Assembly (NCBI GenBank): GCA_017512085.1 | Contig: JAFWHD010000005.1 | Span: 1 to 38,063 of the forward strand | Direction of reading: 5' to 3' | From: Candidatus Saccharimonadota bacterium | GTDB taxonomy: Bacteria > Patescibacteriota > Saccharimonadia > Saccharimonadales > Saccharimonadaceae | Length of the DNA stretch: 38,063 bases | Position numbers and translations under genes: made by a program | The notes under the pieces: model-generated | What the model saw: the letters and a program-made list of their open reading frames with translations, nothing else | The model's database searches: none | What the model was told of the DNA's origin: nothing | Shown here: piece after piece, positions 1 through 38,063 of the stretch | Layout: every line of letters begins with the position of its first letter | Position numbering within the stretch: position 1 is the stretch's first letter

Positions 1-1112
1 CAGACGACCAACAAACCCTCCCCGCAGACCAGTATGGCAACACTCAGTCTAGCACTATTACTCTTTCTAATGTTACCCCTACGAAAGACGGCTGGGTATT
101 TAAGGGTTGGTGTAGTACTACTACTACGAGTGGCGGCACCGCTTGTCCAGGCACTACCTATCAACCAGGTGCCACCATTACTCTAGACGGTACCACTGGT
201 AACGATATGAATCTCCATGCCATCTGGGCAAAAGGCTACAATACCTTCGCCGATGCCTTCGCCGCATTCAATAAAGAAAAATCTGGCGACTATTATCAAA
301 TGCAAGACATGACGAGTGAGATATGTGATAGTATCGTCATCGGCTCCCCCTACACCACCGCAGACATCGCGAAAAACACTCTCATAGATACTAGAAACAG
401 TAAAACTTACTTAGTAGCAAAATATGCCGATGGTCATTGCTGGATGCGAGAGAATCTAAATCTCTCATTTACGGAAACTGAGGGCGTAGTAGATAGTGTG
501 GTGGCATACGATTTCTCGACTGGAAACACCTTTGATTATACTCCAGATAATGCCACTCAGACTGAGACTGACACTCCTTGGGCCGAGGATGCTAGCGATG
601 GAACACGTTCCTTTAAGCGAGATGAAGATCTCTGTATCGGCGGCACAGACATCTCCACATCGGGTGGCACTGGCGCTACTTGTGATGCCAATAAACCTTA
701 TGAGAGAATTGGTGTCTTATATAACTGGGCTGCCGCTACCGCACAGAACTCCGAAGCTGCTTCTAAAACCACCGAAGCCACTACATCCATTTGCCCGAAA
801 GGTTGGCGATTACCAGCTAGCTCAGGTGATTACTCATTTAGCGTCTTAATGGGCGCCTATGGTCTTCCCACTACGAATCAAGACCAAGGCTATTCTGGCC
901 AATTACAGAACCCGCTAAACTTCAATCGCCCCGGCTACTACAACTGGAGTACCAGCGCGCTGGACGGCAGGGGCACGGGTGGCTACTTTTGGTCCTCTGT
1001 GGGCTATAGTTCCACCAGCGCGCACTACCTCCTCTTCTACTCCAGCTACTTCGGCCCGCAGAGTGGTAACAACAAGGGCCTCGGCTTTTCGGTCCGTTGT
1101 GTGGCGGTCTAA
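1..1112 (+). CDS. FISUMP-domain secreted surface protein, C-terminal part (copy 1, 5' truncated by window)
   Basis: The reading frame is open from base 3 to the TAA at 1110-1112, so the start lies outside the window and the first internal ATG (207) is not the true start. The visible part begins with a Listeria-Bacteroides type repeat (flg_new/InlB B-like; GWVFKGWC followed by YQPGATITLDG and an AIW ending). It continues into a FISUMP domain (Fibrobacter major paralogous domain; motifs NSKTYLVAKYADGHCWMREN, CPKGWRLP, GGYFWSSVGYSS, and an SVRCVAV end). Such proteins are secreted and probably displayed on the cell surface; the ligand is unknown. It is a close paralogue of the gene at 23766-25607 from about base 220 on. 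Its last 65 codons look like a DGR variable region. The family call is confident; the biological role is inferred. Confidence 0.85.
   Translation, partial: DDQQTLPADQYGNTQSSTITLSNVTPTKDGWVFKGWCSTTTTSGGTACPGTTYQPGATITLDGTTGNDMNLHAIWAKGYNTFADAFAAFNKEKSGDYYQMQDMTSEICDSIVIGSPYTTADIAKNTLIDTRNSKTYLVAKYADGHCWMRENLNLSFTETEGVVDSVVAYDFSTGNTFDYTPDNATQTETDTPWAEDASDGTRSFKRDEDLCIGGTDISTSGGTGATCDANKPYERIGVLYNWAAATAQNSEAASKTTEATTSICPKGWRLPASSGDYSFSVLMGAYGLPTTNQDQGYSGQLQNPLNFNRPGYYNWSTSALDGRGTGGYFWSSVGYSSTSAHYLLFYSSYFGPQSGNNKGLGFSVRCVAV
915..1110 (+). other. Putative DGR variable region (VR) of FISUMP copy 1
   Basis: This 196-base segment aligns without gaps to 25410-25605. All differences fall in 15 codons at first or second positions, apart from one TTT/TTG. 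Non-variable codons are identical at the DNA level, including third positions, unlike the segment just upstream. Every differing base could derive from an adenine in a shared template. The invariant 3' end (the last 24 or so bases up to the first base of the stop codon) would be the initiation-of-mutagenic-homing-like segment. No template repeat or reverse transcriptase is seen in the window. Confidence 0.72.
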
Positions 1113-1127
1113 AAATAACGAATTGTT

Positions 1128-1269
1128 CTTTTGGGCTAACGCCTCATCTGGGACAATTTCCCGGAAAATACCAGAAAAGTCAAGTTCACTATATTATCAG
1201 GACTTTGTCCAGAACTGAACTTTACTTTTCTGGTTTTGTAGGCGTCCCAGATGAGGTGTTAGCCAAAAG
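1128..1269. repeat. Long hairpin element, family H1, copy a
   Basis: The outer arms 1128-1154 and 1244-1269 pair over about 26 bp with one bulge and one G-T pair. The inner arms 1171-1188 and 1216-1233 pair over 18 bp with one mismatch. Between them is an asymmetric internal loop (left AATTTCCCGGAAAATA, right TTTTGTAGGC). The same loop, inner arm sequence and outer-arm end (TCTGGGAC/GTCCCAGA) occur at 11901-12005, while the distal outer arms differ but still pair. It may be a structured RNA or a small palindromic mobile element. It begins 15 bases after the copy 1 stop codon. Confidence 0.75.
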
Positions 1270-1434
1270 ATTATTCACCTCGGTGAGCATGAGAATAGTT
1301 CATTTTTACAGATAGCGAAACACTTATGTCATCTTTTCAATGCTCTCTGGGTTGATTTATCTACCGACTAATGCTACATTTATCGCCAGCGGGGATGTAT
1401 TTTTAGAATGAGCGCGGAGAGAAAGGAGGTTGGG

Positions 1435-1527
1435 ATGAGAAAAACTTACGAGATAAGTTTCCTCTTTGGTTTAATTAAAATCAAAAAAATTTCTTCTTCT
1501 ATAAAGAAGAAGAAAAACAATCTCTAA
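1435..1527 (+). CDS. Possible cationic micropeptide (30 aa), unrecognised
   Basis: A strong Shine-Dalgarno (AAAGGAGG, 1422-1429) lies five bases before an ATG that opens 30 codons. The peptide starts MRKTYEISFLFGLIKIKK and ends in a lysine-rich tail, so it would be short, basic and amphipathic. The 3' half overlaps the uvrB terminator hairpin on the other strand, which could explain the Lys/Ser bias without any coding role. No family is recognised. The Shine-Dalgarno is the only strong argument. Confidence 0.25.
   Translation: MRKTYEISFLFGLIKIKKISSSIKKKKNNL
1483..1515 (-). terminator. Rho-independent terminator of uvrB
   Basis: An 11-bp stem (1490-1500 with 1505-1515) closes a 4-base loop. 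On the minus strand it is followed by seven T (1489-1483). It lies about 115 bases after the uvrB stop codon. Confidence 0.75.
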
Positions 1528-1631
1528 TATAATTCTACCACGCTACACTAAATCCTACAAGCCCTTTTGACCTTCGCGGCGAGAGGGCTACGCATCCCCG
1601 CTCAAAATTATTGCTAAAAAAGAACAAATTA

Positions 1632-3731
1632 TTATTTCCCCATAAATTCTTTGATTTTTTCCACCTCATCCCGAAGTGCAGCTGCTCGCTCAAACTCCAG
1701 ATTCGCCGCCGCAAGTTGCATTTCGGAGGAGAGCTGTTTTACGAGGCCCGGAAGTTCGTCGCGTGGCATTCGCTTAATGTCCAGTTTATCTTCCGCTTCT
1801 TTTTCGGGGATAATCGCTCTAAGCCCCACAGATATTTCCTTTTGCACTGAATGTGGTGTGATATGGTGTTCTTCATTATACTTTTGTTGAATTTCGCGTC
1901 GGCGATTCGTCTCCGTGATGGCTTTTTCCATACTCTCGGTGATAAAATTCGCATACATGATTACCTTCCCTTCCTCATGCCGCGCGGCTCGACCGATAGT
2001 CTGGATGAGCGCTTGTTCACTACGTAGGAATCCTTCCTTGTCTGCGTCAAGTATTGCTACGAGTGACACCTCGGGTAAATCCAATCCCTCCCGAAGTAGA
2101 TTAATCCCGACTAGTACATCATATACTCCCTCCCGCAAATCTCGTAAGATATCTCCTCGCTCTAGAGTATCTATGTCTGAGTGAATATAGGCTGTTTTTA
2201 CTCCTCTTTCCTTTAGATGGTCAGTCAAATCTTCAGCCATTCGCTTCGTGAGAGTCGTGATGAGAGTCCGCTGCCCTTTCGCGATGCGTTTATCTATTTC
2301 CTCCATCAGGTCATCTATTTGTCCATCACTACTCCGTACTTCTATTTCTGGATCCAGTAGTCCCGTCGGGCGAATCACCTGCTCGGCTAGAGGCTTTGGC
2401 GAGACTTCTAATTCGTATTCTCCTGGCGTCGCCGAGACGTAGATTGCCTGATTTATGTGTTTTTGGAACTCACCATAAGTGAGTGGTCGGTTATCCAGGG
2501 CACTAGGCAGACGAAAACCATAATCCACGAGCGCCAGTTTTCGCGCGTGGTCGCCATTATACATTCCTCTCACCTGCGGCAAAGTCATATGCGACTCATC
2601 TACGAGTAACAGCCAGTCCTCTGGGAAAAAATCTAGTAGCGTGGATGGTGGCTCCCCAGGCTGACGTCCCTCCAAGTGCCTAGAATAATTTTCAATTCCC
2701 TTCACGAAGCCTGTCTCCTTGAGCATTTCTAGGTCATATTTCGTTCGCTGAGATAGTCTCTGCGCTTCTAGGTATTTTTCATGTTTTTCAAAATACTTCA
2801 TCCGTTCCTCATATTCGGCACGAATCGTCACGAGCGCCCTCTCCAGCTGGTCTAATGGCGTCGCATAATGGGTATTAGGAAAAATATGAATATGATCAGG
2901 CTTCTCTCGCACTTCTAGTGTAAGGGGATCAACGATTTTTACTTCCTCCAAGATATCAAACGCAAACTCAAATCTATACGCATATTCCCCATTCGCTGGA
3001 AAAAGATCAATTGTATCCCCCATCACGCGGAAATTTCCTCGTTCAAATGCTAGGTCATTGCGGTGATACTGCATATCAACCAGGCTGCGGATAAACTCGT
3101 CCTGCGTTATAGCTCTAGATAAGCCCTCTCCGGACGCGCTTCGTTCGCGCCCGTCGTTACGGGGCTCACTCGCTCGGGGAGCTCCCGTTGTCGCTCCACG
3201 GTCCGGAGAAGACTCATCTAGAGCCACCCTCCATCCATCGCTAGTCCGCCACATCGGCAGCGACATCTCAGCATAATTTGCTGGCGAACCAATGCCATAA
3301 ATACACGACACCGAAGCCACCACGATTACATCTCGCCGCGTGAGCAATGCTTCCGTCGCGGCATGACGTAGTCTATCTATCTCGTCATTTATCGCCGAAT
3401 CCTTCTCAATGTAAGTATCCGTTGATGCGATGTAGGCCTCTGGTTGGTAATAATCAAAGTATGAAACAAAATAATGCACCTCATTTTCTGGGAAAAATTC
3501 CCGAAACTCGGAAAAAAGCTGTGCCGCGAGAGTCTTATTATGTGCGAGAACTAGGGTGGGCCGCTGAGTATTCTGGATAATATTCGCCATCGTAAATGTC
3601 TTTCCTGAGCCAGTCACACCGAGTAGCGTCTGCTCGTGTACTCCGCGCTCTATCCCATCAGTGAGCCGCCGAATCGCTTCTGGCTGGTCTCCTGTCGGCT
3701 GATATTTAGACACTAGTTTAAATTTTTCCAT
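1632..3731 (-). CDS. uvrB: UvrABC system protein B with an in-frame palindromic insertion
   Basis: This is the damage-verification helicase of nucleotide excision repair; it partners UvrA and UvrC in the cytoplasm. Visible are Walker A GVTGSGKT (about residues 39-46), the [15 protein letters not shown] beta-hairpin region, DEIDRLRH, helicase motifs including DESH, YVSATPG and QTIGRAARH, and a C-terminal UVR motif ending [15 protein letters not shown]. At 699 aa it is slightly long. The excess is an Arg/Ser/Gly/Pro-rich stretch at about residues 169-207, encoded by an inverted-repeat element, between NYAEMSLPM and the conserved [11 protein letters not shown] segment. A TATAAT box ends seven bases before the ATG, so the mRNA is probably leaderless. 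It is divergent from greA. Confidence 0.96.
3112..3224. repeat. In-frame palindromic element inside uvrB
   Basis: Nine-base perfect terminal arms (GCTCTAGAT at 3112-3120, ATCTAGAGC at 3216-3224) and second arms TCTCCGGAC/GTCCGGAGA (3127-3135, 3201-3209) define a 113-bp palindromic unit. Its core is more GC-rich than the flanking gene. It keeps the UvrB reading frame and adds about 38 residues where the UvrB family normally has a short loop. No second copy is found in this window. The organisation resembles the Rickettsia palindromic elements, which also insert in frame into genes. Confidence 0.7.
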
Positions 3732-3738
3732 ACCATAT

Positions 3739-3747
3739 ATTATATCA
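3739..3747 (-). promoter_or_regulatory. Extended -10 promoter of uvrB (leaderless)
   Basis: On the minus strand the sequence reads TGATATAAT and ends 7 bases before the uvrB ATG, so transcription would begin at or next to the A of the start codon. No Shine-Dalgarno is possible in that arrangement. Confidence 0.65.
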
Positions 3748-3901
3748 TGAGAATAGTATTTATAGGTTATAGAGCCTCATCTGGAGCATTAATGTTATGA
3801 ATCAACCCTATTGACAACTATCACGTTTTTCGGTAAACTGAGAATGTCAATAAAGCGTGCATCTCAGTAGCACGCTAAAAAAATATAATGTGGGAGTTAT
3901 C

Positions 3902-4348
3902 ATGATTAAGAAAACGATAGATTTAACCGCGGCTGGAAAAAAGGCTCTCGAGAAAGAGCTAGAGGATTTGATTGCCGAGCGACCAGCCATCGCCGAGCGG
4001 ATTGCAACGGCGAGAGCATTTGGAGATTTATCTGAAAACGAAGAATACTCCAGCGCACGCAACGAGCAAAAAGTTGCCGAAGGCCGAATTTTAGAAATTC
4101 AGGATATTCTAAAGAACGCAAAAATCATTCGTGAAGGCAAAAAGTCAAAGGTAGCACTAGGTGCGACTGTATCCATAAAATTAAGTGGCCGCGCCAAAGA
4201 ATACACTATAGTGGGGCCGACCGAGGCAAACCCAGCCGAGGGACGCATTTCGGACGCTTCACCGATCGGCAAGATTCTCATGGGACACAAAGCCGGCGAG
4301 ATATTAGATTTCAACGGTAAGAAACTTGAGATAGTTGAGATAAAATAG
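3902..4348 (+). CDS. greA: Transcription elongation factor GreA
   Basis: GreA rescues backtracked RNA polymerase by stimulating transcript cleavage. The 148-aa product has an N-terminal coiled coil (LTAAGKKALEKELEDLIAERP) with the acidic tip segment ARAFGDLSENEEYSSARNEQ, then a C-terminal FKBP-like domain (TIVGPTEANPAEGRISDASPIGKILMG). The start at 3902 is preferred over an upstream in-frame ATG at 3857, because GGGAG precedes it and the protein then begins like the family. Upstream there is a 7-bp hairpin (3854-3860 with 3870-3876), followed by an A run and TATAAT (3884-3889) 12 bases before the ATG. It is followed by a long palindrome and then lysS. Confidence 0.95.
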   Translation: MIKKTIDLTAAGKKALEKELEDLIAERPAIAERIATARAFGDLSENEEYSSARNEQKVAEGRILEIQDILKNAKIIREGKKSKVALGATVSIKLSGRAKEYTIVGPTEANPAEGRISDASPIGKILMGHKAGEILDFNGKKLEIVEIK

Positions 4349-4386
4349 CCAGACTGGTGTTATGAAGAAATGAAATTATGTTTTTT

Positions 4387-4523
4387 GCGAGCATTAAACG
4401 AACCCGTGAAAATTATGAGAAATTTAGGAAAAATTCGCAGCGAGACCCCCATCCGGCGTGAGACGCGAATTTTTCCGTGAAGAATTTCTTATAATTTTCC
4501 CCGGCGTGGAGTTTACTGCTCGC
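4387..4523. repeat. Long nested palindrome between greA and lysS
   Basis: Three nested helices are visible: 4387-4399 with 4511-4523 (13 bp, one mismatch), 4408-4424 with 4483-4499 (17 bp, one G-T pair), and 4427-4438 with 4465-4476 (12 bp, perfect). They leave a 26-base apical loop at 4439-4464. There is no U tract after it, so it is not a classical terminator. It may be a structured RNA between two co-directional genes or a palindromic mobile element. Confidence 0.7.
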
Positions 4524-4599
4524 GAAAGACATGTTTTATTTCTATACAGTAGCCAATGGATTAAGAGTTTCTATTTTTCATGAGTACTCGCCCAGAATA

Positions 4600-4608
4600 T
4601 GTTATAAT
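4600..4608 (+). promoter_or_regulatory. Extended -10 promoter of lysS (leaderless)
   Basis: TGTTATAAT ends six bases before the ATG at 4615, which fits a leaderless transcript and fixes the lysS start. Confidence 0.65.
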
Positions 4609-4614
4609 ATATAT

Positions 4615-6099
4615 ATGTTACTAGAGGACTATAGAAACGAGAGACTAAAAAAACTAGGCGAATTACAGGAGCGTGGCATTGATCCGTATCCAGCCAAGTC
4701 GCATCGCGACACGGTGGTTCGTGATGTAGTGGATTATTTTGATGAAAAGCAAGGCCAGACAGTAACCATTGCTGGGCGCATTGTGGCGATTCGTTCGTTT
4801 GGGAAGCTCGTTTTTCTAAAAGTTCGGGATTATTCTGGCGAAGTTCAGATTTTTATGCGAAAAGTGGACGATATAAAGCCAAATGAAATAGGCGTGAAAG
4901 ATATTCGTTTACTTGATACTGGTGACTTTATTGAGGCGACTGGCCGAGTGGATAGGACGCAGACGGGTGAGATTTCTGTTTTCGCCGACTCTGTACGACT
5001 CCTAACGAAAACCTTGAGGCCATTACCAGAAAAATTCACTAGCAAAGAGGAACGCTATCGTCGGCGCTATGTTGATATGAATGTAAATCCCATCGTCCGC
5101 GAGCGGCTCGTCCGCCGATCCAGGTTCTGGCAAGCGACCAGAGACTATATGAATAAGCATGGCTTTATTGAGATAAATGTTCCCGTCCTTGAGCATACAA
5201 CTGGCGGCGCAGATGCGACACCTTTTACTACTCATATGGACGCATTGGATGAGGATTTTTATTTACGCATTTCTCACGAGTTGCCATTAAAGAGGTTGCT
5301 CGGCGGTGGTTTTGAAAAAGTTTATGACATTGGGCCTCGCTTTCGTAATGAAGGCATGGATGACGAGCATTTGCCGGAGCATATCGCTTTTGAGGCTTAT
5401 GCTGCCTATGAAGATTACGAAGATGGCATGAAATTCTACGAGGAGATGATTAAATATGTTGCCCGTGAGACTTGGGGGACGTTAAGATTTCACGTTGGAA
5501 AATTTGATATTGACCTAGAGGGCGAGTGGCCGAGATATAAATATGCCGATTTGCTCGCCGAGAAATATAATGTAGATGTATTTCATCCCGACAGAGAACA
5601 ACTCTGTAGTATTATTAAGTCTGCAAGCGAAAATAGCGAATCGGACAGTAAATACTTAGCCAGCCTCAATGAAAAATTAGCGAACACCACAACGCCACAT
5701 CTTATAGATGCGGTCTGGAAGCTTATTCGCGCTGAGAGCGCAGGGCCCTACTGGGTGATAGAGGAGCCATTATCGCTCTCGCCTCTTGCGAAGAAATCCC
5801 CAAATAACCCCTTGGTGACCGAGAGATTCCATCCAGTCATAGCTGGGACGGAAATGGGAAATGGTTTTTCCGAGTTAAATGATCCATTAGACCAGTTAGC
5901 CAGGTTTCAGGAACAACAAGCAGCACGCGATGCGGGTGATGAGGAGGCGCAGATGCTTGATCAGGATTTCGTTGAAATGCTAGAGTACGGTATGCCACCT
6001 GCTTGCGGTTGGGGTAATTCCGAGCGCAATTTCTGGCTCCTTGAGGGGGTATCGGGTCGCGAGGCTGTCCCCTTCCCGATGATGAAATCTCGCTCCTAG
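4615..6099 (+). CDS. lysS: Lysyl-tRNA synthetase, class II
   Basis: It charges tRNA-Lys in the cytoplasm. The 494-aa length is typical. An N-terminal OB-fold anticodon-binding domain (about 50-145, TIAGRIVAIRSFGKLVFLKVRD) is followed by the class II core. Motif 1 lies around RSRFWQATRDYMNKHGFIEINVPVL, motif 2 is RFRNEGMDDEHLPEHIAFE, and the C-terminal motif 3 region contains EYGMPPACGWG. The longer in-frame start at 4531 is rejected: the TGTTATAAT box lies just before 4615, and the product from 4615 starts as expected for LysRS (MLLEDYRNERLKKL). The last 16 codons keep the typical GREAVPFPMMKS ending. Confidence 0.95.
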   Translation: MLLEDYRNERLKKLGELQERGIDPYPAKSHRDTVVRDVVDYFDEKQGQTVTIAGRIVAIRSFGKLVFLKVRDYSGEVQIFMRKVDDIKPNEIGVKDIRLLDTGDFIEATGRVDRTQTGEISVFADSVRLLTKTLRPLPEKFTSKEERYRRRYVDMNVNPIVRERLVRRSRFWQATRDYMNKHGFIEINVPVLEHTTGGADATPFTTHMDALDEDFYLRISHELPLKRLLGGGFEKVYDIGPRFRNEGMDDEHLPEHIAFEAYAAYEDYEDGMKFYEEMIKYVARETWGTLRFHVGKFDIDLEGEWPRYKYADLLAEKYNVDVFHPDREQLCSIIKSASENSESDSKYLASLNEKLANTTTPHLIDAVWKLIRAESAGPYWVIEEPLSLSPLAKKSPNNPLVTERFHPVIAGTEMGNGFSELNDPLDQLARFQEQQAARDAGDEEAQMLDQDFVEMLEYGMPPACGWGNSERNFWLLEGVSGREAVPFPMMKSRS

Positions 6100-6119
6100 T
6101 TGAATTTTTACTTAAAAAG

Positions 6120-6128
6120 TGGTATAAT
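6120..6128 (+). promoter_or_regulatory. Extended -10 promoter of the pyrF-like gene
   Basis: TGGTATAAT lies 54 bases before the ATG. The short leader carries an AAGGAGG-type ribosome site and a small TTGTA/TACAA hairpin just before it. Confidence 0.6.
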
Positions 6129-6181
6129 TAGAAAATAGCCCATTAATTAGGGATTTTGTACATATACAAGGAGGATTATTT

Positions 6182-6958
6182 ATGAGTTATGCAAAGAGTG
6201 TCTCGTCAATTCGTTGGAGTGCTGACGTTGAGGCCACCGATATGTCGCGAGTTATCGCAGATAAGCCTTTACCACTTGGCACAGTTATCAAACTTGACCA
6301 GGTCTTTCTTGAAAAGTATTCAAAATGTTACATAGACAGCTTGCAGGATGCCGGCTATCCGGTTTTCATTGATCGTAAGATTTGCGAAATTCCTGACAAG
6401 GTTATGCAGATTGCCGAGATCTATCTGGAGCACCAGCCATTCATGTTGAACGTAATGGCCGGAATCTGTTCCACGGGCCGTACGGAATGCGGTGACGAGA
6501 AAAAAATTGACGCGTTGAAGCGTTTTGCCGATCTCTGTCGTGAGGCGGGCACCAAATCCTGTATCGTAACAGTGTTAACCTCAAAAACCGAACGGATGGT
6601 AACGTGGGAATATACTGGCGTTTCGTCCAGGGAGCAAGTCCAGTTTTATACGGAATTGGCGGCCTCTATGGGTATCACTGATATTACCTGCTCGGCCAGA
6701 GATATTGATTACATTCAGGCGACTTCGTATAAGGAGCTTGAGGTGGAAATAAATACTCCCGGCATCCGTCTGCCTAATACCGATAGACGTGACCAGGCTC
6801 GGATTATGACTCCGTATGACGCCTTCGAATGTGGCTCCGATCGCTTGATTATAGGCTCCAATCTCACCGATGGAGACGGTGACATTACTGAGCGTTTGCG
6901 CCGGAATTATGATCGTCTGCTCGCCCATCTGGCCGAACATGACATCATTATCAAATAA
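6182..6958 (+). CDS. Orotidine 5'-phosphate decarboxylase-like protein (PyrF family)
   Basis: This 258-aa protein matches the OMP decarboxylase barrel. The substrate lysine strand is VIKLDQVFL (K38). The catalytic loop FIDRKICEIPDKV (D64, K66, E69) corresponds to the family DxKxxDIP. Later come GITDITCSARD, INTPGIRLP and RIMTPYDAFECGSDRLIIGSNLT, corresponding to the phosphate-binding end. The third catalytic residue, normally Asp, is Glu here. That is conservative but unusual and might mean altered chemistry or a relative acting on another ribonucleotide or sugar phosphate. Known PyrF makes UMP from OMP; no other pyrimidine gene is nearby. The ribosome site is CAAGGAGG. The start is clear, and the gene is followed by a strong terminator. 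Substrate remains unproven. Confidence 0.75.
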   Translation: MSYAKSVSSIRWSADVEATDMSRVIADKPLPLGTVIKLDQVFLEKYSKCYIDSLQDAGYPVFIDRKICEIPDKVMQIAEIYLEHQPFMLNVMAGICSTGRTECGDEKKIDALKRFADLCREAGTKSCIVTVLTSKTERMVTWEYTGVSSREQVQFYTELAASMGITDITCSARDIDYIQATSYKELEVEINTPGIRLPNTDRRDQARIMTPYDAFECGSDRLIIGSNLTDGDGDITERLRRNYDRLLAHLAEHDIIIK

Positions 6959-7016
6959 TCCTCCTGCCGTGCTAGAATATCTAGCATCCCGATAGCTAGC
7001 ACCTCATCGCTAGCGT

Positions 7017-7043
7017 CCCCCTGCAGTATGTAGGGGGATTTTT
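7017..7043 (+). terminator. Rho-independent terminator after the pyrF-like gene
   Basis: A 9-bp stem (CCCCCTGCA with TGTAGGGGG, one G-T pair) is followed by ATTTTTATT. A cluster of GCTAGC-type short palindromes lies just before it at 6970-7013. Confidence 0.8.
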
Positions 7044-7049
7044 ATTAAC

Positions 7050-8273
7050 CTAACGAAATAATTCATCAAGTTCTATTAGTTTTGTCTCGTCCGTCATTCG
7101 GTCAGTTATCTCGGCAGAATTAGACTCTAGGGTTTTATCTGACACTACGATACGTGTCGGTATTCCCATTAGTTCCGCATCGGCAAATTTCTGCCCCGGG
7201 CGCAAGTCCCTGTCATCAAAAATTATTTCCTTTTCACGTCCGTGATATATTTTTTCGGCAGCTCTGGTTCCCTTTTCGCCAATTCCCACCAGATAATACT
7301 GATATGGCGCAACAGCTTTTGGCCAGACTAGCCCCTTCTCATCCGCGTATTTTTCTGCGATTACTCCCATTAATCGCGAGACACCTATACCGTAGCACCC
7401 CATGTAGACAGTTTGCTCGTGGTTCTCCTCGTCGGCAAATTTTAGTCCTAGTGGCTCAGCATACTTATATTTTAGTTTAAAGATATTCCCTACTTCCGCT
7501 CCAGTTGTCTCAGAGAATCTCATTTCGCTCACATTGAGATCGGCTAATACCTCAGGGTTATATACTTCCTTGTTTAGGACAACAGTTTTATCGTCATTGT
7601 AATATATCGTATCTTCTCCCACCGGTAGCATTGTTTGGAACTCATGTGAATATTTGGAAAAAATCCCGCCCGAAGCAAAAGCCTCATAAGTACAGTCGCC
7701 GAGTCCAACTCTCTCAAAAATCCGCCGATAAGCCGCCTCTACTCGCTCATAAAATCGGTCCAAGTCTGCTTCTGTCGCATGAAAACTATAGAGATCCTTC
7801 ATGAGAAATTCTCGTCCACGCAAAATCCCAGATTTTGCCCTGAGCTCATTCCGGAATTTATTTTGGAATTGAAAAACTGAAAAAGGTAAATCCTTATAGC
7901 TTTTCACATATTTTTTTACCAGATTCGTAATCGGCTCTTCATGTGTTGGCGCTAGCCCCAAAATCCCGCCAGCGGACAACTCTGTCTTGAACCAGATATC
8001 CACTTCCTGATCGTCAAATCTACCTGTCTTTTCCCATAGCTCCGGATTTTGTAGAGCGGACATTGAGACTTCTTCACTCCCGAGAGTTGAGAGCTCCTCG
8101 CGGATGATGCTCTTGATTCTCTCAATCACTAGACGTCCCAGTGGCAAAAAATCATATACACCCGCCATTTCCTTATGAATGTAACCCGCCCGAGTTAGGA
8201 GCGCTCCATTTATTGCTGTTTCGTCCTTTGGCGCCTCCCGTAATGTCTTAACAAAAGTAGTACTTAATCTCAT
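7050..8273 (-). CDS. proS: Prolyl-tRNA synthetase, short form
   Basis: It charges tRNA-Pro. The class II core is clear: motif 1 GRLVIERIKSIIREEL, LAPTHEEPITNLVKKYVKSYKDLP, motif 2 KFRNELRAKSGILRGREFLMKDLYSFH, and motif 3 GCYGIGVSRLMGVIAEKYAD, followed by a C-terminal anticodon domain. At 407 aa it lacks the roughly 180-residue editing insertion of long bacterial ProRS; motif 2 runs almost directly into the segment before motif 3. Such short forms are known in other reduced lineages. TGATATAAT ends seven bases before the ATG, so the mRNA is probably leaderless. It follows the CPBP protease gene with only 13 bases between them. Confidence 0.94.
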   Translation of the reverse strand: MRLSTTFVKTLREAPKDETAINGALLTRAGYIHKEMAGVYDFLPLGRLVIERIKSIIREELSTLGSEEVSMSALQNPELWEKTGRFDDQEVDIWFKTELSAGGILGLAPTHEEPITNLVKKYVKSYKDLPFSVFQFQNKFRNELRAKSGILRGREFLMKDLYSFHATEADLDRFYERVEAAYRRIFERVGLGDCTYEAFASGGIFSKYSHEFQTMLPVGEDTIYYNDDKTVVLNKEVYNPEVLADLNVSEMRFSETTGAEVGNIFKLKYKYAEPLGLKFADEENHEQTVYMGCYGIGVSRLMGVIAEKYADEKGLVWPKAVAPYQYYLVGIGEKGTRAAEKIYHGREKEIIFDDRDLRPGQKFADAELMGIPTRIVVSDKTLESNSAEITDRMTDETKLIELDELFR

Positions 8274-8280
8274 AGATACA

Positions 8281-8289
8281 ATTATATCA
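8281..8289 (-). promoter_or_regulatory. Extended -10 promoter of proS (leaderless)
   Basis: TGATATAAT on the minus strand ends seven bases before the proS ATG and overlaps the stop codon region of the upstream CPBP gene. Confidence 0.6.
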
Positions 8290-9285
8290 CATCTGGGCGA
8301 TATAATTCATGTAAAAGGCTACCCCATTTACTATCATATGTACCAGAATCCCAGAATAAATCGTCCCGGTGATCTCGCGTAACACACATAGTATGACTGA
8401 CAGGATAAACACGCACACTCCAACCACTATAGTTGAATGTACTAGAGCAAAAACTAACGATACTAGGAAAATCGCGAGCAGCATCCCGCCCCACTTTGAC
8501 AAATTCTCAGAAAATTTCTCTCGTAATTTCGCATACAGCCACCCGCGGAAAATCGTTTCCTCCGCTATCGGCGCAACAACGACGTAGGAAATAAAGGCAA
8601 TAATCCTGTCCCATCCCACTACGGTCGTCTCATAGACTAGCTCCTGCTTCTGCTCGGTATCAAACCACTGAAAATTAGATAATAATGCCACCACCCCCAT
8701 CGCCAGCAGAAAATACACTATATATCCCACTGGCGCTAGCCCAATATCTGTCCACGTCGGCCAACCATTTAGTCCTAAAGTCTTATGAATATCATCTCTT
8801 TCTTTAGTTTTGATGACCTCTTGGCTGTTTTTTACTCCTATCTTTAATTTCTTGATTATTATTGGGGGAATAACAATCGTCATTAGTATTTCCAAAGTAT
8901 ATGCGAGGACAAAAATGATTCCTTCCCATATCGGTTCCGCGGCTTTCTCTGGGCCAAGAACGACAATCATTGCCCTAAATGCAACAAAATTTGATAAATA
9001 GATCGCCAATACCGTCCAAGCCAGTATTCCAATTGTCCAAAAAATCCCCTGAATCTTCTTTCTCATCGGTAATTTTGGACGCGTTTTCTTCTGTGATTTC
9101 TGCGCCGTCTCCAGCTCTGTTTTCGGCAATTTTGGACGCGCTTCCTTCTGTGATTTCTGCGCCGTCTCCAGCTCTGTTTTCGGCAATTTTGGACGCGCTT
9201 CCTTGGAAACTTTACTCTGCTCTAGGGGCATTACTTTAGCTGATTCCTTATTTTTTGCCTCTATTGTACTACCCTTATCCGTCAT
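8287..9285 (-). CDS. CPBP-family (CAAX-like) intramembrane metalloprotease
   Basis: This is a 332-aa multi-pass membrane protein. About 70 N-terminal residues are charged and carry a 19-residue tandem repeat (PKLPKTELETAQKSQK core). Hydrophobic segments then lead to the CPBP/Abi signature EETIFRGWLYAKLREKF (EExxxR), a following FALVHS histidine, and HMIVNGVAF. Family members are glutamate-dependent membrane proteases, including Rce1-type and bacteriocin-immunity proteins; the substrate here is unknown. The start overlaps the stop of the M50 protease gene by an ATGA, so the two membrane proteases are translationally coupled. Confidence 0.87.
   Translation of the reverse strand: MTDKGSTIEAKNKESAKVMPLEQSKVSKEARPKLPKTELETAQKSQKEARPKLPKTELETAQKSQKKTRPKLPMRKKIQGIFWTIGILAWTVLAIYLSNFVAFRAMIVVLGPEKAAEPIWEGIIFVLAYTLEILMTIVIPPIIIKKLKIGVKNSQEVIKTKERDDIHKTLGLNGWPTWTDIGLAPVGYIVYFLLAMGVVALLSNFQWFDTEQKQELVYETTVVGWDRIIAFISYVVVAPIAEETIFRGWLYAKLREKFSENLSKWGGMLLAIFLVSLVFALVHSTIVVGVCVFILSVILCVLREITGTIYSGILVHMIVNGVAFYMNYIAQM
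9067..9204. repeat. 57-bp tandem repeat inside the CPBP gene
   Basis: Units start at 9067, 9124 and 9181 (the last one partial), with few differences. They encode 19-residue copies of a Lys/Glu/Pro-rich cytoplasmic segment. Copy number could vary by slippage without a frameshift, since 57 is divisible by three. Confidence 0.9.
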
Positions 9286-10604
9286 GCGTTCGCCATCCTC
9301 ACGATGTCTAGGATTGTCACGATAAACATCAGCCCGAGGAGCACCATCATTGCTCTCGCTACTATTTTCTCCTCTACTTCCTTTGTGAGTTTCTTTTTCC
9401 TAAGCTTATATAGCGTGATTAGCGTCCATCTCCCACCATCCAATGCTGGTATTGGTAGCACATTCATGCAGGCGAGCGATACGGAGATAAGAGCCGCGAC
9501 AAATGCTAAATACGCCGGCCCCTCGGCTGTGGAATTTGGAAATAACACTCCAATGATACCCACCGGACCCGTCACTGAGTCGCCTACGGATTTAAGCGAT
9601 TCTTGTCCGTGTTCTCGTACACTTGAATCAAAGGATAATTGTGAACCTACCCCAGTTATCAAGTTCCATAGTAGGGTCCCCACCCCCTTAAACGTCTCCC
9701 CAGTCAATTGCAGTGTCAACCCTACGCCTACTATCGGTGCCGACCAGGTTGAGTATGATGTCTCGGTCTCACCCATTGCTATTCCAAGTAAATATCCCGC
9801 CTCGGAATCTTGCGGATTCATCGTGGCTACGGTCTCATAAACCAAATGTCCATTCTCGCTACACGACACCTCGGTAGTTGTCTCACTACTCTCAGCATCG
9901 GCAATTCCAGACGCGCTCTTATCCTCTATCTTTGCAGCATTATTATCTAGGCACTTTTGACTCGGACGCTCCATCCTGAATTTTACTTCTTGCCCCGCGT
10001 GTTCATTATTATAAGCTTTTAATGCGCTAATTTCACGAATCTCATTCCCATCTACCGAAAGAATTAAATCCCCCGTATTCATACCCGCAGCGTAGGCTGG
10101 CGAATCCTCTACTACCATTGTTACCTCTATCGGTGCTTTTTCTACTCTCGTATCTGCGCCTATAGTAAACTGCCCTTCTTCTAAAAGTTTCGGCATACCC
10201 GTCCAGGCAAGTATGGTAAAAATGATAATCGCAACTAACCAGTTCATAGCTACTCCACCGAATAATATCTTGGTCTTACTCCAGTAGCTTGCTGCCCCGA
10301 ATGTCCCTTCTCTCGTATCTGCGTCCGATTCGCCATCCATCTGGCAAAATCCACCTATCGGCAACCAGTTCAGGCTAAAAATCAGCCCTTTTTGTGGTTT
10401 TTTCCACTCGTGCTTTGGCAGACGTTTCCATTTCTTCGTCTCGGGGTCTTTTACCCAGGCCATCATTCGCGGTGGGAAACAAATCCCGAATTCTAGCACC
10501 TTAACTCCATTCCGTCTCGCCATAATAAAATGACCTAACTCATGTAGAGTCACGAGAACCATTAGGACTAAAAGCCCCACAATTACACCTAAAAAAGTCT
10601 CCAT
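9282..10604 (-). CDS. rseP: RseP/site-2-type M50 membrane zinc metalloprotease
   Basis: It cleaves membrane-embedded substrates such as anti-sigma factors or signal-peptide remnants. The 440-aa protein has the HELGH zinc site (H21, E22, H25) in the first membrane helix. A PDZ domain follows (about 150-260, VEDSPAYAAGMNTGDLILSVDG), and the C-terminal NVLPIPALDGGRW motif supplies the third ligand. The PDZ is enlarged by a Ser/Glu-rich insertion (DNNAAKIEDKSASGIADAES). TGGTATAAT ends six bases before the ATG, so it has its own leaderless or near-leaderless promoter within the uppS-rseP gap. It is coupled to the CPBP protease downstream. The E. coli name is used for the family only; no RseA or sigma-E partner is seen. 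Confidence 0.9.
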   Translation of the reverse strand: METFLGVIVGLLVLMVLVTLHELGHFIMARRNGVKVLEFGICFPPRMMAWVKDPETKKWKRLPKHEWKKPQKGLIFSLNWLPIGGFCQMDGESDADTREGTFGAASYWSKTKILFGGVAMNWLVAIIIFTILAWTGMPKLLEEGQFTIGADTRVEKAPIEVTMVVEDSPAYAAGMNTGDLILSVDGNEIREISALKAYNNEHAGQEVKFRMERPSQKCLDNNAAKIEDKSASGIADAESSETTTEVSCSENGHLVYETVATMNPQDSEAGYLLGIAMGETETSYSTWSAPIVGVGLTLQLTGETFKGVGTLLWNLITGVGSQLSFDSSVREHGQESLKSVGDSVTGPVGIIGVLFPNSTAEGPAYLAFVAALISVSLACMNVLPIPALDGGRWTLITLYKLRKKKLTKEVEEKIVARAMMVLLGLMFIVTILDIVRMANA

Positions 10605-10610
10605 ATCCTT

Positions 10611-10619
10611 ATTATACCA
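10611..10619 (-). promoter_or_regulatory. Extended -10 promoter of the M50 protease gene
   Basis: TGGTATAAT on the minus strand is placed six bases before the ATG. The intervening AAGGAT is also weakly Shine-Dalgarno-like. Confidence 0.6.
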
Positions 10620-11291
10620 CTACCGACCAAATCTTCTTTGTCTTTTTTCAAAATTATTTATGATTTCTGGAATATCTTCCTTTGACATTTCCGGAAAATA
10701 CTTTTTAATAAATAGGAATTCCGCGTAAGCACTGCGCCAGAGCATGAAACCACTAATTCTCTCCTCTCCACTCGGCCTTACCACCATATCTACATCTGGC
10801 ACTTCTGGATGGTAGAGATGCCTGTCTATGGAATCTGGCGTTATTTCTTCACCAGATGCTACTACTGCCTTCGCTGCGTCAGCTATTTCCTGTTTTCCAC
10901 CATAATTAAAGCAAAAACACGCGGTCATCCCTGTGCATTGTGACGTGAGCGCCTCGGCTTCTTCAATCAATGAAAGTAGCTTTTTATTCACTCGTTCTTT
11001 TGAGCCTAGAATAATCATTTTTACATTATTTTTCTTCATCCGTTTCGCGTAGCCCATAATTCTTGTCGCCAGTAGCTTCATGATATAATCTACCTCGGTC
11101 TTTTCGCGCCCCCAGTTTTCAGTACTAAAGACATAAAAAGTCACATACTCTATCCCAGCCTCCTTAGCGGCCTCTATTAAATCCTGGATCACATCAAAAC
11201 CCTTCTTGTGACCTTCAATTTTTGGGACACCGCGCTCCTTAGCCCACCGTCGGTTCCCGTCGGCAATAATTCCTAAATGCTTCAATTTCAT
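10620..11291 (-). CDS. uppS: Undecaprenyl diphosphate synthase
   Basis: This cis-prenyltransferase makes the C55 lipid carrier for peptidoglycan and surface glycans. The 223-aa product carries GIIADGNRRWAKERG (catalytic Asp about residue 11), GHKKGFDVIQDL, YVTFYVFSTENWGR, FNYGGKQEI, and the C-terminal VVRPSGEERISGFMLWRSAYAEF signature. It lies one base after the frr stop on the same strand, so it is probably co-transcribed with frr. Confidence 0.95.
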   Translation of the reverse strand: MKLKHLGIIADGNRRWAKERGVPKIEGHKKGFDVIQDLIEAAKEAGIEYVTFYVFSTENWGREKTEVDYIMKLLATRIMGYAKRMKKNNVKMIILGSKERVNKKLLSLIEEAEALTSQCTGMTACFCFNYGGKQEIADAAKAVVASGEEITPDSIDRHLYHPEVPDVDMVVRPSGEERISGFMLWRSAYAEFLFIKKYFPEMSKEDIPEIINNFEKRQRRFGR

Positions 11292-11292
11292 T

Positions 11293-11838
11293 TTATAACT
11301 TCATTATCTCGTCAGATTTTTCTTTAAATTCTTTCTCAATTATATCACTGAACTCTTTTGTTAAATCGTCAATTTCCTTTTCGCCTCGTTTTTTCACGTC
11401 TTCACTGAGGTCGGAGGCTGACTTTAATGTCTTACGGGCATCCTCGCGAACATTACGGAGTGATTTTTTGGCTTCTTCAACTTTTGCCGAGGCATTCTTA
11501 ACGATTTCCTTTCGGCGTTCCTCGGTGAGCGGTGGAATCGGCACACGAATCACGCGCCCATCATCGGATGGATTAAGCCCTAGTGACTGATCCGCCGAAA
11601 TAGCCTTTGAGATGGCCGGGATATTATTTATATCAAAAGGCGTCACGACTAGTAGTGTTGCATCGGCCGCTGTGATATTTGCTGCTTGATTTAATGGCAT
11701 GAATTGCCCATAGACCTCCACCTTCACACCCGATAACATATCAGGATGTGCGCGTCCCGTCCGGACTTTCTTCATCTCGCTTTTGAAACGTTCAACCGTC
11801 TCCTCCATTTTTTTGCGGTCTTCTTTCGTGTCAAACAT
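11293..11838 (-). CDS. frr: Ribosome recycling factor
   Basis: It splits post-termination ribosomes together with EF-G. The 181-aa protein shows the family's N-terminal helix, VRTGRAHPDMLSGVKVEVYG, ITAADATLLVVTPFD, and the long coiled-coil helices (RKEIVKNASAKVEEAKKSLRNVREDARK). The ATG at 11838 is preferred to a GTG two codons upstream because AAGGAG is spaced five bases before it. Transcription likely starts at a TGGTATAAT box (11862-11870). It is divergent from rpmE across a conserved hairpin element. Confidence 0.95.
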   Translation of the reverse strand: MFDTKEDRKKMEETVERFKSEMKKVRTGRAHPDMLSGVKVEVYGQFMPLNQAANITAADATLLVVTPFDINNIPAISKAISADQSLGLNPSDDGRVIRVPIPPLTEERRKEIVKNASAKVEEAKKSLRNVREDARKTLKSASDLSEDVKKRGEKEIDDLTKEFSDIIEKEFKEKSDEIMKL

Positions 11839-11861
11839 AATCACTCCTTATTAATATCCCC

Positions 11862-11870
11862 ATTATACCA
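11862..11870 (-). promoter_or_regulatory. Extended -10 promoter of the frr-uppS operon
   Basis: TGGTATAAT on the minus strand, 23 bases before the frr ATG, leaves room for the AAGGAG ribosome site. Confidence 0.65.
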
Positions 11871-11900
11871 TAAAACCCAAAAAACGAGGAATGTTGTTTT

Positions 11901-12005
11901 AACTACCTCTTATCTGGGACAATTTCCCGGAAAACATTAGAAAAGTCAAGTCCTTTAGGACTTTACTTTTCTAATTTTGTAGGCGTCCCAGATAAGATGG
12001 TAGTT
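11901..12005. repeat. Long hairpin element, family H1, copy b
   Basis: The outer arms 11901-11920 and 11985-12005 pair with a single bulge. The inner arms 11937-11954 and 11957-11974 pair over 18 bp with one mismatch and a two-base gap. The internal loop (AATTTCCCGGAAAACA on the left, TTTTGTAGGC on the right) is nearly the same as in copy a at 1128-1269. The distal outer arms (AACTACC/GGTAGTT versus GGCTAAC/GTTAGCC) differ in sequence but keep pairing. It sits between divergent frr and rpmE, just upstream of the rpmE promoter. Confidence 0.75.
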
Positions 12006-12047
12006 ATAATACATCCAAACTTAGGGGTTTACTTTTTTATCGTTATC

Positions 12048-12056
12048 TGGTACAAT
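12048..12056 (+). promoter_or_regulatory. Extended -10 promoter of rpmE
   Basis: TGGTACAAT lies 11 bases before the ATG, so the leader would be only about four or five bases long. Confidence 0.5.
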
Positions 12057-12067
12057 TATAGATAATT

Positions 12068-12400
12068 ATGAGTAAGAAAGAGTTACATCCCAAAGATTAT
12101 CGTTATGTCGTCTTTTCGGACGAAGCGGCCGGATTTCAGTTCCTGACCAAATCCACCGCTACGAGCGAAGAAACTATCACCTGGAAAGATGGTAACACCT
12201 ATCCACTAGTTAAAGTTCAGATTTCTTCCGCTTCACACCCGTTCTTTACTGGCGAGGAAAAGATTATTGATACCGAGGGACGCGTTGATCGCTTTAAGGC
12301 TCGCGCCGAGAAGGCGAAACAGCTTCGCGAATCCCTAGGCAACAAAGTCAAAAAAGCCGCCAAAGAGACCGAAAAGAAACAGGCGAAGGATAAGAAATAA
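12068..12400 (+). CDS. rpmE2: 50S ribosomal protein L31, type B, with a lysine-rich tail
   Basis: The N-terminal 80 residues match the zinc-free type B L31 ([26 protein letters not shown], then [34 protein letters not shown]). None of the four zinc-binding cysteines of type A is present. A roughly 25-residue Lys/Glu/Ala tail makes it 110 aa, longer than the usual 80-90. It is monocistronic between a near-leaderless promoter and a good terminator. Confidence 0.93.
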
Positions 12401-12417
12401 TCCCAAATAAGATACAG

Positions 12418-12448
12418 AAAGAAACGGACTCATAATCCGTTTCTTTTT
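12418..12448 (+). terminator. Terminator of rpmE
   Basis: GAAACGGA (12421-12428) pairs with TCCGTTTC (12436-12443) and is extended by an A run on the left and TTTTT on the right. Confidence 0.85.
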
Positions 12449-12545
12449 GAGCTCGCCGAAAATATAATTCTAAGTACTTAGCGTTTATTACAGAACGCTC
12501 AAATAAATAAGTGCGCTCGCCACTAAATATCTAACTCGGAAAACA

Positions 12546-13604
12546 TTAGTGGATATAGTTAAAGTTTCCTACTGCACTAGCCGGAATAGTAGAATATAAT
12601 ACCCCGTAACAACCCGAGTAATTTCTCTCGGACACATTAATGGATCCATCGCTGTTTACTGATTCCACATAGCCTACGTGTCCATACCATCCTGATGATG
12701 TCTGGAATACCGCCCCTGCGGCTGGAGTTTTATTTACTGGGAATCCACGCGCTGCTGCTAGTGCCGCCCAACCGTTTGCGTTTGCCTGGATTACCTGGAG
12801 ATCGGGACGTTTCGCCCATGCCCAAGTCGTACATTGACCGGCGCCCTGTGCCCGATTACAGACCGCATTAGTCCGCTCGGAGGTATTCCCAAGATAGGTA
12901 TAAGTATATGCTGTATAAGTCCTGACTGGTGGCACATATTCTGGTCGCTCAGTCTCAGGCAAGGAACCATCCTTCACCAGTATCTTCATCCCCTCTGTGA
13001 TGCCCGACACTTCTAGATCGTTAAGTGCTGTAATCTCCTCCACTGAGGAACCATATTTAGACGCAATTGAATCCACTGTATCGCCTGATTTTACCGTATA
13101 AACTATTCCAGACGAGCTCGGTATATAGAGAGTCGTCCCCACCGCCACATCGGTTGTTTTTAGGCCGTTTGACCAACGTACCTGATCGGCCGAAACGCCA
13201 TATTTTGCTGCCACTGAGTCTAGCGATTCTCCTTCCGCTAGGATGTGCTCTACTACACCCCTTGAGGCATCTACATCTGTCAGTGATGGCTTTTCCAGTT
13301 TTCCGGCCGTAGTTTGACCAGAATCATACATTGTTGTTGTCATCACGTAATTATCTGCTACATCTCCCGCCGAAGCTAGGCCAAGGGTATTAGATAAATC
13401 CGCTACGGTATATAGCTCTGTCATTGAATCTACTGACACCTCACTCGTTCCTGTCACTATACTATCCAGACTTAAAGATGCCGATGCATTCATTTTGCTG
13501 ATTGAGCCCATGATTACAGTCATCAAAACCACGACCGTTACCAACGCATAAGGAAAAACAGTCTTTACCCATTCACCAAATGTATTCTTTGATTTCTTGC
13601 TCAT
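12546..13604 (-). CDS. Secreted LysM-CHAP peptidoglycan hydrolase
   Basis: The 352-aa protein has an N-terminal membrane helix (about 14-33, PYALVTVVVLMTVIMG). Two LysM motifs follow (ILAEGESLDSVAAKYGVSAD and YTVKSGDTVDSIASKYG), then a C-terminal CHAP amidase/endopeptidase domain with the Cys in GQCTTWAW, the His in GHVGYVESV and a polar residue in INVSERNYSG. It should bind and cut peptidoglycan outside the membrane during growth or division. The start overlaps the RuvX-MltG stop (ATGA), so it is translationally coupled to another wall enzyme. Confidence 0.9.
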   Translation of the reverse strand: MSKKSKNTFGEWVKTVFPYALVTVVVLMTVIMGSISKMNASASLSLDSIVTGTSEVSVDSMTELYTVADLSNTLGLASAGDVADNYVMTTTMYDSGQTTAGKLEKPSLTDVDASRGVVEHILAEGESLDSVAAKYGVSADQVRWSNGLKTTDVAVGTTLYIPSSSGIVYTVKSGDTVDSIASKYGSSVEEITALNDLEVSGITEGMKILVKDGSLPETERPEYVPPVRTYTAYTYTYLGNTSERTNAVCNRAQGAGQCTTWAWAKRPDLQVIQANANGWAALAAARGFPVNKTPAAGAVFQTSSGWYGHVGYVESVNSDGSINVSERNYSGCYGVLYSTIPASAVGNFNYIH

Positions 13605-15142
13605 AACTGGGTTACGCAGGCGTCGCCACAGTAATTATAGATATTCTGGATATGCTCAGCCTCCGTACTACCATAATACATCTTTCCAGTGCTATCTGTC
13701 AAGAAGTAGAGATAATCGGTATCGGCTGGATTTGCCACTGCGAGCAGTGCATTGAGTCCAGGATTTGCTATCGGCCCGCATGGTAATCCTACATGTATCC
13801 TCGTATTATAACAAGAATCTATTGCGAGTGCCGCGGCATTATCGGTATAGGTGGTTCGCTCAGGGTCCACCACATCTAGCGCATATCCCACTGTCACATC
13901 GCTTCCTAGCATCATACCTGTATTTAATCTTTTTTGAAAAATCTGCGACACTACAGGCATATCCGCTGCGCCAGACTCCTTTTGAATAATAGATGCCAAT
14001 GTCACCCCTTGATAAATCGTTAAGCCTTGATTAGCGTATGCTTCTTCTAGATTATTGCTCTTTATGGCTTTATACATCTGGTCCAAAAAAGCCTTGATGA
14101 TTTTTTCTACGTCGTCTGTTTCGTAAAATTGTATCGTTTCCGGATAAAGAAATCCTTCCAAGTTTGTCGTTCCTGGTTTTTGCTCGGCTAGGAATGGATA
14201 ATCAGTGCTATAGTCTTTATTAAAGGCATCATTTACTTCTCCTATATTATAAATAGACTGCCCCAGAGTATCTTCAGCCTTGCTCGTGAGAGATAGGAGC
14301 GACGTCTTTACATCGGCCACCGTCTCTCCTGGCCGAATCGTAAAATCAAAAGTCTCCGCCACTGCGTTCATCGCTGCCTCTTCAGCTAGACGTCGTTGCT
14401 CCTCTCTATTTTTAACATAAACTATCGCCACGGTCACTCCGCCAGCTAATAATATCGCAACGATAACTCCAGCTATCGTTCCACCCCATGACTTCATCCT
14501 ATGTTTAGCTTTTTTTGCTCGCATTTTTGCTTTCTCCGCTTCCTTTACCGCTTTTACTCTCGCCCTCGTCCCAGCATCGGCAAATGCTCCATCGGGCGCC
14601 TTTTCTATTCCTGATATTGTCCCATCGGGATTCATAATCATATCATCGGCTGGTGCCGCTGAGGCGCCAAGAGCATTAGCCGCTTCACCCATCGTCTCTG
14701 TTGTGGTGTTAGCAGGCGCGTCCAAAATTGCCGATTGCCTATTCCCGATCCCCTCCAGAAAATCCTGTAAAATTATCGTCGCCGCTTCCGCATCTATCTC
14801 GCCCTTTGTATAGGATTTGCCCCGCTCTTTTAATCTATTCTCAGCTAGCACACTAGTTAAGGATTCATCTTGCATCCTTACCCTTGCTCCAGGGATTTTT
14901 TCGGTTAGTTGCTTCGCAAAATTTCTCGCATAGAGCGACTGCCTAGTCTCTACTCCCGAATTGTTGCGTGGCAATCCTACGACAAAAAACTGCGTATTTT
15001 GCTGTCTAGCCAGCCTCGCTATCGCGTGCCATTCTGTACCGTCCACAATCACCGTCCCCATCGGTACGGCTATTCGCGTACTGGAATCGGCTTTTGCCAC
15101 CCCTATTCTTTTTTCACCCACATCTAGGCCTATAATCTTCAT
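13601..15142 (-). CDS. Fusion of RuvX/YqgF-type nuclease and MltG-type endolytic transglycosylase
   Basis: Residues 1-135 are a complete YqgF domain with GLDVGEKRIGVA (D7), QDESLTS (E93) and DAEAA (D117). YqgF proteins act in pre-16S rRNA processing or as Holliday-junction resolvase-like nucleases. A charged linker follows, then one membrane helix (221-243), then an MltG/YceG domain (about 265-513) with LEGFLYPET and SIIQKES, whose E389 matches the catalytic glutamate. MltG cuts nascent glycan strands in the periplasm or outer face. The topology puts the nuclease in the cytoplasm and the transglycosylase outside. All key residues are kept in both halves, so this is a true fusion with no internal stop or frameshift. 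A Shine-Dalgarno (GGAG) and a TATAAT box precede it. Confidence 0.9.
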   Translation of the reverse strand: MKIIGLDVGEKRIGVAKADSSTRIAVPMGTVIVDGTEWHAIARLARQQNTQFFVVGLPRNNSGVETRQSLYARNFAKQLTEKIPGARVRMQDESLTSVLAENRLKERGKSYTKGEIDAEAATIILQDFLEGIGNRQSAILDAPANTTTETMGEAANALGASAAPADDMIMNPDGTISGIEKAPDGAFADAGTRARVKAVKEAEKAKMRAKKAKHRMKSWGGTIAGVIVAILLAGGVTVAIVYVKNREEQRRLAEEAAMNAVAETFDFTIRPGETVADVKTSLLSLTSKAEDTLGQSIYNIGEVNDAFNKDYSTDYPFLAEQKPGTTNLEGFLYPETIQFYETDDVEKIIKAFLDQMYKAIKSNNLEEAYANQGLTIYQGVTLASIIQKESGAADMPVVSQIFQKRLNTGMMLGSDVTVGYALDVVDPERTTYTDNAAALAIDSCYNTRIHVGLPCGPIANPGLNALLAVANPADTDYLYFLTDSTGKMYYGSTEAEHIQNIYNYCGDACVTQL

Positions 15143-15175
15143 ATCATCTCCACACTTACTAGTTTCTAGATTATA

Positions 15176-17047
15176 CTAAGACGATGAATTGCTATCTTTT
15201 TTCTCATCGGTCTTTTCTTCTGCCTTTTCGGTATTATCATTCTTTGTTTCCGTCTTTCCACTGTCTTTTTCTACTTTGTTTCCATCCTGGTCTTTTACTT
15301 CTATCGTAACGGATATTTTATTCTTATCGTTCGGTACGGAATTTACCCATGGATAGGAGGCTTTAACCTCTACGTCTGTTATACTGGATGACTTGCTCTT
15401 TAGTATAGTCTTTACCTCGCCAAGCCCTTTCCCCATTGACTCTTTTACTACATCATCATCGGTTAAATTAGCCCCGACATAATACTGCGCCTTGAGTCTG
15501 GCTGTGTATCCTCCATCTGTTCGTACTAGACTCTCGAGATAAATGTTGTTAATCTGGTAAATTTTTTGCCCTTCTTCTAGCGCTGCTTTTTTGCGGATAA
15601 ATTCCTCCAGTTTTGTCTTTGAAATAATATATACGCTAGCCGTGGTGGTTACTTTTAGCGATGGAGTTACGCCTGCTTTTACTTCCTCATCTACTCCAGG
15701 CGTCACCTGGGCAGCAGATGTTGTCTGTGTGAAAGTGCTTTCTATAATATATTCATCATCACCGATTGTCTCATAGAGACTTTTCTTGTTTTCCGCTTCC
15801 TTGCTTGCGGTAATTTGCGCTTGTGCGGCATTTACATCTGATTGCTGTACTACGGTCATGGTATTATCTGTCCCCCCAGTCATCGGTGTCTCTGATCTCA
15901 CTAGTACATTTGCCGTCGTCGTCCATGAGTCTGATTTACCGACATTATACTGTGTACCACCATTTGAAGCTGTCACTGTGACCTTACCAGAAATCAAGCA
16001 TCCATACTGCATAGCGGAGCCCTTCGTATTGTTTTCACACTGTTCCAAATCGACATCCTTTTCTGGGCCAGGCCAGCTCAACGTTACATTCGCATCAGAG
16101 GTAAAATTCAGCCCATTAATGGTAAATATCGATCCGGCTGGTATCGCCACTGTCCCGCTATCCTTGAAATAAGTGTAAACTATCAGTTCGCCCCTCGCCT
16201 TTTCGCCGAGATTTTTGGTTCCAGTCGCCTGGAAGGATACTTCCTGTGTTGAATCGTATTTCCGTTGCTCTAGATAGAATATTCCCTCCGCGGCCTTTTC
16301 TTTCGCCGGGTCCTCCATGAGGGTAATCCCCTCGGAAAAATTCTTTGACTCGGTCTTTATTGCGACTGTAATATCTACCTTAGGCGCAAATACAAATGCC
16401 CACACTAGGAACCCAGTGAGTAGGACCATACAAATAGCACCAATAATAGTTGTCTTCTTGTGATTTTTAAACCAATTATGTGACTTTTTCTCGTCTTTAT
16501 CTGTTTTTGACTTTTTGTCTTTTTCGCTTTCTTTTTTCTCGTCGCTTTTTTTGTTACCTTCGTCGTCGTCTTTTTCCTCTTTGTCTTCGTCCTCATCTGG
16601 TACTATAGCATCGCTCGTTTTGTCGGTAGCCCCATTCGCATCATCTACTGACGTCTCGCCTTCCTCGGTATTATCGGGTTTTTCAGCGCCTGGCTCAGCC
16701 TCTGCCTCGGTTTCTTCTGGTGCTACTAATACTTCTGGCTGACCACCTGGTTCACCTACTGGCACATCCATCGCTGGCACTACGGGTGCTGACTGTAAAT
16801 TCTTTGCCACGGGGAGTCTCGTAGCGGCGGCGAGCTTCGTGATGGATGGATCTACGGTTACTATTACCACCGTTTTGCCAGCAGCCGCCCCTGCTTTTGC
16901 CATCAATTTTATATTTACAATACTACGAAAAACTCCCGCTTTCTTCGGCGGAACGACGGCGACAATTTTTTCTTTCGCCTTTTCAATTTTTGCAATGACA
17001 TCTGTAATGTCATCTTCTGACTCAATATAAACGACGTCTTTGTTCAT
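15176..17047 (-). CDS. Baseplate-J-like membrane-anchored surface protein
   Basis: This 623-aa protein of the type common in CPR genomes has an N-terminal cytoplasmic domain (1-90, MNKDVVYIESEDDITDVIAKI, nucleotide-fold-like beta/alpha pattern). A very acidic then Lys-rich linker (90-195) leads to one membrane helix (about 200-221). The large external region resembles baseplate J family proteins (ARGELIVYTYFKDSGTVAIPAGSIF and later repeats), with a charged low-complexity tail. Its job is not established; an assembly or surface-fibre role is possible. The start at 17047 is chosen over 17065 because TGCTATTAT ends six bases before it, suggesting a leaderless mRNA. It is first in an operon with the RuvX-MltG fusion and LysM-CHAP genes. 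Confidence 0.7.
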   Translation of the reverse strand: MNKDVVYIESEDDITDVIAKIEKAKEKIVAVVPPKKAGVFRSIVNIKLMAKAGAAAGKTVVIVTVDPSITKLAAATRLPVAKNLQSAPVVPAMDVPVGEPGGQPEVLVAPEETEAEAEPGAEKPDNTEEGETSVDDANGATDKTSDAIVPDEDEDKEEKDDDEGNKKSDEKKESEKDKKSKTDKDEKKSHNWFKNHKKTTIIGAICMVLLTGFLVWAFVFAPKVDITVAIKTESKNFSEGITLMEDPAKEKAAEGIFYLEQRKYDSTQEVSFQATGTKNLGEKARGELIVYTYFKDSGTVAIPAGSIFTINGLNFTSDANVTLSWPGPEKDVDLEQCENNTKGSAMQYGCLISGKVTVTASNGGTQYNVGKSDSWTTTANVLVRSETPMTGGTDNTMTVVQQSDVNAAQAQITASKEAENKKSLYETIGDDEYIIESTFTQTTSAAQVTPGVDEEVKAGVTPSLKVTTTASVYIISKTKLEEFIRKKAALEEGQKIYQINNIYLESLVRTDGGYTARLKAQYYVGANLTDDDVVKESMGKGLGEVKTILKSKSSSITDVEVKASYPWVNSVPNDKNKISVTIEVKDQDGNKVEKDSGKTETKNDNTEKAEEKTDEKKDSNSSS

Positions 17048-17053
17048 ACTACT

Positions 17054-17062
17054 ATAATAGCA
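17054..17062 (-). promoter_or_regulatory. Extended -10 promoter of the envelope operon (leaderless)
   Basis: TGCTATTAT on the minus strand ends six bases before the ATG at 17047. Confidence 0.5.
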
Positions 17063-17109
17063 CAATTTGCTCCGCTTGTGCTAAAATGTCATAGTTTTTT
17101 AAAAAATTA

Positions 17110-17118
17110 TGGTAAAAT
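17110..17118 (+). promoter_or_regulatory. Extended -10 promoter of the histidine kinase gene (leaderless)
   Basis: TGGTAAAAT ends eight bases before the ATG at 17127. It lies over the alternative upstream ATG at 17109, which argues against that start. Confidence 0.5.
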
Positions 17119-17126
17119 TAATACAA

Positions 17127-18560
17127 ATGAGCTTATTTAATTTCAAAAAAACAAAATCCCCCGCTGCCCCCATTCAGGCAACAGTGCCTAGTCACGGAGC
17201 AAATCAAGGCAATGATCTAGCATCGCTCGTCCTTAGCGTCATCCATGATGGCGTTGTGATGACTGATCGCGCCGGTGCTGTCCAATTTATGAATCCCGCC
17301 GCCGCTCGCCTATGTGGACTCAGTAATCCTAATGATGCGATTGGGTTAGATAGTATTTTGATTATTCGCATAGAGACGAAAGAAGGCCGAGAATTATCCG
17401 AGGCCGAGAATCCTTTCATTCTAGCCATCCGTAGTGGCCAGACATTAAAACCATACGAGTGTAATCTTATAGTTGGTCAGACCGACAAACGCGTCCCGAT
17501 TACTATTTCCATTCTCCCTGCCGATGAAACCGGTGGCAATCGTGTTATTACGTTCCGCGATATTACCGAAGAACTAAAAGAAGAGGGTGAGCAAATGGAA
17601 TTCATCTCCACCGCTTCGCATGAAATGCGCACTCCAGTTGCTACTATTGACGGTTATCTCTCTCTCTGCCTAAATCCCCAGACTGCTACCATTGATGAGC
17701 GTGCACGTAATTACCTTACCACTGCTCATGCCGCTTCACAGCATCTCGGTAAGTTATTCCAAGATCTCCTTGATGTAACAAAGCTAGACGATAGTCGTAT
17801 CCGACCAAATTTCGTCCCCGCCGAAATGGTAGAAATGGTAAAAGACATCACCAAAGATTACATTCCCCGTGCACAGGAGCAAAAGATCAACTTTACTTTC
17901 GGCGCCGACGACTCAGCTAGTGTCCATAGCGAGCGAAAACTAAACCAAGTCGTTTATAGTTATGTGGACCCAGATTTTATGCGTGAGATTCTTGATAATC
18001 TCATTGACAATGCGCTAAAATATACTCCTTCCGGTGGCTCTATTTATGTTAATGTCCGTGGTGACGGTGACCGAGTTCTCATTAATGTTACAGATACTGG
18101 CATGGGTATTTCTTCTGACGACCTTGGGCATATTTTTCAAAAATTCTATCGCGCAGACAATTCCGATACACGCACCATTGGTGGTACTGGTCTCGGTCTC
18201 TATCTAGTAAAACAACGCACTGAGGCTATGGGCGGCCAAGTCTGGGCTGAGAGCGCCTTTGGCGAAGGCTCTACTTTCTATGTTTCGCTTCCTCGTCTCA
18301 CTGCCGATGAATACGAAAAACGCATGATTCCTATTCGTAATCAAAAAATGCAAGAGCAACTCAGCACTCTCCAGTCGGCCTTCCCCTCTCAGCCTACGAC
18401 AACTATCACCGAGCAGCCAGTTCCAGCCATGCCTCAGCCTATATCCTCCCAGCAATCTCCCCAGTTGCCACCCGTTCCGCCAATCCCACAACCCACCCAG
18501 ATTTCACCACCTCAGCCGAACCCAAATATCAATAATAATCTAAACGGAGGAAATGTATGA
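17127..18560 (+). CDS. Cytoplasmic PAS-domain sensor histidine kinase with proline-rich tail
   Basis: The 477-aa protein has no membrane segment. A PAS domain (about 32-150, DGVVMTDRAGAVQFMNPAAARLCG) is followed by HisKA with STASHEMRTP (H165). The HATPase_c domain has the N box NLIDNALKYTP, G1 DTGMGIS and G2 GGTGLGLYLVK. The last 80 or so residues are Pro/Gln/Ser-rich with no known fold. It autophosphorylates and should pass phosphate to the response regulator, whose ATG overlaps its TGA. A soluble PAS kinase suggests an intracellular cue; the signal is unknown. Confidence 0.92.
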   Translation: MSLFNFKKTKSPAAPIQATVPSHGANQGNDLASLVLSVIHDGVVMTDRAGAVQFMNPAAARLCGLSNPNDAIGLDSILIIRIETKEGRELSEAENPFILAIRSGQTLKPYECNLIVGQTDKRVPITISILPADETGGNRVITFRDITEELKEEGEQMEFISTASHEMRTPVATIDGYLSLCLNPQTATIDERARNYLTTAHAASQHLGKLFQDLLDVTKLDDSRIRPNFVPAEMVEMVKDITKDYIPRAQEQKINFTFGADDSASVHSERKLNQVVYSYVDPDFMREILDNLIDNALKYTPSGGSIYVNVRGDGDRVLINVTDTGMGISSDDLGHIFQKFYRADNSDTRTIGGTGLGLYLVKQRTEAMGGQVWAESAFGEGSTFYVSLPRLTADEYEKRMIPIRNQKMQEQLSTLQSAFPSQPTTTITEQPVPAMPQPISSQQSPQLPPVPPIPQPTQISPPQPNPNINNNLNGGNV

Positions 18561-19312
18561 GTAAAATAATGGTAGTAGAGGACGACGCGAGCTTACGCGA
18601 AATATATAGTATTAGAATTACCGCAGAGGGGTACGAAGTAGTAAGCGCTGGCGATGGCGAGGAAGCCTTGGCGGTGGCAGTGCGTGAGAAACCCGATCTT
18701 ATTCTTGCTGATGTGATGATGCCAAAGATTTCTGGTTTTGATATGTTGGACATTCTTCGTTCCACTCCCGAGGTGGCAAATATCAAAGTCATCATGATGA
18801 CTGCCCTCTCTGGTGATAATCAGCGCGAACGTGGTGAGCGTCTCGGTGCGGACCGTTATCTTGTAAAATCTCAAATTGGCATAGAGGACATGGTAAATAC
18901 CATCCATGAAGTCCTAGGGGATAAAGGAGGCTCTGCTACTCCTGCAAATAATCCAGTCTCAGCAAATCCTAATACTCCAGTAGATATGCCATCTCCAGCA
19001 GCGGCCGTCACCTCACCAAGTGTAGCCACACCAGAAACTCCAGCCAATCCCATCCCCACACCTATTACTACGCCTCCCACTGTGCCTCCGACACCAGAGG
19101 CTCCCACTACATCCGAGTCAGTTTCATCCACTCAACCTACTCCAGAGCCCATTTCTGTATCTCCAGTTGCTGCTGAGTCCCCTTCCCCATTACAATCAAT
19201 CCCTCAGCCTCAGCCATTCACTCTAAACGGTGCAGCCAACCCCGCACCAAAAAATTGGTCCCTCCGACCTACTCCCGAGGCACCCAATGGACAACCAGGT
19301 CAGGCTCAATAA
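18557..19312 (+). CDS. Response regulator, receiver domain plus Pro/Thr-rich tail, no DNA-binding domain
   Basis: Residues 1-125 form a CheY-like receiver with acidic pocket D9/D10, phospho-acceptor D52 (LILADVMMPKISG), T82 and K104 (YLVKS). The remaining 125 residues are Pro/Thr/Ser-rich low complexity and contain no helix-turn-helix, GGDEF or enzyme motif, so output must be by protein contact. It is translated by coupling to the kinase (ATGA overlap) with an added GGAGG site. The tail resembles that of the kinase in composition and carries PTPEAP-type repeats near its end. Its 3' end overlaps the rluB start. Confidence 0.9.
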   Translation: MSKIMVVEDDASLREIYSIRITAEGYEVVSAGDGEEALAVAVREKPDLILADVMMPKISGFDMLDILRSTPEVANIKVIMMTALSGDNQRERGERLGADRYLVKSQIGIEDMVNTIHEVLGDKGGSATPANNPVSANPNTPVDMPSPAAAVTSPSVATPETPANPIPTPITTPPTVPPTPEAPTTSESVSSTQPTPEPISVSPVAAESPSPLQSIPQPQPFTLNGAANPAPKNWSLRPTPEAPNGQPGQAQ

Positions 19313-19973
19313 ATTCCTTGCCAGCAGGCTCGGCGTCTCTCGTCGCGAAGCTGACGAGCTGATTAGTAGTGGAAAAATTACCGTCAATGGTGCCCCAGCC
19401 ATAACAGGGGTAAAAGTTGACAAAAATGATGAAGTGTGCTATAATAAAAAGATAATTCCATTTGCTACGGAATACACTTATCTCGCTTTTCATAAACCTA
19501 CTGGTTATGTCTGTTCTCGGCGCGCTCAGGGAGCGACGCCTACTCTCTATGATCTCCTTCCGCCCAATTTTCGCAAACTAAAAACCGTTGGTCGTCTGGA
19601 TAAGGATACCTCTGGCCTTATACTCCTTACCGATGATGGTGATTTTGCTTTTCGCCTGACTCATCCAAAATTTCACAAGGAAAAGGTTTATGAAGTGGAG
19701 CTAGACCATCCTCTTACCCCACTCCATCAGCAAATGATTTCGGATTTTGGTATTGAAATCGGCGATGGGGTTTCCCAGTTTCGCGTTATCCGTAATGAGA
19801 TTTTTCCAGATCGAAAGCATTTCACTCTCATTCTCGCCGAGGGACGTAATCGTCAAATTCGTCGTACTTTTTCCGCCCTTGGTTATGAGGTCGCTAAGCT
19901 CCATCGCACCGAATTTGGCCCATATAAACTAAGTGGTCTGAAACCAGGAGAATATGCTATAATAAAACTATGA
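19287..19973 (+). CDS. rluB: rRNA pseudouridine synthase, RsuA/RluB family
   Basis: This 228-aa enzyme isomerises uridine to pseudouridine in rRNA. An S4 domain (VRLNKFLASRLGVSRREADELISSGKITVNG) is followed by the catalytic core with GRLDKDTSGLILLTDDG (catalytic Asp), and ends with GRNRQIRRTFSALGYEVAKLHR. The start MDNQVRLNKF at 19287 fits the family and overlaps the response-regulator gene by 26 bases. The exact target (RluB, RluE or RsuA type) cannot be settled from sequence alone, so the symbol is approximate. Confidence 0.9.
   Translation: MDNQVRLNKFLASRLGVSRREADELISSGKITVNGAPAITGVKVDKNDEVCYNKKIIPFATEYTYLAFHKPTGYVCSRRAQGATPTLYDLLPPNFRKLKTVGRLDKDTSGLILLTDDGDFAFRLTHPKFHKEKVYEVELDHPLTPLHQQMISDFGIEIGDGVSQFRVIRNEIFPDRKHFTLILAEGRNRQIRRTFSALGYEVAKLHRTEFGPYKLSGLKPGEYAIIKL
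19955..19963 (+). promoter_or_regulatory. Extended -10 promoter of the FtsA/PilM-like gene, inside the rluB 3' end
   Basis: TGCTATAAT ends six bases before the ATG at 19970. The same ATG overlaps the rluB stop as ATGA, so both coupled and leaderless expression are possible. Confidence 0.55.
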
Positions 19974-21238
19974 GCACTATCTTAGCCCTAGACATTGGTA
20001 CTGAATTTGTTAAAGCCGTCTTAGCCGCACCCAGAAAGAAAGGCAATCTTGAGATTCTCGGCATCGGGCGGGCTCATCAAGTTGATGGCAATATGCATGC
20101 TGGTGCCGTCGCAGACATTCCCGCAGTCGTGAGCGTCTGCGAGGAGGCTCTAAATCAAGCCGAGAAAGCAGCAGGTGAGCGTGCCAGCACGACGGTGGTC
20201 GGTATCGCTGGTGAGCTTATAAAAGGCAATACCACGACCGTCAATTACGTCCGCAAAAATCCCAATAAACCCATCACCGACCATGAGATGAACGATATTA
20301 TTCGTCAGGTTCAACAAAAATCCGGCGAAGCTGCGAAAAAGACTGTCGCCCTAGAGACCGGCAATGAAAATGTTGAGGTTCGCCTGATTAATTCCGCCAT
20401 TGTTTCCCTCACTATTGACGGATATAAGATTAGTAATCCCATCGGTTTCAAAGGTTCCGATATTGTGATACAGTTTTATACTGCTTTCGCTCCTCTTATT
20501 CATGTCGCTGCCATTGAGAAAGTCTGCGCCGAGCTAAATCTGGACCTCCTCACTGTCGCGGTGGAGCCCTTCGCGGTCTGTCGAGCTTGTCTAGGCGATG
20601 ATTTGGAATCAAATTTCTCTGGTATCGTGATGGATATAGGCGGAGGCACCACAGATATTGCCGTAGTAGAGGATGGCGGCGTGGAGGGGACGAAGATGTT
20701 TGGTATCGGTGGCAAAAGTTTTACCCACCAGATTGCCGAGTCACTGGGCGTTGATACCGAGACCGCTGAGGAATATAAATTAAAATTTGACTCTGGCGAG
20801 CTAGACGACCGCGTAAAGGCAAAGACCGAGTCCGCCATCTCGCGCAATCTCAGCGTTTGGACTACTGGTGTCCAGGTGGCATTAGAGGAATTTGGTAATC
20901 TCGGCAGTCTCCCTCGCAACATTCTCCTCTGTGGTGGCGGTGCTGGCCTCTCTCTCCTCCAGGAACAACTCGCTATCTCTGATTGGTACACGGACTTACC
21001 GTTTTCTCGCCGCCCGCTCATCCATTTGATTGACGTGGCCGACCTACCGAATCTCATCATTCCTCATCCCGAAAAACCCTCAAAATCCAGCAAACATTCC
21101 GCCGACTCCGCAGCCCCGCAGCTTGATTATTCTTACGCTACTGCTCTCGGGCTTCTCCGTGTCGGTGTAGATACTCTCGCCTCCGCCCCGCCCGAGAACA
21201 AACTCCGCGCAAAGATTTCCAAGCTCCTGCAGAATTAA
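19970..21238 (+). CDS. FtsA/PilM-like actin-family ATPase
   Basis: The 422-aa protein has the actin/Hsp70-type ATPase signatures: phosphate 1 ILALDIGTEFVKA, phosphate 2 GIVMDIGGGTTDIAVVEDG, and an adenosine motif NILLCGGGAGLSLL. An SHS2-like domain lies around residues 85-165 (STTVVGIAGELIKGNT). This pattern fits FtsA, which tethers FtsZ to the membrane, or PilM of type IV pili. The C-terminus lacks an obvious FtsA amphipathic helix and no pil genes are adjacent, so the two cannot be separated here. It is last in the kinase-regulator-rluB cluster. Confidence 0.82.
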   Translation: MSTILALDIGTEFVKAVLAAPRKKGNLEILGIGRAHQVDGNMHAGAVADIPAVVSVCEEALNQAEKAAGERASTTVVGIAGELIKGNTTTVNYVRKNPNKPITDHEMNDIIRQVQQKSGEAAKKTVALETGNENVEVRLINSAIVSLTIDGYKISNPIGFKGSDIVIQFYTAFAPLIHVAAIEKVCAELNLDLLTVAVEPFAVCRACLGDDLESNFSGIVMDIGGGTTDIAVVEDGGVEGTKMFGIGGKSFTHQIAESLGVDTETAEEYKLKFDSGELDDRVKAKTESAISRNLSVWTTGVQVALEEFGNLGSLPRNILLCGGGAGLSLLQEQLAISDWYTDLPFSRRPLIHLIDVADLPNLIIPHPEKPSKSSKHSADSAAPQLDYSYATALGLLRVGVDTLASAPPENKLRAKISKLLQN

Positions 21239-21260
21239 AAACAACAAAAAGCTATGAGCA

Positions 21261-21495
21261 GCAATTCATAAGTTTTCAAGCTCACCTATATAGATTTGAC
21301 GCATGTGGTTTTTACTAAAATCCCAGTGCGTGAGTCGTCCTCGAGTATTTAGCAAAGCAGTTGCAGGTAATCTTAGCGTGTAATGAGAACTAAGTAGGAT
21401 TATATGTATCATGCGACTAAGACGCGAACACCTGACGGATTTTGTAAAAACTAACAAGCAGCGTCAAGTCAGTGAGCGGAAAACTTATGAATTGC
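21261..21495. ncRNA. Candidate 235-nt structured RNA or palindromic element between ftsA-like and alaS
   Basis: A perfect 16-bp closing helix (21261-21276 with 21480-21495) encloses GCTCAC/GTGAGC (21280-21285, 21472-21477), then 21293-21302 with 21461-21470 (10 bp, one G-T), 21308-21315 with 21444-21451 (8 bp) and 21317-21323 with 21437-21443 (7 bp). The 113-base apex can fold further (GCGT-AGTCG with CGACT-ACGC). Strand is unknown and no promoter is obvious. It does not show the conserved parts of tmRNA, RNase P or SRP RNA; a 6S-like role cannot be excluded. Confidence 0.5.
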
Positions 21496-21517
21496 CACCA
21501 TCGCCATAAGTCTTTTT
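21483..21517 (+). terminator. Possible terminator sharing an arm with the 235-nt element
   Basis: ACTTATG (21483-21489) pairs with CATAAGT (21505-21511), followed by CTTTTT. Its left arm is also the right arm of the large closing helix, so the two pairings exclude each other. Confidence 0.4.
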
Positions 21518-23495
21518 ATTCTAGTATGGCTTTAATTCTTCTCACTCCCGCAGAAGACGAGGACTCTTTCGCGATGTGAAAATGCCCGATGATGCCAGTG
21601 TGCTCCACGTGTGGACCTCCGCAGACCTCGCGTGATACTGGACTCTCAAAATCCCCAATCGTATAGACGGTTAGCTTCTCGGGATATTTTTCCCAGAACT
21701 CACCATGTGCGTGCAAGGTATTCTTCGCATATTCCTTATCATATTCATCATGGACGACTGGGAGGTCTGCTTCTATCCATTCATTCACTTGTTTCTCCAC
21801 CTCGGCAATTTCCTCCGCGCTCATTTTATGATCCAGATTAAAATCAAATCTTACCCTCTCTGGCGTAATATTTGAACCTTTCTGGACAATGTCGGGACTG
21901 ACTAATTTCTGTAGAGCTGCCAAGAGTAGATGTGTCGCAGTGTGATATTTTACCGTCTGCTCACCGTGGTCGGCTAGTCCTCCCTTAAACATCCCCTTTG
22001 AGGCGGTCTGGCTTCGCTCTCGCTGCTCTCTTAGTGCTTCGTCAAACTCTTTTTTATGATTTGCGGATAGCTTTATTCCCTCGCGGAAACATTCTTCCAC
22101 CGATAATTCCAATGGAAACCCATAGGTATCCTGAAGCATAAACAAATCCCGACCGTCTAGCTGCGCATCGCCCTCTCCAGATTTTTTCGCCAGTCTATGC
22201 AGCTCTTTCAGTCCTCTATTCAGCGTCTTACGGAAGACATTTTCTTCCTTCAGCAGAACATCTAGTGCCTGCTCACGATGAGTTAGGATGCTGTCTGGTA
22301 GATCCTTATAATTCTCCGCCACTATCGGCACCACCTCAGCTAAGAAATTATCAATAATCCCTAGATCCAGCGCCCGCAAAATCGCTCGGCGAATCAGCCT
22401 TCGCATCGCATAACCCTGAGTCTTATTGGAGGGTACGAGCCCTTCCGCCGCGAGGAGATAAGCTCCCCGGATATGGTCGGCGATGACGCGCATCTCGTCG
22501 GTATTATTATCGTAGTTTTTACCAGAAATTTCTTCCAATTTCTCAATAATCGGTCGCATTAGCGAGATGCGAAACACGTCAAAACTTCCAATCGCCGCCG
22601 CCGCGATTCTCTCTAATCCTCCACCGAAATCTACATTTTTCTTGGCGAGCTCGACAAAAGTCCCATCTTCACATCGTCTATACTGCATAAACACTTGGTT
22701 ACCAATTTCCATAAATCTCGCCCCATCACTCGCTGGATGTGCTAGTCCGTATTTCTCGGTATCTTGCTTATCCTCACCAAAATCATAAAAAACCTCAGAA
22801 TCTGGCCCACAAGGGTCGCCAATCGGCGTATCTTCACAACCACCACCGCGACTCCACCAGTTCTCATGGTCATCGTAAAAGAAAATCCTCTCCCCTGGCT
22901 TAATTCCCCGCTTGTCGCCATTCTCGGCCGAGCCTATTTCAGCGATTTTCGCCTCAATTCCCGCCTCGCGGAATACCTCCTGCCAAATCTCCGCCGCCTC
23001 AGTGTCCTTTGGGATGCCGTATTTCTCATTACCGATAAAGCAGGTGACATAGATTTTTGCAGGATCCAGCCCCACGACCTTCGTCAGGAACTCAAAGAAA
23101 TTTCTAATTTGTTCTTTCTTAAAATAATCCCCCAGCGACCAGTTCCCCAGCATTTCAAACACCGTCGTATGTCTAGGATCGCCCACGTCCTCTATATCCT
23201 GGAGTCGCATAGATGGCTGCGAATCAGTCAGGCGCGTCCCCAGTGGATGCGTCTCCCCGAGGAGATATGGCAGGAGTGGCTGCATTCCCGAGCCAGTAAA
23301 AAGCGTCGTCGGGTCCCCTTCTAGCACTAATGGTGCTGGCTGGATGACCTTGTGCCCCTTGCTTTCCTGGAATTCCAAGAATTTCCGCCTGATCTCATTC
23401 GCATTCAGCGTGATATTCGGGTGTTTATTATTATCCAAATAATCCTCCCTCCGCTCGTCCGCGCTCGCCTCTAAGCTAGTATTTTTTTCTGTCAT
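21516..23495 (-). CDS. alaS: Alanyl-tRNA synthetase lacking the C-terminal C-Ala domain
   Basis: It charges tRNA-Ala and edits mischarged Ser/Gly. Clear features are the N-terminal catalytic core (IRRKFLEFQESKGHKV, TLLFTGSGMQP-like segment, RHTTVFEMLGNWSLGDYFK), WWSRGGGCEDTPIGDPCGPDSE, and the tRNA-recognition region (NKTQGYAMRRLIRRA). The editing domain has zinc motifs HTATHLLLAAL and CGGPHVEHTG. The protein ends at 659 aa right after the editing domain, so the C-Ala/DHHA1 part (about 200 residues) is absent. There is no frameshift or downstream remnant. GAGGA precedes the ATG, and a TGATATAAT box lies at 23520-23528, back to back with the FISUMP copy 2 promoter. Confidence 0.95.
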   Translation of the reverse strand: MTEKNTSLEASADERREDYLDNNKHPNITLNANEIRRKFLEFQESKGHKVIQPAPLVLEGDPTTLFTGSGMQPLLPYLLGETHPLGTRLTDSQPSMRLQDIEDVGDPRHTTVFEMLGNWSLGDYFKKEQIRNFFEFLTKVVGLDPAKIYVTCFIGNEKYGIPKDTEAAEIWQEVFREAGIEAKIAEIGSAENGDKRGIKPGERIFFYDDHENWWSRGGGCEDTPIGDPCGPDSEVFYDFGEDKQDTEKYGLAHPASDGARFMEIGNQVFMQYRRCEDGTFVELAKKNVDFGGGLERIAAAAIGSFDVFRISLMRPIIEKLEEISGKNYDNNTDEMRVIADHIRGAYLLAAEGLVPSNKTQGYAMRRLIRRAILRALDLGIIDNFLAEVVPIVAENYKDLPDSILTHREQALDVLLKEENVFRKTLNRGLKELHRLAKKSGEGDAQLDGRDLFMLQDTYGFPLELSVEECFREGIKLSANHKKEFDEALREQRERSQTASKGMFKGGLADHGEQTVKYHTATHLLLAALQKLVSPDIVQKGSNITPERVRFDFNLDHKMSAEEIAEVEKQVNEWIEADLPVVHDEYDKEYAKNTLHAHGEFWEKYPEKLTVYTIGDFESPVSREVCGGPHVEHTGIIGHFHIAKESSSSAGVRRIKAILE

Positions 23496-23519
23496 ATTTT
23501 CCTCGCATTTCTTTTCACA

Positions 23520-23528
23520 ATTATATCA
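23520..23528 (-). promoter_or_regulatory. Extended -10 promoter of alaS
   Basis: TGATATAAT on the minus strand, 24 bases before the alaS ATG, with a GAGGA ribosome site between. Confidence 0.6.
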
Positions 23529-23556
23529 CAATTTCTTGCGCAAAAATTTTTTTGTG

Positions 23557-23565
23557 TGTTATAAT
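23557..23565 (+). promoter_or_regulatory. Extended -10 promoter of FISUMP copy 2
   Basis: TGTTATAAT, with a weak -35 (TTGCGC, 23536-23541), would start RNA at about 23571-23572. That is exactly the first base of the leader's closing helix. The paralogous promoter at 37773-37781 has the same placement. Confidence 0.7.
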
Positions 23566-23569
23566 AAAA

Positions 23570-23765
23570 GAGCAACGACATTATATATTAAAAGCATACA
23601 AATTTTGTATATAAGTTTGTATCCTGTGTAAAAATGGCGCCATGAGGTGACCTAGCCCAGGATACAAAAGTATGCTTGTGTATAGTGTCGTTGCACCCTC
23701 GTGGTGCCATTTTTATCGAAACTACCGCGAGGACTAGTGCCAAAATAATACGAAAGGACCTCGCG
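23570..23765 (+). ncRNA. Structured 5' leader RNA of FISUMP copy 2 (candidate RNA switch)
   Basis: Nested helices: A, 23572-23585 with 23681-23694 (14 bp, one G-T); C, 23592-23599 with 23670-23677 (8 bp); D, 23616-23626 with 23658-23668 (11 bp). The apical loop contains 23630-23647, which can pair with 23697-23714 just 3' of helix A (18 positions, two wobble pairs), ending in TTTTT. The short linkers make full coexistence with A-C-D sterically unlikely, so this looks like two alternative folds. A further hairpin, CGCGAGG (23726-23732) with CCTCGCG (23759-23765), has AAAGGA in its loop and touches the ATG. The same architecture with different helix sequences occurs at 37788-37990. Confidence 0.75.
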
Positions 23766-25607
23766 ATGAGTGAAAGAAGAATTAAACAAGCAAGTCTGGG
23801 AGCTACTATATATAATATATATAGTAAAATATCACACCAGTCTAGTAAAAGTACTAGTAGTAAAAAGAGCAGAAATAAACGAGACATTATTTCTGCTCCG
23901 CCGTATAGCGAGTTCCCGGCTGCTACTAGTACTTTTAGTGGACTGGCGATACTATTCTCTCTTTTTCTAGGATTTCTGGGAGTAAGTAATACTTATGCTA
24001 GTAGCATTAGTATTTCACTCACTGGCAATGTAAATCTAAACATACTAAAAGACAACACTAATCCTACCTTTGGCAAATCCACTACTCAGACTGCCACAGT
24101 AACTAGCGATCACTTTACTGGCTACACATTAACTATAGCAGGCTCTAATGATACTGGAAGATTAGTAGGCAGTAATGACTCTACCAAATATCTAAGCTCT
24201 ATTACCACTCCACTCACAGAATCACAATTTAATACAGACGCCCATAATGATCAGTGGGGATTCCTACCTAGTAAGTTAAACAGTATTACGAATAATAGCT
24301 ATCAACCTTCCCCCACTGCTACCACACCTACCACGATAGATGTAACGAATAGTCCCACTACTGGCGAAAATTACACTCTAGCCTTAGCGGCGAGAGTGAG
24401 CAGTAATATGTCATTAGATTCCTACGGGCAAACCTTTGTCCTAGCAGCTACTGGGAATGGGTATGATTATCATATTGGCTATACGGATAATATGACTACA
24501 ATACCAAAAGACCAATATGCAACTAGTGCGGCAGAGGGGACGGTTCAATTATCATCTACTATACCTACTAAAGCTGGTTTTGTCTTCCGGGGTTGGTGCA
24601 GCCAGGAAACTAGTGTGGATATAATAAATGGGACTACATGTCCTAATGGAGCTACCGTCTATCAGCCAGGTGCAACGATTACGCTGGATGGAACATCTGC
24701 AAACAACCTGCTCCTTTATGCGATATGGGATAAAGGCTACAACACCTTCGCTGATGCCTTCGCGGCATTTAATAAAGAAAAATCTGGCGATTATTATCAA
24801 ATGCAAGACATGACACCAGAAATCTGTGATAGCATCGTTATCGGCTCTCCTTACACCACAGCAGACATTGCAAAGAATACTTTAATAGACACAAGAAACA
24901 GCAAAACCTACCTCGTCGCGAAATACGCTGACGGCCATTGCTGGATGCGTGAGAATCTAAATTATGTCTTCACAGCAGGTGGCACCGTAGTAGCTTACAA
25001 CTTCCAAACTGGCGAGACCTTTAATTATACTACCACTTATGCTACCCAGACCGAAACTGACACTCCCTGGGCTGAGGATGCCAGCGATGGCGCACGTTCC
25101 TTTAAGCGAGATGAAGATCTTTGTATCGGCGGTACAGACATTAATACCTCCGGCGGTACTGGCGCTACTTGTGATGCTTCTAGACCTTACGAACGTATTG
25201 GCGTATTGTATAACTGGGCAGCAGCCACGGCACAGACGAAGGATGATAATCCCCAGGATAAAACCAGCGAGGTAACTACGTCCATTTGTCCGAAGGGTTG
25301 GAGACTTCCATCTATTGGTGGCGACTACTCATTTAGCACTTTAATGGGTAGCTATAGCTTACCTACGACTAACCAATCCCAAGGTTATTCTGGACAATTA
25401 CAGAATCCACTAAACTTCAATCGCCCCGGCAACTACAACTGGAGTAACGGCGCGCTGTACTACAGGGGCACGGGTGGCTACTTTTGGTCCTCTGTGGGCT
25501 ATAGTTCCGCCGGCGCGTACGACCTCGGCTTCTACTCCAGCTACTTCGACCCGCAGTCTGGTAGCAACAAGGGCAACGGCTTGTCGGTCCGTTGTGTGGC
25601 GGTCTGA
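23766..25607 (+). CDS. FISUMP-domain secreted surface protein (copy 2, complete)
   Basis: The 613-aa product starts at 23766 (MSERRIKQ), because the identical start and AAAGGA site recur in copy 3; an upstream in-frame ATG at 23676 lies inside the leader. A basic N-region of about 55 residues precedes a hydrophobic helix (58-73) and a likely cleavage after TYA (about 78). Residues 80-255 form an unrecognised Thr/Ser/Asn-rich beta region (SISLTGNVNLNIL). A Listeria-Bacteroides repeat spans about 257-325 (GFVFRGWC, YQPGATITLDG). A FISUMP domain runs from about 325 to 613 (KTYLVAKYADGHCWMREN, CPKGWRLP, GGYFWSSVGYSS, SVRCVAV). Residues 549-613 are the putative DGR-diversified face. A lectin-like ligand-binding role is inferred. 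No sortase motif is seen. Confidence 0.9.
   Translation: MSERRIKQASLGATIYNIYSKISHQSSKSTSSKKSRNKRDIISAPPYSEFPAATSTFSGLAILFSLFLGFLGVSNTYASSISISLTGNVNLNILKDNTNPTFGKSTTQTATVTSDHFTGYTLTIAGSNDTGRLVGSNDSTKYLSSITTPLTESQFNTDAHNDQWGFLPSKLNSITNNSYQPSPTATTPTTIDVTNSPTTGENYTLALAARVSSNMSLDSYGQTFVLAATGNGYDYHIGYTDNMTTIPKDQYATSAAEGTVQLSSTIPTKAGFVFRGWCSQETSVDIINGTTCPNGATVYQPGATITLDGTSANNLLLYAIWDKGYNTFADAFAAFNKEKSGDYYQMQDMTPEICDSIVIGSPYTTADIAKNTLIDTRNSKTYLVAKYADGHCWMRENLNYVFTAGGTVVAYNFQTGETFNYTTTYATQTETDTPWAEDASDGARSFKRDEDLCIGGTDINTSGGTGATCDASRPYERIGVLYNWAAATAQTKDDNPQDKTSEVTTSICPKGWRLPSIGGDYSFSTLMGSYSLPTTNQSQGYSGQLQNPLNFNRPGNYNWSNGALYYRGTGGYFWSSVGYSSAGAYDLGFYSSYFDPQSGSNKGNGLSVRCVAV
25410..25605 (+). other. Putative DGR variable region (VR) of FISUMP copy 2
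   Basis: It is 196 bases long, ungapped and matched to 915-1110. Compared pairs include TAC/AAC, ACC/AAC, GAC/TAC, GGC/TAC, CTC/GGC and CTC/AAC, always with C kept at the third position. No synonymous change occurs in 65 codons, whereas about 10 occur in the 27 codons just upstream. The inferred template would carry mostly AAC at variable codons. Confidence 0.72.
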
Positions 25608-25650
25608 TTTTCTTGTACGATTTTTCCCTATTGCCTTTTTCCTCATTTTG

Positions 25651-25659
25651 TGCTATAAT
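25651..25659 (+). promoter_or_regulatory. Extended -10 promoter of rpsB-tsf
   Basis: TGCTATAAT is followed by a leader of about 95 bases before the rpsB ATG. The leader contains possible pairing TCTC-GGGA with TCCC-GAGA, but no recognised r-protein leader fold can be assigned by eye. Confidence 0.65.
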
Positions 25660-25759
25660 GAAATTATATATCATCTAACGAATCAGTCTCTGGGAGATTT
25701 CCTACAGCATTTGGAGGTGTTGGCTTATCCCTGGAGATGAAGAGAAAGGAAATCATATT

Positions 25760-26488
25760 ATGGCAGTAGATGTCGATATGAAAGCTCTGCTCGAAGCTGG
25801 TACCCATTTTGGGCACAAGACGAGCCGGTGGCACCCAAAGATGGCACCGTATATTCATAGCAAGCGTGGCGACGCTCACATTATTAACCTAGAAAAGACC
25901 GTCGAGGCCCTAGAGGCAGCCTTGCCAAAACTAACCGACCTCACGAAGCAGGGCAAGAAAATCCTCTTCGTCGGTACGAAGAAACAGATGAAGGATCTTG
26001 TAAAGACTTCCGCCGAGTCGGTTGATATGCCTTATGTCACGGTTCGCTGGGTAGGTGGCACCTTGACAAATGTTGACACGGTGAATAAGCAGATTCGTAA
26101 ATTAAAGGATCTTGAACGAAAGATGGCTTCTGGCGAGCTGGAAAATCGCTATTCAAAGCTAGAAGTTCAGCGCTATCAGGAGGAAATTGACCTATTGAAC
26201 GAGCGCTATGGTGGCATCAAGGAGATGACCGACCAGCCAGCTGCTCTCTTTGTCATTGACGCACACGAAGACCACAATGCCGTGAAGGAAGCGAATGCTC
26301 TCCATATCCCAGTCTTCGCTCTCGTAGATACGAATGTTGATCCGACAGACATTGATTATGTCATTCCAGCAAATGACGATTCTATCAAATCCACCGAGCT
26401 GATTCTCAGCTATGTCACCGAGGCTATCAAGGCTGGCAAACCCACTACGAAGACCGAGGCTGCTGGCCCGACCGCTATGGGCAAATAA
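25760..26488 (+). CDS. rpsB: 30S ribosomal protein S2
   Basis: This 242-aa small-subunit protein is needed for translation initiation. It shows MKALLEAGTHFGHKTSRWHPKMAPYIHSKR, INLEKTVEALEAALP, the VGTKKQMKDLVK segment, RWVGGTLTN, PAALFVIDAHEDHNAVKEANAL and VDTNVDPTDIDYVIPANDDS, all S2 hallmarks. AAAGGAAA precedes the ATG. It is followed by tsf after 35 bases in the usual rpsB-tsf order. Confidence 0.97.
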   Translation: MAVDVDMKALLEAGTHFGHKTSRWHPKMAPYIHSKRGDAHIINLEKTVEALEAALPKLTDLTKQGKKILFVGTKKQMKDLVKTSAESVDMPYVTVRWVGGTLTNVDTVNKQIRKLKDLERKMASGELENRYSKLEVQRYQEEIDLLNERYGGIKEMTDQPAALFVIDAHEDHNAVKEANALHIPVFALVDTNVDPTDIDYVIPANDDSIKSTELILSYVTEAIKAGKPTTKTEAAGPTAMGK

Positions 26489-26523
26489 ACTGTTTATTAT
26501 ATTAAATCCTTAAAGGAGGTAAA

Positions 26524-27126
26524 ATGGCAAATAAAGAAGGCGAAATTACAATTGAGCTCATCAAGAAGCTAAAAGAGCTGTCCGGCGTTGGTCTCACCGA
26601 TGCGAAGAATGCCCTCGTAGAGGCAAAAGGTGATTTTGACAAAGCTCTGGAAGCGATGAGGAAAAAGGGCCTCACGAAAGCCGAGAAACGCGGTGATCGC
26701 GAGACTCGCGAAGGTCTCATTGAATCTTATGTTCACGATGGCCGCTTCGGCGCCCTAGTGGAGCTAAACTGTGAGACTAGTTTCGTGGCAAAGACCGATG
26801 AATTCAAGACTCTCGCTCACCAGATGGCGATGCAAGTAGCCTCAATGAGCCCTCTCTATGTGGACGAGGATAGTATCCCCGAGGAAGCAAAGGCTGCAAA
26901 GATGAAAGAGCTTGAAGAAAATTTCAAAGGCCCTGAAAATATGAAAGAAAAAATCCTTGAAGGTCAGCTGAAAAAGGCTTTCTCCGACCAAGTTCTCATG
27001 AATCAGCCTTATATCCTAGACGACAGCAAGACAGTCGCCGAATATATCAAGGAAATGATTGCCAAGACCGGTGAGAATATTACCGTCCGTCAGTTCCGCC
27101 GCTTGGAACTCGGCGTAACTGAGTAA
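26524..27126 (+). CDS. tsf: Elongation factor Ts
   Basis: This is the guanine-nucleotide exchange factor for EF-Tu. The 200-aa protein has the N-terminal UBA-like domain (IKKLKELSGVGLTDAKNALVEAKGDFDKALE) and the conserved DGRFGALVELNCETSFVAKTDEFKTLAHQMAMQVA core. The C-terminal ends VRQFRRLELG. It is short compared with E. coli (283 aa) and resembles compact EF-Ts forms with one reduced dimerisation subdomain. AAAGGAGG gives a strong ribosome site. A long palindrome and a terminator follow. Confidence 0.96.
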   Translation: MANKEGEITIELIKKLKELSGVGLTDAKNALVEAKGDFDKALEAMRKKGLTKAEKRGDRETREGLIESYVHDGRFGALVELNCETSFVAKTDEFKTLAHQMAMQVASMSPLYVDEDSIPEEAKAAKMKELEENFKGPENMKEKILEGQLKKAFSDQVLMNQPYILDDSKTVAEYIKEMIAKTGENITVRQFRRLELGVTE

Positions 27127-27150
27127 ATCTAAAGACCAGACGGGTGGCGA

Positions 27151-27281
27151 AACGTCATCAACTTATGCATTTTTAGGCCTAACATACAAGGTACTTCCAG
27201 GAACGTAAAGACTTGGCCAGAGCGGCCCGGAGCGTGTCCTGGGAGTACCTTGTTGTTAGGCATGCATAAGTTGATGGCGTT
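27151..27281. repeat. Long palindrome downstream of tsf
   Basis: The arms 27151-27170 and 27262-27281 pair over 20 bp with one G-T pair. GCCTAACA (27177-27184) pairs with TGTTAGGC (27254-27261), ACAAGGTACT (27186-27195) with AGTACCTTGT (27244-27253), and CCAGGA (27197-27202) with TCCTGG (27238-27243). A 35-base GC-rich loop remains. It sits before the terminator, so it would be transcribed as the 3' end of the rpsB-tsf mRNA. Confidence 0.7.
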
Positions 27282-27303
27282 TTCACATCCTTTTGTTAAA
27301 ACT

Positions 27304-27345
27304 AAGTTCAGGCACCCTCGCAGTTATGAGTGCCTGAACTTTTTT
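27304..27345 (+). terminator. Terminator of the rpsB-tsf operon
   Basis: A 12-bp perfect stem (27304-27315 with 27330-27341) is followed by TTTT. It could also serve in the minus direction for the convergent gene at 27363. Confidence 0.9.
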
Positions 27346-27362
27346 GCAGAGTTACTTAAATA

Positions 27363-28601
27363 TTATTTCCTTCTTCTACTCGTACTTTTCTTCTTTCCTT
27401 TCATTAGTACCGTTACTCCTGATATTGCAACAATGCTAAAGATGATGATACCAGTAATCAAGAAATCCTTATTTGCGATATTGAGGACACCCGTCATGCC
27501 ACCTGTGTCAGGTACTGGTATATCTGGCTGTCCAGTATAATGATACTTCATTCTCGCAGAGTACTCTGGCATCAAGTTCCCTGCTGGTCCATAGAAATCT
27601 ATTGATATGTAGTAGTCGCCATTAGATAGTCCGCCTTCAGTCCCGAAAGGTAGCTTTACCTTTACGGTCGTGGCGCCAGTACCAGTTGGATTATCTACTG
27701 TGATAGGCACTAATACCTCATTACCATCCGTATCTGTCACTCGGATTATTGCTGTTGATGCACCCTCTGGAAAATTCACATCCACATAGACATCACCATA
27801 TTCATCCACAGTTATATTTTTCTCGGTGTAATTTACCGTATAACGATATGCGTCACCTACATTATTTCCATCCAAGTCCTTACCTTGACCCACTACTGTA
27901 TAATCTCCACTTGGTAGTCCCAGTTCTGCGAATGGTATCTTTATCTCCACTGGCGAACCATCACCGCTTGCTGGTACTGTTATTGGGCCATAAACCAGAT
28001 TTCCATCGCTATCGTACACGTTTATTTCCGTCTCTACCACCGGACCATCAGGAGCTCCATCAGACTCAATCTGCGTAATAATATTACCCAGTGTATCCGC
28101 TCCTGTCTCAGTAATTATCGTGGACAGATAACTGAATTCTATCTTTTCCTCATCAGTCACACCGCCGAATCCAGTTCCAATAACATCCAGTAAATAGCTA
28201 CCATACCCAAATGGCGTTCCATCATCCGCCACCATACCTCGTAGATTTACATTTTCAGGTCTCACGCCCTCTGTATAATCTGGTGTGAACGAATCTATAA
28301 TTTTTTCGTGAGTATCGCCGTCTTCATCTGTATAAGTAACCTTCACTAATACAGTATCTACTCCAGCCGAATAATTAACATTAAAATCCAAGACTGGATT
28401 TACTCTCTCGCTACCATCCTTTAGTCCATCCACGGATACGTCCGGTGTGTCCGATACTACTCGAACCGATATCTCATCGGAAACCGATACCGGATCAATA
28501 GCTGATACCCCCGGTGCGGGCATAGTAGCCGCTATGGTTGTCACCGCTGCCACTCCAAACAGCCCGCAGAAGCCAACCACTCTTTTAGTTTTACTTTTCA
28601 T
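27363..28601 (-). CDS. Secreted, cell-surface-anchored protein with PDTGG-type C-terminal sorting signal
   Basis: The 412-aa protein has a signal peptide (1-34, VVGFCGLFGVAAVTTIAATMPAPGVSA). Several beta-sandwich-like segments follow, two of which are repeats (YDSDGNLVYGPITVP and RVTDTDGNEVLVPITV, each with a later SGDYTV/NGDYYI strand). The C-terminal tail has PVPDTGG, a hydrophobic helix (LITGIIIFSIVAISGVTVLM) and a basic end GKKKSTSRRRK. This tripartite end is the layout of sortase substrates, although the motif is VPDTGG, not LPXTG; no sortase gene is in the window. The function is unknown, probably adhesive or structural. It is followed on the same strand order by the DUF916-like gene upstream (84-bp gap), probably one unit. 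Confidence 0.7.
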   Translation of the reverse strand: MKSKTKRVVGFCGLFGVAAVTTIAATMPAPGVSAIDPVSVSDEISVRVVSDTPDVSVDGLKDGSERVNPVLDFNVNYSAGVDTVLVKVTYTDEDGDTHEKIIDSFTPDYTEGVRPENVNLRGMVADDGTPFGYGSYLLDVIGTGFGGVTDEEKIEFSYLSTIITETGADTLGNIITQIESDGAPDGPVVETEINVYDSDGNLVYGPITVPASGDGSPVEIKIPFAELGLPSGDYTVVGQGKDLDGNNVGDAYRYTVNYTEKNITVDEYGDVYVDVNFPEGASTAIIRVTDTDGNEVLVPITVDNPTGTGATTVKVKLPFGTEGGLSNGDYYISIDFYGPAGNLMPEYSARMKYHYTGQPDIPVPDTGGMTGVLNIANKDFLITGIIIFSIVAISGVTVLMKGKKKSTSRRRK

Positions 28602-28685
28602 AACTCTGCACTCTCTTTTGTTTGATATTTTTGTTTCGATTAATAAGTACTAACCTTACTCTAGACTTAGCCTCGCGCGCTATAT

Positions 28686-29708
28686 TTATATAGCTAGTCT
28701 TGAGCGGCGTTCTTTACGCTTCTTAACTAGCATTATAATGCCTATGATTATTAATGTCAAGCACAAAATTATCAAAAATCCAGAAAGTGGTGAAATTAGT
28801 AATACTACTCGCTCGATTGACTCTGTATGTTCGCCTGCGATTACCGTCCACGAAATATTATAAATGCCAAAATCCGGCCTATCTTCCCACTCGTCGGCCA
28901 CCACTCTCTCTGACTCAGGGATAATGGAGACTGTCCCCTCATTCCCTGGTGTCTCATAAGAAGAAAAGCCAATAATCGGGGTAGCCTTTAATATGCCCCT
29001 AGCATAGAAATCTGTATTCCCCTCATTTTTTACTTTCGCAGTTCCGTAAAAATTATCCCGCACAATATTCTTGCCATTCTCATCCATGCCAGTTACTACA
29101 CCACGCTCGATTGAGACATCACGAAAACTTGATGAGGTAATAGTCTCCCCCTCAGTTGAGTGGCCATAGATTACCATACCTGCACTCGCCTCGGTATTTA
29201 TTCCACTCCCCTCAGTCTTTTTTGATACTGTCTGCACAAAAATCACCGCATACTGGCCGCCCGCTGGTATGCCATCCGGTGTGGTAATCTTGTAGCTGAT
29301 AGTCTTACTTTCGTGTGGCTGTAAATCATAATTTGTCTGCGAAACATAATTCCCCGCAGCATCCGCCACAGTAATCCACCGTGAAATCTGTGTATAAGTA
29401 TTCTCATGACTAAATCCTAGCTTATAGTCGTCATCCTGCTCCGAATAAACATACGAATAAGGCTTCGGGTAGATGGCCACGGTCGTCACCTGTTCGCTGT
29501 CATTCGTTACCGTAATCGTATCATCATAGACTGAATTTGAGCTAATCTGCAATGTCTTACTTACTGGACTTAGAGTTAAGCTCGCCTGTACCTCATTATT
29601 GCCCGACGCATTTTCTTCGCCTTCTGCATGCGCACCGCCCACAAAAATCACGCCCACACCTAGGAGCATTATCACAGCCAACGCAGTTTTTATAATCCTC
29701 TTCTTCAT
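28686..29708 (-). CDS. Secreted membrane-anchored protein, DUF916/WxL-interacting-like
   Basis: The 340-aa protein begins with a signal peptide (1-28). An Ig-like domain of the DUF916 type follows (ASLTLSPVSKTLQI, YDDTITVTNDSEQ, LQPHESKTISYKITTPDGIPAGGQYAVIFV), then a second beta domain (NFYGTAKVKNEGNTDFYARGILKA) and a C-terminal membrane helix (about 308-330) with a KKRKERRSR tail. In Firmicutes such proteins tether WxL surface proteins; here the partner could be the PDTGG protein just downstream. It has a TGTTATAAT promoter (29730-29738) and a GAGGAGGT ribosome site. The family call is by pattern only. Confidence 0.68.
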   Translation of the reverse strand: MKKRIIKTALAVIMLLGVGVIFVGGAHAEGEENASGNNEVQASLTLSPVSKTLQISSNSVYDDTITVTNDSEQVTTVAIYPKPYSYVYSEQDDDYKLGFSHENTYTQISRWITVADAAGNYVSQTNYDLQPHESKTISYKITTPDGIPAGGQYAVIFVQTVSKKTEGSGINTEASAGMVIYGHSTEGETITSSSFRDVSIERGVVTGMDENGKNIVRDNFYGTAKVKNEGNTDFYARGILKATPIIGFSSYETPGNEGTVSIIPESERVVADEWEDRPDFGIYNISWTVIAGEHTESIERVVLLISPLSGFLIILCLTLIIIGIIMLVKKRKERRSRLAI

Positions 29709-29729
29709 TTACCTCCTCTACTTTCCACC

Positions 29730-29738
29730 ATTATAACA
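29730..29738 (-). promoter_or_regulatory. Extended -10 promoter of the DUF916-like gene
   Basis: TGTTATAAT on the minus strand, 21 bases before the ATG, with GAGGAGGT between. Confidence 0.6.
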
Positions 29739-29769
29739 CATAAAAACCAAAATAATAAAACTTTTTTCA

Positions 29770-29801
29770 AAAAATAACCCCGTGCAGATTCGCACGGGGT
29801 T
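29770..29801 (-). terminator. Terminator of hppA
   Basis: AACCCCGTGC (29776-29785) pairs with GCACGGGGTT (29792-29801). On the minus strand it is followed by ATTTTTTG. It lies about 80 bases after the hppA stop codon and separates it from the DUF916-like gene. Confidence 0.85.
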
Positions 29802-29883
29802 TTGTAAAGAACTTACATTAGTCGCACCTTTTCGCTCTCGGAGGGAGTTGGGTCAGAGCGATAGTCGACTAGTGATTAAGGGC

Positions 29884-32130
29884 TTACAGTAGATGATGAT
29901 AATAGAATAAAAGACCGGTAGCCACCGACACTACTGCCATGATTTTGATACATATATCACAACATACGCCTTTCACATCTTTCATAATGTCACCCACCAT
30001 GTCGCCAGTGATAGCGGCAAGATGCGCAGGACTGTGGCGCTCGGCTCCTTCTATCATCCCCATTTCTATCATCTTTTTGGCGTTGTCATAGGCGCCACCG
30101 GCATTGCCATTCAGGAATGCTTGACCGATTGCTATACCGGTAGCACCCATTAGTAATCCTAGCTGGGCACCAGGACCCATCAAGGATCCAACTATAATTG
30201 GCGATACAACTGAGAGTAGTGACGGCACCGTCATGTAATGCAGTGCATTTTCTGATGCTAATCGTACAGCCGCATTATAATCTGGCTTTACGGTCCCCTC
30301 AAGTACCCCAGGAATTCTTAATTGTCTTTCAGCTTCCTTGGTTAGCTTGTCGGCTGCTGCTAGTGTATTGCCACCCAGCAGTGATAAGAATTTCATTACT
30401 ACTGCCACGCCAAAAATCATGCCACAAACCAGTTTCACGAATGTATCTGGTTCGTTTAGATTGAAAGATGGCACCACAACGATGAAAGCCATAAACATTG
30501 AGATGGTTGAATAAGATGCACCACCTATGGCATTACCCTTACCGACAGCTGCCGTAGTATTACCAGCGGCATCACATTTGTCGGTTATTTCACGAACCTC
30601 TGATTCTAGTCCACAGCCTTCCGCGATGCCACCGGCATTGTCTGCTATTGGTCCAAACGCGTCTATGGATACAGTCTCAGCGACGAACGAAAGGACGCCG
30701 ACCGCTGCTATGGCGATACCATAAAATCCACAAGCTCTAAACGCAAGATAGATTGATATCCCAATCAGCAACATAGGCCAAAAGGCGGACGCCTCACCAA
30801 GGGCCAGACCTTCCGATATGACAGACGAAGGTCCGCTCTTTGCCATTTCGGCTATCCTCCGGACATACTTATGCTTCGTGTCGGTATATACACCAGTAAG
30901 TAACCCTACCGCTACCGAGCTAATAATTCCAAAGATTGCCGCAATCATTGGCGATGCCCAGCCCCATTTAAACTCGGCAATTTCCATTTTGCCAAATATT
31001 AAATAGCAACCAATGAGCCCAAGCACTACCGTCATAATTGCTGCCATGATGGTGGCTTTCGTCAGCTCCGCTTCTGGATCATCCACTTCAAGTGAATATT
31101 CCACCCGTAGCTCCTTACCGTGTTTTCCATCTCTCGTGACATTTTCTTTCAGTGCTTTTGCCACATCTTCGCCGATGACACCGCTATTCATCGCTTCTTC
31201 GGCTTCTGGAAGTGGTATCCACTTATAGTGCCTACGGTTTTTCAAAATCACATACATGATACTGATGACCGAGCTAATCAGTCCCCCCAGTGCTAGCACT
31301 ATCGGGAATGATAAAGCCCTCTCTAGTAGCCCTAATTCATAAGAGAAAGTCTGGACCGCTATTACACCAGAAGACATCAATGTTGCCACGTAGCTTTCGC
31401 CTAAATCCGTTAGATTGCCTGCCAAATCATTGACGCAATCACCAACCAAATCGGCGATGGAACACACATTCCTTGGATCATCTTCCTCAAGCCCAAATTC
31501 ACCCTTACTGACTTTATCATTACCAATATCGGCTGATTTAGTGTAAGTACCGCCGGCTACGCGGTTAAAGATAGCCACAATTGAGAATCCGAGCGAGTAG
31601 GCCGTAAGTCGTGCCCCCATAACACTATTGACGGCTGTAGGTGTCATTAATCCACTAGCAGTATTTAATGGCCCCTGCATCCAACAAATCAGTGCCAATG
31701 TTATAAAACCAAACAAACCAAATGCTATTGAAAATCCGCTAACACTACCACCTAATGTGGCGATCCGGATAGTCCGGCTCAGTGCCTTCGTGACTCGTGC
31801 TGCGTTTGTAGCGCGAACATTGCCATAAGTTCCCGCGCGCATACCGATTTCTTCCGCTATGAGCACTAATACGGCCCCAAACAGCAGACATACTCCTGCC
31901 CAAGTTTCCTGTATCATTGTATATCCAAGTGCCAGCGCTACTATTACTACCGCCAGTACTTTATATACTTCACGCAAGAATGTCTTGGAGCCGGATCTTA
32001 TGACCGCTGCACGTTCCACCATTTCCGGTGTGCCTTCATCGTGTCTTTTTAAATTGAAAAAATTGTACGCAATAATGGCAAAAGTCGCCAGACATACTAT
32101 GTAACCAAACTTACTTACTGTAAAAATCAT
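29884..32130 (-). CDS. hppA: Membrane-bound ion-pumping pyrophosphatase, K+-dependent type
   Basis: The roughly 748-aa protein has about 16 hydrophobic segments and couples pyrophosphate hydrolysis to H+ or Na+ export. Signatures: GGTYTKSADIGND, EEDDPRNVCSIADLVGDCVNDLAG (Asp cluster), DAFGPIADNAGGIAE, AGNTTAAVGKGNAIGGA, GGAYDNAKKMIE and GDMVGDIMKD. Alanine in the GNTTAA position is typical of K+-dependent enzymes (Lys in K+-independent ones). The ion is undetermined. The start is set at 32130 because AGGAGG is six bases before that ATG; 32133 or 32148 are alternatives. It has a TGGTATAAT promoter (32197-32205) and is divergent from znuA. In a fermenting, reduced cell this may build the membrane potential from biosynthetic PPi. 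Confidence 0.93.
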   Translation of the reverse strand: MIFTVSKFGYIVCLATFAIIAYNFFNLKRHDEGTPEMVERAAVIRSGSKTFLREVYKVLAVVIVALALGYTMIQETWAGVCLLFGAVLVLIAEEIGMRAGTYGNVRATNAARVTKALSRTIRIATLGGSVSGFSIAFGLFGFITLALICWMQGPLNTASGLMTPTAVNSVMGARLTAYSLGFSIVAIFNRVAGGTYTKSADIGNDKVSKGEFGLEEDDPRNVCSIADLVGDCVNDLAGNLTDLGESYVATLMSSGVIAVQTFSYELGLLERALSFPIVLALGGLISSVISIMYVILKNRRHYKWIPLPEAEEAMNSGVIGEDVAKALKENVTRDGKHGKELRVEYSLEVDDPEAELTKATIMAAIMTVVLGLIGCYLIFGKMEIAEFKWGWASPMIAAIFGIISSVAVGLLTGVYTDTKHKYVRRIAEMAKSGPSSVISEGLALGEASAFWPMLLIGISIYLAFRACGFYGIAIAAVGVLSFVAETVSIDAFGPIADNAGGIAEGCGLESEVREITDKCDAAGNTTAAVGKGNAIGGASYSTISMFMAFIVVVPSFNLNEPDTFVKLVCGMIFGVAVVMKFLSLLGGNTLAAADKLTKEAERQLRIPGVLEGTVKPDYNAAVRLASENALHYMTVPSLLSVVSPIIVGSLMGPGAQLGLLMGATGIAIGQAFLNGNAGGAYDNAKKMIEMGMIEGAERHSPAHLAAITGDMVGDIMKDVKGVCCDICIKIMAVVSVATGLLFYYHHLL

Positions 32131-32196
32131 CATAGCCCTCCTTTTCAATGTACTAGACGATTGCTCCCTCCTCCGAAAGCCCTAATCTACGCTATT

Positions 32197-32205
32197 ATTA
32201 TACCA
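32197..32205 (-). promoter_or_regulatory. Extended -10 promoter of hppA
   Basis: TGGTATAAT on the minus strand, about 66 bases before the ATG. The leader ends with AAGGAGGG. Confidence 0.65.
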
Positions 32206-32295
32206 GATTTTCCAGAAAAATCAAAGCACGAGTGTTTTGCTTTTGTATAAATCAGCCCCGACTAACTAGAAGCATTTTTCAACTCACCTATCTTG

Positions 32296-32304
32296 TGGTA
32301 TTAT
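32296..32304 (+). promoter_or_regulatory. Extended -10 promoter of the znuACB operon
   Basis: TGGTATTAT, 13 bases before the znuA ATG, gives a leader of only about six bases. No obvious Zur-type palindrome is seen over it. Confidence 0.5.
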
Positions 32305-32317
32305 ATATACAATTATT

Positions 32318-33313
32318 ATGAATAGAACCATCAAAATTTGCCTCTCGGCATTCATTCTTCTCGCAATAGTAATGGTGGCGGTTTGGTTTGGCATTAATAA
32401 AAATAGTTTCCATCATAAACTCAGTATCGTCACAACGAATTTCCCCGCCTATGATTTTACTCGCATTGTTACTCGTGATATTGATGGCGTATCGGTAGAG
32501 ATGCTTTTACCGCCAGGAGTTGATTTGCACACTTACGAGCCCACGCCGAGTGATATTAGAAAAATCGCCGACTCAAATCTTTTCATCTATGGCGGCGGCG
32601 AGAGTGATAAATGGGCGAACGAGATTATCGCGACTACTAATGTGAAATCGCTTAGTATGCTATCGGCTGTTTCTCCAGTCTTAGAAGAAACTCCTCCAGG
32701 TAGCGAAGCATCCCACCATGATAATCATGAGCCTAGCGAGAGCCATGAGGACCACGCATCGGACTCTATAGGCGACGACGAGCATGAATACGACGAACAT
32801 GTCTGGACTAGTTTCACTAATGCTACAAAGATTGTTTCGGCAATTTTGGACGCGCTTGCTAGTGAAAATCCAGAGTATAGAGAAAGACTAAAACATAATG
32901 CAGAGGAATTTCAAACTCGTGCGAACGCGCTAAAAGAAAAATATCAAAATATGATTGCGTCTGCGAAACGAAAAACCATTGTCTTTGGCAACAAATTCCC
33001 TCTCCGCTATTTCGCCGATGAAATGGGCCTTAGCTATTACGCGGCCTTCCCTGGCTGTGCCGAGGAGACCGAAGCCAGCCCTCAGACCATCGCTCACCTC
33101 ATTGATACGGTAAAATCACAAAGCATCCCAATTGTCTTTAAAATAGAGTTAAGCTCAGGCAATATCGCTGAGACTATCGCGAAAGAAACTGGTGCGAAAG
33201 TCTTAGAGTTTAATACCATTCATAATGTCTCACCAGAGAATTTTGACCGTGGCGCAAGTTTTCTGGATATTATGGAAAATAATTACTTACTTCTAGAGGA
33301 GGCATTAAACTAA
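32318..33313 (+). CDS. znuA: Metal (Zn/Mn) ABC transporter substrate-binding protein
   Basis: This 331-aa cluster A-I binding protein has an N-terminal membrane anchor or signal (about 9-25) without a lipobox Cys. It then shows TTNFPAYDFTRIV, MLLPPGVDLHTYEPTPSDIRKI (ligand His), a His/Asp/Glu-rich loop (SHHDNHEPSESHEDHA) typical of zinc chaperoning, DEHVWTS (ligand His), FGNKFPLRYFADEMGL and a late acidic ligand region around SSGNIAETIAKETGAKVLEF. The His-rich loop favours zinc over manganese. It overlaps znuC by TAATG. Confidence 0.9.
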   Translation: MNRTIKICLSAFILLAIVMVAVWFGINKNSFHHKLSIVTTNFPAYDFTRIVTRDIDGVSVEMLLPPGVDLHTYEPTPSDIRKIADSNLFIYGGGESDKWANEIIATTNVKSLSMLSAVSPVLEETPPGSEASHHDNHEPSESHEDHASDSIGDDEHEYDEHVWTSFTNATKIVSAILDALASENPEYRERLKHNAEEFQTRANALKEKYQNMIASAKRKTIVFGNKFPLRYFADEMGLSYYAAFPGCAEETEASPQTIAHLIDTVKSQSIPIVFKIELSSGNIAETIAKETGAKVLEFNTIHNVSPENFDRGASFLDIMENNYLLLEEALN

Positions 33314-33975
33314 TGCAAATCATTGAGGCAAAAAATCTTCAAATTGGCTATAATAAGGACATCATCCATAGTCACCTAGATTTTACTGTCAGTGATCATG
33401 ATTTTATTTGTGTGGTTGGCTCCAACGGTAGTGGCAAGACGACGCTCATCCTCACCATCCTCGGCCTCATTCCTAAAATATCAGGCGAGCTAAAAGTAAA
33501 ACTAGAAAAGACCGAAATAGGCTATATGCCACAGACTAGTAAACTCGCCGAGGATTTTCCCGCGACAGTTTACGAAATCGTTGAATCTGGCACTTTGACC
33601 AATCACCGCGGTAAAGCCGACATAGAAGAAGTTATTAGGCAGTTTAATCTCACGAAATATCAAAACACCAAATTTTCCCAACTTTCTGGCGGCCAAAAAC
33701 AACGCACGCTTCTCGCTCGCGCCGTAGTGGCTACTAGCCGTCTTCTCATTTTGGATGAACCATACAATAATCTAGACAGCACTTCGCGGGAAAAACTATA
33801 CCTAGACCTTCGTAAGCTAAATGAAAAAGGTATTGCTATCATCATGATTACTCACGATCTTGACCATTCCAGCCTCGTTGGAGATAAGACTTTGGCGCTT
33901 CTAGGAGACGATTATTTCTTTGGTCCGACCAGTCAGTATATCAAAAAAGTCCACCGGGAGAATCACCATGTTTGA
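33313..33975 (+). CDS. znuC: Metal ABC transporter ATP-binding protein
   Basis: This 220-aa ABC ATPase energises uptake through the adjacent permease. Walker A is GSNGSGKTT (about 36-44), the Q loop is around YMPQTSKLAEDFP, the signature is LSGGQKQR, Walker B is RLLILDEPYNNLD, and the switch histidine is in MITHDLDH. The start codon overlaps the znuA stop, with GAGGAGG just upstream. The end overlaps znuB by eight bases. Confidence 0.93.
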   Translation: MQIIEAKNLQIGYNKDIIHSHLDFTVSDHDFICVVGSNGSGKTTLILTILGLIPKISGELKVKLEKTEIGYMPQTSKLAEDFPATVYEIVESGTLTNHRGKADIEEVIRQFNLTKYQNTKFSQLSGGQKQRTLLARAVVATSRLLILDEPYNNLDSTSREKLYLDLRKLNEKGIAIIMITHDLDHSSLVGDKTLALLGDDYFFGPTSQYIKKVHRENHHV

Positions 33976-34750
33976 GTATGCTTTTATGTGGAAGGCCCTC
34001 ATTGCAGGACTCGCGATTGCCATCTCGGCGGCTCTTCTCGGCACTAGCCTCGTGCTCAGGCGCAATTCCATGATTGGTGACGGTCTGTCGCACGTTAGTT
34101 TCGGTGCCATGGCGGTTGCGGTCGCTCTGGGAATTGCTCCGCTCTGGTTCGCGATTCCAGTCTCCGTGGTGGCTTCAATATTTCTTCTCAGTCTCAACGA
34201 GCGACATCGGGTAAACGGTGACAGCGCCATTGCGATGCTTTCCGCCGTAGCGTTAGCGATCGGTGTGGTAGCTGTTTCCCTTTCTGGCACTAATATTGAC
34301 ATAAATGGCTATATGTTTGGTAGTATTCTAGCTATCTCTAATGAAAACCTAATTCTAAGTTTACTCCTCCTGACTATAGTTGTCATTTTCTTCGCTAAAT
34401 TTCGCAAACAAATCTTCGTCCTCACCATTGACGAGACTTTTGCTCGCGCAATCGGCATTAGGACGAAGGCTTTTAACGTGTTTTTTGCCATTCTCTCCTC
34501 GGTTGTCATCGTGCTAGGTATGAAATTATTGGGTGTCCTATTAGTTTCCAGCCTCATCGTCTTCCCTAATATTTCGGCAAAGTATTTAGCAAAAAGTTTT
34601 AAGGGGCTCACTATTTGGTCTATTGTTATTGCCGCCCTTTCATTTTTCATTGGTTTGATTTTTTCCTACCTTCTAAATCTTCCCACTGGTGCCAGTGTTG
34701 TTCTTGCCAGTGCGCTTATCTTTGTCTTAGCCAAATTTATTTCGCTCTAA
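33968..34750 (+). CDS. znuB: Metal ABC transporter permease
   Basis: The 260-aa membrane protein has about eight hydrophobic helices of the ABC-3 family. It includes the typical N-terminal LLGTSLVLRRNSMIGDGLSHVSFGAMAVAVALG, then DGDSAIAMLSAVALAIGV-like and LGMKLLGVLLVSSLIVFPNISAKYLAKSF segments. The ATG at 33968 is chosen because the product then begins with the first helix (MFEYAFMWKALIAGL). It completes a znuA-znuC-znuB operon in which all junctions overlap. Confidence 0.92.
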   Translation: MFEYAFMWKALIAGLAIAISAALLGTSLVLRRNSMIGDGLSHVSFGAMAVAVALGIAPLWFAIPVSVVASIFLLSLNERHRVNGDSAIAMLSAVALAIGVVAVSLSGTNIDINGYMFGSILAISNENLILSLLLLTIVVIFFAKFRKQIFVLTIDETFARAIGIRTKAFNVFFAILSSVVIVLGMKLLGVLLVSSLIVFPNISAKYLAKSFKGLTIWSIVIAALSFFIGLIFSYLLNLPTGASVVLASALIFVLAKFISL

Positions 34751-34797
34751 ATACGCCTATATATTATATAATATATATAATATAACTAGGAGATAAT

Positions 34798-35343
34798 ATG
34801 GCCACGATTTATGATTTCACCGTAAAAACGCGAGAAGGAAAAGATTTACCACTTAGCGATTTAAAAGGTAAAGTGTTGCTGATTGTGAATACCGCTACGG
34901 GTTGTGGTTTTACCCCGCAGTATGAAGGTCTGGAAAAACTTTACGAAACCTACCATGACCAGGGTTTTGAGATTTTGGATTTCCCATGTAATCAATTCGG
35001 TAGCCAAGCTCCGGGCACGATTGAGGAGATTCATAATTTTTGTCAACTAAAATACGACACGCAATTTGACCAATTAGAGAAAATTGAGGTTAATGGCGAT
35101 CAGGCCGATCCACTTTATGTTTTTCTCAAGACTGAGCAACCAGATGATCCGAAGCCCACTGGCATGAAAAACCGCGTCGCCATGACCGCTATTTCCAAAA
35201 TGCCAGGTGTTAGCAAAGAAAAAGGCTTCATCAAATGGAACTTTACCAAATTCCTCGTTGACCGTGACGGCAACATCGTTCATCGCTTCGGCCCCACCGA
35301 CCAGCCCGAGTTAATCGAAGCGGAAGTAAAGAAGCTAATCTAG
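34798..35343 (+). CDS. Glutathione-peroxidase-family thiol peroxidase
   Basis: This 181-aa enzyme reduces peroxides. The peroxidatic residue is Cys36 in NTATGCGFTPQY, with the family glutamine in FPCNQFG (Q66) and Trp/Asn in IKWNFTKFLV (W147, N148). A second cysteine in NFCQLKY (C82) matches the resolving Cys of thioredoxin-dependent members, so the reductant is more likely thioredoxin than glutathione. It is Cys-type, with no in-frame TGA for selenocysteine. AGGAG precedes the ATG. Confidence 0.92.
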   Translation: MATIYDFTVKTREGKDLPLSDLKGKVLLIVNTATGCGFTPQYEGLEKLYETYHDQGFEILDFPCNQFGSQAPGTIEEIHNFCQLKYDTQFDQLEKIEVNGDQADPLYVFLKTEQPDDPKPTGMKNRVAMTAISKMPGVSKEKGFIKWNFTKFLVDRDGNIVHRFGPTDQPELIEAEVKKLI

Positions 35344-35383
35344 ACACTATAACCCATACAGACAGCTCCCCATTCGTGTTTCC

Positions 35384-35412
35384 TTGACTAATTATAATAT
35401 ATATGATATAAT
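35384..35412 (+). promoter_or_regulatory. Promoter with both -35 and extended -10
   Basis: TTGACT (35384-35389), a 17-base spacer and TGATATAAT. This is one of the few promoters here with a near-consensus -35. It drives the small membrane protein gene at 35447, which has AGGAGGTG upstream. Confidence 0.7.
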
Positions 35413-35446
35413 AGTAATATAGATATTATTAGGAGGTGGCTCACTC

Positions 35447-36184
35447 ATGAGTCAGATCAAAAATGAATTAGGTATCTGGGGATGGCTAGGGGTAATCATA
35501 CTCTCGTGTTTTTTGCTGTTCAAATGGCTACCAGATTTATTATGGCGGGCGGCGATACCTGAGATAGGTGTGAATGAGCACATTTTTGAGACAAAGCCTA
35601 CATGGACTATGGATGGGCTTGTGGTTACGAGTACGAGCTTGCCAAAGGTCTATATCCGAGTTAGCCCAAAGACCGCTACGGAGTACAGGGCAAATTTGAC
35701 CGTAACCGTAAATGGCGAAAAGGTGGAGAATAATTGCTCGGGTGACGAGAATTTTTGTCACAAAATGGCAAAGGTAGAAAATGGCGGTGAATACGAGATT
35801 GTCGCCAAAAACTCTACCGGCGAGAGCCGAACAAAGGTAAAAGTAATCGTAAAGCCAAAGACGGATACATCCAGCAATGCAGAGAGTGGATCTAGTGGCG
35901 ACACTAAGAATACTAATGATTCTGGTAGTCAAAACAGTAACTCGCCATCCACTAATAATACTCAGTCTCCTAGTGTTCCCCATTCCCCATCCGCTAGTTC
36001 TTGTGTCCACTATGAATCTGGTCGTTGCTGGGATGATTTGGAGTTAGACGCCTACGCGAAAGGCCTCTACGATCAGCAATTTGGCGATTATGGTGAAAGT
36101 GTATATTACGACGACGACTGCGACCAGACCTGCCAAGACATCCTAGATGATGCCTATGATGAAGGTTGGTATGATAATTATTAA
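35447..36184 (+). CDS. Unrecognised membrane-anchored extracellular protein
   Basis: The 245-aa protein has one N-terminal membrane helix (about 10-33, WGWLGVIILSCFLLFKWLPDLLW). A beta-rich domain with two cysteines (NNCSGDENFCHKMAKV) follows, then a Ser/Asn/Thr/Gly linker (about 145-185), and a very acidic C-terminus with Cys pairs (SCVHYESGRCWDD and DDDCDQTCQDI). Two related AYxxGxYD segments (AYAKGLYDQQFGDYG and AYDEGWYDNY) look like short repeats. The acidic tail could bind divalent cations. No family is recognised. It has its own strong promoter. Confidence 0.7.
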   Translation: MSQIKNELGIWGWLGVIILSCFLLFKWLPDLLWRAAIPEIGVNEHIFETKPTWTMDGLVVTSTSLPKVYIRVSPKTATEYRANLTVTVNGEKVENNCSGDENFCHKMAKVENGGEYEIVAKNSTGESRTKVKVIVKPKTDTSSNAESGSSGDTKNTNDSGSQNSNSPSTNNTQSPSVPHSPSASSCVHYESGRCWDDLELDAYAKGLYDQQFGDYGESVYYDDDCDQTCQDILDDAYDEGWYDNY

Positions 36185-36186
36185 TT

Positions 36187-36195
36187 TGTTATAAT
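36187..36195 (+). promoter_or_regulatory. Extended -10 promoter of the DUF2130 gene
   Basis: TGTTATAAT starts in the 3' end region of the preceding gene and lies 17 bases before the ATG, with AAAGGAG between. Confidence 0.6.
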
Positions 36196-36212
36196 AAGAA
36201 AAAGGAGCAATC

Positions 36213-37532
36213 ATGCACGAAATCAAATGTCCTCATTGCGGTAAAGTATTCCAAATTGACGAGGCTAGTTATGCCGACATCCAGCGGCAAGTCCACGATG
36301 CGGAGTTTCATAAGGAGTTAGAGTCAAAACTAAAAGACGAGCGAGACAAATTTGAAAAAGACCTCGAAATCACGCGTCGCGATGTGGCCACAAAAATGCA
36401 AAACGAGGTAAGCGTGCGTGACCAGCAAATCCAAGAATTAAAAAGTAAACTAGAAAACACGGAAACAGAAAAAATACTAGCAGCGCGAACCGAGGCTGAG
36501 AAATATACCGACGAAATCGCGAAGAAAGACCAGGAAATCCTACGACTAGAAAACGCAGTAAAGAGCTCCGCTACGGAAAAACAGCTCGCCGTCTCACAGG
36601 CGCTTGCCTCTGCCGATAAGGAGCGTAATTCTATGGAACGTGAGCTGGATCAGTTAAAAAATGATCTGAAGTCCAAAGACACCGAGGTAAAGATTCGTGA
36701 GCAGTCTATGCGAGATAAATATGAAAGCGCTCTCCAGCTCAAAAATGAAGAAATTGAGCGCCTGAAGGAATTAAAATCAAAACTTTCTACAAAGATGGTT
36801 GGCGAGACTCTGGAGCAACATTGCGAGACTGAGTTTAATAAACTCCGCGCCACTGGCTTCCAACATGCGTATTTTGAAAAGGATAATGAAGTCTCTAAGT
36901 CTGGTAGTAAGGGTGATTATATTTTCCGCGAAAAGGACGAAAACGGTACCGAAATAGTCTCAATCATGTTTGAAATGAAAAATGAAAACGAGACCACGGC
37001 CACGAAGCATAAAAACGAGGATTTCTTAAAGGAGCTAGACAAAGATCGTAACGAGAAAAAGTGTGAATATGCCGTGCTTGTTTCCCTACTTGAGGCGGAT
37101 AATGAATATTATAATTCCGGTATCGTTGATATGTCGCACCGCTACCCAAAGATGTATGTCATTCGTCCGCAGTTTTTCATACCTATGATTACTCTGCTTC
37201 GTAATGCCGCTATGAATTCACTGAAATACAAACAGGAGCTCGCCATCGTCAAGAACCAAAACATTGACATTTCACATTTTGAGGAAAATATTGAAGCGTT
37301 CAAAGAAGGCTTCGCGCGTAACTACGAGCTAGCCAGTCGCAAGTTTAAGACCGCGATTGAAGAAATTGACAAAACCATTGATCATTTGAATAAGACCAAG
37401 GAGAATCTCCTTCGTTCCGAAGATAATCTTCGCCTCGCTAATAATAAGGCCAGCGACCTCACGATTAAACGCCTCACCCGCGGCAACCCCACCATGCAGG
37501 AAAAGTTTAACGAACTTAATCAAGAGAATTAG
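36213..37532 (+). CDS. DUF2130 family protein, coiled coil plus nuclease-like domain
   Basis: The 439-aa protein starts with a single CPHCGK zinc-ribbon-like motif and a long coiled coil (about 25-195). A conserved globular domain then carries [40 protein letters not shown] and [11 protein letters not shown]. The D...ExK arrangement in the last two is that of PD-(D/E)xK nucleases. A second coiled coil (about 360-435) ends the protein, a layout similar to RmuC-type proteins. The biochemical role is not established; DNA binding or cleavage is an inference. Confidence 0.85.
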
Positions 37533-37551
37533 CCGACATTCCGCGTGTAAC

Positions 37552-37572
37552 AAAAAAATCCCGAAGGGATTT
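37552..37572 (-). terminator. Terminator of the tRNA-Leu gene
   Basis: AAATCCC (37556-37562) pairs with GGGATTT (37566-37572) around a GAA loop (minus strand TTC), then a T run on the minus strand. It begins four bases beyond the encoded CCA. Confidence 0.85.
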
Positions 37573-37575
37573 GTT

Positions 37576-37666
37576 TGGTGCACGCGACTGGACTTGAACC
37601 AGCACAGCCGTTAGTGTGGCCACTACCACCTCAAGGTAGCGTGTCTACCAATTCCACCACGCGTGC
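37576..37666 (-). tRNA. tRNA-Leu (anticodon GAG)
   Basis: The acceptor stem GCACGCG/CGCGTGC, D-arm GGTGGAATTGGTAGACACGC, anticodon stem CTACC/GGTAG with loop TTGAGGT (anticodon GAG), and T-arm CTGGTTCAAGTCCAG fit a class II tRNA. The long variable arm is typical of leucine. Discriminator A and CCA are encoded (37576-37579). It decodes CUC/CUU. It is transcribed from a TGTTATAAT box (37675-37683). Confidence 0.95.
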
Positions 37667-37674
37667 GTATCTTT

Positions 37675-37683
37675 ATTATAACA
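37675..37683 (-). promoter_or_regulatory. Extended -10 promoter of tRNA-Leu
   Basis: TGTTATAAT on the minus strand ends eight bases before the mature 5' end of the tRNA. Confidence 0.6.
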
Positions 37684-37772
37684 TATATCACGAAAATAGT
37701 GAAGATTTCAATTCCCCATCGGCATATTTTTATAAAAAATAGTATTTTTCCCCCCACAATCATCATTTTATG

Positions 37773-37781
37773 TGTTATACT
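37773..37781 (+). promoter_or_regulatory. Extended -10 promoter of FISUMP copy 3
   Basis: TGTTATACT is placed so that the start site (about 37788) coincides with the first base of the leader helix, as in copy 2. Confidence 0.65.
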
Positions 37782-37787
37782 TATATT

Positions 37788-37990
37788 GCAACAGCTTTAT
37801 ATTTTATATAATACTAAGTATTTTATACATTGTTTAGTTTAATGAGAAAAATGGCACCAAGAGGAAAGCCTAAATTCTTATTAAGCTAAACTTAGTATGA
37901 ATTATAAAGCTGTTGCACCCTCGTGGTGCCATTTTTGTAGATATATGTGGCTCGCGAGGAAAAGTCAACATAATACGAAAGGACCTCGCG
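37788..37990 (+). ncRNA. Structured 5' leader RNA of FISUMP copy 3
   Basis: Helix A is 37788-37800 with 37904-37916 (13 bp). Helix C is 37811-37817 with 37892-37898 (7 bp). Helix D is 37832-37843 with 37880-37891 (12 bp, one G-T). Apical-loop bases 37847-37864 can pair with 37919-37936 (17 of 18). The CGCGAGG/CCTCGCG hairpin (37953-37959, 37984-37990) again frames the Shine-Dalgarno and abuts the ATG. Helices A, C and D have different sequences from copy 2 but pair equally well, while the 3' segment GCACCCTCGTGGTGCCATTT is identical. Confidence 0.75.
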
Positions 37991-38063
37991 ATGAGTGGAA
38001 GAAAAATTAAACAAGCAAGTCTGGGAGCTACTATATATAATATATATAGTAAAATATCACACC
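37991..38063 (+). CDS. FISUMP-family surface protein, first codons (copy 3, truncated by window end)
   Basis: Only 24 codons are visible. They start MSGRKIKQASLGATIYNIYS, nearly identical to copy 2 (MSERRIKQASLGATIYNIYS) in protein and DNA, and continue past the window. Identity of leader architecture, ribosome site and N-terminus makes this a third paralogue; whether it carries the FISUMP domain and variable region cannot be seen. Confidence 0.8.
   Translation, partial: MSGRKIKQASLGATIYNIYSKISH

Follow-up and report, generated by a model that had tools for sequence, protein, structure and literature searches.

In the prototype diversity-generating retroelement (DGR), that of the Bordetella phage BPP-1, one cis target is diversified, the template repeat (TR) lies on the strand of the reverse transcriptase (RT) gene and Avd is a stand-alone accessory protein; this and other canonical DGRs carry a structured (spacer) RNA 3' of the TR (PMC12875486, PMC8867640). 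Trans-acting and multi-target DGRs are already known as well (PMC4891356, PMC10907252, PMC8867640, PMC7517822). In Treponema denticola, one TR and one RT serve dispersed targets, 2–7 per isolate, which are surface proteins of a host-associated bacterium, and the accessory is of the HRDC type (PMC4891356). In cyanobacteria and Thiohalocapsa, remote paralogous targets are diversified in trans; Trichodesmium has 18 TR/variable repeat (VR) loci and Thiohalocapsa 15 targets, split over two and nine DGR loci, respectively (PMC8867640, PMC7517822, PMC10907252). TRs on the strand opposite to the RT were described as rare in DiGReF, with three cases, the 'inverted' DGRs of Shewanella, Vibrio and Photobacterium, in which TR, VR and target lie together on the other strand (PMC3521204).

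The window analysed here is a stretch of 38,063 nucleotides from the genome of a Candidatus Saccharimonadota bacterium (contig JAFWHD010000005.1 of assembly GCA_017512085.1). With very high confidence, two segments of the window can be assigned as VRs of one trans-acting DGR, located on contig C24 of the same genome. The C24 DGR resembles that of BPP-1 in its RT family, the adenine-limited transfer from TR to VR, an Avd-type accessory and a VR located at the target's 3' terminus and itself closing with a near-invariant sequence. It differs in having 15 targets rather than one, a TR that is inverted and placed 3' of the RT, and an Avd that is a domain of a larger protein. A single TR and RT with dispersed targets is also the arrangement of T. 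denticola, but here 15 FISUMP targets are found in 0.70 Mb. The remote paralogous targets are shared with the cyanobacterial and Thiohalocapsa systems, in which the high counts are reached with several DGR loci, whereas in this minimal genome 12 to 15 targets depend on a single TR. Unusual features are how many targets share one template in a genome of this size and a candidate RNA 5' of the TR, together with a lineage-wide flipped TR and a larger Avd-bearing accessory, either of which may have been described earlier.

The retroelement on contig C24

The genome (G000; one assembly of 696,564 bases in 42 contigs, 92% complete) was searched with the variable segment, which yielded 16 copies, corresponding to 15 VRs on 13 contigs and one TR. 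A reverse-transcriptase profile search found one RT in the assembly, on C24; at this completeness, a further RT or TR could exist outside it. One of the VRs lies beside the RT (cis) and 14 lie elsewhere, two of them in the window. The initial annotation had regarded both window genes as targets of one trans-acting DGR encoded elsewhere, and had proposed a genome-wide search for a near-match with AAC at the variable codons, next to a DGR reverse transcriptase; the TR and RT on C24 are what such a search returned. Its two-target picture was correct for the window genes and too small for the genome, which contains at least 15 targets.

The TR (C24:14984-15170, plus strand) is a noncoding, adenine-rich repeat of 187 bp outside any target gene, and its end is 24 bp from the stop codon of the RT. 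On C24 the minus strand carries, in this order, the cis target (FISUMP), an accessory gene of ~350 aa and the RT (405 aa), followed by the TR on the plus strand; the RT and accessory reading frames are intact. The RT contains the motifs YVDD and IGNLSSQ, matching the DGR clade pattern (YxDD; [IVL]GxxxSQ), and both motifs are present in 60 of the 62 RTs examined. It matches RVT_1 and phrog_1423 (E 9e-66), and the nearest PDB chain by sequence is 8ub7, titled 'Reverse transcriptase', which we take to be the BPP-1 DGR RT.

The C-terminus of the accessory protein was compared by hhalign with an Avd profile derived from 30 of the phylum's bAvd proteins, giving Prob 88 and an E-value of 3e-6, versus less than 1% for reversed and unrelated controls. 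A bAvd model search of the genome and a Pfam search with the accessory protein alone gave no match. A Foldseek search with a low-confidence model of a relative's accessory returned S23-family folds and Avd (4dwl), all with E >0.1. The extra domain ahead of the Avd-like domain is possibly MutS-I-like (hhalign of the N-terminus against MutS_I, E 0.05). Judged from its sequence, the element is a DGR, with a TR-adjacent RT, adenine-limited VRs and an Avd-like accessory.

Variable repeats, template versions and targets

VR A (925..1111, plus strand) aligns to TR positions 1–187, with 20 of 49 TR adenines and one of 138 other bases changed. VR B (25420..25605, plus strand) aligns to TR positions 1–186, with 18 of 48 adenines and two of 138 other bases changed. 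Each terminates in a near-invariant, putatively IMH-like 3' end identified from the alignments, GGTCCGTTGTGTGGCGGTCTA in VR A (1090..1111, plus strand; A167>G relative to the TR) and its counterpart in VR B (25585..25605, plus strand). The host genes are on the plus strand as well. Target gene A (3..1112) belongs to the FISUMP family (PF09603; E 3.5e-12 on the ORF 207-1112) and is truncated by the start of the window and contig, to which its frame is open. Target gene B (23766..25607) encodes a 613-aa protein with a hydrophobic, signal-peptide-like N-terminal segment, a C-terminal FISUMP domain and a Listeria-Bacteroides-like repeat scoring under the family cut-off.

Direct comparison of 915-1110 with 25410-25605 reproduced the counts reported earlier: 15 of the 65 codons differ, at 19 bases in all, and the 27 codons upstream contain 10 silent differences. 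None of the former had been considered silent, which is true of 14 of the differing codons, whereas the AGT/TCT codon is synonymous (Ser/Ser). All had also been thought to fit a template adenine; 16 of the 19 do fall on TR adenines (Fisher P = 2.4e-8), and the other three correspond to TR positions 30 (G), 99 (C) and 164 (T). The TR has AAC or AAT at the variable codons. The codon predicted as TTA is in fact TTT, and the template codon underlying a CAC/TAC difference is CAC.

The same bias extends to all 15 VRs. Relative to the TR, 289 of 729 adenines are changed compared to 98 of 2070 other bases, and the bias is significant in every VR alone (Fisher P 7e-5 to 8e-14). Within AA pairs of the TR the first A is changed in 63% and the second in 34% of cases, compared to 9% for single As; 40 TR adenines are changed in one or more VRs, and none of the 15 VRs contains a stop codon. 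Mean pairwise differences are 0.443 at A sites and 0.086 at non-A sites of the VRs, and the adjoining 240 bp upstream reach 0.269; such homogeneity at non-A sites is expected if one template overwrites the VRs repeatedly. Ordinary paralogues shaped by positive selection and gene conversion, with no retroelement involved, would account for targets that are members of one family with homogenised ends. This reading is extremely improbable and is refuted by the adenine-limited pattern relative to the RT-linked TR: it is the adenines of a single noncoding template, adjoining the RT, that are changed, the third-position C is kept, and the boundaries of the variable segments are those of the TR.

The TR and VRs share a near-invariant end of 20 nt. 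At position 167, where the TR has A, all VRs except that of the cis target (14 of 15) carry G. The change is synonymous and could represent an IMH/IMH* difference. Non-A mismatches to the TR number 0 to 16 per VR; the residual non-A changes are, as a group, put down to drift or tract-end effects.

Further paralogues had been singled out in the initial annotation as the place where many silent or non-A-compatible differences might appear; all 15 VRs proved adenine-limited, and three of the targets follow a second template version. These three (L014, L015 and L016, on C35, C4 and C11) agree with one another, and not with the TR, at nine non-A positions. The present TR therefore did not write them, and they are best read as the products of another or earlier template version, absent from the assembly. 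The remaining twelve targets are consistent with the present TR. The nine shared states would also follow if the genome had two templates, the C24 TR and a second TR outside the assembly serving these three targets. We consider this possible but less likely than not, as the assembly (92% complete) contains a single TR-like copy and an earlier version of the C24 TR would leave the same pattern. The three targets, together with the spread of non-A mismatches among VRs, are also compatible with an element whose diversification lies in the past and which is now inactive or serves only some targets. Such a quiet element is improbable to a greater degree, given the intact RT and accessory frames and the twelve VRs with 0–9 non-A changes, several of which, including both window VRs, have only 0–3.

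For the preferred reading, a trans-acting DGR on C24, the known DGR mechanism suggests the following course. The TR would be transcribed, an RT-accessory complex would copy the TR RNA with errors opposite adenines, and the cDNA would replace the VR of any target with the common IMH-like end. Up to 40 template positions (~20 codons, mostly AAC) would thus be randomised, and the remaining positions would repeatedly be returned to the template state.

The tested targets are members of the FISUMP family (PF09603), and a few further FISUMP places in the genome carry no VR. Complete targets have an N-terminal hydrophobic segment; most others are truncated at contig ends, so the real number of targets may exceed 15. 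The assembly probably breaks at targets because they have gene bodies in common; target-bearing contig ends were observed on C4, C11, C12, C14, C15, C17, C20, C24, C29, C34, C35, C37 and C40. The variable end of the cis target has a weak match to Lcl_C (DUF1566), and an AlphaFold2 model of the window target domain (pLDDT 41) was too poor to use. The targets are probably surface proteins, either exported or anchored, whose variable tip would be C-type-lectin-like. Their likely role would be to vary the host cells or surfaces bound by an epibiotic ultrasmall bacterium, which is probably host-dependent. With one template supplying as many as fifteen surface proteins of a cell whose genome is 0.7 Mb, a single retroelement may then set a sizeable part of the cell-surface repertoire, and the C24 DGR lends itself to the study, in a natural setting, of how attachment is varied by host-dependent bacteria. 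DGR efficiency depends on target orientation relative to replication (PMC12875486); here the orientation looks mixed, as estimated from whole-contig GC skew only, which is confounded by coding strand.

Two nested inverted repeats (arms of 25 and 22 nt) are located directly 3' of target A (1130..1268), and possibly represent a strong terminator, a homing hairpin or a MITE-like element. Separately, a dispersed, inverted-repeat-like element of ~100 bp has 29 matches in the genome, some away from targets, and starts at or shortly after the stop codon in about half of the target genes. Copies include C34:3805-3904, C35:26442-26541, C35:8721-8820, C40:39614-39713, C11:1330-1429, C14:540-640, C12:1397-1497 and C4:933-995, among others, and an Rfam search with this element gave no match.

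Locus architecture and a candidate RNA element

Relatives of the RT with ~35–46% identity are found in many genomes of the genus, and none were found in the viral contigs searched. The named relatives are a Saccharibacteria genome from goat reticulum (L020), a mussel gill symbiont and several Bacteroidales, mostly from rumen or gut. Every RT locus examined (56 loci, some overlapping) has an accessory ORF ahead of the RT. All 30 related loci in which the examined flank contained a genuine TR-VR pair have an antisense TR located 3' of the RT, although a few of these entries overlap at the same locus; an apparent sense TR in L112 was a self-match with 65 mismatches and was left out. The opposite-strand TR, rare in DiGReF, is thus the rule here; RT and TR lie on opposite strands as in the DiGReF inverted cases, but at most loci the TR alone is flipped (PMC3521204). 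The rumen and gut Bacteroidales DGRs (L019, L021–L026) have the closest named RTs besides L020 (36–41% identity), and the accessory of L025, with Avd and weak MutS_I matches, resembles that of C24. However, their TR is on the RT strand (sense) and upstream of the RT, in contrast to the antisense, 3' TR of C24.

The relative G207 has two DGRs, and the TR of one of them matches only one target plus the other's TR. In a further relative, G134, the RT 3' flank tested contained no convincing target. Multi-target use is therefore not general in the genus.

On the TR-sense strand, a closing stem with co-varying strands is found 5' of the TR in many loci. Any stem of at least 7 pairs near the TR was detected in 12 of 23 loci (5 expected). 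Fourteen element interiors, unselected for folding, were more stable than their shuffles (mean z -2.1, P 7e-5) and are mostly predicted to form two hairpins, giving a three-way junction. A score combining stem and motif was significant in 8 of 40 held-out loci (150 shuffles, binomial P 7e-4) versus 2 of 40 on the opposite strand; this weaker result supersedes a first scan with 20 shuffles (16/40). At the C24 locus, which was in the training set, the closing stem is at ~2774-2862 of L018, and the interior shows no unusual stability by itself (z 0.6). The element could not be aligned by MAFFT, RNAalifold gave no pairs, and there was no Rfam match at the gathering score.

A spacer RNA on the 3' side was rejected, with no consistent fold in the 150 nt 3' of the TR (mean z -1.0, scattered). 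Terminator-like hairpins within 110 nt 3' of the TR were found in 8 of 28 loci (0.8 expected), with none found at the C24 locus. The 5' junction and the terminators after the TR suggest that recruitment of the enzyme may have shifted from an RNA 3' of the TR to one 5' of it. Our tentative proposal, which we hold to be possible rather than probable, is that this DGR lineage of ultrasmall, Saccharibacteria-type bacteria has reorganised its template RNA: the TR would be transcribed towards the RT, often terminated just after the repeat, the conserved 5' three-way junction would be the RNA recruiting or priming RT and Avd, and Avd would be fused to a MutS-I-like domain. The 3' spacer RNA is central to current models of DGR priming, and the inverted TR with its 5' RNA junction would test the need for it.

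HTH_3 matches were obtained for 4 of 36 accessory members of the related genomes. The accessories of L047, L091, L096 and L097, read from their sequences, seem to have a helix-turn-helix start ahead of the common core.

Follow-up and report, generated by a model that had tools for sequence, protein, structure and literature searches.

Multi-copy surface-protein families undergoing antigenic variation include vlhA and vsp of Mycoplasma, vls of Borrelia and VSG of trypanosomes, whereas the structured leaders that regulate genes in cis include attenuators, T-box elements and pseudoknot riboswitches. Diversity-generating retroelements (DGRs) are characterized by a reverse transcriptase (RT) with the motif IGxxxSQ and by accessory proteins of the Avd or HRDC type. 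Cultivated Saccharibacteria live on other bacteria, and retroelements in lineages of this group are reportedly the subject of a 2017 paper. Passages of PMC4159848 place Fib_succ_major (the FISUMP domain) among the DGR targets and describe several distant targets per genome, the target domains being listed again in a passage of PMC8934634; passages of PMC8144416 deal with the DGRs of Patescibacteria, describe a DGR clade confined to that group and suggest that DGR targets undergo intragenic recombination. Our literature search, which left most subscription papers outside its reach, returned nothing that links Saccharibacteria to FISUMP, pseudoknots or gene conversion, or FISUMP to the term diversity-generating.

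We analyzed a stretch of 38,063 nucleotides (the window) from a Candidatus Saccharimonadota bacterium, which constitutes contig C29 of a draft genome of 696,564 bases (0.70 Mb) in 42 contigs. An earlier reading made from the letters alone (hereafter the sequence-only reading) had recognized three surface-protein loci in it, spaced by about 12 and 22 kb, and had described copies 2 and 3 as sharing an extended -10 element, a leader and an N-terminus. This description of the window, including the spacing, is borne out. FISUMP genes at 3-1112 and 23766-25607 score above the Pfam cut-off and thus belong to the family (cut-offs: PF09603, 33.9 bits; TIGR02145, 41.65 bits), while the third locus (about 37776-38063) comprises only a promoter, a leader and the first codons, after which the contig ends. 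The -10 elements of copies 2 and 3 read TGnTATAAT and TGnTATACT, their leader hairpins begin 5-6 nt past the -10 box (stem P1 from 23572 and 37787) and are combined in both with the segments S2a and S2b, and the N-termini are near-identical from the ATG at 23766 and 37991. A leader of copy 1, if present, falls beyond the contig edge. The features are as follows:

3-1112, + strand: copy 1 FISUMP protein, its 5′ part beyond the contig (PF09603, 46.6 bits, cut-off 33.9)
932-1107, + strand: copy 1 variable repeat (L061), with changes at 20 of the 47 template adenines and at 1 of the 129 other sites
23557-23565, + strand: copy 2 extended -10 element, TGTTATAAT, read from the sequence
23572-23694, + strand: copy 2 leader hairpin with a 17-bp P1 (fold -52.5 kcal/mol)
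23572-23588 and 23678-23694, + strand: copy 2 P1 arms
23630-23647, + strand: copy 2 S2a in the hairpin top, paired with S2b at 18 of 18 positions
23697-23714, + strand: copy 2 S2b with U-tract
23723-23732, + strand: copy 2 S3a, which may pair with S2b in place of S2a (10 pairs)
23766-25607, + strand: copy 2 complete FISUMP protein of 613 aa (PF09603, 40.5 bits; TIGR02145, 55.7 bits)
25427-25602, + strand: copy 2 variable repeat (L060), with changes at 18 of the 47 template adenines and at 2 of the 129 other sites
37773-37781, + strand: copy 3 extended -10 element, TGTTATACT, read from the sequence
37787-37917, + strand: copy 3 leader hairpin with a 15-bp P1 (fold -50.6 kcal/mol)
37787-37801 and 37903-37917, + strand: copy 3 P1 arms
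37847-37864, + strand: copy 3 S2a, 17 of 18 pairs with S2b
37919-37936, + strand: copy 3 S2b with U-tract
37952-37959, + strand: copy 3 S3a, 8 pairs with S2b
37991-38063, + strand: copy 3 first codons, truncated at the contig end, with N-terminal DNA like that of the other copies

The S3a segments of copies 2 and 3 are also complementary in sequence to a CCTCGCG motif adjoining the start codon (23759-23765 and 37984-37990, respectively). Elsewhere in the window, a tRNA gene (37579-37666, minus strand) is located just 5′ of the third leader, two tRNAs also being found 5′ of the leader of locus L161, and a GC-rich palindromic stretch at 3121-3230 within the uvrB frame (1632-3731, minus strand) may be a repeat inserted in frame.

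DNA and motif searches of the source genome recovered 20 promoter-leader cassettes with the hairpin, S2a and S2b, which disposes of the possibility that the genome contains only the few copies seen in the window. The genes behind these leaders encode secreted FISUMP proteins of two N-terminal types, the second of which (on C41 and at one C35 locus) features a longer 5′ UTR. Seventeen of the 20 leaders lie at most 726 nt from a contig end on their downstream side, and the window ends where it does because the assembly breaks at the repeated family genes. Each of the 20 leaders has a separate promoter; hence, the genome shows no counterpart of one expression site fed by silent donors. The secreted family, dispersed and headed by a common leader, that the sequence-only reading had proposed is, with 15 retroelement-diversified repeats in addition to its 20 leaders, far larger than could be seen from three loci. 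The likeness to antigenic-variation families that it had drawn also stands with respect to diversification, which is real and of two kinds: repeats diversified by a DGR and sites whose resident family member differs between related genomes. That reading mentioned neither the retroelement nor the copy-specific stem of the leader nor the exchange of genes.

The first kind of diversification is centered on a 392-aa RT ORF on contig C24, which contains a PF00078 match (C24:15383-16000) along with the motifs IGNLSSQ and YVDD. The adjoining template repeat (C24:14984-15169) matches 15 further places in the genome, two of which are in the window's FISUMP genes. Across these 15 variable repeats, no two of which are identical, 289 of 705 template adenines are changed versus 96 of 1935 other sites (p 4e-105). 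The DGR-type RT, the template and variable repeats and the adenine-focused mismatches together place this system among the DGRs. The template repeat (L059) is on the strand opposite the RT gene, beside the 3′ end of the latter, and a 350-aa ORF just 5′ of the RT (L059:2492-3544, minus strand), for which neither Pfam nor NCBIfam gave a match, may encode an accessory protein. In both leader genes whose full length could be read and compared, namely copy 2 of the window and that of the second leader on C35, the leader and a variable repeat belong to one gene. Six other leader-bearing genomes display a template-variable repeat pair near the RT, the best alignment of each differing at 20-35 adenines and at 0-1 other sites; in four of the six (G080, G088, G124 and G127), we compared the dispersed genes behind leaders, and these are not recent DGR targets, unlike the repeat near the RT. 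PF00078 matches are found in 18 of 18 genomes with a strict version of the leader pattern versus 52 of 100 without it, a count that ignores kinship and relies on a pattern that misses variants.

The leader hairpin is beyond chance: its stem P1, which spans 14-21 bp in the source genome, measures 11-23 bp (median 18) in a set of 58 leaders, whereas the same search applied to 1160 dinucleotide shuffles gave stems with a median of 6 bp that never exceeded 17, a control that matters because P1 was picked as the longest stem. The hairpin energies of these leaders have a median z of -9.3 (range -13.9 to -5.2), and in 41 of the 58 the hairpin begins 4-6 nt past the -10 box. Since the stems have no common sequence to align, we replaced a covariance model with tests of own versus swapped partners. 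With 14 bp considered per leader, the P1 arms pair at 99.1% with their own partners versus 46.5% over 3306 swaps, and the 5′ arms show 37% identity between copies, i.e., the arm sequences are unrelated yet always self-pairing. A strand-symmetric count of wobbles in the P1 stems yields 40 G·T versus 10 A·C in the source genome (p 2e-5) and 219 versus 115 in 127 leaders (p 1e-8), an excess that places selection on the strand being transcribed. In the 57 of 58 leaders that could be parsed (one was left unparsed), the gap on the 5′ side of the hairpin always exceeds that on the 3′ side; the pairs around S2a number 39 in the median, and the median 5′-side gap is 17 nt. A full S2a:S2b helix atop an intact hairpin of about 39 pairs would be sterically demanding, and the bulge may permit the hairpin to fold back. 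A fold-back geometry in which the pairs below minus those above the bulge approximate the S2 length of about 18 found no support in a simple length test, the difference being 8.1 bp (sd 7.9) in 57 leaders. A reading of S2a and S2b as an invertible element was dropped, the P1 arms being inverted in all 20 copies. Rfam returned no leader match in the window, and a permissive search (E<=5) of seven loci gave only weak miRNA-type and unrelated models at the leader; as far as these and the literature searches show, the leader would be an undescribed structured RNA.

The S2a segment in the hairpin top pairs with S2b, directly 3′ of the hairpin. The 20 source-genome leaders, which were recruited via S2b and the coding start without use of S2a, form 15.7 of 18 Watson-Crick pairs between their own S2a and S2b versus 14.1 of 18 between swapped ones, and none of 20000 permutations reaches the observed value; thus, pairing in cis is what selection keeps. 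One position of this helix is G-C in 10 and A-T in 10 of these leaders with no mismatch, and the same position is A-T in 88, G-C in 23, G-T in 13 and A-C in three of 127 distinct leaders, a set in which the search patterns constrained other positions. Taken together, the comparisons show that the S2a:S2b and P1 pairings are maintained at the RNA level. These data also bear on the mutually exclusive expression envisaged by the sequence-only reading. The common leader could in principle allow one member at a time, e.g., by trans pairing of S2a and S2b between transcripts. S2a and S2b are indeed alike in all copies, so that swapped combinations in the 20 leaders still attain 16.4 of 18 pairs when G·U is counted, but the significantly better fit of own partners and the separate promoter and leader of each copy make such exclusion decidedly improbable.

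Beyond pairing in cis with S2a, S2b potentially has a second partner: when the 3′ part of the leader is folded alone, S2b is predicted to pair downstream in 103 of 109 leaders. The C41 leader contains an 18-base complement of S2b ending 86 nt beyond it, and leaders of the G080 type display AGTGGCACCACA ahead of the Shine-Dalgarno sequence; in the source genome, the covariation of S3a with S2b is weak. Locking S2b in the modeled pseudoknot shifts the accessibility of the start site from 0.52 to 0.50 (p 0.015; lower in 34 and higher in 20 of 109 leaders), a change small enough that it argues only faintly for a translational switch. A riboswitch or T-box-like device, in which a ligand or tRNA binds S2a or a UGGNACC-like S3a and frees the ribosome site, would account for the two alternative partners of S2b and for the UGGCACC found within the S3a of many leaders. 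We nevertheless consider it quite improbable, given that the permissive Rfam search of the seven loci found no T-box or other riboswitch match at the leader, that S2a often has CGG, which breaks the UGGN motif, and that the predicted effect on the start site is small. Membership in the T-box class itself is rejected, with no Rfam match and a UGGN that is not invariant. A SAM riboswitch (RF00162, 56.8 bits) is present elsewhere in the source genome, on contig C27 (L012:417-510, minus strand). Over the five bases of the U-tract that follows S2b, all but one of the 100 cells in the source genome are T, and its two positions unconstrained by the search pattern are T in 53 of 53 other leaders, a near-invariance that fits a terminator-like role. 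In the C22 leader, however, the U-tract is altered together with a compensating change in S2a, which favors a structural role over that of a terminator. Comparative evidence supports the structure of the leader well, and its function is inferred.

The second kind of diversification emerged from the comparison of G080, G088, G124 and G127, whose orthologous sites were matched by up to 215 nt 5′ of the promoter (five of 57 loci without a recognized leader or promoter were left out), resulting in 35 pairs. Genes were compared in the 15 pairs in which both are complete, the 20 others being left out. At 14 of these 15 sites, the gene has a better partner elsewhere in the other genome, with some of the 14 near-tied, e.g., L143/L147 (52.7% here versus 53.4% elsewhere); the one pair keeping its gene is L141/L167, at 80%. 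At L144/L166 (G088/G127), for example, flanks 96% identical upstream and 91% downstream enclose proteins that are 37% identical, versus 69% at another site. The upstream flank is orthologous in 15 of 15 pairs (85-100%) and the downstream flank in 12 of 15 where found (80-97%). Along the aligned sites, identity falls from about 95-100% to about 50% shortly past S2b and rises again near or beyond the stop codon, with no common site for the 3′ exchange boundary in eight pairs. These comparisons show genes swapped between fixed sites by recombination. That the exchange is an artefact of assembly at repeats is very unlikely: although family copies do break contigs, as the crowding of source-genome leaders at contig ends attests, a single mis-join does not suffice to explain different genes between two orthologous flanks, and two errors per site would be required in the compared genomes. 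As a separate observation, the leaders of L135 (G080) and L152 (G088) are 98.8% identical while their upstream flanks are unrelated, and the promoter and leader may have moved context.

The hairpin itself occurs as discrete alleles at these sites. Its inner part is nearly identical in 13 of the 35 pairs (0.90-1.00), sometimes above the identity of the flanks, and replaced in the other 22, where the inner 5′ arms average an identity of 0.41 amid upstream flanks averaging 94% and S2a/S2b segments averaging 97%. In all 22 replaced pairs, which share genomes and are not 22 independent events, own arms fold better than crossed ones (-25.7 versus -10.6 kcal/mol on average), and in some pairs P1 is retained and the inner part alone replaced. 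To our knowledge, there is no established explanation for the block replacement of a self-complementary stem at conserved sites. Discrete, paralogue-specific and self-complementary hairpin alleles are to be expected if selection disfavors pairing with the stems of other family transcripts.

Among 118 genomes of the genus, 18, the source included, contain the strict leader pattern, with 19 places in G080, and the backward control of this pattern had no hits; copy 2, used as a protein query against named genomes, detected no relative. A similar pattern run over a collection of 84,980 species detected 95 loci, and over viral contigs none. Eighty-six of these loci are in records labelled Saccharibacteria and the other nine (L203, L217, L219, L232, L240, L242, L257, L272 and L273) in rabbit-gut assemblies labelled, as binned, Oscillospiraceae, Clostridia, Dysosmobacter or Bacilli. 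Of the 127 distinct leaders, we left out 44 with less than 1.5 kb downstream and six with a cut gene; 72 of the remaining 77, in which the downstream gene is complete or absent, are followed by a FISUMP-type C-terminus, and two of the five exceptions are loci from rabbit gut that have no intact FISUMP end. The rabbit-gut loci mostly feature a FISUMP-type gene, and a long frame with a serine-recombinase motif is found in six of the nine and in no other locus (up to 8 kb examined). In L232, two tandem large serine recombinases are accompanied by the leader and a FISUMP gene, which are bracketed by 65-bp direct repeats, and by another protein, predicted to be secreted, that matches no Pfam family. 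The eight rabbit-gut genomes searched are of 1.9-3.2 Mb and have one leader locus each, except for G143 with two, and in these loci both parts are on single contigs. The presence of leader and gene in Firmicutes-labelled assemblies suggests transfer between phyla, and the rabbit-gut loci look like a mobile element crossing them.

With these data at hand, we considered whether the hairpin could be a DNA feature without a role in RNA, i.e., an attC-like folded recombination site or a palindrome perfected by template switching. Several observations are compatible with this: the variable stem is flanked by conserved ends, hairpins are exchanged as blocks, the loss of identity at orthologous sites begins near S2b and serine recombinases accompany leader and gene in most of the rabbit-gut loci. 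We nonetheless regard it as unlikely because the transcribed strand is richer in G·T than in A·C, the hairpin onset is in most leaders set just past the -10 box, no serine-recombinase motif was seen in the Saccharibacteria loci examined and the eight pairs lack a common 3′ exchange boundary.

We propose, as a probable though by no means settled reading, a multi-locus surface-variation system that combines a DGR and gene exchange with uniform leader control. In this system, about 20 secreted FISUMP proteins would be expressed from dispersed fixed sites, each from its separate promoter, and the repertoire would be renewed both by the DGR rewriting the C-terminal faces, as seen in the source genome, and by recombination moving genes between sites, as seen between the related genomes. 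Every transcript would open with a 5′-terminal hairpin of about 39 pairs with a large 5′-side bulge, which most likely folds during transcription and protects the 5′ end. S2a in its top loop would pair with S2b just past the hairpin, closing a pseudoknot-like or terminator-like helix directly followed by UUUUU, and this helix would set the number of polymerases or ribosomes that pass; the downstream S3a would usually compete for S2b and, in full-length messages, serve as its alternative partner. The leader would thereby act as a uniform gain control on all members rather than as a one-at-a-time switch, and we infer that its role is most likely one of shared co- or post-transcriptional control. 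That a reduced genome sustains about 20 loci for a doubly renewed surface family points to a likely layer of recognition or evasion. More tentatively, and with considerable doubt, the leader might represent a new class of mRNA element, with a conserved pairing core and an exchangeable identity stem, in a combinatorial surface display whose variety is the product of site identity, gene cassette and hypermutated face and which has spread to other phyla too.

How this system relates to those already described can be summarized along four lines. With integron attC sites, the leader shares conserved ends and a stem that is variable in sequence yet kept in structure, but it is positioned between promoter and gene, and its strand asymmetry indicates RNA. 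With structured cis-regulatory leaders, it shares competing 1:2 and 2:3 pairings and a GC-rich helix followed by U5; it differs from them in having no Rfam match and in a stem that is unrelated between paralogues and block-replaced between species. The family resembles those undergoing antigenic variation in its multi-copy surface genes, common 5′ sequence and recombination between copies, whereas here each leader has a separate promoter, no silent archive was seen and an RT also diversifies the genes. Finally, it is like multi-target DGRs in its RT with IGNLSSQ and YVDD, the adjoining template repeat and the adenine-specific variation of the FISUMP C-terminus, and is set apart from them by 15 variable repeats in 0.7 Mb, a common structured leader and, in its relatives, the exchange of genes.
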